In this document: piece after piece, positions 1 to 44,304 of the stretch
Position numbering within the stretch: position 1 is the first letter of the stretch
Layout: each line of letters opens with the position of its first letter
IMG/VR virus record: IMGVR_UViG_3300031886_000009
Span: 1 to 44,304 of that record
From: a virus
Reading direction: 5' to 3' (one strand)
DNA length: 44,304 nucleotides
Program-made: the position numbers and the translations under genes
Notes under the pieces: model-generated
The model's database searches: none
What the model was told of the DNA's origin: nothing
What the model saw: the letters and a program-made list of their open reading frames with translations, nothing else

Positions 1-142
1 TTAATACACAGGATATGATTGCTACCGAAAAAGCAAAGTAATGGAGCCAACGCAACCAAGTGGCTGTCTGATCCCAATCCTTTTTAGCTAATCGAAGTTC
101 TATTCTGGAACCCTCGTAAGCTCTTTGTATCCACGTTCTCAT
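1..142 (-). CDS. Small one-helix membrane protein, 3' end cut by window edge
   Basis: This is the first 47 codons of the 53-aa protein that is complete at 44064-44225; the window edge removes the C-terminus. The two copies encode the same residues, and their one coding difference (ATA versus ATT at codon 5) is silent. It starts at the ATG read from 142 down, 3 nt after an AAAAGGTG ribosome-binding site. It is a second view of one gene on a circular map, not a duplicated gene, because the sequence just before base 1 on the circle is the sequence before 44084. Confidence 0.75.
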   Translation of the reverse strand, partial: MRTWIQRAYEGSRIELRLAKKDWDQTATWLRWLHYFAFSVAIISCVL

Positions 143-220
143 AATCACCTTTTACTGTGGTGTTAGTGGTGGGCTGACCCCACCGAGTCAGTGTAGTAAA
201 TCTACACTAGGAAGGGCAAG
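1..220. repeat. Terminal direct repeat, left copy (circular-map overlap)
   Basis: Bases 1-220 recur at 44084-44304. The copies differ by T/A at 128, and around 143-144 by one inserted T and one A/T change. Everything else matches, including half of the structured leader. The simplest reading is a circular or terminally redundant genome whose ends overlap. The small differences could be strain variation or sequencing error, because a true terminal redundancy kept by recombination should be identical. Confidence 0.9.
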
Positions 221-268
221 GGAATCCCTGGAACCAGGGGAAACGTATCTTGCCCAAACTACTGTAGA
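143..268 (-). promoter_or_regulatory. Structured leader A, upstream of the membrane protein/methyltransferase pair
   Basis: Read on the minus strand this 126-nt gap holds four hairpins in a row. H1 pairs 249-255 with 214-220 (GGGCAAG/CTTGCCC) around an inner CCCTGG/CCAGGG stem. H2 pairs 202-208 with 190-196 (7 bp, 5-nt loop). A GACTC spacer follows. H3 pairs 179-184 with 168-173 (6 bp). Last is a 4-bp CACC/GGTG hairpin (159-162 with 146-149) whose 3' arm lies in the ribosome-binding site of the next gene. Leader B has the same order, with compensated changes in H2 and H3. No run of T follows H1, so it is not a simple terminator. Function is inferred: regulation in the 5' untranslated region. 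Confidence 0.6.
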
Positions 269-583
269 CTAATAATGTGGTTCGTAAGTCACTTTATCAG
301 TTGGTTCATCTCGCCAATCGCCAGAGTCTACATGGTCAACGAACCGCTGGAGCGTGTCGATTGCTTCCTGCTTTTCTGACTCTAGGGTTTGGATGTCTTC
401 GAGGGAGGATTGCAAGGCGTAGAACTTTTCCTCTACTGCCCTGAACTCTTCATTAAGGTGTTGGCTAGGGGCTTTCAGGCGTACTAAGTCATTCCGGTAC
501 TGTACTATATTCCGGAAAGCTCTGTCCCTCTGGTGGCCTAGCATGATGGATTGCTCTTTTTCTGTGAGTGTGTACCATTCCAT
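269..583 (-). CDS. Hypothetical coiled-coil protein (104 aa)
   Basis: A charged, mostly helical protein with no family I recognise. Residues about 45-90 (from the HLNEEFRAVEEKFYALQ segment on) have the spacing of a coiled coil, and the C-terminus is acidic and Tyr-rich. The longer reading frame reaching 718 is not the gene: the ATG at 583 follows GAGGGGGTG by 4 nt and lies just after the stop of the zinc-ribbon gene (585-587), so the two are probably co-translated. It belongs to the minus-strand accessory block and is followed by structured leader A. The stop codon lies in a sequence (AGTCTACAGTAG) that recurs in leader B in another frame. Confidence 0.65.
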   Translation of the reverse strand: MEWYTLTEKEQSIMLGHQRDRAFRNIVQYRNDLVRLKAPSQHLNEEFRAVEEKFYALQSSLEDIQTLESEKQEAIDTLQRFVDHVDSGDWRDEPTDKVTYEPHY

Positions 584-584
584 A

Positions 585-818
585 TTACACCCCCTCTTCT
601 TCGAGCATTGCGACAGAGTCCCAATACCTAGCCGAACAAGCCGGACACCTGACCAAATTACTTCCATTAGATTGCATCTCAATGTCCCAGCTAGAGGATA
701 AAGAATCAGCCACCTCATCCAGCCAATCCTTGCCCCCCTCTAATTGTTCTATTTCGACCTTACTGTCGCAGTCATCAGTAGTACAATATACTGAGACTTT
801 ATCTATATAAATACCCAT
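585..818 (-). CDS. Small zinc-ribbon-like protein (77 aa)
   Basis: Two cysteine pairs, C-x4-C near residue 12 and C-P-x-C near residue 57, bracket a variable acidic middle. This is the layout of a small zinc ribbon of the kind common in phage accessory genes, which may bind nucleic acid or protein. The start is the ATG at 818, 5 nt after AAAGGTG. A GTG two codons upstream (824) is in frame but overlaps the ribosome-binding site. The gene is preceded by structured leader B and followed after 1 nt by the 104-aa gene. The specific function is unknown. Confidence 0.65.
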   Translation of the reverse strand: MGIYIDKVSVYCTTDDCDSKVEIEQLEGGKDWLDEVADSLSSSWDIEMQSNGSNLVRCPACSARYWDSVAMLEEEGV

Positions 819-915
819 ATGCACCTTTTATTGTGGTGTGGTTGGTAGCTTAACGCCACCGAGTCAGTACAGTTAATCTGTACTAGGGAGGGGAGGACAA
901 AGCCCCCCCAACCTA
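819..915 (-). promoter_or_regulatory. Structured leader B, upstream of the zinc-ribbon gene
   Basis: It has the same plan as leader A. H1 pairs 903-909 with 890-896 (GGGGGGG/CCTCCCC, one G-T wobble). H2 pairs 878-884 with 866-872 (7 bp, 5-nt loop). The GACTC spacer is identical. H3 pairs 855-860 with 844-849, with one G-T wobble that exists only in minus-strand RNA. The CACC/GGTG hairpin over the ribosome-binding site comes last (835-838 with 822-825). H2 differs from leader A by two fully compensated base pairs. The covariation and the strand-specific wobble indicate a conserved RNA fold on the sense strand. Confidence 0.65.
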
Positions 916-1299
916 CTATAGACTAACCCTAACGTTTCCATGCTCTGGATAAAAGTCTACAACTCTTTTTTTCAAAGTCTGGAATGATATTGAGTTGTCA
1001 AAAATATGTATCTGTCCATGATCTAACAGAACTAAAAGCTCTGTACCAACACCAAAAAACTTACCAATCTTTTTAGTCTCGATGTCGATTATAGGGCGGT
1101 CAACTCCATTGCGTTGGGAGTTGCTAACTTTACGCTTGCCCTCTGGATGCAGGGTAAGCTCTACACGCTTCTCTGCATCATTATATTTTAGGTTGTAACG
1201 CTCATTAGGACAAAAACCAGCCTCTGCAAGCTTTGCTCCCTCTATCCAGACTCTGGAACCTCTGGCGGTCTGGACTACTGTTGTTTTTATAGTACTCAT
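916..1299 (-). CDS. Hypothetical protein with SymE/AbrB-like N-terminal domain (127 aa)
   Basis: Residues about 13-75 carry a pattern (RGSRVWIEGAKLAEAGF, then LTLHPEGKRKVS, then RPIIDIET) that I recall from small SymE/SpoVT-type swapped-hairpin domains and from the N-terminus of some phage cytosine methyltransferases. The rest (FGVGTELLVLLDHGQIHIFD) could be a second small beta domain. It starts at the ATG at 1299, 4 nt after AGAGGTG. Here it is a separate gene in the block that also holds the methyltransferase, which hints at a shared role in DNA recognition or regulation. The family assignment is from memory and tentative; the gene itself is well supported. Confidence 0.65.
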   Translation of the reverse strand: MSTIKTTVVQTARGSRVWIEGAKLAEAGFCPNERYNLKYNDAEKRVELTLHPEGKRKVSNSQRNGVDRPIIDIETKKIGKFFGVGTELLVLLDHGQIHIFDNSISFQTLKKRVVDFYPEHGNVRVSL

Positions 1300-1404
1300 T
1301 TTGCACCTCTATTGTGGTGTTATTGTGGGCAGGATTGCCCTTGGTGAAAGCTTAAAGCTTCCCCTATAGTTGGCCTTGCTTAACAAAGCCAACCAAGCGA
1401 GAGC
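1300..1404 (-). promoter_or_regulatory. Leader C, upstream of the 127-aa gene
   Basis: This 105-nt gap starts on the minus strand with a TTGGC/GCCAA hairpin (1370-1392, extended by a CAA/TTG pairing) just after the GP88-like gene, which may also act as its 3' end. Next come an AAGCTT-rich stretch and a GGGCA/TGCCC hairpin (1328-1341). The conserved CACC-ACAATAGA-GGTG hairpin (1304-1319) holds the ribosome-binding site. The layout matches leaders A and B, but apart from the last hairpin the sequence differs. Confidence 0.5.
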
Positions 1405-2157
1405 CTACGCAATGGCTTTGAACTTATTTTTACCGCTTCCGTGTACTCTGAAAGCAACTATAATTTTTCGTTTGCCCCTCTGGCAAAGCATACACTCCGC
1501 ACAGTTGTTCGCCTTGCCTGTCTGGACAGGACAAACTACCATTTTATTACCTTCGGGAGTGGTTGTCTTTTCTGGATAAAGTTCCCCGTTGACTTTTTCG
1601 GGAACTGTCACGGCTACTGGATTGCCTGTTTTATAATATCTGTCGGCTTGCTTAATTCCATTAGCTGACAAATTAATTGTAAAGCCGTCCCTGTTTGCTT
1701 TGGTGATTGCTTCGAGGTTGGCTTTGGCTGTGGGGGTGTCTACATACTTTGAAGGCTCAATTTCTTTGTGGGTATAAGTGAAGCCTCTTTTACCTCGGTT
1801 TGCTCTGGCTAATTTGCCCAAGGCTTCCGAGTCGATGGTGTTGGCTGGGTCATGGTCATATCCGAGCAAGTCCCCTGCTTGATTATGCCTCCAAGGTTCA
1901 TCAGCTTGGAAGTCCTCCACTTCTTTTAAGAAGCTTTCAAAGTCTGTCCCTCTATCGCCAGAGGTGACTTTGTCCCAGTGCATATTTAAGTGCCAACCTT
2001 CTTTAGCATAGCAGTATCCTCCATTATCTGGATGATGTTCGCACCCTTGAGGGCAGGAAGCCTTCGAGCTTGTTGTTACTTTTCGGAACTTCATCTTATT
2101 TTTAGTGGTTCCTACTACTTTTTTATTGGATGATTTATGGCTGATGTGAGTATTCAT
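1405..2157 (-). CDS. GP88/DUF7227-like phage protein
   Basis: A 250-aa protein with a cysteine pattern near residues 35-50 (CPQGCEHH, then YCYAKEGW) and a C-terminal cluster (CPVQTGKANNCAEC, then MLCQ) close to residue 220. This matches my memory of the GP88/DUF7227 family that is widespread in phages, where the cysteines may bind a metal or iron-sulfur cluster. The function is not established. It starts at the ATG at 2157 after AGAGGATATAAC and is the first gene leftward from the divergent control region. Its leader carries the variant hairpin ATCC-ACAATAGA-GGAT. Confidence is high for the gene and moderate for the family. Confidence 0.75.
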   Translation of the reverse strand: MNTHISHKSSNKKVVGTTKNKMKFRKVTTSSKASCPQGCEHHPDNGGYCYAKEGWHLNMHWDKVTSGDRGTDFESFLKEVEDFQADEPWRHNQAGDLLGYDHDPANTIDSEALGKLARANRGKRGFTYTHKEIEPSKYVDTPTAKANLEAITKANRDGFTINLSANGIKQADRYYKTGNPVAVTVPEKVNGELYPEKTTTPEGNKMVVCPVQTGKANNCAECMLCQRGKRKIIVAFRVHGSGKNKFKAIA

Positions 2158-2200
2158 GTTATATCCTCTATTGTGGATTAACTAACTTTAAAAAAAAGCC
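2158..2200 (-). promoter_or_regulatory. Leader D, short ribosome-binding-site hairpin of the GP88-like gene
   Basis: Minus-strand ATCC (2175-2178) can pair with GGAT (2163-2166) around the loop ACAATAGA, which is the same loop as in leader C. Relative to C the outer two pairs change from C-G and A-T to A-T and T-A, so pairing is kept while sequence changes. The 3' arm overlaps the AGAGG ribosome-binding site. Confidence 0.45.
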
Positions 2201-2221
2201 TCTGGATTGAGACTTTCAATA

Positions 2222-2250
2222 ATAATATATAAAAAAGGTTAGTAAAGCAA
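2222..2250 (-). promoter_or_regulatory. Candidate leftward promoter of the accessory block
   Basis: On the minus strand TTGCTT (2250-2245) and TATTAT (2227-2222) are 17 nt apart, an acceptable sigma70-type layout about 65 nt before the GP88-like start codon. The region is AT-rich, so chance matches are likely. Two AAAAAAGGTTA repeats (2231-2241 and 2261-2271, 30 bp apart) lie on and next to it. Confidence 0.35.
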
Positions 2251-2280
2251 GTTATTAATTAAAAAAGGTTAAAATAAAAT

Positions 2281-2610
2281 AAGTATTGCCAAGTATTACC
2301 AAAGTATTACCATTTTTTTATTCAATGATATCAGGAAGATAGATAAGTATTACCACTAGATAAAATAGGTCTTTTATTCAATAATATCATATACTTATAT
2401 ATAAAAAAAAATAAGTATTACCATAATAGAGGCACCCCTTTCTGCAACAGCCTGTTTTTTTGTGGGTATAGCTGTTTTTTTGGTAATACTTCTGGTATAA
2501 TGAAATATGTTTTATTAATTCAGTGCTTTATAGAAAATAAGTATTACCATTTCGTAGTGGTAATACTTGGCAATGTTCTGATATTATTAACCTTTTAAAT
2601 GGTAATACTT
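2281..2610. repeat. Cluster of ten AAGTATTACCA repeats (iteron- or operator-like)
   Basis: Exact 11-mers lie on the plus strand starting at 2291, 2302, 2345, 2413 and 2539, and on the minus strand ending at 2491, 2568 and 2610. Imperfect copies are at 2281 (AAGTATTGCC) and at 2569-2578 (minus). The first three are tandem at 10-11 bp, one helical turn. The copies at 2539 and 2568 form an inverted repeat with 11-bp arms and an 8-bp spacer. Two TTTTATTCAATRATATCA copies (2316-2333 and 2372-2389) lie among them. The cluster fills the gap between divergent operons and runs into the small terminase start. It could be a repressor operator array, a replication origin or a terminase binding (pac) site. 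Confidence 0.8.
2471..2501 (+). promoter_or_regulatory. Extended -10 promoter reading toward the small terminase
   Basis: TGGTATAAT (2493-2501) is a consensus extended -10 element (TGnTATAAT); the -35 region is only a weak TGTTTT. One AAGTATTACCA copy (2481-2491, minus) lies in the spacer directly upstream of the -10, and an inverted pair lies about 40-70 bp downstream. That is how an operator would be placed to block RNA polymerase. Confidence 0.5.
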
Positions 2611-3066
2611 TTTATGGGTATGACTCCAAAGCAAAATACTTTTTTGCAACACCATGTTAGACATGGCATGAACCCAACACAATCGGCTAGGCTGGCAGGG
2701 TATGCAGACCCAAAGCAATCGGCTTTTAATCTAGTCCACAGCCCTGCAATGATTGCTAGAATCCGGCTAGAAAGAGAAAAGCTCTTTCATACTGACCTTG
2801 CTACCATTGCGACAGATACACTTAAACAGGTAATGGAATCAGAGGAAGCCCCAGCCAGTGCTAAGGTCTCAGCCTGTCGGACAGTTCTTGAGGTGTGCAA
2901 TCTGTTGGGCAAGCACAGCCAGACCACTGGGGCTAATTCTAAAGACCTGTCCAGCATGACACCTCAAGAGCTTTCTGCCGTTATTAATTCTCTGGAATCC
3001 AGCAAAGCAAGCATGGCAAAATTGGTTGGTCCTGATGGGCAGGTTACTGATATTATTGAGGATTAA
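2599..3066 (+). CDS. terS: Terminase small subunit
   Basis: The N-terminal part (MTPKQNTFLQHHVRHG, then TQSARLAGYADPKQSA and a pair of hydrophobic helices) matches the helix-turn-helix DNA-binding domain of terminase_2-type small subunits. These recognise the packaging site and load the large subunit. The C-terminal helices would form the oligomer. In-frame ATGs are at 2599, 2614 and 2620. MTPKQ at 2620 is where related proteins usually begin, and the 2599 start overlaps the last AAGTATTACCA repeat; none has a good ribosome-binding site. The gene is oddly placed, 7.3 kb upstream of the large subunit. Cognate DNA is often near terS, so the adjacent repeats are candidate targets. Confidence 0.8.
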   Translation: MVILFMGMTPKQNTFLQHHVRHGMNPTQSARLAGYADPKQSAFNLVHSPAMIARIRLEREKLFHTDLATIATDTLKQVMESEEAPASAKVSACRTVLEVCNLLGKHSQTTGANSKDLSSMTPQELSAVINSLESSKASMAKLVGPDGQVTDIIED

Positions 3067-3293
3067 TTGCTCTGGTTATATGTTCGTTTTATTACATTAT
3101 CGCACATATAAACTGTAAGTCACTGAAATAAATAAGGAAAGGGTATCCACCCCCCTGGCTTCGCCAGCAAACAGCTAGCTGTTAATATCACCCTCCGTGA
3201 GAAATCTGACCAAAATCAAAGTTGGGGTTTACGGAATAAGAAGCATCATGCATACTAAACTCTGTTTATACTAACCTACTCCCCTGGTTCCTT
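3067..3293 (+). other. Non-coding gap with a perfect palindrome and a short hairpin
   Basis: I see no gene in these 227 bases. They hold a CTGGC-TTC-GCCAG hairpin (3155-3167), preceded by a run of C, and a perfect 14-bp palindrome AACAGCTAGCTGTT (3170-3183). Neither is followed by a T tract, so termination is doubtful. Position after the small terminase makes a packaging or cutting site, or a fibre-gene control site, possible. The fibre gene that follows has no visible ribosome-binding site. Confidence 0.5.
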
Positions 3294-6200
3294 ATGACCC
3301 AACCTAGAGCATACGTTCAAACCACAAATTTTAACGATCATTCTACTGTATCTCCTAACGACCCCCATTCAGGAGCAAATTTAGATACAGAGTTTGTTGA
3401 GTTAAAACAGAACTTAGATGATTTAAACGCCAACATTGGTCTTCTCCAGCGAGATGACGGCAAGTTACTGAACACCGCAGTCCACAAAGATTCATTTGAT
3501 CAGGATGCATTAGCCTTTATTGGGGCATCAGGATCAGGATTCACGGCAAGGGGAGATTGGGTAACAGCCACAGATTATTTCGCAGGGGACTTAGTAACGA
3601 ACAATGCAGCAACTTATATAACAGTTGTAGCGGAACACGAATCTGGAGCCACTTTTGCTGGAGACAAGACAGCAGGGAAGTGGACATTAATAGCAAACTC
3701 AGCAATTGAGACTTCCAGTGCATCAGTAAATACCCACAGCGGTGATGGCGCAACTTACCAGTTTGATACCACCTACACTTATTCCACCCCCGGAGATATC
3801 CAAGTTTTTGTTGAGGGGGAAATACAACCTACCACTGCTTATTCAATCACCAATTTAGCTTCCAATTCCACAACCGGGAATAATATTACTTTTCTTACTG
3901 CCCCTCCGACAAATACAAACAATGTAATCATCTGGGGAGCAACAGTAGTAGCAGAGATTGCGAAGCAACAAGCATTAACTTACAAGGATTCTTCCAACAA
4001 CCACAAAGTAACATCAGAACGCTGGTCAGACAAGGTTGATGGTTCAGTAGTAGATGCAGAAACGTCTGTAGATTCCACCGAATATTCCTCAAAAGCGTAT
4101 GCAATTGGTGGAGTAGGAATTAACCAGACAGCCGGGAAGGGGTCTTCCAAGGAATGGGCTATAGGAACAGGACGGATTGATGATCAAAGTACAGGTGGAT
4201 ATTCTGCAAAGGAACACGCAACTGGGAATACAGTTGCAGAAGGATCATCTAAAGAATGGGCCACAAACGCTGGGACAGCAGAAGTTGATACCGGGGAGGG
4301 GTATTCTTCAAAGGCGTATGCACAAGATGATGCTAATGACATTGGTTCATCAAAGGATTGGGCAATGAAGGTTTCTGCCCAAGTTGCAAGCACTGATTAT
4401 TCCGCAAAAGAATATGCGGTAGGAACAACAGTAGCAGCCGGGTCTGCAAAGGATTGGGCGGTATTAGCAGAGGATTCTGTAGTAGACGGAGGTTCAGGGT
4501 ACTCAGCACTCCATTATGCTGCCAAAGCAGCAGCAGATTTAGTTCTTACGAATGCAGACGTTGTATCGACCAATGCAGATGTTGTCACTACTGCCGGGTA
4601 TGTAGATGCATTTGATGATAAGTATTTAGGTTCACACACAACTACTGCTAGGGAGACAGGAGGAAATGTAGGAAAGGATAATGATGGTGATGCCTTAGAT
4701 GACGGAGCATTATATTATGATACTACATTAGAAATAATGAAAGTGTGGGATGATACTGGTTCGGCATGGAAACGACTTACCCCAAGTTCTACTGAACAAG
4801 CCAATATTGATCTAGCAGTTGCGGAGCCATTAGCTACAAACATTGGGTTGGTAGCGGCAATAGACGATAAGGTGACTGATGTTGCAGCAATAGATGATAA
4901 GGTAGAAACTGTTGCTAATATAACAGCAGGAGATATTAGTATAGTCGCAAATATAACTACAGGGGATATATCGAAAGTAGCAGACATTACCACAGGTGAT
5001 ATCTCAAAAGTAGCTGCCATAGATACCGAAATAGGCCAATTAGCTGTCCTTGGCACAGCCGGGGCAGATATTTCAACTGTTGCGGCTATAGGAACAGCCG
5101 GGGTGGATGTATCGACTGTTGCAGGATTAGAGGATGAGGTTGCGTTGTTGGGTACTCCAGCAATGGCTACTGCCGTAACGGGACATATACCGAAGGTTGG
5201 GGCTAATACAGCAGAACTAACACGTTATGCTACTGAATACACAATATCTAATTCTGCCCCCGGATCGCCACAAGACGGACATTTATGGTCGGATACAAAC
5301 AGTAATGTATTAAAACATTATAATGGGGCAACAAGTAGTTGGGATCAGGTTTCTTCCACAGGAATTGCCAATGTTGCTGATGATCTTACTCCTCAACTTG
5401 GTGGTGATTTAGATACTCAAACTAATTCTATTAACTTAGGAGCATTATTAGAAAAATATCCAACAGGCTCCTCATACCCACTCACAAACTATAATCTCTC
5501 CAGTGGCATAGATAAACTTCTACTTTCAGAAACATTTATTGTTAATAGTGGAGGGGATTTAACAATAAATGGCGTTCTACGTTTAGGAAAGATTTTTGAA
5601 GAAGCCGTCCCAACTGGGGTAACCCTAACCAATACTGGGGGTGGAACTATAACAGGTTCTGGTACAATAACAAATGCGGCTCCTTTAGTTCAAAATTATC
5701 ACACAGATTTCCTTAATACCAAAAAGGGTAATCTTGATCTTGATGTTAATATAACTAATCGTGCTACAGGCACGTTTGGTTCAGGGATCAATTTATCTGG
5801 TTCTACAGGGACGTTTACTTCAAGTCATATTATTGGTAGTGATGTAACAGGCGTATTAGGGTCTGGCCTTACAGGCCAACCCACTATAGCAGGGACAAAT
5901 TTTACAGGAACAATTAATACCTCTGTTCAGGATAATATTACAAGAGTAGGAACAGTTACGTCAGGTGTCCTGGGGTCTGGGGTTACAGGAGGGGAAGCGT
6001 TAAATAAACTTGGATCAGTTACTCAAGGTGGTTTTTCTAGTGCCGTAACTGGATTAGGATATGATTACTTAGGTTCAGTAGGAAGGGCAACAAATAATAC
6101 CGCCAATTGGTCAGCAGGTCAAAATCCAAATAAAGGAGAAAAGACACATAAGATTCCCCTTACTTCAGGGATTGCAACAGCAAATGGGACATACCAGAAC

Positions 6201-6731
6201 TTTTTGATCTTTATTGAGGGTATTGATGCCTTTTACGATGGTCAGAGTGTAGGGTTCCAGTTTTATTGTTCCAATTTGGAAAACTCTGGTGAAAAACCTG
6301 TTTCTAGTAAATTGTCATATACTTATGATGCTAGAGCTGCTGATGGGTCAACATCTCATGGTTATAGTAACTCAGGGACTACAGTACCACTTCAGGCTTG
6401 GTCTTCTGGAGGAATGTCGGGTGGAAGTTATTCTACTTATGAGCATTATCGTGTACAGGTTTGGATGTATGTTACAGGTGTTACTTCAAGGCAACCTCCA
6501 AGAGTATCTTGGACTACTACTAGTAATTATGGTGGTAGAACGGCTGAATTTTATGGACAGCATTGTAATGGAATGGCAACCCTAGTAAATGGGGCTAGTA
6601 GTGCTACTTATGATAACGATTTAGATGCTATCTTAATATGTGCAACAGGGGGGCATGATGACAGGCGGTATCTAGCAGACCAATATACTTCTAATAGTGT
6701 AAAACTCTATGGATTAAGGGACGTGTATTAA
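3294..6731 (+). CDS. Tail fibre protein with T7-fibre-like N-terminus
   Basis: At 1145 aa this is the main fibre. Residues 1-60 (MTQPRAYVQTTNFNDHS onward) and the domain near residues 140-215 (YTYSTPGDIQVFVEGEIQPTT) resemble the N-terminal virion-attachment region of T7-type fibres. Residues about 260-410 are imperfect repeats of the type YSAKEYA-(n)-GSSKEWA. Residues about 505-620 are hydrophobic repeats (VAAIDD, ITTGDISKVA) typical of fibrous beta structure. The C-terminal 200 residues are non-repetitive and probably contact the receptor. The start is fixed by the conserved N-terminus even though no ribosome-binding site is visible. A chaperone and three accessory proteins follow. Confidence 0.85.
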   Translation: MTQPRAYVQTTNFNDHSTVSPNDPHSGANLDTEFVELKQNLDDLNANIGLLQRDDGKLLNTAVHKDSFDQDALAFIGASGSGFTARGDWVTATDYFAGDLVTNNAATYITVVAEHESGATFAGDKTAGKWTLIANSAIETSSASVNTHSGDGATYQFDTTYTYSTPGDIQVFVEGEIQPTTAYSITNLASNSTTGNNITFLTAPPTNTNNVIIWGATVVAEIAKQQALTYKDSSNNHKVTSERWSDKVDGSVVDAETSVDSTEYSSKAYAIGGVGINQTAGKGSSKEWAIGTGRIDDQSTGGYSAKEHATGNTVAEGSSKEWATNAGTAEVDTGEGYSSKAYAQDDANDIGSSKDWAMKVSAQVASTDYSAKEYAVGTTVAAGSAKDWAVLAEDSVVDGGSGYSALHYAAKAAADLVLTNADVVSTNADVVTTAGYVDAFDDKYLGSHTTTARETGGNVGKDNDGDALDDGALYYDTTLEIMKVWDDTGSAWKRLTPSSTEQANIDLAVAEPLATNIGLVAAIDDKVTDVAAIDDKVETVANITAGDISIVANITTGDISKVADITTGDISKVAAIDTEIGQLAVLGTAGADISTVAAIGTAGVDVSTVAGLEDEVALLGTPAMATAVTGHIPKVGANTAELTRYATEYTISNSAPGSPQDGHLWSDTNSNVLKHYNGATSSWDQVSSTGIANVADDLTPQLGGDLDTQTNSINLGALLEKYPTGSSYPLTNYNLSSGIDKLLLSETFIVNSGGDLTINGVLRLGKIFEEAVPTGVTLTNTGGGTITGSGTITNAAPLVQNYHTDFLNTKKGNLDLDVNITNRATGTFGSGINLSGSTGTFTSSHIIGSDVTGVLGSGLTGQPTIAGTNFTGTINTSVQDNITRVGTVTSGVLGSGVTGGEALNKLGSVTQGGFSSAVTGLGYDYLGSVGRATNNTANWSAGQNPNKGEKTHKIPLTSGIATANGTYQNFLIFIEGIDAFYDGQSVGFQFYCSNLENSGEKPVSSKLSYTYDARAADGSTSHGYSNSGTTVPLQAWSSGGMSGGSYSTYEHYRVQVWMYVTGVTSRQPPRVSWTTTSNYGGRTAEFYGQHCNGMATLVNGASSATYDNDLDAILICATGGHDDRRYLADQYTSNSVKLYGLRDVY

Positions 6732-6732
6732 T

Positions 6733-6993
6733 ATGACTAATTATATACAAAATGGGAGTGGCACTCCTGTAGCTTACGAAGAAGACGATTTTATGGCACT
6801 AGCCGTTGCTAAAGCGAAACGGAATAATCTATTAGCTGAAAGCGATAGATATGTTGTCTCTGATTTTCCAACAGAAAAGTTGGAGGAATGGAAGACGTAT
6901 AGACAGGCATTAAGGGATTTTGTTTTCCCTCCTGCGCCTGTTAATGAGGAGGATGTCTGGAATGAACCAGTATTTCCTGCTAAACCTGAATAA
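6733..6993 (+). CDS. Tail fibre assembly chaperone-like protein (86 aa)
   Basis: The core (KRNNLLAESDRYVVSDFP, then WKTYRQALRDF) is the hallmark of small phage tail or fibre assembly proteins of the Phage_tail_APC type (PF16778). Proteins of this type usually sit directly behind fibre genes and help them fold or attach. It begins 1 nt after the fibre stop codon, so it is translated from the same message. The length is normal for a minimal member of the family. Confidence 0.75.
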   Translation: MTNYIQNGSGTPVAYEEDDFMALAVAKAKRNNLLAESDRYVVSDFPTEKLEEWKTYRQALRDFVFPPAPVNEEDVWNEPVFPAKPE

Positions 6994-7008
6994 AAGTAAA
7001 GGATAATT

Positions 7009-7623
7009 ATGGCAGATTTCGTTATAAAACCAGCCGCAGGTGATAATTTAAAGATACAGGACGAAGCCGGAGGGAATGCTATTCAGGTACTGGCTTCCGC
7101 TGATACTAAGATTGGATCACCTTCTGGACAAAATTTAGTATTACAACCTACATCTGGTGATATCGTTTTTAAAGACGATCAAGGAACAGAAAGATTAAAC
7201 ATAGCTGCAACCACAGGACTGACACATTTTTCTAATATGTCGGGCCTTTTTAATTATGGTGTCACAGAAAAGATAGGGACTTCCACAGCAGATGCAACTA
7301 CCTGTACAGTAGACTTGGCAACAGGAAATTTTTTTGAATGGGACTTAACAGGGACTATAACTACATTCACAATAAATAATACAAGTCAAACAGCAAACCA
7401 AGTATCCAACTTTGTGTTGAAAGTAAAACAACACGCTTCTTCTCTTTATGATTTTACTTGGGCAACAATTGTATCTAATGGAACAAACATTGATTGGCCC
7501 GGAGGTATTGGTGATGCCCCGGAAATTAGCCAAGTTGCGAATGCAGTAGATATAATGACATTCACAACCTTTGATAATGGCACTACTTGGTATGGGGCTA
7601 CTTTAGGAACTGAATTTGGATAA
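7009..7623 (+). CDS. Putative fibre-associated beta-structured protein (204 aa)
   Basis: I do not recognise a named family. The N-terminal half (residues about 5-60: KIQDEAGGNAIQVLAS, IGSPSGQNLVLQPTSGD) has the short repeats with Gly and Asp turns seen in phage fibre shaft segments. The C-terminal half is Thr/Asn-rich and beta-rich. It starts at an ATG with AAAGGA 6 nt upstream and lies between the fibre chaperone and the glycine-rich adhesin, so a part in the host-recognition apparatus is likely. It could instead be a head or tail decoration protein. Confidence 0.6.
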   Translation: MADFVIKPAAGDNLKIQDEAGGNAIQVLASADTKIGSPSGQNLVLQPTSGDIVFKDDQGTERLNIAATTGLTHFSNMSGLFNYGVTEKIGTSTADATTCTVDLATGNFFEWDLTGTITTFTINNTSQTANQVSNFVLKVKQHASSLYDFTWATIVSNGTNIDWPGGIGDAPEISQVANAVDIMTFTTFDNGTTWYGATLGTEFG

Positions 7624-7632
7624 AAAATAAAA

Positions 7633-8400
7633 ATGCTAATTAGAAATATAAACTCCAAACACAATTACGTTAACGCAATTGATGCATCTGGTGGGGATGA
7701 TATACGAACCTATGGTGCGTATAAATCTCATACGTTTACAACTAGTGGAACTTTCACAACTACCGCAGGACTAATGGACATCCTTATAGTAGGAGGAGGA
7801 GGTGGTGGAGGTTCTGGATTTATGGCTCATGGTGGAGGAGGCGGTGCTGGGGGTTTAATAGAGTATCTTCAAGAATCTATGTCCGCAGGAAGTTATACAA
7901 TCGTAATTGGGAATTATGGGAATGGTGCTTGGCAAAGTGGGCAAGGAGACGAAGGAGGAGATGGTTCAAATACAACTTTCACAGGTCTAACTACAATGAA
8001 TGGCGGTGGCGGTGGTGGTACGGCTGGCACTAACGATAATGGGCGGCCTAGTCCCGGTAATGGTTCTGGAGGTGGATCAGATTCTTGGGGAGGCACTGGT
8101 GGTTCTAGTGGTGCTTATGGGAATGATGGTGGTGGAGGTCAATCTGCTCAGGACGGAGGTGGTGGTGGTGGTGTTACCTCTGCTGGTGGTAATGGAACTG
8201 CTGGTTCTGGAAAAACCAATAATTGGAGTACAGGGAGTAATATAACTTATGCTGCTGGTGGAACTGGTGGTGCTGGTGGGCCAAATAACGATAATGCTGC
8301 TGCCAATACTGGTAATGGTGGTGGTGGTGGCGATGGGGATTATTGGAATAACGGAGGCCATGGTGGTTCTGGAATAGTTGTAATTAGGTATCTAGCATAA
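7633..8400 (+). CDS. Glycine-rich adhesin-like protein (tail tip)
   Basis: A 255-aa protein whose first 60 residues read HTFTTSGTFTTTAGLMD and then ILIVGGGGGGG, the entry motif of glycine-rich phage surface domains (Gly_rich family). The rest consists of GGGGG, GGTGG and GNGSGGG runs separated by short variable loops and ends in GGSGIVVIRYLA. In T-even phages the gp38 adhesin uses glycine-rich sandwiches with variable loops to choose the receptor, so a receptor-binding role is a fair inference. The ribosome-binding site is weak (GGATAAAAAATAAAA). GGT runs near 8158-8174 could expand or contract in frame. Confidence 0.7.
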   Translation: MLIRNINSKHNYVNAIDASGGDDIRTYGAYKSHTFTTSGTFTTTAGLMDILIVGGGGGGGSGFMAHGGGGGAGGLIEYLQESMSAGSYTIVIGNYGNGAWQSGQGDEGGDGSNTTFTGLTTMNGGGGGGTAGTNDNGRPSPGNGSGGGSDSWGGTGGSSGAYGNDGGGGQSAQDGGGGGGVTSAGGNGTAGSGKTNNWSTGSNITYAAGGTGGAGGPNNDNAAANTGNGGGGGDGDYWNNGGHGGSGIVVIRYLA

Positions 8401-8417
8401 AGAATAAAGGATAAAAT

Positions 8418-8729
8418 ATGGCAAATTTTTGTGAGATAAATAGTGACAACATTGTACAACAGGTGATTGTTGCCAACCAATCATTTATAGATTCTGGTGC
8501 AATGGGGGATAGTGCTAATTGGGTAGAAGGAAATGGAGGCATTGAAAGCACATACGATAAAACGAATGATGTTTTTATAAGACCAAAACCTTTCCCAAGC
8601 TGGACACTAGATGCTTCATTTGTCTGGCAACCTCCTAAAGCAGCTCCTGCTGGATCAAATGTAAAAGATGGTAAGGGGTATAAATGGGAGGAAGATTCAC
8701 AATTATGGGTTGAATTAGTCAAACCATAA
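8418..8729 (+). CDS. Small fibre-cluster protein (103 aa), function unknown
   Basis: The layout (MANFCEINSDNIVQQVIVAN at the start, FIRPKPFPSWTLD in the middle, YKWEEDSQLW at the end) resembles small proteins often encoded next to fibre genes in marine phages. They seem to be structural or fibre-linked, but the role is not known. An AAAGGA ribosome-binding site lies 7 nt upstream of the ATG, and the gene follows the glycine-rich adhesin after 17 nt. It is the last gene of the host-recognition cluster before the lysis genes. Confidence 0.65.
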   Translation: MANFCEINSDNIVQQVIVANQSFIDSGAMGDSANWVEGNGGIESTYDKTNDVFIRPKPFPSWTLDASFVWQPPKAAPAGSNVKDGKGYKWEEDSQLWVELVKP

Positions 8730-8745
8730 CGGACAAAAGTGTCCG
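8730..8745 (+). other. Hairpin after the fibre cluster
   Basis: CGGACA-AAAG-TGTCCG is a perfect 6-bp stem directly after a stop codon and before the lysis genes. No T tract follows, so if it ends or processes transcripts it does so weakly or with Rho. Confidence 0.35.
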
Positions 8746-8796
8746 AATACTACATTGAAAATTAGAACCCTAACTCCTAAATTACAAGGATGATGA

Positions 8797-9228
8797 ATGA
8801 CATTTATAAAAAAGTATTTAAAGGAAATATTAATATTTCTATCCATTGCCTTGTTGGTGGGGGTTGTATTCGTTTCTCTGCCTCACAAACCCAAAGCGGA
8901 GCCGCCTAATTTTGACCAACATAGTTACCGGATTTCACCGCATAAAGTCGAGGAAAAGAGTAATGTAAACACGGCAGTAGATGACGTAATTAATCTTATT
9001 TTAAAACAAGGCTTTGCTGGTGCAATCATAGTTTGCTTGGGTCTTTGGACGTTTCGTACAGACAAACTGAACCGGGCAATGCAGAAAGAGAATATTGAAA
9101 AGTTCGTAGAAATTTCGGGGGAGTGTTCTGGTCACATGGCTTCTGTATCCGCAAGATTGGAAAACATTGAGCGTGAGATAGAGTCATCGAAGCAACTTGA
9201 AATGCTTCAGGCAACAAGGAAGGGGTAG
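8797..9228 (+). CDS. Membrane protein of the lysis region (holin or inner spanin candidate)
   Basis: 143 aa with hydrophobic segments at residues about 10-28 and 72-87 and a charged, coiled-coil-prone C-terminus (residues 88-143). A single N-terminal helix plus coiled coil overlapping a lipoprotein gene would suit an inner-membrane spanin (Rz type). Two helices would suit a holin or another membrane protein. It overlaps the start of the lipoprotein gene by 32 nt in a different frame, like embedded Rz/Rz1 pairs. AAGGATGATGA gives a ribosome-binding site. No sequence motif decides between the roles. Confidence 0.55.
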   Translation: MTFIKKYLKEILIFLSIALLVGVVFVSLPHKPKAEPPNFDQHSYRISPHKVEEKSNVNTAVDDVINLILKQGFAGAIIVCLGLWTFRTDKLNRAMQKENIEKFVEISGECSGHMASVSARLENIEREIESSKQLEMLQATRKG

Positions 9229-9382
9229 TATTAGACTGTTGCTGGCAATCATTTTTTTAACAGGGTGTTCAGGTACACCCATTTCACCGGGTCTAGGCCA
9301 TTGGATTGATACTTACCCGAGTGATGTTTCAATCTGGCAATGTGTAGAGCCTTTTAAACCATACAAGAATACGGAGTGTTAA
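9197..9382 (+). CDS. Small lipoprotein, outer-membrane spanin (Rz1-like) candidate
   Basis: 61 aa with a basic start, a hydrophobic stretch (IRLLLAIIFLTGC) and a lipobox ending at Cys24, so about 38 residues would remain after lipidation. Short lipoproteins overlapping a membrane-protein gene in a lysis cassette are typically outer-membrane spanins, which join the inner spanin to break the outer membrane. The only in-frame start giving a full signal is TTG at 9197. A strong AAGGAAGGGG site further in (9216-9225) could serve a later non-AUG start. This gene is a main reason to infer a Gram-negative host. Confidence 0.6.
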   Translation: MKCFRQQGRGSIRLLLAIIFLTGCSGTPISPGLGHWIDTYPSDVSIWQCVEPFKPYKNTEC

Positions 9383-9383
9383 T

Positions 9384-9557
9384 ATGCCATTTTTAGTTCC
9401 ATTGATAGGTGGAGTAGTAAAGACAATGTGTATGTCTATGCTGAGTGAAAAATTGCTACAGCAAGTGATATTGATCCTTTTGAAGAGGCTTGTAGAATCT
9501 ACGGAAAATAAAGTCGATGATAAGATTCTGGCAGCCTATGAAAAAAGCATCTCTTAA
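9384..9557 (+). CDS. Small amphipathic protein of the lysis region (57 aa)
   Basis: It begins MPFLVPLIGGVVKTMCMSML and continues with hydrophobic helical segments (LLQQVILILLKRLVES) and a charged end. I recall similar short proteins in phages near endolysin genes, but no function is assigned. Hydrophobicity and position leave a pinholin-like or membrane-associated role open. The ATG follows CGGAGTGTTAAT, so GGAG is a usable ribosome-binding site, and it begins 1 nt after the stop of the lipoprotein gene. Confidence 0.55.
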   Translation: MPFLVPLIGGVVKTMCMSMLSEKLLQQVILILLKRLVESTENKVDDKILAAYEKSIS

Positions 9558-9623
9558 TAGCACCAACAAGGTACTATATTACCCCGAAGAACATTTTTAA
9601 AGATTTTAGCAGGATGGATAACT

Positions 9624-9986
9624 ATGTTAACGTGCAAAAATTTTACAGAAAAAGAGCTTGCTTGTACTCACTGCGGAGAGAATAAATGCCAAGATGAAAT
9701 GGTTACCCTGCTCCAGAAATTAAGAGACGATGTTGGATTTCCTATAAAGATATCAAGCGGTTACAGATGCCCGGCTTGGAATAAATCTGTAGGAGGCCAT
9801 CCTAATTCTTCGCACATGGAGGGGCTTGCAATTGATATCGCCTGTCGGGGCGAAAAAGCATTAAAGATCGTGGAGGCAGGAATTCGGCTCGGTTTTGTTG
9901 GGGTCGGCATCAGCCAGAGAAAAGAAAAGTTTGTACACCTAGATTTAAAACGAACACCAACTCGTAGAATTTGGTCATACAGTTGA
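9624..9986 (+). CDS. Endolysin-type peptidase M15 (D-Ala peptidase fold)
   Basis: 120 aa covering the Peptidase_M15_3 domain and nothing else. SGYRC (45-49), SSHMEGLAIDI (62-72) and FVHLD (103-107) give the expected zinc ligands His64, Asp71 and His105, with Asp107 following in the family H-x-D motif. It should cut peptide cross-bridges of peptidoglycan at the end of infection. A pair of cysteine motifs near residues 14-22 is an extra. There is no signal peptide, so release needs a holin-like partner from the adjacent membrane genes. An AGGATGG ribosome-binding site lies upstream. Confidence 0.85.
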   Translation: MLTCKNFTEKELACTHCGENKCQDEMVTLLQKLRDDVGFPIKISSGYRCPAWNKSVGGHPNSSHMEGLAIDIACRGEKALKIVEAGIRLGFVGVGISQRKEKFVHLDLKRTPTRRIWSYS

Positions 9987-10002
9987 ATTATGGAGATAAC
10001 TT

Positions 10003-10326
10003 TTGAACTTGAGGACAGCGATATTGTTGTTGATTTTGAGCCTGATTTTGGCCCTTCCATCAACTGCGTGGACATCGAAAAAGTACAGTGGACATTTCAA
10101 GACGGAACACATACGAGAGCTATGGCAAGTCTGTTCCATAGCACACCAAAGTATGAATACGCCTCTACACGTTTACCTCAGACTGTGCGATTGTGCGATA
10201 GATGTGATGAGAACATCATTCGATAATGAAAGTTCTATTAGGGGTATGACTCCCAAACAATCGGCAGAATTAGCGGTCCTTGTAAAATTACACTGCAACA
10301 AGTGGAAGTTCGAGTCTTCAAAATAA
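10003..10326 (+). CDS. Secreted small cysteine-containing protein (107 aa)
   Basis: It starts at TTG with GGAG 7 nt upstream and opens with a signal peptide (NLRTAILLLILSLILAL, likely cut after residue 22, PSTA). The mature part has four cysteines including a CDC and ends in a Lys-rich tail. No family is recognised. An overlapping frame from an ATG at 9990 gives an acidic 78-aa product without a ribosome-binding site and is less likely. Location right after the endolysin suggests a periplasmic role late in infection, such as a lysis helper or an exclusion protein. Confidence 0.6.
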   Translation: MNLRTAILLLILSLILALPSTAWTSKKYSGHFKTEHIRELWQVCSIAHQSMNTPLHVYLRLCDCAIDVMRTSFDNESSIRGMTPKQSAELAVLVKLHCNKWKFESSK

Positions 10327-10349
10327 AATACTATCTGGTGAAGACATTA

Positions 10350-10412
10350 ATGAAATACAAAACCAGGGATGGGTATAGAGGGTATATAGTAAAAGTGAGA
10401 GAAGAAAAGTAA
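10350..10412 (+). CDS. Possible 20-aa leader peptide before the large terminase
   Basis: A short reading frame (MKYKTRDGYRGYIVKVREEK) begins 6 nt after GAAG and stops with TAA immediately before the terminase ATG. The spacing suggests translational coupling, or simply chance. Its end contains the purine-rich GAGAGAAGAAAAG that serves the terminase as ribosome-binding site. Confidence 0.3.
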   Translation: MKYKTRDGYRGYIVKVREEK

Positions 10413-11987
10413 ATGGCAGAAGAACTAAGTAAGCTAGAGGAAATTGACAGACAGCTTCAAGCAGCTAAACGTCAAAAATTAGCACTTGAGTGCAAAACAG
10501 AATTCCTCAAGTTTGTTAAATTCACAATGCCAAAGGTCAGTGACCCTAATAATATTGAGGAATCAGTATTCAAGGATGCAAGGCATCACCGGGCGATTGC
10601 TTTAGCTCTGGAGAAGGTGGCGAGAGGTAAGATAAAAAGGCTTATAGTAACGCTGCCGCCCAGACATGGAAAGTCAGAGATGATTTCAAGAAGATTCATT
10701 CCCTGGCTCATGGGGAAGGACCCATATAAATCTATCATTTTTGCAACATACAATGAAGATTTTGCACAGGATTTTGGAGCAGATTGCAGAGCTATCATGG
10801 AAGCTCCGCAATTTAAGCAAGTCTTTCCTAAATTTAAGTTCCGTCAAGGGGGTGCTTCTAAAAGTCGTATTCAGACTGATAATGGTGGTATGTCAGTTTT
10901 TGTTGGTCGTGGTGGCTCTATCACTGGTCGTGGGGGAGACATCCTTATCGTGGATGATCCGATTAAAGACTCCGTGGAGGCAATGTCTCCAACGCTTAGA
11001 GAAAATCTTTGGTCATGGTTCACCCAAGTATTTATGACTCGACTAATGACTGAAAAGTCAAAAGTTGTGATTGTAACGACAAGGTGGCATGAAGATGATT
11101 TAGTAGGAAGATTGACTGATCCAATGAATCCGCATTTTACAGAAGCGGAATGCAGTAAGTGGAAGATCATTAATTTGCCAGCATTCGCTGGAGATAATGA
11201 TCCCCTAAAGCGAAAGGAGGGTGAGGTACTCTGGCCTGAGAGGTTCAATAAGGATTTCTTGGAAGCCCAAAGAAACTTGGACTCACGGGGTTTTTCTGCA
11301 CTGTACCAGCAACAGCCAAGTCCTGAAGATGGGGATTTATTCCAGAGAGAGAACATACAGTATTATGAAAAAAGGAACCTTCCGGGGAGTTTAAGAATTT
11401 ATGCTGCTTCTGATCACGCTGTTGGTATTGACAAAACAAGGCACGATTTAACTTGTCTTTTAGTTGTTGGAGTTGATGACAACGAGGATATTTATTTAAT
11501 TGACTGCTGGTGGGCAAGACAGCCTTCAGACGTAGTTGTCAGGGCAATGTTGGAGTTCATGAATCGCCATAAACCTTTGATCTGGTGGGCAGAAAAAGGC
11601 CACATTACAAAGGCAATCGGGCCGTTCCTGCGTAAGCGGATGTATGAAACCTCCACCCATTGCAGAATTGAAGAAGTAACTCCAGTTGCTAATAAGGTAC
11701 AAAGATCACAGTCGATTATCGGACGGATGGCAATGAAGAAGGTTTTCTTCCCCAAAGTCAGTCCTTGGAGTGGTAAGGCAGTAGATGAAGTATTAAAATT
11801 TCCAAACAGCCGTCACGATGATTTTGTGGATACTCTTTCTTGGATAGGTATGGGATTAGGACAATTACATTCACCATCGGCCCCGGCTAGAAAAAATCTT
11901 TTCCCTAAATTTAAGAGTCTTGAGTGGGTAAGATGGCAATCAGATTTAGACAAAAGAAACTTAAAATCACTATCATCAGGTTTTTAA
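10413..11987 (+). CDS. terL: Terminase large subunit
   Basis: 524 aa. The packaging ATPase has a Walker A-type loop LPPRHGKSE (81-89) and Walker B DILIVDD (176-182). The C-terminal RNase H-like nuclease shows its first acid in SDHAVGID (Asp334) and a late acidic pair in RHDDFVDTL (Asp469, Asp470). It cuts concatemeric phage DNA and pumps it into the procapsid through the portal encoded next. The stop codon directly abuts the portal ATG. The matching small subunit is far upstream at 2599. Length and motif order are normal. Confidence 0.95.
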   Translation: MAEELSKLEEIDRQLQAAKRQKLALECKTEFLKFVKFTMPKVSDPNNIEESVFKDARHHRAIALALEKVARGKIKRLIVTLPPRHGKSEMISRRFIPWLMGKDPYKSIIFATYNEDFAQDFGADCRAIMEAPQFKQVFPKFKFRQGGASKSRIQTDNGGMSVFVGRGGSITGRGGDILIVDDPIKDSVEAMSPTLRENLWSWFTQVFMTRLMTEKSKVVIVTTRWHEDDLVGRLTDPMNPHFTEAECSKWKIINLPAFAGDNDPLKRKEGEVLWPERFNKDFLEAQRNLDSRGFSALYQQQPSPEDGDLFQRENIQYYEKRNLPGSLRIYAASDHAVGIDKTRHDLTCLLVVGVDDNEDIYLIDCWWARQPSDVVVRAMLEFMNRHKPLIWWAEKGHITKAIGPFLRKRMYETSTHCRIEEVTPVANKVQRSQSIIGRMAMKKVFFPKVSPWSGKAVDEVLKFPNSRHDDFVDTLSWIGMGLGQLHSPSAPARKNLFPKFKSLEWVRWQSDLDKRNLKSLSSGF

Positions 11988-14075
11988 ATGATTGAAATTG
12001 AACAAGCAGTTGGAGTGGAAATTGTCGAAGAGGAAGACAAGGAACCAACGTTGCGTAGGGAAGCACTCGTAACTCTCTTAGTTGACCGGGTGAAAGCGGC
12101 AAAAGAATACCACTCTAAAGCCTTTAAACAAATGAAGGTTGACATGGATGCAGTATCCAAAGGATATTCCGGCAACAACTGGGGTGATGATAGATACGTT
12201 GCAAATATCCTCCAGAGACACGTTGCCCAGCGAACCTCGGCCTTATACGCAAAGAACCCTAAACCCGTTGCTACCAGACGGAAACGTATGGATTATACAG
12301 TCTGGGATGGTGAGGAAGAAAGTATGGCAAAGGCTCTAAGCGTTGTAACTAAATTACAGATGCAAGGGGGGGAACCCGATCCGCAAGCACAGGCAATTAT
12401 AGATGATCGTGCCAAAGTGAAGGCTGAACGTAATCGAATGGATAAAGTTGCTAGATGCATGGAAATGCTCTTTGAATATTTTATGGCAGAGCAACACCCA
12501 ACATTTAAGAGCCAAATGAAGGCTCTGGTTCGCAGGGTGATAACAACGTCTGTAGGATATGTTAAAGTTGGATACCAGAGAGACGTTGACAGGTTGCCGG
12601 ATATTTCTTCTAAAATGAGTGATGTCCAAGCACAGGTCGATCACCTCCGAAGAATAGCAAGTGAAGCAGAGAAGGGAGATATTGAACAGGATGATGCAGA
12701 AATGGAGGAGCTTATGCTTTCCCTTGAAGCATTACAGAATGAACCTATGTCAATTATTCAGGAGGGCTTGGTATTCGATTTCCCAGAATGCGATTCCATT
12801 ATAGTTGATCCCATGTGCCGTTTACTGCGTGGATTTGTTGGAGCAAGTTGGGTTGCACATGAGATGTATTTGTCAACTGAAGAGATAAAAGAAATTTATG
12901 ATGTTGATGTGCAGGATAATTATCTATCGTATGATATGAAAGGGAACCAAACTGGTGTAAAGGCAGGACAGTCCAACTATAACTACTTTGGTAACAATGC
13001 AGGGAACGTTAGGGATGGCCTTGCTCTAGTCTGGGAAATATATGATAAGAACGCAGGATTATTGTATGTTGTGTGCGATGGACATAACGATTTTCTAAAG
13101 GAACCAGAAGCACCACCAATAAAGTTAGAGACGTTCTGGCCTTTCTTCGCATTGTCATTCAACGAGATTGAACACAAAGACTTACTTTATCCTCCAAGTG
13201 ACATTAAACTTCTTGCCCCAATGCAACATGAATACAACAGGGCCAGACAAGGATTAAGGGAACATAGACGGGCTAATAGGCCAAAATATGCTGTACCAGC
13301 AGGGATGTTAGAACAAGAGGATAAGGATAAATTAAAAGACCCTCCTGCGAATTCAGTTTTGGAATTACAGGCGTTAGTCGCAGGGCAGAAGGTAGATGAC
13401 GTATTACAGCCCGTAAAACAAATCGGCATTGATCCTAACCTGTATGAAGTACGAACTATATTTGATGATGTCCAACTTGTAGTCGGTCAGCAAGAGGCTA
13501 ATTTCGGTCAGGTTTCTAAAGGAACTGCAACTGAAACCTCTATTGCGGAATCATCCAGAATGTCTGCTATTGGCGCAAACATCGATGATCTTGACAGTTT
13601 CATGTCAGAAATAACGAGAGCTGCCGGACAAGTTTTACTTCTAGAAATGTCTAAAGAAGAAGTTGTAGCAATCTGTGGCCCGGGGGCAGTCTGGCCTGAG
13701 TTTAAGAAAGAAGATGTACTGAATGAAATTTATTTACAGATAGAAGCAGGAAGTACAGGCAAACCAAACAAAGCAGCAGAACTGCAAAACATAGAAAGAA
13801 TTATTCCATTCCTGATCCAGATTCCCGGTATTGATCCAAAGTTCCTTGGAAAAGAGTTGCTCAAGCGTTTGGATGACAAAATGGATTTAACAGAAGCAAT
13901 TATAGATAAGTTGCCTTCAATCGTTGCTCAAAATATGATGCAAGGTGCAAAGGCTCAAGCGCAGGGTAGAGGGGGGAAAGCTCCTCCTGAAGCGCAAGGT
14001 GGTCAGGGGGGTAATAATGCTCCGCTGCCACGTTCCACTGGTGGTGGTAAACCACAAGTTGGGATGAATGTTTAA
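11988..14075 (+). CDS. Portal protein
   Basis: 695 aa, in the position between the large terminase and the scaffold where the portal is found. Its size is closer to P22-type portals than to the shorter T7 type. Residues about 40-75 (KGYSGNNWGDDRYVANILQR), the central segment VFDFPECDSIIVDP (near 265) and a long helical C-terminus fit the portal fold. Twelve copies form the DNA channel and the head-tail joint. The tail after residue 650 is Gly/Gln-rich and probably flexible. No frameshift or missing part is seen. Confidence 0.85.
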   Translation: MIEIEQAVGVEIVEEEDKEPTLRREALVTLLVDRVKAAKEYHSKAFKQMKVDMDAVSKGYSGNNWGDDRYVANILQRHVAQRTSALYAKNPKPVATRRKRMDYTVWDGEEESMAKALSVVTKLQMQGGEPDPQAQAIIDDRAKVKAERNRMDKVARCMEMLFEYFMAEQHPTFKSQMKALVRRVITTSVGYVKVGYQRDVDRLPDISSKMSDVQAQVDHLRRIASEAEKGDIEQDDAEMEELMLSLEALQNEPMSIIQEGLVFDFPECDSIIVDPMCRLLRGFVGASWVAHEMYLSTEEIKEIYDVDVQDNYLSYDMKGNQTGVKAGQSNYNYFGNNAGNVRDGLALVWEIYDKNAGLLYVVCDGHNDFLKEPEAPPIKLETFWPFFALSFNEIEHKDLLYPPSDIKLLAPMQHEYNRARQGLREHRRANRPKYAVPAGMLEQEDKDKLKDPPANSVLELQALVAGQKVDDVLQPVKQIGIDPNLYEVRTIFDDVQLVVGQQEANFGQVSKGTATETSIAESSRMSAIGANIDDLDSFMSEITRAAGQVLLLEMSKEEVVAICGPGAVWPEFKKEDVLNEIYLQIEAGSTGKPNKAAELQNIERIIPFLIQIPGIDPKFLGKELLKRLDDKMDLTEAIIDKLPSIVAQNMMQGAKAQAQGRGGKAPPEAQGGQGGNNAPLPRSTGGGKPQVGMNV

Positions 14076-14096
14076 CAATTAATCAAAGGACGTATC

Positions 14097-15098
14097 ATGG
14101 CAGAAGAAGAGCCGCAGGAAGCAGAATCGTCCACTGCTTCTGAAGAAAATATTATAGACGAGTCTACCACAGAAGTTGCGGAAGACACGGCATCCCCGTC
14201 AGATGCCACGGAAGTGGAAGCAGAAGCCGAAACAGAAACTTTAGAGAGTGTAGTGCAAGATGCGCTAGGTCCTTTAGAGGATGATCCTGTTAAGGAAGAA
14301 GCGGAAGCTACTGAAGAGACAGAAGTCACGGAACCAATTGAAGCCTCGGAAGAAACACCATCGGAGGACTACAAAGACGTTCCATTTAATAAACATCCAC
14401 GTTTTCGGAGTCTCGTAGCCGAAAAGAACGAGCTTAAAGAAACAACGGCAAAACTTCAAAATGATTCGGAGCAGTATGCCAAGATTACAGATTTTATAGA
14501 GAAGAATAACTTAACTGCAAAGGATAGCGTTGAGGGATTCAAGATAATGGCTGCGATTAGAAATAATCCAGACTTAGCCTATAAAATGCTGGGTCATCAC
14601 ATAAAGAATGTGATTAAAGTTACTGGGAGGAGTTTACCAGAAGACATCCAAAATAAGGTGGATGACGGGTTTCTTGATGAGGATGCGGCAAAAGAGTTAA
14701 GCCAGACAAGAGCAAAACTAGCAAGGGTACAAAACCAACGTAAAATTGACCATGCTAGGAACCAGAAGCTACATACTCGGAATCAGAGTGATATGCTGAC
14801 GGGTGCTTTGCAAACGTGGGGTGAAAACACTTTAGCTAAAGATGTTGATTTTAGTCTCAAACAACCAGAATTTAATGATCGTGTAGTTGCGCTGGTTAAT
14901 GAGCGTGGACAGCCTCAAAGCCAAGCAGAAGTATTAAGTCTTGTAGAAGATGCTTATGCAACTGTTAATGAAAGGTTTAAGGCTAGATTACCTCAACCAA
15001 GTGCAATGAAGACGGCAACAGGTGGTAAACTTAGTGGAACTCCTGTAGTGGAGCCTGTCTCTTTAAGAGATGCAATAACGCAGTCCCTGAACCAGTAA
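14097..15098 (+). CDS. Scaffolding protein
   Basis: 333 aa. Residues 1-95 are extremely acidic and Thr/Ser-rich. A conserved block follows (FNKHPRFRSLVAEKNELKE, about 98-117), with helical coiled-coil sequence after that and a short basic C-terminus. This composition and its place immediately before the major capsid gene identify the internal scaffold around which the coat protein assembles and which then leaves. GGACGTATC upstream gives only a modest ribosome-binding site. Confidence 0.8.
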   Translation: MAEEEPQEAESSTASEENIIDESTTEVAEDTASPSDATEVEAEAETETLESVVQDALGPLEDDPVKEEAEATEETEVTEPIEASEETPSEDYKDVPFNKHPRFRSLVAEKNELKETTAKLQNDSEQYAKITDFIEKNNLTAKDSVEGFKIMAAIRNNPDLAYKMLGHHIKNVIKVTGRSLPEDIQNKVDDGFLDEDAAKELSQTRAKLARVQNQRKIDHARNQKLHTRNQSDMLTGALQTWGENTLAKDVDFSLKQPEFNDRVVALVNERGQPQSQAEVLSLVEDAYATVNERFKARLPQPSAMKTATGGKLSGTPVVEPVSLRDAITQSLNQ

Positions 15099-15138
15099 AA
15101 CTACATTGCGGAGTTTCTCTATAATATAAGGAGAAAAC

Positions 15139-16188
15139 ATGGCGGCACTAACTACCGACCAACTCGACAACGTTGCTAATGCGAGCCTTGATTATTTCAT
15201 AAATCGTGGTGACGTTTTAAGCCAGACTATTCAAGATAAACCGCTCTTTAATGCTATGGATAAAGCATCTAAAAGTTATCCGGGCGGCAAAGGTCACGTT
15301 GATCTGGCGGTTAAGGGAGTCTATGAAACCTCGTTGGTCGGTTACACGGCAACGGATCAGGTCGATTATGATAACCCTGACCATATCAAACGTGCTAAAT
15401 ATGAATGGCACGAACATCACATTGGTATTGAGGTGACTCATACCGAGCTAAAACATGATGGAATTTCCGTAAACGATGCGCTTACTGGAGAAACCAGAAA
15501 TGTTTCTGGCAGGGATAAAACTGTTCTTGTAAATCTTTTTAAAGACAAAATGGAAGATATGCTAGAAGGTTATACCCGTGGGATGAATGATCTCCTTTAC
15601 ACTGATGGTTCTAGCACAACTGCTATGACCGGAATACAAGGTGTAATAGCAGATGACCCTACTGCAACAAATGCTGCAGTTGGAGACCTTCGGACTGACA
15701 CCAATACTTGGTGGCAGAATCGGAAAAATGTTGCAATTGCTGCGACATCAACTGGTCAAGTACTGATTGACTTTATTCATGGAGAAATTCGCCAATTACG
15801 CAGATACGGAGGGAAACCTTCACTTGCTGTGTGTGGAAGCGATTTCTTAGATCAACTCACAACTGAGTTGAAGAATAAAGGGAACTTTACTCAATCTGGA
15901 TGGAATGGGAAACAGGACATCAGTATGGGTGAAGTATACTATCAGGGAATTCATTTCCAGTATGATCCCAGCCTTGACGATCTGACAATCTCAGGACAAG
16001 CTCCTGCGAAGCGATGCTACATTATTGATCCATCCAAACTGTACCTTATGTACATGGATGGTGAGAAGATGAGTCGGCATTCGCCAGTTCGTCCACACGA
16101 TTACTACAGTATTTATCGTGCGATAACTACTACAAGTGTCTTGTGTGCAAGTCAACTTAACTGTCATGGTGTTTACGAAATAACGTAA
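15139..16188 (+). CDS. Major capsid protein
   Basis: 349 aa, after the scaffold and followed by a strong terminator, the normal setting for the most abundant virion protein. AAGGAG lies 7 nt before the ATG, one of the best ribosome-binding sites in the window. Features include VLSQTIQDKPLFNAMDKA near residue 30 and YEWHEHHIGIEVTHTELKHDG near residues 90-110. The pattern resembles capsid proteins of marine podoviruses with an HK97-like fold. I cannot see a cleaved propeptide. Confidence 0.85.
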   Translation: MAALTTDQLDNVANASLDYFINRGDVLSQTIQDKPLFNAMDKASKSYPGGKGHVDLAVKGVYETSLVGYTATDQVDYDNPDHIKRAKYEWHEHHIGIEVTHTELKHDGISVNDALTGETRNVSGRDKTVLVNLFKDKMEDMLEGYTRGMNDLLYTDGSSTTAMTGIQGVIADDPTATNAAVGDLRTDTNTWWQNRKNVAIAATSTGQVLIDFIHGEIRQLRRYGGKPSLAVCGSDFLDQLTTELKNKGNFTQSGWNGKQDISMGEVYYQGIHFQYDPSLDDLTISGQAPAKRCYIIDPSKLYLMYMDGEKMSRHSPVRPHDYYSIYRAITTTSVLCASQLNCHGVYEIT

Positions 16189-16200
16189 ATCCTGACCTAA

Positions 16201-16232
16201 TAGGCAGTCTTTCGGGACTGCCTAACCTTTTA
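16201..16232 (+). terminator. Terminator after the major capsid gene
   Basis: TAGGCAGTC (16201-16209) pairs perfectly with GACTGCCTA (16216-16224) around a 6-nt loop, followed by ACCTTTTATAAAAATT. This 9-bp stem and short T run should end or reduce transcription, keeping capsid mRNA more abundant than the downstream tail genes. Confidence 0.75.
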
Positions 16233-16244
16233 TAAAAATTAGAT

Positions 16245-16601
16245 ATGGAAAATGTTTATCGAGCAAATGTGGCAATTGGCGGTAATACTGGAAGCACAGT
16301 TGTAAAAAAGGGAATTTCAGTACCAGAGTTGGCAGTATTACAACACCTCCATGGAAATGGATCAGTTGATCGTATTGTTTTAACTGGTAAGGAAAAGATG
16401 TCATCAGACTCTGAACGTGAGAGACTAGCGAGGATATATAAGAAAAAATTCACGGAAGTATTCGGCCCATTTGGAGAATTACCATTCAGCATAAAATCTT
16501 TAAAAATACCAGATGCTTGTTTTTTAGATGGTGGCCCTCCAATCAATGCAATAAAAGGAACTAATGGCAAGGAACGTAACTCTACAAGTCCTGCTGAATG
16601 A
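16245..16601 (+). CDS. Hypothetical head-completion-region protein (118 aa)
   Basis: No family recognised with certainty. The first 55 residues (VAIGGNTGSTVVKKGISVPELAVLQHLHGNGSV) look like a small beta domain, and the second half is basic then Gly/Pro-rich. It lies between the capsid terminator and the adaptor gene, overlapping the latter by 38 nt. In podovirus genomes this slot usually holds a small virion or assembly protein. It might start a second transcript after the terminator, but no clear promoter is visible. Confidence 0.6.
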   Translation: MENVYRANVAIGGNTGSTVVKKGISVPELAVLQHLHGNGSVDRIVLTGKEKMSSDSERERLARIYKKKFTEVFGPFGELPFSIKSLKIPDACFLDGGPPINAIKGTNGKERNSTSPAE

Positions 16602-17259
16602 TTTAAGAAGTGAGTCAGGCCACGCAATTTCATCAGCCCTTGGAGCAAGTACCCAAGAAATGATGACCAATCTTCTAAACAGGGTACAACGTAGACTCTG
16701 GGAAGATTTCCCGTGGCCTTTTTTACAGGTTAAAAAGGACATAACTCTACAGGCAGGACAGCGGTATTATGATATTCCCCCTGGGATAACGCTTGAACGT
16801 GTGGAAAGATCATCGTTTAAAAACGGGTCTTCATGGGAAAGGATTCCTTATGGAATCTCGGAAAATGACTATTCAATTCATGACTCAGATACAGGATCAC
16901 GCTCATGGCCTATCCGGAAATACGAAGCATACGGAGTGTCCCAAGTAGAGGTATGGCCTACCCCAAGTGAAAATACCGACACGACTACAGGCAATGGTCT
17001 TTTTAGATTAGAAGGTACAGGTAATCTCAGTGCCTTTGTTGCTATGTCAGATACAGCAGATTTAGATGATCAACTGATTGTCCTTTTTGCTTCCGCAGAA
17101 TTATTAACCCGCCAGAAAAGTCCTGATGCACAGATGAAGGGGCAACAGGCTCAAGTCCATTACCAAAGATTAAGAGCGAGATTATCCAAAACTGATCCAC
17201 TGGTCCTTGGGGAAGAGCCAGCGCAACATATTCCAATGCACGTTCATAAGGTGGGCTGA
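16564..17259 (+). CDS. Head-tail adaptor (tail tubular protein A-like)
   Basis: 231 aa. It begins VTLQVLLNDLRSESGHA, with helical segments (MTNLLNRVQRRLWEDFPWPFL) before a beta-rich middle (QRYYDIPPGITLERVERSSF). This is the layout of T7 gp11/P22 gp4-like adaptors, which form a ring under the portal. The ATG follows AAAAGGAACTA and overlaps the preceding gene by 38 nt. Its stop overlaps the nozzle gene start (TGATG), so the two tail proteins are translationally coupled, as expected for proteins needed in fixed ratio. Confidence 0.75.
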   Translation: MARNVTLQVLLNDLRSESGHAISSALGASTQEMMTNLLNRVQRRLWEDFPWPFLQVKKDITLQAGQRYYDIPPGITLERVERSSFKNGSSWERIPYGISENDYSIHDSDTGSRSWPIRKYEAYGVSQVEVWPTPSENTDTTTGNGLFRLEGTGNLSAFVAMSDTADLDDQLIVLFASAELLTRQKSPDAQMKGQQAQVHYQRLRARLSKTDPLVLGEEPAQHIPMHVHKVG

Positions 17260-19715
17260 TGCCATATGTACTCGTAGAAGATTTTAAAGCTGGCATTGAC
17301 ACTCGCAGAACCTCAGTTACGTCTGTGCCGGGTAGTCTGTATGGGGAGAATACCGAAGGAGTTGCTGGTCTAACCAACGCACATATAACAAGAGGTGGAG
17401 AGATTGAGAAGCGCAGAGCATTCAAACTCTGGACTACTCTCCCACCAAACACTTATGGACTAGCTGCCGGAGGGGGTAATGTCTATGTATTTGCTGACTG
17501 CCATTCAGGAAGACCATCCATGACAGGACAGCCGGAAAAACTCTCTGTTCTAAAGTGCGAGAGCCGATATAAAGGGAACACGGGTGAGGTGGATATGAAG
17601 GGTGTTTTAAGTGTGGATTTTTTTGACGGCAAACCTTATGTGGCAATAGAATTTGAAGACGGATTGATCAATCACTATTGGGGTGATCACGATGACCCCG
17701 GTGCGGAACAGGAGAAAAAGTTGGTAACCTCTTGGGCGGCAGATGGCAGTGGAGACAGCGTTATAGGAGATAGTTCTGCTAGTGGGCATAATTTAGAAGA
17801 CGATGATGTTGTTAGATTCACTACAGATGGAGTCGCTGGTTCACAGTTACACTCACCCTTTGAAACGGGAGTAGATTATTATGTAGTGGATGCTACTGAC
17901 CCTGCTGAATTCTATGTAGCAACCTCATTGAACGGGACAAAGATTGTTCATGGAGGAGGGGGAGTAGGACAACATTACTTCCAAAGCGGTGTTGCTATGA
18001 ACCGAATTATCCAGCAGTACGATGGAAGAGCCAGAGTTAGTTTTTCAGTCACAGGAGGACAGCCGACACAAACCACAGGTACAGCGGCAACAGGATCAAT
18101 TTCGGTTACCGCAGGGACACAGTACGATGGCAATAATTTACTTACCTTGCGTGTAAATAATGTAGACCTTATAGACGGAACAGTTGCTCATACAGGGGTT
18201 GATAACTCAACTGCAACTGCTATTGCGGATGCAATTAATGCAAGGACATCAGTCCCTAATTATACCGCTGTTGCAGTTAATAATGTCGTAACAATAACTG
18301 CTTTTGATAAAGGGACAGTCCCAAACGGATTTGCAATAACTCACAGTGTAGAAGGAGATATTGTTGTAAATACTGTTGTTTCACCTTTTGCTGGTGGGGA
18401 GGATAATAGTATCACTGATATTACTATGGACGGGCAATCCATTATTAGGGATAAGGTTCTTTGGGAAACATCACACCCATATACTGCACAAAAAATAGCA
18501 GATGAAATAAACTCTACAGCCACACTTCCTGAATGGGAAGCTGTAGCATTTGGGAGTATAGTCACAATTATAGCAGAGACACAAGGGGCGGCAATAAACT
18601 CATATTATAATGGGGTAGCCCATGTAGAAACAAAAACTGGGGATTTCCAGACAACAAATCCGGCTCAAACAGTCACTTCAGGTGGAGCATCAATATCAAG
18701 TGGGCAACAAGCTGGTAGTTATATATATAGTAATAAATACGCTATCCACTCATTAGAAGAATCTACTTGGAGGTGGTGTGCAGTTGGTGATCCTACAGAA
18801 TGGACAGGTGGTGTAGGAGGGGCCACGATTAATTCTGCACCCGGAGCAGGGTTCCAAGTGCTTTCCAATCATGCTAGAAATTCTGAAGAATTGATGGCGA
18901 TGAGTACATATTATGAAAATATGGCAATCCTAGCGCAAGATTGTATCCAAATATGGTTTTCTGACCCTGATCCTCTTCTGATCCAGCTTGTCCAAGTGCT
19001 AAACAATACAGGCACAATTGCAGGGAAATCCGTTATTGCAATTGGGGACTCGGATGTATTTTATCTTGCACGATCCGGCATAAGAAGTTTGAAGTCACGG
19101 GACTCCAGTAATGCCGCTTATATTGGTGATATCGGGAATTCCATAGACTCTATTATTATCAGTGCAGTTCAAGAAGACGATGCAGATGGACGTAATGCTT
19201 GTGGAATTTTAGACCCACGATCTGGGCGGTACTACCTAGCACTTGGATTAAAAGTGTATGTGTTTAGCTATTTTCCTAGTAGCAAAGTTTCTGCATGGTC
19301 AGTTTACGAACCAGGATTTGTTATTGAAGATTGGGCATTTGACGGACGGCAAGTCCTTTGCCGAAGCGGAGATAATATTTATTCACTTGGTGGTGTTAAT
19401 GACAATGAATATGATAATTGTAAGGTGACTGTACAGCTTCCGTTTCTTGATGCTTCAACTCCTGCAACAGACAAAATGTGGTCGGGAATTGATTTAGTCA
19501 GTTCATCAACGTGGACAATAAAAGTTGGAGGTGATCCAACAGATATTGAGGCCAATGAATTGGCGGCAACTATTAGTAAAATAACGTATGGCCTTGGTAG
19601 AGTCGGCCTTTCAACAACGTCCACCCATGTAGCTTTAAAGCTGGAAAACGAACAAGATGGGCCAGCAAAGCTGGGGACATTAACAGTTCATTACACATTA
19701 AACGAAGCAGGGTAA
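17259..19715 (+). CDS. Tail nozzle (tail tubular protein B-like)
   Basis: 818 aa. The opening (LVEDFKAGIDTRRTSVTSVPGSLYGENTEGV, quoted in part as KAGIDTRRT and PGSLYG) and the block HITRGGEIEKRRAF are typical of T7 gp12-like nozzle proteins, where the chain begins by listing coordinates of a beta-propeller. Residues about 270-400 hold two or more similar beta modules (DNNLLTLRVNNVDLIDGT), perhaps insertion domains exposed on the tail. It would form the tube end that contacts the fibres and the host envelope. Confidence 0.8.
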   Translation: MPYVLVEDFKAGIDTRRTSVTSVPGSLYGENTEGVAGLTNAHITRGGEIEKRRAFKLWTTLPPNTYGLAAGGGNVYVFADCHSGRPSMTGQPEKLSVLKCESRYKGNTGEVDMKGVLSVDFFDGKPYVAIEFEDGLINHYWGDHDDPGAEQEKKLVTSWAADGSGDSVIGDSSASGHNLEDDDVVRFTTDGVAGSQLHSPFETGVDYYVVDATDPAEFYVATSLNGTKIVHGGGGVGQHYFQSGVAMNRIIQQYDGRARVSFSVTGGQPTQTTGTAATGSISVTAGTQYDGNNLLTLRVNNVDLIDGTVAHTGVDNSTATAIADAINARTSVPNYTAVAVNNVVTITAFDKGTVPNGFAITHSVEGDIVVNTVVSPFAGGEDNSITDITMDGQSIIRDKVLWETSHPYTAQKIADEINSTATLPEWEAVAFGSIVTIIAETQGAAINSYYNGVAHVETKTGDFQTTNPAQTVTSGGASISSGQQAGSYIYSNKYAIHSLEESTWRWCAVGDPTEWTGGVGGATINSAPGAGFQVLSNHARNSEELMAMSTYYENMAILAQDCIQIWFSDPDPLLIQLVQVLNNTGTIAGKSVIAIGDSDVFYLARSGIRSLKSRDSSNAAYIGDIGNSIDSIIISAVQEDDADGRNACGILDPRSGRYYLALGLKVYVFSYFPSSKVSAWSVYEPGFVIEDWAFDGRQVLCRSGDNIYSLGGVNDNEYDNCKVTVQLPFLDASTPATDKMWSGIDLVSSSTWTIKVGGDPTDIEANELAATISKITYGLGRVGLSTTSTHVALKLENEQDGPAKLGTLTVHYTLNEAG

Positions 19716-19716
19716 T

Positions 19717-20352
19717 ATGGCAATTCCAATAGTTACAGATGTATGGAACTTACTCACTGGAGGCGGTGATGAGGGAGGAGGATCGCAATACGAAACTGCA
19801 GCCGAAGCCGAAGCAAGAAGGCAGTTGAAGGTTGATGCAGGACTTGAGGAAATTGAAAAGGTTTTTGCCCAATACGATCAAGATTTTTACGATAAAAGTG
19901 GTGAGGCGTATCTGGACTATTATGAACCACAGTTAGAGGATCAGTTTAAAGATGGACTGAAAGAGCTACAGTATGCACTTGCAAGGGGGGGTAGATTCGA
20001 TAGTTCAACTGAGGTTAATAAGAAAGCAGATGCCGCAAAGGAATATGGTATCCAAATGAATGAATTAGCATCGGGTGCAATTGATGCTTCCAATAAAACA
20101 AGAGCAGATGTTACTGCCGCAAAGAGAGATATGACCAACCTAAATCAGGTTAATGCAAATCCAGACCTTGCCGCCTCACTGTCACGATCACAGGCAGGAG
20201 TTTTGAATCAACCTCCTAAATTTGATCCACTTTTAGATGTATTTGGGAACATCACAGAGGGACTTGCAAAACGAGAGGAAATAGAAAACCGCCAGAAACT
20301 CAGGGATAGAATAGAAAACTATGGAAGTAAAGATAGTTCGAGGACTGTATAA
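19717..20352 (+). CDS. Putative internal virion or ejection protein (211 aa)
   Basis: The core (FAQYDQDFYDKSGEAYLDYY, PQLEDQFKDGLKELQYALARGG, SSTEV) is a helical pattern that I recall from small virion proteins located behind the nozzle in podoviruses. There they are thought to enter the head and be ejected with DNA. The remaining sequence is helical and charged. It starts 2 nt after the nozzle stop, and its own stop overlaps the next start (TAATG). Its role in the virion is inferred from order and composition. Confidence 0.6.
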   Translation: MAIPIVTDVWNLLTGGGDEGGGSQYETAAEAEARRQLKVDAGLEEIEKVFAQYDQDFYDKSGEAYLDYYEPQLEDQFKDGLKELQYALARGGRFDSSTEVNKKADAAKEYGIQMNELASGAIDASNKTRADVTAAKRDMTNLNQVNANPDLAASLSRSQAGVLNQPPKFDPLLDVFGNITEGLAKREEIENRQKLRDRIENYGSKDSSRTV

Positions 20353-23300
20353 TGGCTCGTAGAGTATCAACAAAAACAGGCGCATCTGCTCCAAGCAAAG
20401 GGTTTAAGACTGCCACGGGTAAAGGAAGAGGAGGAGCTACCGCTGGCCCCGGAAGTAGGAAACCAGCGCAAAAACCTCAAGTTGTGGCCTTCAATGAATC
20501 CACTGTTGATGCTATTAATAAGTCTGGCCCTCCGGGGCATGAGGTTGCACACATTAATCCTAGAGAAGGAAGACTCCTAAAAGCACTTGGTGGCTCTGGT
20601 AAGAAAGACCCTGAAACTAATATAAAGAGTTACGAAGTAGTGGGGGATAAAAAGGGTAAAAACTTACCAAAAGTAGCAAAGAAGTATGACCTGAAGGGGT
20701 TGCCCAAAAAAGGGGAAGGTCGGGTTGACGATACTCATCGTGTTATTTTAGCAACAGACAAAGAGACTAAAGCCTTAAATGCCTTAAAGAATTTTGATAA
20801 AGCAAGAGGGTATGATGGGGGAAGTGGCCCGGAAATTACTCGTCTTGCAGAAATGGATTTTACCCCACTTGAACACGTTAGGTACAGGGGTGAAGTAATT
20901 CCCAACCTGAATACTTTAGACACAGATTCTGAGGGGAATATTGACTCTGGGCCTTCAAATGCAGGAGAAAAAGATGAGAGTGGCAACTACAATACCTCAG
21001 ACAATACAGGGAATTTTTGGGATACTCCAGCAGGGAAAAAAGAAGCGGCTAGGATAGCAAGAGAGAAAGCAGAAAGAGAAGCAAAGGAGAAAGCAGAAAA
21101 AGAAGCTAAAGAAAAAGCAGAAAAAGAAGCTAAAGAAAAAGCGGAAAGAGAGGCTAAAGCAAAAAGGGAGATGAAAGAAGCGATTGCTGCTGCTGAAAGA
21201 AAGGAAGCTCGGAAGGATGAAAAGATTGAAAAAGAGAAAGAGAAAGCATTAGAAAGGAAAGAAAAGAGAGAGCAGAAGGCAATAGAAGATGCGGAAGCAT
21301 TGGAGGTAGAAGAAGCCGAGATAATGTCTACAATAGAAGAAGAGGCAGATGAAGCGGCAGAATTAGATTTGGAGGGGGAAAATCAGGATATAGGTGATTA
21401 CTACGATTTTGACTTTGAAAGTGGTGACAGAATTGGTGGGCCTGTTGCTGGTATGGATGGATATGTGTGGCAAGAACCAAGTGGGTATGGAGGTGCAAGT
21501 GCTACTGATGCGTATGAGCCTGTAAAAGAAGAGGACTTTACACCAACCACCGATGATATTGACAACATATCCTACTTCGATCCAGACGAACCACCAGAAC
21601 CAGACGAACCTGATACACGAACCTCTTCTAAATCATCTGGCAATCCCAATCAAGATGCTGCCGATGAAGGAGACGATGGTGGAGATGAGATAAACGACAC
21701 TTCCAGTGGTGAGGGAGATGCTCTGGGGGGAGATAGTGGGGATGATGCCGGAGTTGGTGACACTTCCACTGGTGGGTACGACCCAAGTTTAGATAACGAA
21801 ACCCTTGGGGGCGATTCCCACGATAATGATCCTTTAGATGAACCTCTTGGTGGGGATGCAGGGGATGGCGGTATTTCTATAGATGAGCCTTTAGATGATG
21901 CCTTAGATGAACCTCTTGGGGGAGATGCAGGGGATGGTGGTGTTTCTATAGATGATACAGATGATGATCTTGGTAACGATTCAAACCCCGGTGGATACGA
22001 TCCAGATGCAGATGATGATATTCTTGGGCCAGACAATTCTGCTGACGGAGGCGGTTCTACTATAGATGAAACAGATGATGATCCAACTAATGATCTGTAT
22101 CCAGATTGGAATCAGAATGATGATAATGAAGATGAACCCGGAGTCGAAGACGATACGGAGCCAGAGTCAACTGGGGATGCAGATAAGGATAAACTGTTAG
22201 CAGACCTAGAAGAGAAGTATGGAGAATATGGAGATACAGATTACAGGAAACTTTATTTTGATGAGTTTGATGATGATAGGCTAGAAGACTATACTGCCGC
22301 CCAAAAGGGGAAAGACTATAATTTTCTAACATCAGGTGATCGTTCCGAATTCAATACTGCTGGGAACACAATTAATGACCAACTGACTTCTCTTGAGGAA
22401 AGATTTGAAGGAGAAGAACTGGATGCCCTAAATGAACAAGCTGAACTTTATGCAGAAGCACCCAATGAGGCTATAGAGGCTTGGTATAAAAAACAAAAGG
22501 CAGCTATTTTGGACGGGACTATTGATAGTCTTGAGCCGTTGGATTTATCAGAATGGTCTGACCCCAGCGAATTCCATGATCCAGAATTTTTTGGGGAGAG
22601 AGATGAAACTGGGGATAAGGTATATGATAAAAGATATTATGATCCAGACAAAAAGTATTACACTGAGGGGCAGTCCCTCTTCCCCGATGAAGAAGAGGAG
22701 GAGCCTGATTCTTCGCTAGAAGGATCAGAAGACCTACATGGGGAAGTAGTAGATGGTGAGTTTGTTCCCGATACACTTGATGATGAAGGGGGAGGTTCAG
22801 AGGGTCTGGACGAAGATGATTCATTACATGGGTTTGATTTTGGTGATGAATGGCCTCCGGGGACACCAACTGACCCAGAGGGGATTACGGGGCCACTTCC
22901 CGACCTACATTGGTCTGACCCCACATTGGGTGGTGGGGGAGCGGATAATGCTCCCGATACACTAGTACCATCCACTACTTCTGAACTTACAGTAGATGAA
23001 AATGGACTTCCGCAAGGGACTACTACTGCTCAAGAACAACCTGAAATATTAGAGGAAGCACCAGAACCTTTGTCAGCGCATAATTCCTATGTAGACCCTG
23101 AAACTGGTGAGGTAAAAACTGAGACTAGAGATGAATGGAGTGCTTCAATAGATGAACACATAATTGACGATCCAGACAATCCTGTTGGCGATGAAAGCAG
23201 TAATTACGATGGTAGATATGAGGGGATGACTGAAGATGATATTTATAATATGGTCGATTTGTATAATGAGGAGAATGAGTATCTGCCGGGAGATGATGAA

Positions 23301-23816
23301 TATAGATATGGAGAAGATGAGATTGCATTGGAGTATGGTGCGGAAGTCAAAGACCCAGATGATTTTTCATTCCAAGATCAGATAGATGCCTATAACATAG
23401 GTATGGGTCTTAATCCGGGCGATCCAGATTATATGTACAATCCAGAAACGGAGGATACAGGAACAGATACTACAGGAACAGATTTGTTTTCGAATGGCCC
23501 CGGAGGAGGTTCTGGAGGAGGCAGTGATACTGGTGATACACATATTGCTTCTACTCCCGGTACGACAACAAAACTTACAGATGCAACGGGGATAGAACAC
23601 ACATACGGAGGAGGTGGAGACAACTTCCATTATGCTGGAGGCGGTTCTGGAAGTAGTACGGATTTTGACTTTGCTTCGGGGGGTGGTTTACCGGAAGCAC
23701 CAAAAGCAGTAGTCAAAGATACAAGAGTAAATAATAAGAAAAAACCACTAAGACCTTGGGAGCGGAACCGAGGTAGTGGGGGTGGTGGTGACAACTTTCA
23801 CTATAGTGGGCAATAA
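20352..23816 (+). CDS. Large acidic repeat protein, putative virion component (1154 aa)
   Basis: No known family. Residues 1-40 are basic and Gly/Ala-rich. Residues about 230-320 form a charged (K/E)AKEKAE repeat likely to be one long helix. Residues about 330-780 are dominated by Asp, Glu, Gly and Pro with a 23-residue tandem unit (DEPLGGDAGDGG). The C-terminus has a GGGGDNFHYAGG motif twice (near residues 1085 and 1148). It lies among candidate internal proteins, between a 211-aa and a 229-aa gene, with overlapping or short gaps. Extreme acidity may help it share space with DNA or stay unfolded for ejection. Confidence 0.6.
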   Translation: MARRVSTKTGASAPSKGFKTATGKGRGGATAGPGSRKPAQKPQVVAFNESTVDAINKSGPPGHEVAHINPREGRLLKALGGSGKKDPETNIKSYEVVGDKKGKNLPKVAKKYDLKGLPKKGEGRVDDTHRVILATDKETKALNALKNFDKARGYDGGSGPEITRLAEMDFTPLEHVRYRGEVIPNLNTLDTDSEGNIDSGPSNAGEKDESGNYNTSDNTGNFWDTPAGKKEAARIAREKAEREAKEKAEKEAKEKAEKEAKEKAEREAKAKREMKEAIAAAERKEARKDEKIEKEKEKALERKEKREQKAIEDAEALEVEEAEIMSTIEEEADEAAELDLEGENQDIGDYYDFDFESGDRIGGPVAGMDGYVWQEPSGYGGASATDAYEPVKEEDFTPTTDDIDNISYFDPDEPPEPDEPDTRTSSKSSGNPNQDAADEGDDGGDEINDTSSGEGDALGGDSGDDAGVGDTSTGGYDPSLDNETLGGDSHDNDPLDEPLGGDAGDGGISIDEPLDDALDEPLGGDAGDGGVSIDDTDDDLGNDSNPGGYDPDADDDILGPDNSADGGGSTIDETDDDPTNDLYPDWNQNDDNEDEPGVEDDTEPESTGDADKDKLLADLEEKYGEYGDTDYRKLYFDEFDDDRLEDYTAAQKGKDYNFLTSGDRSEFNTAGNTINDQLTSLEERFEGEELDALNEQAELYAEAPNEAIEAWYKKQKAAILDGTIDSLEPLDLSEWSDPSEFHDPEFFGERDETGDKVYDKRYYDPDKKYYTEGQSLFPDEEEEEPDSSLEGSEDLHGEVVDGEFVPDTLDDEGGGSEGLDEDDSLHGFDFGDEWPPGTPTDPEGITGPLPDLHWSDPTLGGGGADNAPDTLVPSTTSELTVDENGLPQGTTTAQEQPEILEEAPEPLSAHNSYVDPETGEVKTETRDEWSASIDEHIIDDPDNPVGDESSNYDGRYEGMTEDDIYNMVDLYNEENEYLPGDDEYRYGEDEIALEYGAEVKDPDDFSFQDQIDAYNIGMGLNPGDPDYMYNPETEDTGTDTTGTDLFSNGPGGGSGGGSDTGDTHIASTPGTTTKLTDATGIEHTYGGGGDNFHYAGGGSGSSTDFDFASGGGLPEAPKAVVKDTRVNNKKKPLRPWERNRGSGGGGDNFHYSGQ
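21084..21155 (+). repeat. Short tandem repeat encoding (K/E)AKEKAE helix
   Basis: A unit of 24 nt (AAAGAAGCTAAAGAAAAAGC and near copies) repeats about three times in frame inside the acidic gene. It codes for an uninterrupted charged helix. Copy number could change without breaking the frame. Confidence 0.6.
21834..21971 (+). repeat. Two tandem 69-bp units inside the acidic gene
   Basis: The stretch starting TTAGATGAACCTCTTGG at 21834 recurs at 21903, giving a 69-bp (23-residue) unit DEPLGGDAGDGG plus linker; part of a third, diverged unit follows. In-frame period and high identity point to recent duplication. Confidence 0.65.
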
Positions 23817-23837
23817 CATTATAAAAAAAAGGTAATT

Positions 23838-24527
23838 ATGACGTGGGAATATTGGGTAGCAATGGCGTTGTTTAATATGATTTCAACAAACGAAAAGAAT
23901 AAAGCTTTCCAACAGAGTAAGCGTGATCAAGATGCAATAATGGCAGACAATGAAACTAAACGGCTCGCTCTTGAGAAAATAACGAAACAGAAACAGGATG
24001 ATCTTTTACAGGTAGTTGATAAGGAGAATGTTGTAAAAGACTCAAAGATAGAATCCAACCGGATAAATGATTTAATGAAGTCTCGCAGAAGTAAAACCCC
24101 CGATGCAATTGTTTCAAAGAATTCACCACAGATAGTAAAGGATGCGATGGCTTCGGCAAATGAAACAATAACTGGGGAAATTAGTAAACAAGGATTAACC
24201 AAAGCCAACCTTCAAGGACTTACTGGGCAGTTTGATAAGTATGCTGGTAAGTTTGATGATGCTAACACTTTAGCTAAGAACGTTGCAGGAAAATTAAGAG
24301 GCAACGAAGGTGTTATGAATATTGGTATGCGAGAAGCCTCTGACCCATACTCTGCCAAAGGAGATTTGCTACAAAACCTGACTAACTTATTCTCAATGTA
24401 TGCGATGTCCAAAGGTGGAAAGGGTGATCCAAAGGTAGTCGATAACACAACGGATGGTGTCTCTGGCACATCACACACAAATACAAAAAATGCTTCACCC
24501 ACCTATTTAAACTTCGGCCCAAATTAA
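23838..24527 (+). CDS. Putative internal virion protein (229 aa)
   Basis: It begins with a hydrophobic helix (WEYWVAMALFNMI) and continues with strongly charged helical sequence (residues 20-80, coiled-coil-like) and a Gly/Asn-rich end. Location before two larger helical proteins suggests a small internal or ejected protein of the T7 gp13/gp14 type, but there is no sequence motif to prove it. AAAGG lies 6-7 nt before the ATG. Nothing in the sequence suggests an enzyme. Confidence 0.55.
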   Translation: MTWEYWVAMALFNMISTNEKNKAFQQSKRDQDAIMADNETKRLALEKITKQKQDDLLQVVDKENVVKDSKIESNRINDLMKSRRSKTPDAIVSKNSPQIVKDAMASANETITGEISKQGLTKANLQGLTGQFDKYAGKFDDANTLAKNVAGKLRGNEGVMNIGMREASDPYSAKGDLLQNLTNLFSMYAMSKGGKGDPKVVDNTTDGVSGTSHTNTKNASPTYLNFGPN

Positions 24528-24538
24528 TAAGGAACTAT

Positions 24539-26269
24539 ATGGGAAAATCTAATAATAGACATTACAGGTCAGAAGATCTAAAAAGACCCTTTGATAATAT
24601 CAAGGAAGCGATGGGATTGACGGGGAATGCTGACTCCAACTACTACACTAACCTTGGGAAGATATCAAGGTACGAAGGTTCTGAACTGGATAACAGGGGG
24701 AAGAGAGGCACTCTTGATGCTTTAAGTGAAGTTTTAGCAACTATGATGGGGCCGGGGTTTGAGAAAGACAGGTATCAGGCTAACTTAGGTCTTACTGGTA
24801 AGGCTGAGAATTATGCTGAGTCCCGTACTACAGATGACCTACGTCCAGACTTGGTAAGAAAAGGGGGGTTTCAGGCAGACCAAGCAGGAAGTGAAGCTGG
24901 GGTGGCAGGGTTATTAGCAGGATTAGCAGAGCAAATAGCAAAACATGGAGTGCCTGATATTGCTGATTATGATACAAGCAACCCCAATGAAATGCGACCC
25001 TACGAGGATGCAGTAAGGCAGTCTGCTGAGGGCTTTGAGGATATAATCCGTAAATACGGAGCCATAAAAGGTGGAAAAGGAAGGGATGCACATAAAACTG
25101 CTGAACAACAGGCAGGTGTAGTTAAATCTACAATTGATACAAAGGAGGCTCAAACGTCATGGTATGAGGAACGTAAAAAATATGTAGGGTTACTGGGGGA
25201 CAAAAATGTAGCGTTGGTTGAAGAAAGAATTAATTCATTGAAGGGATTAACTGATATACGAAAGAAGAAAATTATAAACGATATTTTAAATGATGTTGCA
25301 GAATTAGATCAAAAAATCTTAACGGAAAGAGGGAAGAGATTAACGGAAGCAGAAAGAACAAAGTTAGTTCAAGAGCGTTTATTAGTCGCACAACAAAATT
25401 TAAAGAAGGCAGGGGCAGAGGCAGAAGTAGCCGAGTTGGAAAAAGATTTTAAAGGTGGTGAGCTATATAGATTGGAACAGAAACAGTGGCAAGAACTTGA
25501 AAGGTTAAAACTTCAAGTGAGTAAAGAAAAAAATCTTGTAAAAAAAGCGGAGCTTGAAGCTTTGTTGGCAGAGAAAACACAACAGTATAAAATAACTAAG
25601 GCAAAAAATCTTGCTGCAAAATCAGGAAGTGATGCATCAAAATCAAAGTCTAATGCAGATATAGCTGATCAAAATCAAAAAGCCCATGCCCAGAAACTAT
25701 TGGATTTACAAACAACACGCACAAACATAATTGATAGAGGGAAAGTTGCATTAAAAAAAGCAAACACTGAGAGTGATAGAGCGGATATAAAACTTAGAAT
25801 AGAAAAAGAATTAGAACCCGTTAACATAGCAATCAAGAAAATGGCATTGACAAATGCGGAGGCCGCTCTCCAAAGTAAGGAGGCAAACACATACAAAACT
25901 ATGGTGACTACCCCCAACCCCAATGACTTGAAACGGAAAAGGGAGAATTTAGAAGCACGAACCAATGCAAGTAAAAAGAGTGGAGGTGGAGGTATATCGA
26001 CAGAAGAATTAATCAATCAACAAATTAAAGGGGGAGGGACATCAACCACAAGAGGAATTTCTACCCCGGCATCTAAAAAGGGGCTACCCCCCAGCCCTGA
26101 AGCTCAGAGTGTCCTAAAGGAATTAATGGCTGTCCCTCCAAACCAACTATTAGGCTGGAATAAAGATGATATAGAAAAGGCCGTTGTGATGATACAAACG
26201 AAATTTCCTAAGATGCACCCTGAACGAATTAGAAGGTTGATAGGGATTCAGCAAAATAGGAGCAAATAA
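24539..26269 (+). CDS. Long coiled-coil protein, putative internal virion protein (576 aa)
   Basis: The first 190 residues are mixed. Residues about 210-470 are nearly continuous charged heptads (ERINSLKGLTDIRKKKI, then LVQERLLVAQQNLKKA and similar), predicting one long coiled coil. The end (PPNQLLGWNKDDIEKAVV) is a small helical domain. No enzyme motif is visible. Together with the flanking genes it suits the internal core or ejection complex that podoviruses push into the host with the DNA. AAGGAACTAT precedes the start. Confidence 0.6.
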   Translation: MGKSNNRHYRSEDLKRPFDNIKEAMGLTGNADSNYYTNLGKISRYEGSELDNRGKRGTLDALSEVLATMMGPGFEKDRYQANLGLTGKAENYAESRTTDDLRPDLVRKGGFQADQAGSEAGVAGLLAGLAEQIAKHGVPDIADYDTSNPNEMRPYEDAVRQSAEGFEDIIRKYGAIKGGKGRDAHKTAEQQAGVVKSTIDTKEAQTSWYEERKKYVGLLGDKNVALVEERINSLKGLTDIRKKKIINDILNDVAELDQKILTERGKRLTEAERTKLVQERLLVAQQNLKKAGAEAEVAELEKDFKGGELYRLEQKQWQELERLKLQVSKEKNLVKKAELEALLAEKTQQYKITKAKNLAAKSGSDASKSKSNADIADQNQKAHAQKLLDLQTTRTNIIDRGKVALKKANTESDRADIKLRIEKELEPVNIAIKKMALTNAEAALQSKEANTYKTMVTTPNPNDLKRKRENLEARTNASKKSGGGGISTEELINQQIKGGGTSTTRGISTPASKKGLPPSPEAQSVLKELMAVPPNQLLGWNKDDIEKAVVMIQTKFPKMHPERIRRLIGIQQNRSK

Positions 26270-26274
26270 TACCC

Positions 26275-29200
26275 ATGAAAGTACATACAGAGGAAGAAAA
26301 TGAGCAACTCGGTGTCCCTTTAAATTTAGGAGAGAGCCTCAGAAGTATTAGACCTGAAGTTGAAGACACTTCTTCCACCCCTTTAAATTTAGGGGAGAGC
26401 CTCCGAAGTATTAGCCCCATAGAGGAATCTGCCCCTGAAATTGTAGACACTCCCACTGCTCCCACCCCTACTACCCCTGACCATATCCAATTTCCAGGGA
26501 ATCCCTACGCTACCCAACCACCTGTTGAACCAAAAATAAGAGAATTTATTCCTGCGGTACAAAAAGGCTGGGCTGGATTACAGGGGAATTTAGGCCAAAT
26601 TTCTTTAGACCAGAGTGAGTGGAATAAAAAACATCCGTTTCTAGCCATGGCAAAATTTTTGCTTGGTCCTCACAGGGGAGAATGGGCAGGGTTTGGAATA
26701 GATGAAAGAAGATTTAAAGAGATTACAACTGAAGTAGAAAAGTGGAATCAGGAAGCCGAATCCAAGGGTGAACTGATGACTACAGATGACATCAATGGGT
26801 TGGGCGATTGGATAGATTATTTTCAGACTATGCTTGGCTCATCCGGGCCACAAATGGGAATTTCAATTCTTTCAGGTGGAACAATGACTCCACTGATGAT
26901 GACCGCAGAATTGAATAATAATTTGAAGGATATCGAGGGGTTGTCTCTGGATGACCGAATGGCACTTGCCAGTGGAGGAGGAGTTATTTCTGCTGCTCTG
27001 GAAAACTTGGGGTTAGGTTTTATAATTCGGGGTGTTCCCAAGGAAGTAGTAGCAAAAATAGGAATCAATAAACTTTCTACAATCCTTGAAAAATCTGTTC
27101 TGGTAAAGGCTGGAGCTAAAGTAACAGGCTCTGGATTAGCAGCTATGGGTATCGAGGGGACTACAGAAGGACTACAGGAAGCCGTTGCTATTATCTCAGA
27201 AAATTTAGGTGGAAGAGAATTCAAACCAGGAGAAATAACCTACCGCCTGAAACAAGCCGTTGCTGCCGGAATGACTGTAGGTGGTCCATTAGGTGGGGGA
27301 GCCTCCGCAGCAAGGCAATCTTTTGGGAGAAAAGATTCTGCTCCTGACGTTACTTCCACCACTCCTGTAGAGACACCTACTCTCAATTTAGCAAGTATTG
27401 GAAAACCAGATGGCCCGACAGAAACAGTATTTGGACAAGAAATTCCTCTGGTGGGTAAAGAACCAGCAGACACTTCAGATACTTCTCCTCTTCTGGAGCA
27501 TCCTTCATTATTGTCTAAAACAGAAGAACAACCTGTTGAAGATAAACCTTTCGTTATTGCAGAAAAACCTACAGTTGAAACAGTTAAAAAGGCTGTTCCT
27601 GAAGAGTCCTCAACTGAACAGTCCACACCTGTTCAAGAAGAGGCAGTCTCTCCAACTCAGAAGGAACAGCCCGTTACTAAAAAGAAGACTAAAAAGTCTA
27701 TTGAATTTGAATTAGCAAAGAAACAAGCAAAAGAAAAAGAGGCTAAAGCAAAGAGGGAAGAGGCTGAAGCAAAGAAGGAAGTTACCGAAGATGAAATAGA
27801 TTGGGATAGAGGGGGAATATTCCTTGATAAAAAAGAATATGTTAAGAAGAAAGATTTAGTTACAGAAGAAGTAGCTAGGAGTAAACCAGAAGGGGGAATT
27901 TACATAAATGAAGATGGAGAACAGGTAAGAGTTTATTCGCAAGAAGAACAGACAGAAATAGATAAACAAGAGGAGAAAGACAGGGCTTCAAGGGCAAAAA
28001 AGAATAGGGAGAAAAAAGAACAACAGAAACTGGAAGCTCAAAAATTAAAAGAAGAGGAAGCTAAGAAACCTATAACAGGATTTCAAGAAGTTGCAGATCA
28101 GGCTGTTACGGATATTAGTCAGGGCAAGAAAGCTCCCAGCAAAACCAAGAAGGAAAAAGCTGTGACAGAAGCTGTCATTAAAAAGGACAGGCATCTTACT
28201 GTTAAGGCTCCAGATTCCGATGGTATCGTTACAGAGTATGAAGGATTAGATGATTTTATAAATGATGAAGAAGCCATTGCCGAAGAGAAAATAAGTGAGA
28301 AGCGGTTTAAGGAAGAGGGTGGTGACCTGACAGAAGCAGAACAGAAAACGGCTGAAGCCAAAGCAAGGAAACGATATGCCCAAGCAGTGCTTGATAGAGA
28401 AGGTAAAAAGGAACCCACGCAAAAAGAGTTAGCCGATGAAATGGAGGCTGAAGCCAAGAAGGTTGTGGTTGAACCTGATGAACAGCTAGAAGAAGGACCA
28501 CTTTATACAGTAGAAAGTGAAGGGAAAACAGTTAAGAGGTTAACTCCAGAGACTACTAAAAAGGAAATAGAAAAAAGTTTTGGTAAAAGCACAGTAAGGA
28601 AACTCTTAAAGAATGATGGAGTTACAATTTTTGCAACCCAAGACGAGTATATTAAGGAAACGAATTTAGACCCGAAGAGCTATGAGGGGCAACCCGGCAA
28701 AGGGCGTAAAATTCAGGGATCGTTCCACCCTTCAACAGGGAAAGTTTATCTGATTGCAGAAAATATTAAAGAGGGTGAGGCAGGAGGAGTCTTGCTCCAT
28801 GAAGTTGGAGAACACGCAGCCTTGAATGAAATGGTTGGGAACGATGCATATGAATCCCTTTCCAAAAACTTTGAGGAGCTTCTAAAAGCGAAAGACCCTG
28901 TAGCCGTTGCTGCCTCTAAAAGAATTCCTAAAAATACCCCGGAATCTCACATTAAAAGCGAACAGTTGGCTTACCTAGTAGATGATATCCAGAGTAAAAT
29001 CACTGCTGGCGAAAAAGTATCCTCAAAAGCTAGGACTCTGTATAACAGAGTAATTAACCTGATCCGTAACTGGATAAGAAAACTCCCAGCGTACAGGAAG
29101 TTTGAAGGACGAGCTGCTTTAAAACGTCTCCAGAAAGGTGAACTCCTAACTCCTGAGAACATTGCTTCACTTGCAAGGGTTGCGGTAGACTTCCATACTG

Positions 29201-32200
29201 GAACTTATGATAGGGTAGATATTCTTCCTTCCCCTACAAAAAAAGAAAGAGCCAGACAGGCCAAGATTGGTAAAGAGTTACTGGAAGGAATAAAGGAAAG
29301 GAAACAAAGGAAAGAATATAAGGAGGGAACGAGGGTTACTTCTGCTAAAAAAGCTAGTGATTGGAAAAAAGCTAATAAAAGACCTGAAAGGAAAAAAGCT
29401 AGGATTGATTCCCCTGAACTTCAGCAAGCCGCAGAAGATTTAGAGGCTGGCGAAATTACATTTGAAGAATATCAGGAGAAGGTAGACAAAATTGCTCCAA
29501 TTGAAAAGTTCGATAAAGTCCCAGAGCCAGCGACTAATCTTGAAGTAGCAGGATCAATAAATGAAGGTCAGTTAAAGAAAGGTGCATTACTAAACGAAGA
29601 TGGTGTCATTGAAGATGGTGATACTGTAGAGAATCGATTGGATATACCTGCTTATGAAGACTATGATACTTGGGTTGCTACGATAACCCCTCATTTTAAG
29701 GGTTTAGATGTCCCCTCCTTTGCTACAATTTATGCTGGGACAGCGAAGCTGATAAACGTAACCTTTAAAACCCAACCTTCGGGATCATTAAAGATTGCAC
29801 AAGGTAAGGGTAAATACCCCCTTGCAACCATGAAAGGTGAATGGGTTAATTCAACTAACGAAGATTTAAAAGCTGAAGCTGATGATTTAATGAATGATCC
29901 TGATTGGGTTCAGGTGGGAATGAATCCAGAAAGGCAGTCATCTTTTTATGCAAAAGAAGATAAGGTTGTTGATGGAGTGGAAATAAAGAAAGGGACTCCA
30001 TTAGCTTCCGCTGAAGAAGTTATACAGGTAGGTGCTTTTGTCCTTGCTAAAAAACCAACAACTGGAGAAGCCCAAATTGTGAAATCAGCATCTAAAAAAA
30101 CAGGGGAGGAAATCCGATTCTCTGAAGAAGCTGAGACTGATAAACCCACTACAGGTATAAACATTAATGACTCCAAACAGCCGTTTACTAAGCAGATAAT
30201 ATCTGGTGAGAAGACTATTGAAACTCGCAATACAAATAGTCTGAAAGGTCAGGTGGGTAAAAGGATTGGTATCATCAGAACAGGCAAGGGTAAACCTCAA
30301 GTTGTTGCATATGCTACTGTGGGTGAGCCTATTATCTACAACACCAAGGAGGAGTTCAGGAAGGATCAGGACAAACACCTAGTTGAAGAAGGTTCAGAAT
30401 TCGATATCAAAGAAGATGGGATGAAGTATGGGTATCCACTGACTGATGTTAAAAAGGTTACTCCCTTCCCTGTAACTTCAAAGGGTATTGTTTCTAGGGA
30501 AATAGATCAGCCCCCAGTGAAGAAAGAAATTGAAGTTGACATGGAGGAAGTGATAGATGAATCACAATTCGCTGAAGTTAGAAAAAGGTTTAATGAAGCA
30601 AAAGTAAAGGATAAAAAAGCAAACCCTTTGGATACAGTAAAAGATGTTGCTGAAAGAGCAAAAAATATCTTCACTCGTTCCCACCCTGATCTTGATCCCG
30701 AAAAATTTGGACAGACCCTGGAATATATAAGGCAAGTCCAAGATGTCCCATCCTATGCACAGTGGCAGACCTTTCAGGATATCTATGAATTCATAGATAA
30801 GATGACAGATGCAGAACTGGAAATCTTTACATACAACATAATCCTGCCTGACATGATAAAGGATTTAAAGTCGGGAGTATTGAAGCCAATTGATGGTGAG
30901 TTACCTTTTGGTTATGAAAGTCTTGAACAAGTTGAACTGGATTTAAGGGGGTTTAAACAGAAAGCCCGGAAGACAAAAACTAAATCCGGCAAGACTGTAG
31001 AGAAGGCAGTAGCTGAACGTAATGAGGTGATGAATAATTTAAAGAATGAGTTGATTGATGAAGGGCTACTTTCGGAAGAACTCAGGAATGATGAAGCTTA
31101 TTATCATCACCAAGTCATCCAGTTTATGCAAATGGAGGACAAGTTTAAGGGTGACTTTAATGTGAATGCCCAGAAGGCTGGAATCCGTACAAAGAAACAG
31201 GGCTGGCAGAAAGCCCGAACTGGTAGTACAAAGGATTACAACACATCGTACCTTGATGCTGAGTTTGCTGTCATGTCAATGATGCGTAGCCAGCTTGAGA
31301 CTAAAAAACTGCTTGACAAAATTGAAGTAGAAGAAAATAAGTTTACTGAAATAGAGGCACAAGCAAAAGAAGAGGAAACAACAGTAGATGATTTGCTACG
31401 GAACTCTGAGGATTGGAAGGATTACACGATCTGGAAACCTAACCCTGACTCTGTCTGGTTCCATACTTATACCTTGAATGACAAGGTAGCACAGGAGGTC
31501 TTGGAACAGGTCGATAAAACTGACAAAAAGATAAAGGCAAATAAAGAAGCTCTTGAAAAAGGTGAGAAGCTTCCGAAGCGTACCCAGAAAGAAAGAACTG
31601 AGGGTGTTGAAGTTACAGAAGGTGATATAGGTGAGGGTATAATCAAGGGGAAGGACGAGGAGTGGATCATTCCTAAAGAGCTTGCCAAGACCCTGAACGA
31701 AAGCAGGAAGCCTAATGAAGGTATCGCTGCAGTTTCTGCATGGACTCTACAAGCTTGGAAGAAGTGGGTTCTTTTAAACCCTGAAAGGCTGATTAAATAC
31801 AACCTGAATAACTCTTCTGGTGACATTGATATTGCCTTTGCTTTTGATCCCATGATTTTAGCTAATGCAAAACAGGCTGCGAAAGACTTGTTCCATGACC
31901 TGAAGAAACATAAATTAAGTCCTGAATTACAGAAGGAACTTGCCAAGTGGAGGAAGAAGGGGGTAGTTGATTCAGGCTTTGCAATTACAGAGGTAGATGA
32001 TTTTTCCAGAATGTATGAGAAGCTCTTCGAGGGCAGACCCTCGAACATGAAAGATGAAACATGGGTGGAGGGAATAGAGGCTGTAGCAGATGATATAATA
32101 ACTGGGCCGAAGAAATTAGCAAAAGGTTACTGGAAAAATGCAAAAGACTACACGACACTGCGTGAGAATATTCTACGTCTGGCTGCTGTCAGATATTTTG

Positions 32201-33411
32201 AGAAAAAAATTACGGAGAATCCTAAAGATAAAATATATGCTGCTTCTAAATCATATGAGATAGACCAGATAAAGGACAATGATGACAGGGCTGCAAAACT
32301 AGCCAGAGAGTTAATCGGAGATTATGGGAACATCTCTCATGCAGGGCAGTTTATTCGTGAACACCTGATGCCGTTCTGGTCTTGGACAGAAATCAACACT
32401 CCTCGGTACATACGTCTGCTTGCCAACTCTGCCAAGGAAACGAGTGGTAGCAGAAGGGAGCTAACAAAAAGAATAGCGAAGACTATTCCCGGTAAAGCTG
32501 CACGAACTGGGGTAAATGTGGGGATAAAAGCTGGTGTCAGAATGGCACAGTTTGCAGCTATGACAACTATGGTTGCTATCTGGAACCATACATTATTCCC
32601 AGATGAGGAAGAGAAACTTTCAGAATTTGAAAGAGGTCAGTTGCACATCCTGCTACCTAACATCTGGCAGGATGGAGAAGTAGTCAGTCTGAGATTCTCC
32701 GGGGCGTTCTCGGATGCATTATCATGGTTGAGTCTGCACGATTCATTCTCTGATTATTCGCAAGGTAAGACAATTGGTGAACAATTCGAGGAAATGTGGA
32801 AGGCTCCTATTAATAAGCTTACCGGGGGGTTAACTCCTACTGCCAAGGTGTTTTACGAGACAGCTACAGGAGTGGCTACTTGGCCTGATATCTTTAATCC
32901 TCGACCTATTCGGGATCGCTGGAGACACATTGCAAAAGTATTTTCTGGAAGTATACCATATGATTGGTGGACAGGTAAACCAAGTCGAGGCTGGGGTAAA
33001 AACCTGTCCAAACTACTGCTTCAGTCCAGTGATCCGGGTGAAGCCGCATACTATAAAGTCCGTGGTTTTGTTAGAGATTTTAATGATAAAATGGGTGATG
33101 TAAGTTCTGGAGGGTTTACACCTACAGATAAAGGGAATGCTCTTTATTACTTCAAGCAGTCCTTGAGATATGGAGACATGGAAGCAGCCGAAAGATATCT
33201 TCGTTCTTATGTTGATTTAGCTGGTGGTCCAGCCAAAGCCAGTAAAGGATTAAAGGTTTCAATTAAGAGAGCCGCACCGATGGGTGGATTAAAAAAGAGA
33301 GACAGAGAAGCATGGCTAAAGAGCTTAACTCAAGCTGAATTAAAAACCTTACAAGTAGCCAGAGCTTGGTTTAAAAAAGTCTATGGCCGCACCCTTCGTT
33401 TTAAAAATTAA
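26275..33411 (+). CDS. Giant polyvalent-type virion protein (metallopeptidase motif, ASCH-like domain, LPD38-like end)
   Basis: 2378 aa, the largest gene. Residues 15-46 hold a duplicated PLNLGESLRSI. Residues about 185-345 are Gly/Ala-rich and helix-prone with GIEGTTEGLQEA (292-303), as in the N-terminus of other giant phage proteins. Residues about 465-620 are charged. HEVGEH (842-847) fits the HE-x-x-x-H zinc motif of polyvalent-protein metallopeptidases. The block VGMNPERQSSFY and then EEVIQVGAFVLAKKP (about 1212-1262) recurs in polyvalent proteins. Residues 1294-1397 (ININDSKQPFTKQIISGEKTIETR) look like an ASCH domain. GQFIREHLMPFWSW onward (about 2020-2165) looks like LPD38. Such proteins are thought to enter the cell with the DNA and act on host defences. 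The ribosome-binding site is distant (GGAG, 12 nt). Confidence 0.8.
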   Translation: MKVHTEEENEQLGVPLNLGESLRSIRPEVEDTSSTPLNLGESLRSISPIEESAPEIVDTPTAPTPTTPDHIQFPGNPYATQPPVEPKIREFIPAVQKGWAGLQGNLGQISLDQSEWNKKHPFLAMAKFLLGPHRGEWAGFGIDERRFKEITTEVEKWNQEAESKGELMTTDDINGLGDWIDYFQTMLGSSGPQMGISILSGGTMTPLMMTAELNNNLKDIEGLSLDDRMALASGGGVISAALENLGLGFIIRGVPKEVVAKIGINKLSTILEKSVLVKAGAKVTGSGLAAMGIEGTTEGLQEAVAIISENLGGREFKPGEITYRLKQAVAAGMTVGGPLGGGASAARQSFGRKDSAPDVTSTTPVETPTLNLASIGKPDGPTETVFGQEIPLVGKEPADTSDTSPLLEHPSLLSKTEEQPVEDKPFVIAEKPTVETVKKAVPEESSTEQSTPVQEEAVSPTQKEQPVTKKKTKKSIEFELAKKQAKEKEAKAKREEAEAKKEVTEDEIDWDRGGIFLDKKEYVKKKDLVTEEVARSKPEGGIYINEDGEQVRVYSQEEQTEIDKQEEKDRASRAKKNREKKEQQKLEAQKLKEEEAKKPITGFQEVADQAVTDISQGKKAPSKTKKEKAVTEAVIKKDRHLTVKAPDSDGIVTEYEGLDDFINDEEAIAEEKISEKRFKEEGGDLTEAEQKTAEAKARKRYAQAVLDREGKKEPTQKELADEMEAEAKKVVVEPDEQLEEGPLYTVESEGKTVKRLTPETTKKEIEKSFGKSTVRKLLKNDGVTIFATQDEYIKETNLDPKSYEGQPGKGRKIQGSFHPSTGKVYLIAENIKEGEAGGVLLHEVGEHAALNEMVGNDAYESLSKNFEELLKAKDPVAVAASKRIPKNTPESHIKSEQLAYLVDDIQSKITAGEKVSSKARTLYNRVINLIRNWIRKLPAYRKFEGRAALKRLQKGELLTPENIASLARVAVDFHTGTYDRVDILPSPTKKERARQAKIGKELLEGIKERKQRKEYKEGTRVTSAKKASDWKKANKRPERKKARIDSPELQQAAEDLEAGEITFEEYQEKVDKIAPIEKFDKVPEPATNLEVAGSINEGQLKKGALLNEDGVIEDGDTVENRLDIPAYEDYDTWVATITPHFKGLDVPSFATIYAGTAKLINVTFKTQPSGSLKIAQGKGKYPLATMKGEWVNSTNEDLKAEADDLMNDPDWVQVGMNPERQSSFYAKEDKVVDGVEIKKGTPLASAEEVIQVGAFVLAKKPTTGEAQIVKSASKKTGEEIRFSEEAETDKPTTGININDSKQPFTKQIISGEKTIETRNTNSLKGQVGKRIGIIRTGKGKPQVVAYATVGEPIIYNTKEEFRKDQDKHLVEEGSEFDIKEDGMKYGYPLTDVKKVTPFPVTSKGIVSREIDQPPVKKEIEVDMEEVIDESQFAEVRKRFNEAKVKDKKANPLDTVKDVAERAKNIFTRSHPDLDPEKFGQTLEYIRQVQDVPSYAQWQTFQDIYEFIDKMTDAELEIFTYNIILPDMIKDLKSGVLKPIDGELPFGYESLEQVELDLRGFKQKARKTKTKSGKTVEKAVAERNEVMNNLKNELIDEGLLSEELRNDEAYYHHQVIQFMQMEDKFKGDFNVNAQKAGIRTKKQGWQKARTGSTKDYNTSYLDAEFAVMSMMRSQLETKKLLDKIEVEENKFTEIEAQAKEEETTVDDLLRNSEDWKDYTIWKPNPDSVWFHTYTLNDKVAQEVLEQVDKTDKKIKANKEALEKGEKLPKRTQKERTEGVEVTEGDIGEGIIKGKDEEWIIPKELAKTLNESRKPNEGIAAVSAWTLQAWKKWVLLNPERLIKYNLNNSSGDIDIAFAFDPMILANAKQAAKDLFHDLKKHKLSPELQKELAKWRKKGVVDSGFAITEVDDFSRMYEKLFEGRPSNMKDETWVEGIEAVADDIITGPKKLAKGYWKNAKDYTTLRENILRLAAVRYFEKKITENPKDKIYAASKSYEIDQIKDNDDRAAKLARELIGDYGNISHAGQFIREHLMPFWSWTEINTPRYIRLLANSAKETSGSRRELTKRIAKTIPGKAARTGVNVGIKAGVRMAQFAAMTTMVAIWNHTLFPDEEEKLSEFERGQLHILLPNIWQDGEVVSLRFSGAFSDALSWLSLHDSFSDYSQGKTIGEQFEEMWKAPINKLTGGLTPTAKVFYETATGVATWPDIFNPRPIRDRWRHIAKVFSGSIPYDWWTGKPSRGWGKNLSKLLLQSSDPGEAAYYKVRGFVRDFNDKMGDVSSGGFTPTDKGNALYYFKQSLRYGDMEAAERYLRSYVDLAGGPAKASKGLKVSIKRAAPMGGLKKRDREAWLKSLTQAELKTLQVARAWFKKVYGRTLRFKN

Positions 33412-33480
33412 TTTTACCCCTACCTTATTTTCCCTCCTAATTCCCTGATATCCCTGGGGAATAAAAATGCATATTTACCC
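33412..33480 (+). other. Gap before the replication operon
   Basis: AT-rich, no gene. TTCCC (33443-33447) can pair with GGGAA (33458-33462) as a weak hairpin but no T run follows, so I do not call a terminator for the giant gene. Confidence 0.35.
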
Positions 33481-33509
33481 TTGCTATTTTCCTAAAATTG
33501 TTTTAATAT
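33481..33509 (+). promoter_or_regulatory. Promoter of the replication operon
   Basis: TTGCTA (33481-33486) and TAATAT (33504-33509) are separated by 17 nt, a good sigma70-type fit, about 53 nt before the first operon start codon. The repeat AATTGTTTTAAT occurs twice (near 33496 and 33526), once across the spacer and -10 and once downstream, and could be an operator. Confidence 0.5.
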
Positions 33510-33562
33510 AATATTGAAGAAATAAATTGTTTTAATTATTTTAATAAATAAGAGAGGAACAT

Positions 33563-33763
33563 ATGTCTTTAACTGTTAGAGAATTAATGAAGAAATCTGG
33601 AGTGACATTAAAGGATGTTGCTATTGAATCCTCGTTATCGATTCCAATCGTCTGCAACATTTTAAATGATGAGCTTGTGGACAGAGTAAAAAAGAATGCA
33701 ATGGATATAATAGTGACAAGGGGAAAAGAAAACGCTGACCTTGCCGAGTCAATTACTGTATGA
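33563..33763 (+). CDS. Small helix-turn-helix protein (66 aa)
   Basis: VRELMKKSGVTLKDVAIESSLSIPIVCNIL (residues 4-33) has the size and hydrophobic spacing of an Xre/lambda-repressor-like helix-turn-helix, although it is short for a full five-helix domain. It is the first gene of the plus-strand replication operon, just behind the candidate promoter with its duplicated AATTGTTTTAAT, so autoregulation is possible. AGAGAGGAAC is a strong ribosome-binding site, and the stop overlaps the next start (ATGA). Confidence 0.65.
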   Translation: MSLTVRELMKKSGVTLKDVAIESSLSIPIVCNILNDELVDRVKKNAMDIIVTRGKENADLAESITV

Positions 33764-34332
33764 AGAAGCCTCGCAAACCTTGTGTTGAATGTGGGGGAGT
33801 TCTAACTGGATTGCGTACACGTTTCTGCCAAAATTCTTGTGCAAGAGCATATGATGAAAAACGTAGGCAAGCGAAATACGATCTAATCCGACTCCATTTA
33901 AAGGACAAAGAGTGTGTGGTCTGTAAAAAGAAGTATCCTCCACGGACTTCAAGGCAACTAGCTTGTTCAAAGCATTGTGGAATTATTCTTTCCAATAGTA
34001 AGAGAAAAAAAAAAGGTGAAAATTTTTCCCTTGGCAAAGGTAGGGGGAAGTTTGGAGTAGGATCAAAAATTTCAAAAAATTTTATAACTCAGGAAGAAGT
34101 AACAGAAGTGACCATGCTTGATAAATCAAAATTTAAAAATGAAATACAAGAGTATTTAAATTCTGGTGGTAAAGTAATTAAGCTCTCCCCTCAAATAGCA
34201 ATGAAAACTCCTTCAATTGGAGTGGCCTTAAAGTTAGGGGGCTGGTCTACTGAACAATTGCAAGGCTTCGGTGTAGAAATCGACCTCATGGAAGAGACTA
34301 ATCCAGACCTCGTAGGTCTATTTGTAAAATGA
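33760..34332 (+). CDS. Zinc-finger protein, putative nucleic-acid binder (190 aa)
   Basis: Two cysteine sets in the first 70 residues: CVECGG then RFCQNSCARAYDEKRR, and CVVCKKKYPPRT then ACSKHCG. The pattern is that of small zinc-binding knuckles found in phage nucleases and homing-type proteins, and the flanks are very basic. Residues 85-130 are Lys/Gly-rich, and the last 60 residues form a separate domain without cysteines. No catalytic motif is seen. ATGA overlaps at both ends link it to the HTH gene before and the resolvase gene after. Exact function is unknown. Confidence 0.6.
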   Translation: MKKPRKPCVECGGVLTGLRTRFCQNSCARAYDEKRRQAKYDLIRLHLKDKECVVCKKKYPPRTSRQLACSKHCGIILSNSKRKKKGENFSLGKGRGKFGVGSKISKNFITQEEVTEVTMLDKSKFKNEIQEYLNSGGKVIKLSPQIAMKTPSIGVALKLGGWSTEQLQGFGVEIDLMEETNPDLVGLFVK

Positions 34333-34691
34333 TTTGTAAACTCGATATCATGGCGAAGCCTCGCATGACACGCAGGGATAAATGGCCGCCTCCTAGAAAA
34401 TGCGTGGCTAAGTATTGGAAGTTTAAAGATGAATTGTTGGCCTGTGCAGAGAAAGAAAAATTTATATTAGGCGATAAAGTCTATATGGAATTTCACTTAA
34501 TGATGCCTAAAAGTTGGTCTAAAAAGAAAAGGCTAGACATGGTAGGTGAATGCCATATGAGTAAACCAGACTTGGATAATATGATTAAAAGCGTGGGAGA
34601 TTGTTTAAAGAAAGATGATCAGACTATCCATGAAATTATTGCCAAAAAGTTCTGGTCTGAGGAATCAATATTAGTATTGAGGAACTTATGA
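34329..34691 (+). CDS. rusA: RusA-type Holliday junction resolvase
   Basis: 120 aa, the usual RusA length. SKPDLDNMIKSVGDCLKKDD (residues 78-97) carries the conserved catalytic acids Asp81, Asp83 and Asp91 and the Lys/Asn residues of the family. RusA dimers cut four-way DNA junctions symmetrically, here probably to resolve recombination intermediates before packaging. The ATG at 34329 overlaps the previous stop as ATGA; an ATG at 34350 (MAKPRM) is the alternative. The stop again overlaps the next start. Confidence 0.85.
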   Translation: MICKLDIMAKPRMTRRDKWPPPRKCVAKYWKFKDELLACAEKEKFILGDKVYMEFHLMMPKSWSKKKRLDMVGECHMSKPDLDNMIKSVGDCLKKDDQTIHEIIAKKFWSEESILVLRNL

Positions 34692-34831
34692 ATGATCAAG
34701 AAAATATTCGGGAAATCGTAGAAAAAAATAAAGTAACGTGGGATGAAAAAAAGTGGAAGGAACATTGGGCAGAACAAAAAGAAGGCCACATGAAGAGGTT
34801 GGCAGAAATGCATAGAGAAGCTAGAAAATGA
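34688..34831 (+). CDS. Small charged helical protein (47 aa)
   Basis: A short gene (MNDQENIREIVEKNKV, WDEKKWKEHWAEQKEG) joined to both neighbours by ATGA overlaps, which strongly supports translation. It is rich in Lys, Glu and Trp and probably a single amphipathic helix. No family known. Position in the recombination module suggests a small partner or inhibitor, but nothing in the sequence proves it. Confidence 0.6.
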   Translation: MNDQENIREIVEKNKVTWDEKKWKEHWAEQKEGHMKRLAEMHREARK

Positions 34832-35037
34832 AATTCGTAATTAAAGATGAAGTAGATATGCTGATTACAGGGCATCACAGATTGTTGCCCAGTGAACTTC
34901 ATGCATATGCAAAAGCAATGAGAAAACGAGTAGCTATAGGAAAGGAGGCAACAGCTAGAAGAAAAGAAATGGCAAGAGTGTTAAACAAACATATGGGGAA
35001 CAAACACATTATAGAAAAGGGGAGAATAATAGAATGA
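34828..35037 (+). CDS. Small basic protein (69 aa)
   Basis: Basic, mostly helical (HAYAKAMRKRVAIGKEATARRKEMARVL), with a short N-terminal beta-like part and no known family. It begins inside the stop of the 47-aa gene and ends inside the start of the exonuclease gene (ATGA at both). Charge and neighbours suggest nucleic-acid binding. Confidence 0.6.
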   Translation: MKFVIKDEVDMLITGHHRLLPSELHAYAKAMRKRVAIGKEATARRKEMARVLNKHMGNKHIIEKGRIIE

Positions 35038-35942
35038 AAAATGAAGCGAATCCAGAGATAAGAATGATGGGTATTGGAGGAAGTGACCAATACAAAATTA
35101 AGTCTGCTCCAACTGAATTATGGCAACAGAAAATTGGAGCGAAACCGCCACCAGATTTATCGGACAATGAAGCAGTACGCTGGGGGACAATACTCGAAGA
35201 AGTGGTACTTCGGGAACTCTCAAGAAGAATTGGTAAAAAGATACGGATGATGAGTAGAACTATCCGTTCAAAAGAAGACCCTATCTTTCAGTGCCACCTT
35301 GATGGCAAGGTAGTGGGCGAACCCATTGGAGTGGAAATTAAAACTACTTCTTTGTGGATGGAAGATAAATGGGGGGAAGAAGGAACAGATCAGATACCCC
35401 TGCCTTATTATTATCAAGTCCAGCATTATCTCTACTGCACCCAGCATCTTGGGATTAAAAAGTTTATAGTTGCTGTCCTTATTGGTGGACAGAAACTAAA
35501 AATTTATACTGTCAGAAGAAATAGTAAATTTATAAGAGAGATGATCTCGGATGCCAGAATCTTCTGGTACAATCATGTCAAAACTAAAGTAGCCCCACCG
35601 CCTCGGTCAATTGCCGACTGCCTGTTACAATTTCCTGAAGGTACGGATGATAAAGAGATGCTCTGTGATCCGTTCCTTAATAATCTTATTGGGTCAGGGG
35701 TTACAATCAAAAAACAAATAAAAGAATTGAAAGGAGATTTAGAGGAAGTGTCGAAAGAGATCATGTGTATAATGAAGAATTCGACTTCAGTTACTAATAA
35801 GCAAGGGGAGAAGATGGTAACGTGGGCAAACTCAAGCCGAACCTCCCTCAATCAAAAACAATTTGCCCTCCTGCACCCTAATCTGTTTGAGAAATTAAAA
35901 CAGGTTTCAACATTTAGAACATTCAAAATAAAGGAGTTATGA
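35034..35942 (+). CDS. YqaJ/lambda-exonuclease-type recombination nuclease
   Basis: 302 aa with all core motifs: GIGGSD (13-18), WGTILEE (50-56, first acidic residue), CHLDGK (87-92, Asp90), VEIKTT (100-105, Glu-x-Lys) and QVQHYLY (128-134). This is a PD-(D/E)XK 5'-3' exonuclease that resects double-strand ends for single-strand annealing. Residues after 210 form a helical extension including a possible coiled coil (KKQIKELKGDLEEVSKEI). It sits directly before the RecA-like ATPase and ssDNA-binding genes, a standard recombination trio. Confidence 0.85.
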   Translation: MKNEANPEIRMMGIGGSDQYKIKSAPTELWQQKIGAKPPPDLSDNEAVRWGTILEEVVLRELSRRIGKKIRMMSRTIRSKEDPIFQCHLDGKVVGEPIGVEIKTTSLWMEDKWGEEGTDQIPLPYYYQVQHYLYCTQHLGIKKFIVAVLIGGQKLKIYTVRRNSKFIREMISDARIFWYNHVKTKVAPPPRSIADCLLQFPEGTDDKEMLCDPFLNNLIGSGVTIKKQIKELKGDLEEVSKEIMCIMKNSTSVTNKQGEKMVTWANSSRTSLNQKQFALLHPNLFEKLKQVSTFRTFKIKEL

Positions 35943-36736
35943 AGGATTTAAAATCATCAGGAATAAATACATCAACAATTACTTTGCTTGCGATAGGAGA
36001 GCCGGGGTCTGGTAAAACCACTTTCTGTGCAGATTCTCTTGATAAGAAAGGAACTGCATTAATCTTTGATTTGGAAAATGGTTCACTGGGACAGAACGTG
36101 GATAGACTAACTCTCTACGGCAAAGATTTTGATAGCCTCATGGCTGCCCTTGGAGAATTTTACGAGGGGAAACTAGGTAAGTACCCTCGTATTGTTTTAG
36201 ATAGTCTGGATTGGGTGGAACGTATTATCCTAGCCAAAGTGTGTAAGGAGAATGGAGTCAAGGATGCCTCGGATATTCCCTATGGAAGGGGGTTCTCTTA
36301 CGCAGTCCAATACTGGGGTAAGTTGTTACAAGCTTTGGATATGATTAAATCCAGAGGGGTGTCTATCTGTATGACTGCACACACCCAAATAATCAAGATA
36401 AATGATCCCCTGCATGAGGAATATTCCTCTCACGGAATCAAGCTAAACAAACACGCCAAAGCATTATTGACTGAATACGTTGATATGATTGGGTATGTTA
36501 TAGGAAATGAGTTAATTACCAGCCGTAAATCTGATTCCTTCGGGAAGGTGGAATATACGGCATCGGGAACTGGTGAGCGAAAGATTTGTTTCGCCCCGAA
36601 TCCTGCCTACGAAAGTAAGACTCGTATCGCAGGAATACCAGACGTACTTCCCCTTGAGTGGTCGGCATTCGAGGAGGCAGTTAAATCCGCTGGGGCAACT
36701 CAGTCTAATCAGAAGAAGAAGGAGAGTAATGTTTAA
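35939..36736 (+). CDS. RecA-like ATPase (Sak4/AAA_24 type)
   Basis: 265 aa with Walker A GEPGSGKTT (20-28) and Walker B RIVLDSLDW (84-92), plus the later block SICMTAHTQIIKINDP, as in short RecA-core phage recombinases of the Sak4 group. It likely promotes annealing or strand pairing with the adjacent exonuclease and ssDNA-binding protein. The start overlaps the exonuclease stop (ATGA), and the final codons overlap the next gene by 8 nt. Confidence 0.8.
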   Translation: MKDLKSSGINTSTITLLAIGEPGSGKTTFCADSLDKKGTALIFDLENGSLGQNVDRLTLYGKDFDSLMAALGEFYEGKLGKYPRIVLDSLDWVERIILAKVCKENGVKDASDIPYGRGFSYAVQYWGKLLQALDMIKSRGVSICMTAHTQIIKINDPLHEEYSSHGIKLNKHAKALLTEYVDMIGYVIGNELITSRKSDSFGKVEYTASGTGERKICFAPNPAYESKTRIAGIPDVLPLEWSAFEEAVKSAGATQSNQKKKESNV

Positions 36737-37235
36737 ATTTGATGCAACAAAACTGGCTCCTAGTGCGGAAATCAATCAAGATTTCGAGCCACTGGAAAAA
36801 GGTATGTATGGAGCTATCCTCAAAGAAGCGGTACTGACCGACACCAATGCTGGTGATGGACAATATATAAAGTGCCGTGTTGATATCACTCACGGACAAC
36901 ACAAGGGTAGAGTGATCTGGCATAATATAACCTATTCTAATCCTAATGACCTAGCTACAGAAATCGGGAGGCAACAGCTAACTGATCTCTGCCACGCAAC
37001 TGGTAAGCTTGTCCCAAAATCTACGGATGAACTTTGTAACATTCCTGTTATTGCCAGAGTAGGATTCGTAAAAGCAAAAGAGGGGAAGGATGGAAAAACT
37101 TATCCTGCCACAAATGATGTCAAGAGTTTCAAGAAGTTTAATGAAGCTCTCCTGCCTAAAGAAACCGCTACTCCGTTCCTCGCTGTAGGGACAGTAGATA
37201 AACATGATGAAGCCCCCTGGAACGAGGTGGCCTAA
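36729..37235 (+). CDS. DUF669-type single-stranded DNA-binding protein
   Basis: 168 aa. FEPLEKGMYGAILKEAVL (17-34), then IKCRVDITHGQHKGRVIWHNI and the conserved LTDLCHATGK and then PVIARVGFVKAKEGKDGKTYPA, match phage DUF669 proteins, which behave like OB-fold ssDNA-binding proteins in recombination modules. The ATG at 36729 follows AAGGAGAGTA. A longer frame from 36573 would lie inside the ATPase gene and is not used. Confidence 0.8.
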   Translation: MFKFDATKLAPSAEINQDFEPLEKGMYGAILKEAVLTDTNAGDGQYIKCRVDITHGQHKGRVIWHNITYSNPNDLATEIGRQQLTDLCHATGKLVPKSTDELCNIPVIARVGFVKAKEGKDGKTYPATNDVKSFKKFNEALLPKETATPFLAVGTVDKHDEAPWNEVA

Positions 37236-37242
37236 TCATAAC

Positions 37243-37283
37243 ACACGCATTCGGACATAGCTGAGTCATGTCTGGATGCGTGT
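37243..37283 (+). other. 16-bp hairpin across the HNH gene start
   Basis: Bases 37243-37258 pair with 37268-37283 over 16 positions (14 Watson-Crick, 2 G-T) around a 9-nt loop. The 3' arm contains the most upstream in-frame ATG (37276) of the HNH gene. With no T run after it, this is not an ordinary terminator. It could block translation or be a protein-binding site. Confidence 0.7.
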
Positions 37284-37737
37284 AAACCTTATGTCTAAAT
37301 GCACCATGTCAAGAATCTGTGAGTACTGTAAGGAAGAATATGATCCTAACCCCTATCATAATGGGGGTCAGTCAAAATACTGTTCAACCAGTTGCAAGGA
37401 TAAGACAGCTTACTATAAAGCTAAAGAGGCTGGTCACATAAGAGCCTTTAAGTCCGGCTACCCAAGAGCAATGTCAATCCGACTTTATATGCAAGCACGG
37501 AATGCTGATATCAGCTGCCCCTGTCATTACTGTCAGGCTAGAGTTTATCCAGATACGTTTCAGCTAGATCATAAAACGGCTCTACCAACCGATAAGGTTA
37601 TGACAAAAGAAGAGTGGAGAATTTTATATAGAGATGAATCCAATCTTGTGGTTTGCTGTGAAAGTTGTAACAGGCTCAAAGCCGGAACTCCATACGAGAC
37701 GTTTAAGGAGCGGAGAAAAAATGCCATCGCAATTTAA
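37276..37737 (+). CDS. HNH endonuclease with N-terminal zinc finger
   Basis: The N-terminal zinc site uses C15, C18, C36 and C40 (ICEYCKEEYDP, KYCSTSC). The HNH core has CHYC (83-86), LDH (97-99, general base His99), N123 and CCESCNRLKAG (127-137). HNH nucleases in phages act as packaging nickases, homing enzymes or nucleases against competitor DNA; this one sits between ssDNA-binding and nuclease-like genes. The 37276 ATG lies within a strong hairpin. ATGs at 37291 and 37306 are alternatives, and none has a ribosome-binding site. It overlaps the next gene by 17 nt. Confidence 0.8.
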   Translation: MRVNLMSKCTMSRICEYCKEEYDPNPYHNGGQSKYCSTSCKDKTAYYKAKEAGHIRAFKSGYPRAMSIRLYMQARNADISCPCHYCQARVYPDTFQLDHKTALPTDKVMTKEEWRILYRDESNLVVCCESCNRLKAGTPYETFKERRKNAIAI

Positions 37738-38170
37738 CCACAAAGCCTACCTAGCCTGTGACGATAAAGCTAAGTCTGCACTGCGTAAATTTTTAGACAG
37801 GATGGGAATTTTTACGCTCATATTTGAAGACTATAGTGCCGATATTAAGTCCCTAGAAATGGTTGGTGGTAAATATGTGGAAGTCCTGCATGAAGTAGAA
37901 ATTAAGTCAACCTATATTGATGAGTTTAAATGGGACACAGTACATATCCCAGCGAGGAAGAAGAAACTATTAAAGAACTGTTATACCACAGCAGGACACA
38001 GGATTATATTTTGGGTCCTGAATAAGGATTGCACCAAAGGGATGATGATTGACGGCAAATATATGAAGGATGCATACATCGAGAACATACCCAATACTAG
38101 AAATCCTGGGGGAGAAGACTTTTACGATATTCCAATAGAACTTTGCAGGGAGGTAAAGCTGTGTACCTGA
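37721..38170 (+). CDS. Putative PD-(D/E)XK nuclease-like protein (149 aa)
   Basis: Asp41 (YSADIKS) and Glu60-x-Lys62 (HEVEIKSTY) are spaced as in the PD-(D/E)XK nuclease core, with a helical first 30 residues and a beta-rich rest (RIIFWVLN). The segment AYIENIPNTRNPGGEDFYDIP follows. It could be a junction- or end-processing nuclease, or a structural relative without activity. The ATG at 37721 has AAGGAG about 11 nt upstream. An in-frame start further left would lie deep in the HNH gene. It overlaps the helicase start by 10 nt. Confidence 0.6.
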   Translation: MPSQFNHKAYLACDDKAKSALRKFLDRMGIFTLIFEDYSADIKSLEMVGGKYVEVLHEVEIKSTYIDEFKWDTVHIPARKKKLLKNCYTTAGHRIIFWVLNKDCTKGMMIDGKYMKDAYIENIPNTRNPGGEDFYDIPIELCREVKLCT

Positions 38171-39750
38171 GAGGTTACCAAGAGGAAGCAGTGAATGCTT
38201 TACTCTCACACATTCAGTACTCCCACGGAAACCCATGTGTAAGCATCCCCACTGGAGGAGGTAAGTCAATCATCTTAGCTGAATTCATCCGAGTCTGTCA
38301 GGAAAAGTGGGAGGGTATCCGAGTAATTGTGTTAGCCCATGTTCAGGAACTGGTTCAGCAAAATAAAGATAAGATGCTGATGGTGCTACCCAAGGCTGAT
38401 GTTGGAATCTATTCCGCAGGACTGAAGTCAAGGGATACTGAGCCTGACATTTTATTTGCTGGTATCCAGAGTGTGTATAATAAAACGTATACAGATATAG
38501 GTGGCAAGGATTTAATTATTATAGATGAGGCACACCGAATCCCTGCCGATGGTGAAGGTATGTACCGCCACTTCCTGACTGAGCAGTGGAGGCTCCAGAC
38601 TTCCAAGAAACGACAGCCGAGAATAATTGGCTTGACTGCTACTCCGTATAGAATGAAGTCAGGGCTACTCTGTGGTAAGAAGGAGATTCTCAGCGAGATA
38701 GTTTACGAGGCAAACATCCAGAGCTTGATTGCAGATGGATACCTGAGTAAACCTATCAGCGAAAAAACCACACATAGAGTCAAGCTTAATAACGTGAGGA
38801 CACAGGCTGGAGATTTTGTGGGGAGTGATCTGGATTTAGTCTATGCTACAGATGAGCTAGTGAACCACCATGCACAGGAAATCCTTGAAGCTGGTGAAGG
38901 ACGTAAAGGCTGGTTGGTATTCTGTTCTGGAATCAATCATGCTGAAAAAATATTTGAAGCCCTCGGAAATCTTGGAGTCAGTGTGGGATTAGTCCACTCA
39001 CAAATAACTAAAGAACAACGTAAGGAAATAATTTCTGAGTTCAGCGAAAAGAAAATACAGTGTATCGTAAACGTGTCTGTCCTGACAGAAGGGTTTGATG
39101 CTCCGCATATTGACCTGATTGCTTTGCTCCGTCCTACCAAGTCCCCTGGTTTGTACTCACAAATGTGTGGCAGGGGGCTTCGGATAGCAGATGGGAAAGA
39201 GGATTGTTTAATCCTTGACTTTGGTCAGAACATCTCACGCCACGGACCCATCGATAATATTGCAGTTGGGAAAAGAGATTCAGGCGAAGGCTCTGCACCA
39301 ATAAAGACCTGTCCTGAATGTGGATTCGGTGAAGTCCCTGCCTCTGCACGTTACTGCCCTGAGTGTGATTTTTATTTTGAGTTTGTCGAGACAGTCTTGG
39401 ATGCAAATGCTTCGAGGGATAAGATACTAAGTGAGGCAAAGTGGTACGATGTCGATACAGTTCGATACGAACACCACTTTAATAAGTTCAAGGGATCAGA
39501 GACTATGCGAGTGGATTACACTTGTGGTTTAAGGAAGTTCTCTGAGTGGGTATGTTTTCAGCACACTGGCTACGCCAGACTGAAAGCAGAACAGTGGTGG
39601 AATAAATGCTGTGAGAATGAAAGAGAGCCACCAGAAAATGTGATCGATGCAGTTGAAGCAGCTCAGAGTGGAGGACTGCTTGAACCATTAGAAATATTAG
39701 TGCATGAGCATGGGAAGTTCCCAAGTATATTAGAATCTAAATTTATATAA
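38161..39750 (+). CDS. SF2 DNA/RNA helicase with zinc ribbon
   Basis: 529 aa starting at GTG 38161, with GGGAGG about 8 nt upstream. Helicase motifs: Q/I region YLRGYQ with PTGGGKS (30-36), IIIDEAH (119-125), GLTATPYR (157-164), and QMCGRGLR near residue 338. This layout is that of the DEAH-like phage helicases (UvsW/RecQ-like recombination or replication helicases). A zinc ribbon (CPECG, then RYCPECD) follows at about 385-410. It likely unwinds or branch-migrates DNA at forks together with the primase-helicase encoded next. Confidence 0.85.
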   Translation: MYLRGYQEEAVNALLSHIQYSHGNPCVSIPTGGGKSIILAEFIRVCQEKWEGIRVIVLAHVQELVQQNKDKMLMVLPKADVGIYSAGLKSRDTEPDILFAGIQSVYNKTYTDIGGKDLIIIDEAHRIPADGEGMYRHFLTEQWRLQTSKKRQPRIIGLTATPYRMKSGLLCGKKEILSEIVYEANIQSLIADGYLSKPISEKTTHRVKLNNVRTQAGDFVGSDLDLVYATDELVNHHAQEILEAGEGRKGWLVFCSGINHAEKIFEALGNLGVSVGLVHSQITKEQRKEIISEFSEKKIQCIVNVSVLTEGFDAPHIDLIALLRPTKSPGLYSQMCGRGLRIADGKEDCLILDFGQNISRHGPIDNIAVGKRDSGEGSAPIKTCPECGFGEVPASARYCPECDFYFEFVETVLDANASRDKILSEAKWYDVDTVRYEHHFNKFKGSETMRVDYTCGLRKFSEWVCFQHTGYARLKAEQWWNKCCENEREPPENVIDAVEAAQSGGLLEPLEILVHEHGKFPSILESKFI

Positions 39751-39772
39751 ACCATTCAACGTCTGGAGAGCC

Positions 39773-41920
39773 GTGAAAATATCCTATTACTATGGAGGGG
39801 CATTTGATAAGACCCCAGTTGCAAAAGATATAAATGATATATTTGCTGAAATTAAAAACGGCAAACATAAAAAAAGAATAGAGACTTGCAGAAAGAAATT
39901 AGAGGAAGGTGACAAGTCTGGTTACGATGATTTAAAACGAAGGATTCCTGCAATTACTGTATCGTGTCTAGGAAAAGGAAGGAAGGGAGATTCCGGCATT
40001 GAAGAATACAGTGGTCTGCTTCAGGGAGACTTCGATAATGTTAGCACCCCTCTGTTCTCCACTGTGGGTGAGATCAGAGATACACTAGCGAATGATCGCC
40101 ATGTTGTAGCCTCCTATATCTCACCTTCAGGGAGGGGTGTTAAACTCTGGATTGCAGTTATAAAGGACGCAACTAAACACAAGGATAGTTTTGTCTCTGC
40201 ACAAAAATACTTCAAGGAAAAATACGAGCTAGACCTTGACCCTTCCTGTTCAGATATTACACGGCTCTGTTTCCAGAGCTATGATCCTGAAGCTAAATTT
40301 AAAGAGACTGCCGAGCCTATTCCCTTGGAAGCGGCCGAGACAGATTTTTTCTTTGATGCCACACAACAGGTTGAAAGCCAGAAGCGTGATGACTCCGAGC
40401 GAGTGCAGTTAGCCTTGGATAAGGTGGCCCATTTGGCTGATGACTATCAGTCGTGGTACAAGATTGGGATGTCCGTAAAGTACACGCTCAACGGACAGGG
40501 CTTCGAGATGTGGGACGAGTGGTCTAGGAAGTCCTCGAAGTACAATGCAACCGAGATGGCCTCGAAGTGGAAGTCATTCTCTGGAGGTGAGATCGAAGGT
40601 GGAACACTCTTCCATCTAGCTGGAGAAACCTTTACCCATAAACCACTTCAGGCTGTTCCAAAATCTTTTCAGCCCCAAGAAGAAAAACCACTCCACAAGG
40701 ACTATTATAATCCCCCTGGTTTTGTAGGTGAACTTGCAAAAGTGATGACTGACTATGCCAGATATCCACAGCCAGAACTTGCCCTTGCTGCATCCCTTGC
40801 ATACACTGGAACGCTGTTGGGGCAACGAGTCAGAACTATAGAAAACATACGGACAAACTTGTTCTGTGTCGGAATCGGAAGAACTGGATCGGGAAAAGAA
40901 TTCCCGAGGATGGTCATTAAGATGCTGGATGAGCAAGGGAACCTCGAATGTTTTGCTGGCGAGAAAGTGACTTCGAGATCGGCTATCGAAAGGTGCATGA
41001 CCTTGAGGCCAACGAGCCTGTTTCTTATCGATGAGTTTGGCTTGTTCCTGAAGTCAGTCTTTTCGGAGGGAGCCAACAAACATCTTTCAGATTGTGTCAC
41101 TGCTTGGATGGAACTTTACTCTTCTTCACAGTCTACTTTCTATGGAGTTGATCGAGCCAGTACCAGAGAAGTTGAAAGGGCTGTGATTGTCCAGCCATGC
41201 TGTTCGATATATGGCACGACAACTGGAACGAGTCTCTGGTCAAGCCTCAGTTCAGACAAAATTAATGATGGCTCTGCCAATCGCTTTCTTTTTTTTAATG
41301 CTACTGCCGAGCGAGCAACGAGACAGTCACCTCCAATCCTAGACATGATTCCAGAACCGATATTGATTAAGGCAAAAGAGTTCCGAGATTTGTCTATAAA
41401 TCCAGGGGAAGAGGGTAATATAAAAGATACTCATGGAAGACCAAAACCTCTGATTGTAGACTACACAGATTCTGCTAAAAAATTATTCAACAGGTTCGAG
41501 GATGAGTGTGAAAAGAAATCCGAGTCAGTAGACCTGAATGCAAGTATGTGGGTGAGGTCACCAGAACACGCTCGAAAGATTGCTCTGATCATAGCCTTTT
41601 CGGCAGGGAAAGATAAAATAGATGCCGAGGCCACCGAGTCAGCGGTGGAAGTAACCCAACACCTGAATCAACGTGCCATAAAAGACATCGAGGAAAATCT
41701 TGCGGATAACCTGAATGAAAAGTTATCGAAACGCATCGAAGGTATTATCAGAAACCACAAGGATGGAATTTTGAATTGGGAGCTTACCAGAAAGACTAGG
41801 TTCCTGAATCAGAAACAGAGAATGGATATTCTGAATGATCTTATTGAATCAAATATTATTGTGGCTGTAGAGGAGAAGACAAAGACCACCCCTAAAATAA
41901 AGTGGTTTGCCAAGACATAA
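39773..41920 (+). CDS. Primase-polymerase/helicase fusion (BT4734-like, PriCT, DUF3987)
   Basis: 715 aa starting at GTG 39773, after CTGGAGAGCC. The N-terminal AEP-type primase has GLLQGDFDN (81-89), SPSGRGVK (117-124) and CSDITRLCF (159-167), as in BT4734/VirE-N proteins. Residues about 210-285 look like a PriCT domain (WYKIGMSVKYTL, FEMWDEWS). The C-terminal DUF3987 ATPase has Walker A GRTGSGKE (about 368-375) and LFLIDEFG (about 415-422). The enzyme can make primers and perhaps unwind DNA at the origin. No separate replicative polymerase was recognised, so this protein probably recruits the host replisome. Confidence 0.85.
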   Translation: MKISYYYGGAFDKTPVAKDINDIFAEIKNGKHKKRIETCRKKLEEGDKSGYDDLKRRIPAITVSCLGKGRKGDSGIEEYSGLLQGDFDNVSTPLFSTVGEIRDTLANDRHVVASYISPSGRGVKLWIAVIKDATKHKDSFVSAQKYFKEKYELDLDPSCSDITRLCFQSYDPEAKFKETAEPIPLEAAETDFFFDATQQVESQKRDDSERVQLALDKVAHLADDYQSWYKIGMSVKYTLNGQGFEMWDEWSRKSSKYNATEMASKWKSFSGGEIEGGTLFHLAGETFTHKPLQAVPKSFQPQEEKPLHKDYYNPPGFVGELAKVMTDYARYPQPELALAASLAYTGTLLGQRVRTIENIRTNLFCVGIGRTGSGKEFPRMVIKMLDEQGNLECFAGEKVTSRSAIERCMTLRPTSLFLIDEFGLFLKSVFSEGANKHLSDCVTAWMELYSSSQSTFYGVDRASTREVERAVIVQPCCSIYGTTTGTSLWSSLSSDKINDGSANRFLFFNATAERATRQSPPILDMIPEPILIKAKEFRDLSINPGEEGNIKDTHGRPKPLIVDYTDSAKKLFNRFEDECEKKSESVDLNASMWVRSPEHARKIALIIAFSAGKDKIDAEATESAVEVTQHLNQRAIKDIEENLADNLNEKLSKRIEGIIRNHKDGILNWELTRKTRFLNQKQRMDILNDLIESNIIVAVEEKTKTTPKIKWFAKT

Positions 41921-41923
41921 AAA

Positions 41924-41956
41924 AAGGGACACCCTAGAGTACCTAGAGCATCCCTT
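41924..41956 (-). terminator. Bidirectional terminator between convergent genes
   Basis: On the minus strand AAGGGA...TCCCTT closes an internal stem that is continuous through G-T wobbles (TGCT against GGTG) and a CTAG/CTAG core, and seven T follow. It stops leftward transcription after the 212-aa gene. On the plus strand the same hairpin with CCTTTT after it may end the replication operon, though less well. Another CCCT/AGGG hairpin with T5 follows at about 41970-41990. Confidence 0.65.
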
Positions 41957-41998
41957 CCTTTTAACCTACCCCTGTTTTAAAGGGCTTTTTAGGAGTTT

Positions 41999-42637
41999 TT
42001 ACGCCTCCTTCCAGATTTGATCTGCTTTAGTTGCCAGAATATCTACAACAACTTCCTCAGAGAATACAAAGTATTGATCCAACTGCCGGACTTCCCCTTT
42101 TGTATATCCAATTGGTAGGATGTCGTAGTGTTCATAACGATTCTTCCGAGTATAACTAGGAAGACCTATGCAGAACTTACGGAAGATAGCCTCTCCATCT
42201 TCCTTCCACTTAATTACCACACGCCCATTGTCTGACTTAGATGCATGACCAATGCACTTGGTGTGGCCTAGTCTCCACAAAGTCCCTGTCCAGCCAGTTT
42301 TATCTGAGCTTTCATCGAGCGTGTGGTTCTTGTAATTATGAATCTTAAATTTTGAATCAAGGATTGACTCAAATGCTTCTGTGAAGGGGTTTGAATATTC
42401 GTTGGTAAATTTAAGGATATCCTTCGGTTTATCCACAACCACTTGAAGGTGTGGTTCTCCCTCTGAGTCCTCAAAGCCGATGATCAAACCATCGTCCATT
42501 CCTTCGGTAGTGGCTCCCCCATTGTTAGTAACGAGGATGCCTGTGCCGTCACTGAAGCACTTCTGCATGGCGGTGCAACCGCCCCCTGTTTGGATTTCCT
42601 CGAAGCCTAATTGCTTCAGGATTGTTTTAGTATCCAT
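41999..42637 (-). CDS. Hypothetical phage protein (212 aa)
   Basis: The N-terminal 45 residues (LKQLGFEEIQTGGGCTAMQK, then GTGILVTNNGGATT) resemble a small phage domain I have seen without assigned function. The rest is mixed alpha/beta with a Trp/His-rich centre (TGWTGTLWRLGHTKCIGHA). It starts at ATG 42637, 4 nt after AGGGAGGG, and overlaps the 40-aa ORF. It ends in the convergent terminator. No transmembrane segment and no enzyme motif. It is the last gene of the accessory block. Confidence 0.65.
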   Translation of the reverse strand: MDTKTILKQLGFEEIQTGGGCTAMQKCFSDGTGILVTNNGGATTEGMDDGLIIGFEDSEGEPHLQVVVDKPKDILKFTNEYSNPFTEAFESILDSKFKIHNYKNHTLDESSDKTGWTGTLWRLGHTKCIGHASKSDNGRVVIKWKEDGEAIFRKFCIGLPSYTRKNRYEHYDILPIGYTKGEVRQLDQYFVFSEEVVVDILATKADQIWKEA

Positions 42638-42749
42638 GTCCCTCCCTTATTAATTTACATATGGTTAATCTGATTAATGCATCATGGTTAAATATGCATT
42701 CTTGGTCTATAGTTAATTCCTCTTGTAACCATTCAAATTCTTCTTTCAT
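42627..42749 (-). CDS. Small acidic ORF (40 aa)
   Basis: MKEEFEWLQEELTIDQECIF... is a short acidic helix-like peptide. The ATG at 42749 has GGAG 7 nt upstream, and its TAA overlaps the start of the 212-aa gene by 11 nt in another frame, a sign of coupled translation. No known family. Confidence 0.5.
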   Translation of the reverse strand: MKEEFEWLQEELTIDQECIFNHDALIRLTICKLIREGHGY

Positions 42750-42840
42750 CTTGTTCTCCAATTAGAGTGGATTAACGATATTAACTGAATTGTCAATATC
42801 CGTCTGACCCCTGCGTTGCACAGGGGGCAGAAAGGATTGA
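42750..42840 (-). promoter_or_regulatory. Gap with hairpin and -35-like element before the 40-aa ORF
   Basis: It holds a CCCCTG-7 nt-CAGGGG hairpin (42808-42826) after the methyltransferase stop, without a T run. On the minus strand TTGACA (42796-42791) is a perfect -35, but no good -10 stands 16-18 nt downstream. A GTTAATATCGTTAATC direct repeat (42786-42771) could be an operator. Promoter activity is possible but unproven. Confidence 0.35.
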
Positions 42841-44067
42841 CTATCTCAGGCCGGAATAGTTCAGGACAGGATCATTGTACATATCGAACTGTGCCTGTTC
42901 CTTATTCCTCATCCTCGCATAATCACCCCTAGCCTCATCGATGGCACTCTGATTATGATCGATTCCAGGGGATTTCATAACTTCCAAAATTCTCTCAGCC
43001 AGAGCCTTGAAAACTGGAACTGTGATTGCGTTACCACACATCTTATACATCTGTGTATTCGAGATGCCAAGCTCAACTGCTTTGTGGTATGCATCATCGG
43101 GGAACCCCTGAAGCCGGAAGCATTCGAGGGGAGTTAATCGCCTAACCTTCGCTCCATCCACTAAAGTATTCTCAATGGTTGGGGAGGTGGTCAGCGTTCC
43201 ACAGAGTCCATCTTTTCGAGGAGCAAGTTGCTTACCCCTTCGAGGAGAGTGATCTTTGCCTGTGGCCTTCTTAATCTCTCGCCTAATCCGCTTTGCTTCT
43301 TCAGTTCTAACCTCAGTCAGAATGAATGGCTGTCGGTTTCCACCTTGCATGGTATTGAGAGTCGGAGAAAGGCCGTCAGGATCATAAACACGATTATTAG
43401 AATGTGTGGGCTTGTTGATTTGAATCAACTGCCTACGCCCCTTCAGGGTTGTGTTCGTACCCTTCCAATAATTTGCATCTAAACAATATGACAGATGCTC
43501 CCCTGCTCTGCGAGTATCCGTTTGGTTATCCGCTCCGAGAGGAAAAATTGTTCCGGTGGGTTGGGTTCGAGGATGTCTTGCAACAAGATACCATCTGACC
43601 CTGTGTTGGGGGACTCCGTAATCCTTAGAGTTAATGAGACCCCATTCAGTGTGATAGCCCAATTGCCCCAACGTATCGATGATAACTGAGAGAGTCTGCC
43701 CTTTGTCGTGACTGAGTAACCCTCGGACGTTTTCCAAGACCACAACTGAAGGCTGTTTAGCTTTGATAATTCTGGCAACATCAAAGAAAAGTGTGCCTCT
43801 AGTGCGGTCACTAAATCCCTTCCGAAGTCCTGCGACTGAGAAGCTCTGGCAGGGGATTCCGGCAATGAGCCAAGAGTGGCAAGCAATGCTTTCTGCATCT
43901 GTTGTTGTGATGTCTTCATGGTTGTATACTCTCTCTAAATAGTTATCTGCAAAAAGGTTAGCGTGTGAGTCTATCTCAAACGCCCCTACACACTGGAAGC
44001 CCCCAATCTGTTCGAGGGCTTTGTCTGCTCCTCCCATTCCTCGGAAGGCTGAAACGTAACGTATCAT
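42841..44067 (-). CDS. DNA (cytosine-5) methyltransferase
   Basis: 408 aa from ATG 44067. AdoMet loop SAFRGMGGADKA (6-17), catalytic loop IPCQSFS (71-77, Cys73), LENVRG (111-116), and GVPQHRVRWY (151-160, motif QxRxR) define the C5-cytosine class. A target-recognition region lies near 170-330, and CGNAITVPVFKAL near residue 360 is the last conserved motif. It probably shields phage DNA from host restriction. There is no cognate nuclease beside it, so it looks like an orphan. The start overlaps the stop of the membrane-protein gene as ATGA. An upstream in-frame ATG at 44160 lies inside that gene and is not used. Confidence 0.95.
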   Translation of the reverse strand: MIRYVSAFRGMGGADKALEQIGGFQCVGAFEIDSHANLFADNYLERVYNHEDITTTDAESIACHSWLIAGIPCQSFSVAGLRKGFSDRTRGTLFFDVARIIKAKQPSVVVLENVRGLLSHDKGQTLSVIIDTLGQLGYHTEWGLINSKDYGVPQHRVRWYLVARHPRTQPTGTIFPLGADNQTDTRRAGEHLSYCLDANYWKGTNTTLKGRRQLIQINKPTHSNNRVYDPDGLSPTLNTMQGGNRQPFILTEVRTEEAKRIRREIKKATGKDHSPRRGKQLAPRKDGLCGTLTTSPTIENTLVDGAKVRRLTPLECFRLQGFPDDAYHKAVELGISNTQMYKMCGNAITVPVFKALAERILEVMKSPGIDHNQSAIDEARGDYARMRNKEQAQFDMYNDPVLNYSGLR

Positions 44068-44225
44068 ATGACCCCCACATAAATTAATACACAGGATATG
44101 ATTGCTACCGAAAAAGCAAAGTAATGGAGCCAACGCAACCAAGTGGCTGTCTGATCCCAATCCTTTTTAGCTAATCGAAGTTCTATTCTGGAACCCTCGT
44201 AAGCTCTTTGAATCCACGTTCTCAT
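44064..44225 (-). CDS. One-helix membrane protein upstream of the methyltransferase (53 aa)
   Basis: The first 28 residues are charged (RTWIQRAYEGSRIELRLAKK), and residues 29-53 are hydrophobic and aromatic (WLRWLHYFAFSVAIISCVLIYVGVI), predicting one transmembrane helix near the C-terminus. It starts at ATG 44225 just after AAAAGGTGAAAT, and its stop overlaps the methyltransferase start (ATGA), so the two are coupled. The joint of the circular map cuts through it. Function is unknown; its size would allow a holin-like, exclusion or anchoring role. Confidence 0.65.
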   Translation of the reverse strand: MRTWIQRAYEGSRIELRLAKKDWDQTATWLRWLHYFAFSVAIISCVLIYVGVI

Positions 44226-44304
44226 ATTTCACCTTTTACTGTGGTGTTAGTGGTGGGCTGACCCCACCGAGTCAGTGTAGTAAATCTACACTAGGAAGGG
44301 CAAG
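44084..44304. repeat. Terminal direct repeat, right copy (circular-map overlap)
   Basis: Repeats bases 1-220 with two substitutions and one extra T. It includes most of the membrane-protein gene and the start of leader A (44226-44304: ribosome-binding-site hairpin, H3, H2 and the 5' side of H1 as read on the plus strand). On a circular map it continues at base 221. Confidence 0.9.

Follow-up and report, generated by a model that had tools for sequence, protein, structure and literature searches.

The leaders of several side genes in an uncultivated bacterial virus share a folded RNA, the last small fold of which lies over the landing site of the ribosome, and the whole looks like a translation control element built into the message. 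In other phages, elements of this kind appear so far to be on record only as repeats that lack an explanation: mycobacteriophages have start-associated repeats, with inverted repeats upstream, the function of which is unsettled, and the leaders described here represent an analogue of these. The stems of the leaders change in step, which indicates RNA rather than DNA as the active form, and the exact stems and loops are given here in a form that is usable for a test.

The window, by which is meant the whole stretch of DNA analysed, is a single IMG/VR virus record of 44,304 bases. Its ends overlap by about 221 bases, with 218 identities, and on account of this overlap the map is probably circular or has terminal redundancy. 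The proteins recognised in it are terminase, portal, capsid, primase and recombination proteins; the sole match of the terminase in genome_contigs is a 3.9-kb contig from a Gemmatimonadetes bin. A published phage similar in nucleotide sequence to window positions 1-2400 was looked for and none was found. The genes of interest form a minus-strand cluster that is opened by gene 2157, the product of which is DUF7227, and continues with genes 1299, 818, 583 and 142. Gene 142 runs beyond the window end, and across the joined ends lie a C5 cytosine methylase (42841 to about 44070, minus strand) and a 212-aa protein (41999-42637, minus strand). Iterons in the divergent control region are a possible transcriptional route for control of the cluster.

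An earlier note had placed small hairpins at the ribosome-binding sites of the genes starting at 142, 818, 1299 and 2157, and both the positions and the sequences proved accurate. On the minus strand this hairpin, referred to as hairpin C, reads CACC / ACAGTAAAA / GGTG before gene 142 (146..162), CACC / ACAATAAAA / GGTG before gene 818 (822..838), CACC / ACAATAGA / GGTG before gene 1299 (1304..1319) and ATCC / ACAATAGA / GGAT before gene 2157 (2163-2178), and in each case it is followed by the ATG after 3-5 nt. The exact core, CCACARTARARG, has five matches in the 44,304-bp record, all on the minus strand and all directly before an ATG, with none on the plus strand and none for a reversed control pattern over the whole record. 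The fifth match (44233-44244) belongs to the gene 142 leader as repeated in the overlapping contig end (44220..44299, minus strand), where the only leader difference falls between hairpin C and the ATG, and the core thus occurs before these starts alone. The exact matches are the informative ones, the 44 obtained with two mismatches allowed, against 24 expected, being uninformative. Within a list of starts that was the analyst's own selection, four of the seven minus-strand starts, against three of the 33 plus-strand starts, have before them a perfect 4-bp hairpin whose 3' arm contains the SD. Genes 583 and 44073 of the same cluster are without the motif.

What can so short a stem achieve? Folded alone, the four hairpins reach -2.7, -2.7, -3.6 and -2.3 kcal/mol, and four pairs at -2.3 to -3.6 kcal/mol are weak for a stem proposed to hide the ribosome-binding site by itself. 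When the upstream sequence is shuffled, 15-21% of the shuffles equal hairpin C in the four window leaders, and 17-27% are equally good in the four leaders of L029, a phage syntenic with the window. A single hairpin C is therefore unremarkable and it is the set of hairpins that stands out, supported by its recurrence and by being conserved in a relative. The hairpin of gene 2157 can be extended to eight pairs (GTTAATCC / ACAATAGA / GGAT-A-TAAC, 2158..2182, minus strand), giving -4.3, with one of 200 shuffles as stable. Its L029 counterpart also extends, to -7.5 (seven of 200 shuffles), with the outer arms swapped between the two, GTTA/TAAC against TAAC/GTTA. Under a permissive count that tolerates bulges, 18% of shuffles match the 2157 leader and 23% its L029 counterpart, and neither is distinguished from shuffles.

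Hairpin C is the last part of a larger element, the two upstream hairpins of which were missing from the earlier note. In the gene 142 leader hairpin A (AGTGTAG / ATTTA / CTACACT, 190..208) is followed by the linker GACTC (185-189) and hairpin B (GGTGGG / GTCAG / CCCACC, 168..184), all on the minus strand; in the gene 818 leader, likewise on the minus strand, hairpin A is AGTACAG / ATTAA / CTGTACT (866..884), the GACTC linker lies at 861-865 and hairpin B is GGTGGC / GTTAA / GCTACC (844..860). These two leaders and their two L029 counterparts thus have a common layout of A (7 bp, loop AUUWR), GACUC, B (6 bp, loop GUYAR) and then C. Before gene 1299 the positions of A and B are taken by two hairpins unrelated in sequence, GGAAGC/GCTTTC and GGGCA/TGCCC with a 5-nt linker (1327..1362, minus strand), and a third, longer hairpin lies further upstream. 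The intercistronic leader before a short ORF starting at 42750 (42751..42840, minus strand) contains two strong hairpins and then TCCA/TGGA over the SD. The gaps before genes 1299, 818 and 142 measure 97-126 nt. The gene 2157 leader, unlike those of 142, 818, 1299 and 42750, has no hairpins of the A/B type.

Fundamental to the case for RNA is the pattern of change within the stems. In an alignment of five rows, which stand for four independent leaders since one row is the contig-end copy, all 17 pairs form in every row. Both sides have changed at seven pairs against 2.7 in shuffles, and when the partner is slid by 1-3 columns only 0-2 such pairs are found. Hairpins A and B therefore pair with compensatory changes, and it is these changes that point to the leader acting in RNA. 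While the stems of A and B vary, their loops (AUUWR and GUYAR, respectively) stay constant; helix C is invariant across the five rows, which thus hold no covariation for it. Folding is also stronger than in shuffled sequence throughout the operon, with z of -3.0 to -5.6 in all eight intercistronic regions (four each in the window and L029), and the region before gene 2157 is at z -2.1. Eight of nine plus-strand intergenic regions lie at z -1.9 to +0.9; the ninth, after the capsid gene, is at z -3.8.

Conservation was followed in L029, where five compared proteins are 60, 64, 24, 56 and 83% identical to those of the window, the one at 24% being a replaced gene. A 4-bp SD hairpin is found at all four syntenic starts of L029, including the one before the 24%-identical protein, so that the hairpin has been kept despite gene replacement. 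It occurs twice as CACC/GGTG with ACAATAAAA, and in the other two leaders arms or loop are altered: CACC/GGTG with loop ACAGGAAAAA before the 12876 gene, and TTCC/GGAA with loop ACCACATGG before the 13635 gene. The first gene of the cluster encodes a different protein in the two phages, although both proteins start with ATGAATACTCA, and the two first-gene leaders have hardly any sequence in common, yet each of them folds over the SD. What corresponds in L029 to the window's 818 leader is the leader of a 104-aa gene; in L029 that leader adjoins the 104-aa gene directly, whereas in the window the 77-aa gene 818 stands between them.

Beyond L029 the leader is rare. The window has near-identical relatives in L040 and L006, and a covariance model (R2), built from the aligned leaders and used for record searches, finds the leader in the window, L029 and L040 with E of 1e-21 to 1e-25, values obtained on rows that, or near-identical copies of which, also built the model. 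The relatives' records collected through capsid and terminase number 50, and the exact motif precedes an ATG in none of them; of 49 records searched with the model, a set that includes those of the window, L029, L040 and L006, four match, the fourth only weakly, and most of these 49-50 records are short fragments that may not reach the cluster. The full leader is thus present in two independent phages among the 49 records. A weak model match in G048 (E 0.045) was rejected, as the intergenic hairpin concerned has an AUUUA loop but neither GACUC nor a C hairpin. G048 does have a similar habit, in that ACC...GGT frames the SD in nine of 13 minor-strand against one of 34 major-strand genes; three other relatives do not, with the same frame at none of 11, 15 and 13 minor-strand genes in G047, G053 and G054, respectively. 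Three distant homologues of the 1299 protein (L074-L076, 38-42% identity) have no such leader. A scan of IMG/VR with CACCACARTARARGGTG gives 49 stretches, among which inspection of the contexts finds the leader only in L029 and L040, the remainder looking like chance. With TGACTCGN{17,28}CACARTARARGG there are four matches (L029, L040, L059 and L060), of which L059 and L060 are chance matches in context. A hairpin-A pattern likewise gives four (L029, L040, L213 and L214); L213 and L214 were discarded as their sequence does not continue in a leader-like manner. A stricter pattern of the hairpin-A type has no match in genome_contigs, and none of the Rfam 15 covariance models matches the leaders of the window or L029 up to E 5.

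No account of these leaders was found in the accessible portions of the open-licence PMC literature. The closest known kind, by analogy, is that of the SAS/ESAS repeats of Cluster K mycobacteriophages, which the available parts of the reports describe as repeats positioned at the ribosome-binding site that have self-complementary ends and stand before non-structural genes preceded by wide gaps; inverted repeats lie upstream of about half, and the function is unknown (PMC3203893, PMC7302621, PMC11373665, PMC12699233); similar motifs are reported for Microbacterium Cluster EF phages (PMC3203893; PMC7302621). The likeness extends to a short, recurring motif that has self-complementary ends and lies at the ribosome-binding site (3-7 bp before the start there; four starts and a spacing of 3-5 nt here), to the restriction to non-structural genes of differing families with large preceding gaps (here 97-126 nt before 1299, 818 and 142) and to inverted repeats just upstream of part of the copies. 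The leaders would nevertheless work like that kind without being members of it, because their sequence is unrelated, the SD lies in an arm, and A and B support pairing in RNA. Specifically, the SD is in the 3' arm here but between outer GGG and CCC there, the 13-bp SAS GGGATAGGAGCCC has no match in the window with at most two deviations, and in place of the 17-bp imperfect ESAS repeats, whose departures do not generally support RNA pairing in the sections available (PMC3203893), there are two hairpins, 7 and 6 bp long, that show compensatory changes. Among T4 genes, e, soc, 49 and I-TevI have the ribosome-binding site sequestered in an RNA helix, according to the available text of PMC3014915. 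In the predicted folds the SD here likewise pairs within a hairpin that precedes the start; in gene e, however, late promoters inside the structure provide relief, and hairpin C is weak. The operator of T4/RB69 gene 43 also combines an upstream hairpin with sequence overlapping the ribosome-binding site (PMC3014915, as excerpted), but it serves a single gene autoregulated by DNA polymerase, and there is no such protein link here.

How, then, might the leader operate? Probably each of the four sites forms the 3' end of a structured intercistronic leader, which influences in cis how translation of the minus-strand accessory genes is initiated. Hairpins A and B, or their substitutes, in the leaders of 142, 818, 1299 and 42750 would set the start region apart from the preceding gene's mRNA, and each gene would then need separate initiation. 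Hairpin C, being marginally stable, would pair the SD with the upstream CACC/ATCC/TTCC arm and leave the A-rich stretch in the loop, and this would either lower initiation moderately or make it depend on something that melts or clamps C. That the leader acts in RNA, that it affects translation, and how strongly and in which direction, is what we infer from the sequence; against this account count the weakness of C, its invariance in the five rows, the restriction of the full leader to two independent phages and the missing ACC...GGT frame in the minor-strand genes of G047, G053 and G054. A rather unlikely alternative is that the intercistronic hairpins serve RNA processing or stability, being cut or protecting mRNA ends, and that the conserved ribosome-binding site is merely a favourable one. 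Their location between genes, the presence of several strong hairpins in a gap and the lack of U runs after A and B suit this, but it leaves unexplained the CACC/ATCC/TTCC arm opposite the SD, which is rare before plus-strand genes. It is unlikely that the leaders form a common translational operator, with a phage or host protein recognising the loop of A, B or C and switching the whole set of accessory genes at once. Loops that stay constant on changing stems, as in A and B, are typical of a hairpin to which a protein binds, and 142/818-type leaders retain the C loop in the two phages, but it differs in two of the four L029 leaders, the hairpins before 1299 have unrelated loops, and genes 583 and 44073 lack the motif. 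The record also holds no RegA, CsrA or ANTAR family member at E<=1.

The last point bears on the earlier note, which had likened the hairpins to T4 RegA targets and envisaged a single repressor recognising the loop. RegA does control numerous genes at their start regions, but its sites, in the available text of PMC3014915, are A+U-rich stretches without structure that contain or adjoin the AUG, whereas the leaders fold at z -3.0 to -5.6, and RegA family PF01818 has no match in the record at E<=1. With hairpin C weak and its loop replaced by ACAGGAAAAA and ACCACATGG in two of the L029 leaders, a RegA-like common operator is unsupported; what stands is an RNA element whose arms covary and which lies at the ribosome-binding sites of a group of accessory genes. 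ANTAR targets are likewise paired small hairpins with a short linker in leaders, their loops kept, but these are hexaloops with A1 and G4 in the available part of PMC3369931, as against the pentaloops AUUWR and GUYAR, and no terminator overlap of the ANTAR type was found at these leaders. There is little likelihood that the leaders are boundary sequences kept by recombination during cassette exchange, their likeness reflecting shared ancestry rather than regulation. The placing of gene 818 between leader and 104-aa gene and the exchange of the first gene behind a common ATGAATACTCA fit such linkers; recombination, though, requires sequence identity, yet the stems differ and stay paired, and the dissimilar first-gene leaders both fold over the SD. 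Equally slight is the chance of DNA-level elements, promoters or repressor sites, as proposed for ESAS repeats: inverted repeats before genes are often operators and, in the sections available, the ESAS of Adephagia overlap putative promoters (PMC11373665), but the arms vary between copies and pair within each copy, and a consensus scan confined to sigma-70 sites found no promoter-like site in the leaders.

A further strand may take part in the fold of the leader. In each of the four leaders that have hairpins A and B a 10-base strand, P0, lies at the stop codon of the preceding gene or immediately behind it; in the gene 142 leader it is TCTACAGTAG (259..268, minus strand), which directly follows the stop codon of gene 583 and can pair with the 5' arm of A, and in the gene 818 leader it is TCTATAGTAG (913..922, minus strand), overlapping the stop codon of gene 1299. 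Eight or nine of the 10 positions pair with that arm, with a G-G mismatch common to all four leaders, and three positions vary in concert over the four. The own pairs number 9, 8, 8 and 8 and cross-leader pairs 5 to 9, and since these ranges overlap a competing helix is suggestive only. Predicted folds favour P0 pairing in 142-type leaders and hairpin A in 818-type leaders, and P0 with the inner hairpin could form a long imperfect stem, which would also suit RNA processing. On this basis one can model, as a quite improbable proposal, a phage RNA switch cassette in which the 5' arm of A would choose between its own 3' arm and P0, with translation of the preceding gene, a ligand or a protein setting the fold, and the signal passing via B to the hairpin at the ribosome-binding site; the leaders would then form a distributed, SAS/ESAS-like control layer, with the capsid gene timed by a separate hairpin.

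The capsid gene of the relatives has, from comparison of their leaders, a separate, covarying hairpin at its ribosome-binding site, different from that of the accessory genes. Such hairpins are thus not limited to accessory genes, and RNA structure at the ribosome-binding sites of both accessory and capsid genes is suggested for the phages of this lineage. In the window it is TTTCTCT / ATAATATAA / GGAGAAA around the SD of the major capsid gene (15114..15136, plus strand). Over 51 distinct orthologous capsid leaders the SD hairpin averages -2.88 against -0.65 in shuffles, the z of -11.8 counting related sequences as independent, and most other genes tested have no such excess. For the stems arm permutations were used; a MAFFT alignment left them out of register. 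With 27 divergent representatives own arms give -2.6 against -1.5 for swapped arms, and one of 2000 permutations is as good. A hairpin of -3 kcal/mol or better is present in nine of the 27 and absent from 18. The arms in the relatives are highly diverse, for instance TGTTCCTT/AAGGAACA, ATAACTCC/GGAGTTAT and AGAACGTCC/GGACGTTTT. Gene 9990 also passes the arm permutation test (seven of 2000).

At gene 9990 (named, like the others here, by its start position in the window), the two arms that form the hairpin over the ribosome-binding site were exchanged among the leaders of relatives, and such swapped arms pair worse than a leader's own (7 of 2000 arm permutations equal the own-arm pairing). A covarying ribosome-binding-site hairpin with an A/U-rich loop also precedes the major capsid gene, at window positions 15114-15136 and in relatives (records L077-L202), and a strong hairpin, AGGCAGTC/GACTGCCT, is found 3' of the capsid gene at 16189-16244.

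Within the accessory cluster (L029 11753-13635), the syntenic relative L029 encodes a protein of only 24% identity in place of that of the first accessory gene, with both the start ATGAATACTCA and a ribosome-binding-site hairpin retained. In comparison with L029, the window holds an additional 77-aa gene directly 3' of a leader.

Directly upstream of gene 2157, the first of the minus-strand accessory operon, the hairpin AAAGTCTC/GAGGCTTT followed by a T run (2188-2217, minus strand) resembles an intrinsic terminator or attenuator. Between this gene and the plus-strand terminase small subunit gene lies an AT-rich divergent control region where AAGTATTACC occurs nine times in both orientations (2281-2610), one copy having a mismatch; these repeats are likely operator or origin iterons. 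Finally, window positions 1-221 overlap 44084-44304, and since these contig ends differ at a few positions, two variants from one population seem to have been joined.

Follow-up and report, generated by a model that had tools for sequence, protein, structure and literature searches.

An ASCH domain in a giant phage protein and its capsid-tagged relatives: probable cargo delivered with phage DNA

The window analysed here, a viral contig of 44,304 nucleotides (IMG/VR record IMGVR_UViG_3300031886_000009), encodes a giant protein, P0001, that carries an ASCH domain, and the family of this domain is probably cargo delivered into the bacterium together with phage DNA. We infer packaging and injection from capsid-type tags on members of the family in T4-like phages, from nearby ADP-ribosyltransferase (ART) genes, and from fusions of the domain to ART-PolyVal and portal domains. 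A first-pass annotation of the same DNA had proposed delivery at the moment of entry, which on these grounds appears probable.

P0001 is a single unbroken ORF of 2378 amino acids (26275..33411, plus strand; ORF calling and translation), as had been annotated, and is encoded wholly or partly in six independent viral contigs (L001-L006) at identities of 86-100%. Its gene ends a run of structural genes which, according to PHROG and Pfam matches, comprises a small terminase (phrog_51), a large terminase (phrog_38), a portal (phrog_12082), a major head protein (phrog_9953) and an SU10-type adaptor (PF24175, above the cut-off). Downstream lie RecE-like and Sak4-like recombination genes, a helicase and a primase. 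In short-tailed phages the genes of ejection proteins sit at the end of the structural block, as the P0001 gene does. The description of P0001 as virion-type is suggested by this gene position and by its relatives. Elsewhere in the window, an ORF of 1145 aa (3294-6731) separates the small terminase gene from the large one and has no Pfam or PHROG match; the record ends with a minus-strand DNA methyltransferase gene at 42841-44160 (phrog_116, E 9e-90). An NCBIfam search found nothing, and a promoter and terminator scan stayed near chance level.

Table 1. Regions and motifs of P0001 with their positions in the window.
Feature	Residues	Positions	Strand	Evidence or remark
N-terminal region	1-400	26275..27474	+	about 65% identity to L004 over residues 2-480
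Lys/Glu-rich linker	401-740	27475..28494	+	fastest-changing region; 53% amino acid identity to L004, several deletions
Peptidase region	814-942	28714..29100	+	weak match to phrog_873, a head/packaging family (E 5.1e-8)
HEVGEH, zincin-type HEXXXH motif	842-847	28798..28815	+	kept in L004
PF25735-related module, RLDIPAYEDYDTWV...VGMNP.RHSYFYD...EVIQVG	1045-1285	29407..30129	+	Pfam, relatives
ASCH domain	1294-1405	30154..30489	+	AlphaFold, Foldseek, Pfam, dN/dS
GEKTIETR, ASCH signature GxKxxExR	1311-1318	30205..30228	+	conserved in relatives
C-terminal region	1801-2378	31675..33408	+	amino acid identity 82-92% in relatives; part was annotated as LPD38 in the first pass

P0001 displays the traits of a polyvalent-type protein, the class to which it had been assigned: it is very large, it combines several unrelated modules, its content varies among relatives, and its modules are common to otherwise different giants (Table 1). 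The relatives L004 and L005, for instance, are without the module at 1045-1285, yet the ASCH domain is present. With the polyvalent proteins of Iyer et al. 2017 (PMC5512222) it shares the large multidomain build, the zincin-type motif and the virion context, as well as ART-PolyVal in relatives; it differs in that the text of that paper is without ASCH and in that LPD38 was not detected in P0001. The LPD38 assignment of the first pass (PF18857) was dropped, as the profile has no match in P0001 or anywhere in the record at E<=10; none above the cut-off was found in 15 related records either. A Pfam scan of the N-terminal region gave no match.

The annotated metallopeptidase motif is borne out by the HEVGEH sequence, and HEXXXH is a variant form among polyvalent metallopeptidases (PMC5512222). 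On motif and profile match, we describe this region as a putative zincin-like metallopeptidase. Its tblastn matches include a DarB-like antirestriction protein (OR791114.1), and a search for further relatives returned only near-identical copies of the window's own region. An HExxH or HExxxH motif is found in six other giants (L031, L032, L034, L056, L064 and L073). The module at 1045-1285 was modelled with a pLDDT of 79.7 and had no match in a fold search of the PDB. The module turns up again in phage giants, one of them the ART-PolyVal protein of L008.

On the predicted structure, residues 1294-1405 are a genuine ASCH (PUA-like β-barrel) domain, in agreement with the earlier proposal of an ASCH-like domain. 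The proposed start at residue 1294 holds, while the end lies at about 1405 instead of 1397. The AlphaFold model has a pLDDT of 93.8, and a Foldseek comparison with the PDB places the Zymomonas mobilis protein ZmASCH on top (5y6b/5guq, TM 0.76, E 4e-5), with TTHA0113, AF2351 and CXorf40A/EOLA1 among the other leading matches and 12 PDB matches at E<=0.001. In sequence searches the Pfam ASCH profile (PF04266) gives E 0.84 on the whole protein; run on the domain by itself it reaches 21.0 bits (E 5.5e-4), just short of the 21.2 cut-off, and 13 of the 14 alignment members match it at E<=1. The signature motif of ASCH domains is GxKxxExR (PMC6803910). In 42 relatives the K, E, T and R of the motif are invariant and the G is present in more than 90%; altogether, 11 columns of the domain are invariant (N3, N5, I15, K20, E23, T24, R25, T43, Y62, F68 and H75, in domain numbering).

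The ASCH domain is also under strong constraint. Between the window and L003 it is 98% identical, with dN/dS of 0.013/0.16 (about 0.08), and between the window and L004 it is 96% identical, with 0.015/0.34 (about 0.04). No other P0001 region compared in these relatives has a dN/dS as low, and both the linker and the peptidase region diverge far more.

Its nearest structures raise the question of an enzymatic function. We consider it unlikely that the domain acts after entry as a ribonuclease or as a hydrolase of modified nucleosides, damaging host RNA or erasing a signal, even though its closest structural neighbours include an ssRNA nuclease, ZmASCH, and, more weakly, the N4-acetylcytidine (ac4C) amidohydrolase YqfB of E. 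coli. ZmASCH shares the GxKxxExR motif, and its Thr49 corresponds to the invariant Thr43 of the domain. The identity is about 21%, however, and the functionally important Tyr47 of ZmASCH, which is needed for full RNA cleavage, aligns with Ile or Val. As for the other residues of a ZmASCH-type ssRNase, the position of Lys53 is often Lys but is flanked by Pro and shifted in the window, and Ser128 is unaligned. YqfB belongs to the same superfamily and is a weak fold match (TM 0.50-0.58). Comparing the motifs by eye with those in PMC6972931, we found counterparts of its Lys21, of Arg26 and probably of His70, the first two being the invariant Lys and Arg of the motif and the third a His that is likewise invariant, whereas the nucleophile Thr24 is replaced by the invariant Glu23 and Glu74 has no conserved equivalent. 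Both assignments were rejected; because these key residues are not conserved, the window family cannot be credited with either of the known ASCH enzyme activities. In sequence-profile comparison, the best match among PDB chains is human/mouse EOLA1 (5y7d, 6kir; E 0.12), which has the same KTxETR motif but is eukaryotic and of unsettled function.

How widespread is the domain? Profile-guided scans of IMG/VR returned 67 viral loci with identities of 44-100%, and all phages of the family considered here are uncultivated contigs. By tblastn, 50,697 records of cultured phages and a plasmid collection yielded no relative of the ASCH domain, nor did a first scan of cellular genomes. A second scan of cellular genomes gave two phage-type matches, a phage-type giant of 2737 aa encoded in a Verrucomicrobia MAG (L107) and a standalone ASCH copy in a Planctomycetaceae MAG (L108), together with distant cellular ASCH proteins. 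The latter are short proteins of 26-36% identity in bacterial MAGs, mostly of Bdellovibrio type (L109-L114, L116, L117, L120 and L121). They have the core G[IL][NH][IV]Q...KTIETR...H.V in common with the window family and differ from it in being standalone and apparently cellular, and in having GINIQ and TPG(K) in place of GININD and RTGKG of the phage family.

The ORFs that bear the domain range from 125 to 3689 aa. Those of at least 500 aa fall into ten groups which have fewer than 400 aa in common outside ASCH, smaller modules being common to some of them. An ASCH domain inside a polyvalent protein, which the first-pass annotation had called unusual, is therefore a recurrent arrangement. 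ART-PolyVal stands in the same ORF as ASCH in L031, L034 and L069, a PF25735-type module in the window protein and in L073, L017, L047 and L071; further companion domains of the ASCH giants are DUF5824 and DUF7178. In BFVD, the predicted structures closest to the domain belong to an ART-PolyVal-like protein, a 143-aa protein and a 503-aa “ASCH domain containing protein”, with a partial match in an LT_GEWL protein; all are from uncultured phages. When the tips of an ASCH tree are labelled as giant or standalone, at least six changes between the two states are required (6-9 in bootstraps; two are forced by well-supported branches).

Two features of the giant ORFs may be recorded here. Positions 2766-8225 of L071 hold one ORF of 1820 aa, open at the 3' end, in which a full phage portal domain is joined to a polyvalent-type region with ASCH. 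Recurring Cys-containing spacers of the DCGRDxDGKFGxGNxC and SRAFCPTGxGGGxDNSC type flank modules of the giant ORFs in L047, L060, L061, L069 and L071.

The T4 capsid-targeting sequence is MKTYQEFIAE. Several standalone ASCH proteins start with peptides of this kind (written with a slash after the closing Glu): MLSFINFITE/E in G007, MNFKLWLKE/N in G009, MTFKEYFLE/S in G003 and G004, MVTFKEYILE/S in G001, MFTFKEFFLE/S in G008 and MKNKDQIILE/N in G002. G001-G004 look like related phages, and G003 and G004 are near-identical. The N-terminal pattern M..F..[FW][IL].E, ASCH included, occurs in 8 of the 211 proteins of G009 (0.35 expected, p 5e-9) and in 8 of the 194 proteins of G007 (0.24 expected, p 3e-10), and the G002 tag M.xKDQ..LE (M.xKDQIILENLY) in 6 of 78 proteins, including ASCH and the adjacent ART-like protein (p 2.5e-12; 0 of 6419 internal positions); expectations were derived from internal protein positions, and the p values are descriptive because the patterns were defined after inspecting the sequences. 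A gp21-type prohead protease and a gp23 head protein are encoded in G001, G006, G007, G008 and G009 and were not seen in the records of G002-G004. Among the other tagged proteins, PHROG and Pfam scans recognised only PF25735, a weak GP88 match and two weak or uninformative PHROG matches.

In several standalone groups (e.g. L019-L025, L035 and L042), a recognisable capsid tag is absent, and therefore the delivery inference does not cover every ASCH member. Such tagless proteins could work inside the cell once expressed, in line with an alternative in which ASCH is not delivered at all but is a passenger with a structural or regulatory part to play in the infected cell while virions are being assembled. 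As a general account of the family this appears quite improbable, since the portal and polyvalent fusions, the capsid-type tags, the strong constraint and the repeated re-fusion all point to virion cargo.

The neighbours of the standalone ASCH genes are consistent with virion cargo. An ART-PolyVal-like match lies within 3 kb of ASCH in four phages (G001, G002, G003/G004 and G009), the one in G009 being above the Pfam cut-off and those in G001-G004 below it. In G002 the ART-like gene adjoins ASCH and both bear the same tag (MKNKDQIMLENLY); the ART-like gene of G001 has a KDQ-type tag, and that of G003 begins with MTFKEYFFKE, compared with MTFKEYFLES on ASCH. The ART ORF of G009 has no tag at its N-terminus. 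In G007 the PF25735-type module is encoded by a tagged gene of its own, 2 kb away from ASCH (hhalign probability 97%; PF25735 E 8e-10), and in G002 it also has its own gene, at a distance of 0.7 kb. Because the neighbours of ASCH are also its fusion partners, the same cargo set of ASCH, ART and PF25735-type module occurs either fused or separate.

In T4, a tag of about 10 residues takes internal proteins into the prohead, where the head protease removes it (PMC7697877), and these internal proteins act against restriction as diverse defence proteins of which the tag alone is conserved (PMC3012670). The tagged standalone ASCH proteins resemble T4 IPI-III and Alt in their N-terminal peptides of about 10 residues ending in [ILF]xE, in the gp21-type protease encoded in several of their genomes and in their ART neighbours. 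They differ in that the cargo is ASCH; moreover, the window phage is not T4-like and has its ASCH inside a giant protein.

We regard it as fairly likely that P0001 belongs to the ejection-type polyvalent proteins and that its ASCH cargo enters with the DNA, is perhaps cut free, binds a ligand and serves early counter-defence or takeover. P0001 would be packaged in the virion and enter the cell along with the DNA, as tags, fusions and gene position suggest, and, to judge by its motif, the putative zincin-type peptidase domain may separate the modules. The freed ASCH domain may then bind a nucleotide or nucleic-acid ligand, of the sort its fold suggests, through the invariant K-x-x-E-T-R pocket, to which His75 and Tyr94 (domain numbering) also belong, and would serve early counter-defence or host takeover beside modules such as the ADP-ribosyltransferases of related phages. 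In T4-like phages, ASCH, an ART and the PF25735-like module would each be delivered as a small protein of its own under a capsid-targeting-type tag.

The ligand could also be a modified base of the incoming phage DNA, or of host RNA, with ASCH acting as a reader that shields or tethers it, for example against modification-dependent restriction. ASCH/EVE/YTH-type folds are described as readers of modified bases (PMC7641849), T4 internal proteins block restriction enzymes (PMC3012670), and the window has a DNA methyltransferase gene; no aromatic cage was identified, however, and the conserved residues are strongly polar, which leaves such a reader doubtful. We also tentatively propose, short of an even chance, that phages own a widely shared toolkit dedicated to entry, made up of ASCH, ART and PF25735-type modules in two interchangeable formats, polyvalent-fused or capsid-tagged. 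On this view the ASCH module would blunt early defence by binding or processing a nucleotide or modified base, and would represent a new class among the injected effectors. The ASCH fold may have a part on the host side of the conflict as well, as suggested by BapA, reported in a 2026 preprint (PMC13160076) as a DNA glycosylase active against phages and modelled with an ASCH-type structure.

In Burkholderia phage CSP3, a moron gene encoding ASCH is reported to lie between terminase genes. ASCH is absent from the texts of the founding polyvalent-protein paper, of a survey of phage NAD and ADP-ribose functions and of a jumbo phage survey. A literature search combining polyvalent and ASCH terms found one paper, which mentions ASCH in another context; as most subscription literature lay outside the search, the priority of the phage-cargo finding is uncertain.

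For further study, the small tagged ASCH proteins can replace the 2378-aa protein, since at 130-140 aa they are easy to express, package and assay. With this family, a domain with a nucleotide pocket joins the probable entry effectors of phages, and polyvalent proteins become linked, through common cargo, to T4-style internal head proteins, a system usually discussed separately. The search rule used here, one domain either fused or capsid-tagged, could reveal other injected effectors.

Clusters of tagged genes were also observed in other records. In L139 (5718-12052; G012), a cluster of eight proteins, among them ASCH, has the N-terminal sequence M[TS]AFDxAWxLLK in common (8 of 105 proteins, compared with 7 of 23,697 internal positions), a candidate targeting tag. 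Positions 492-5328 of L014 hold a cluster of tagged small genes (MKNKDQIILENLY), most of them without known function, which resembles an internal-head-protein cassette.
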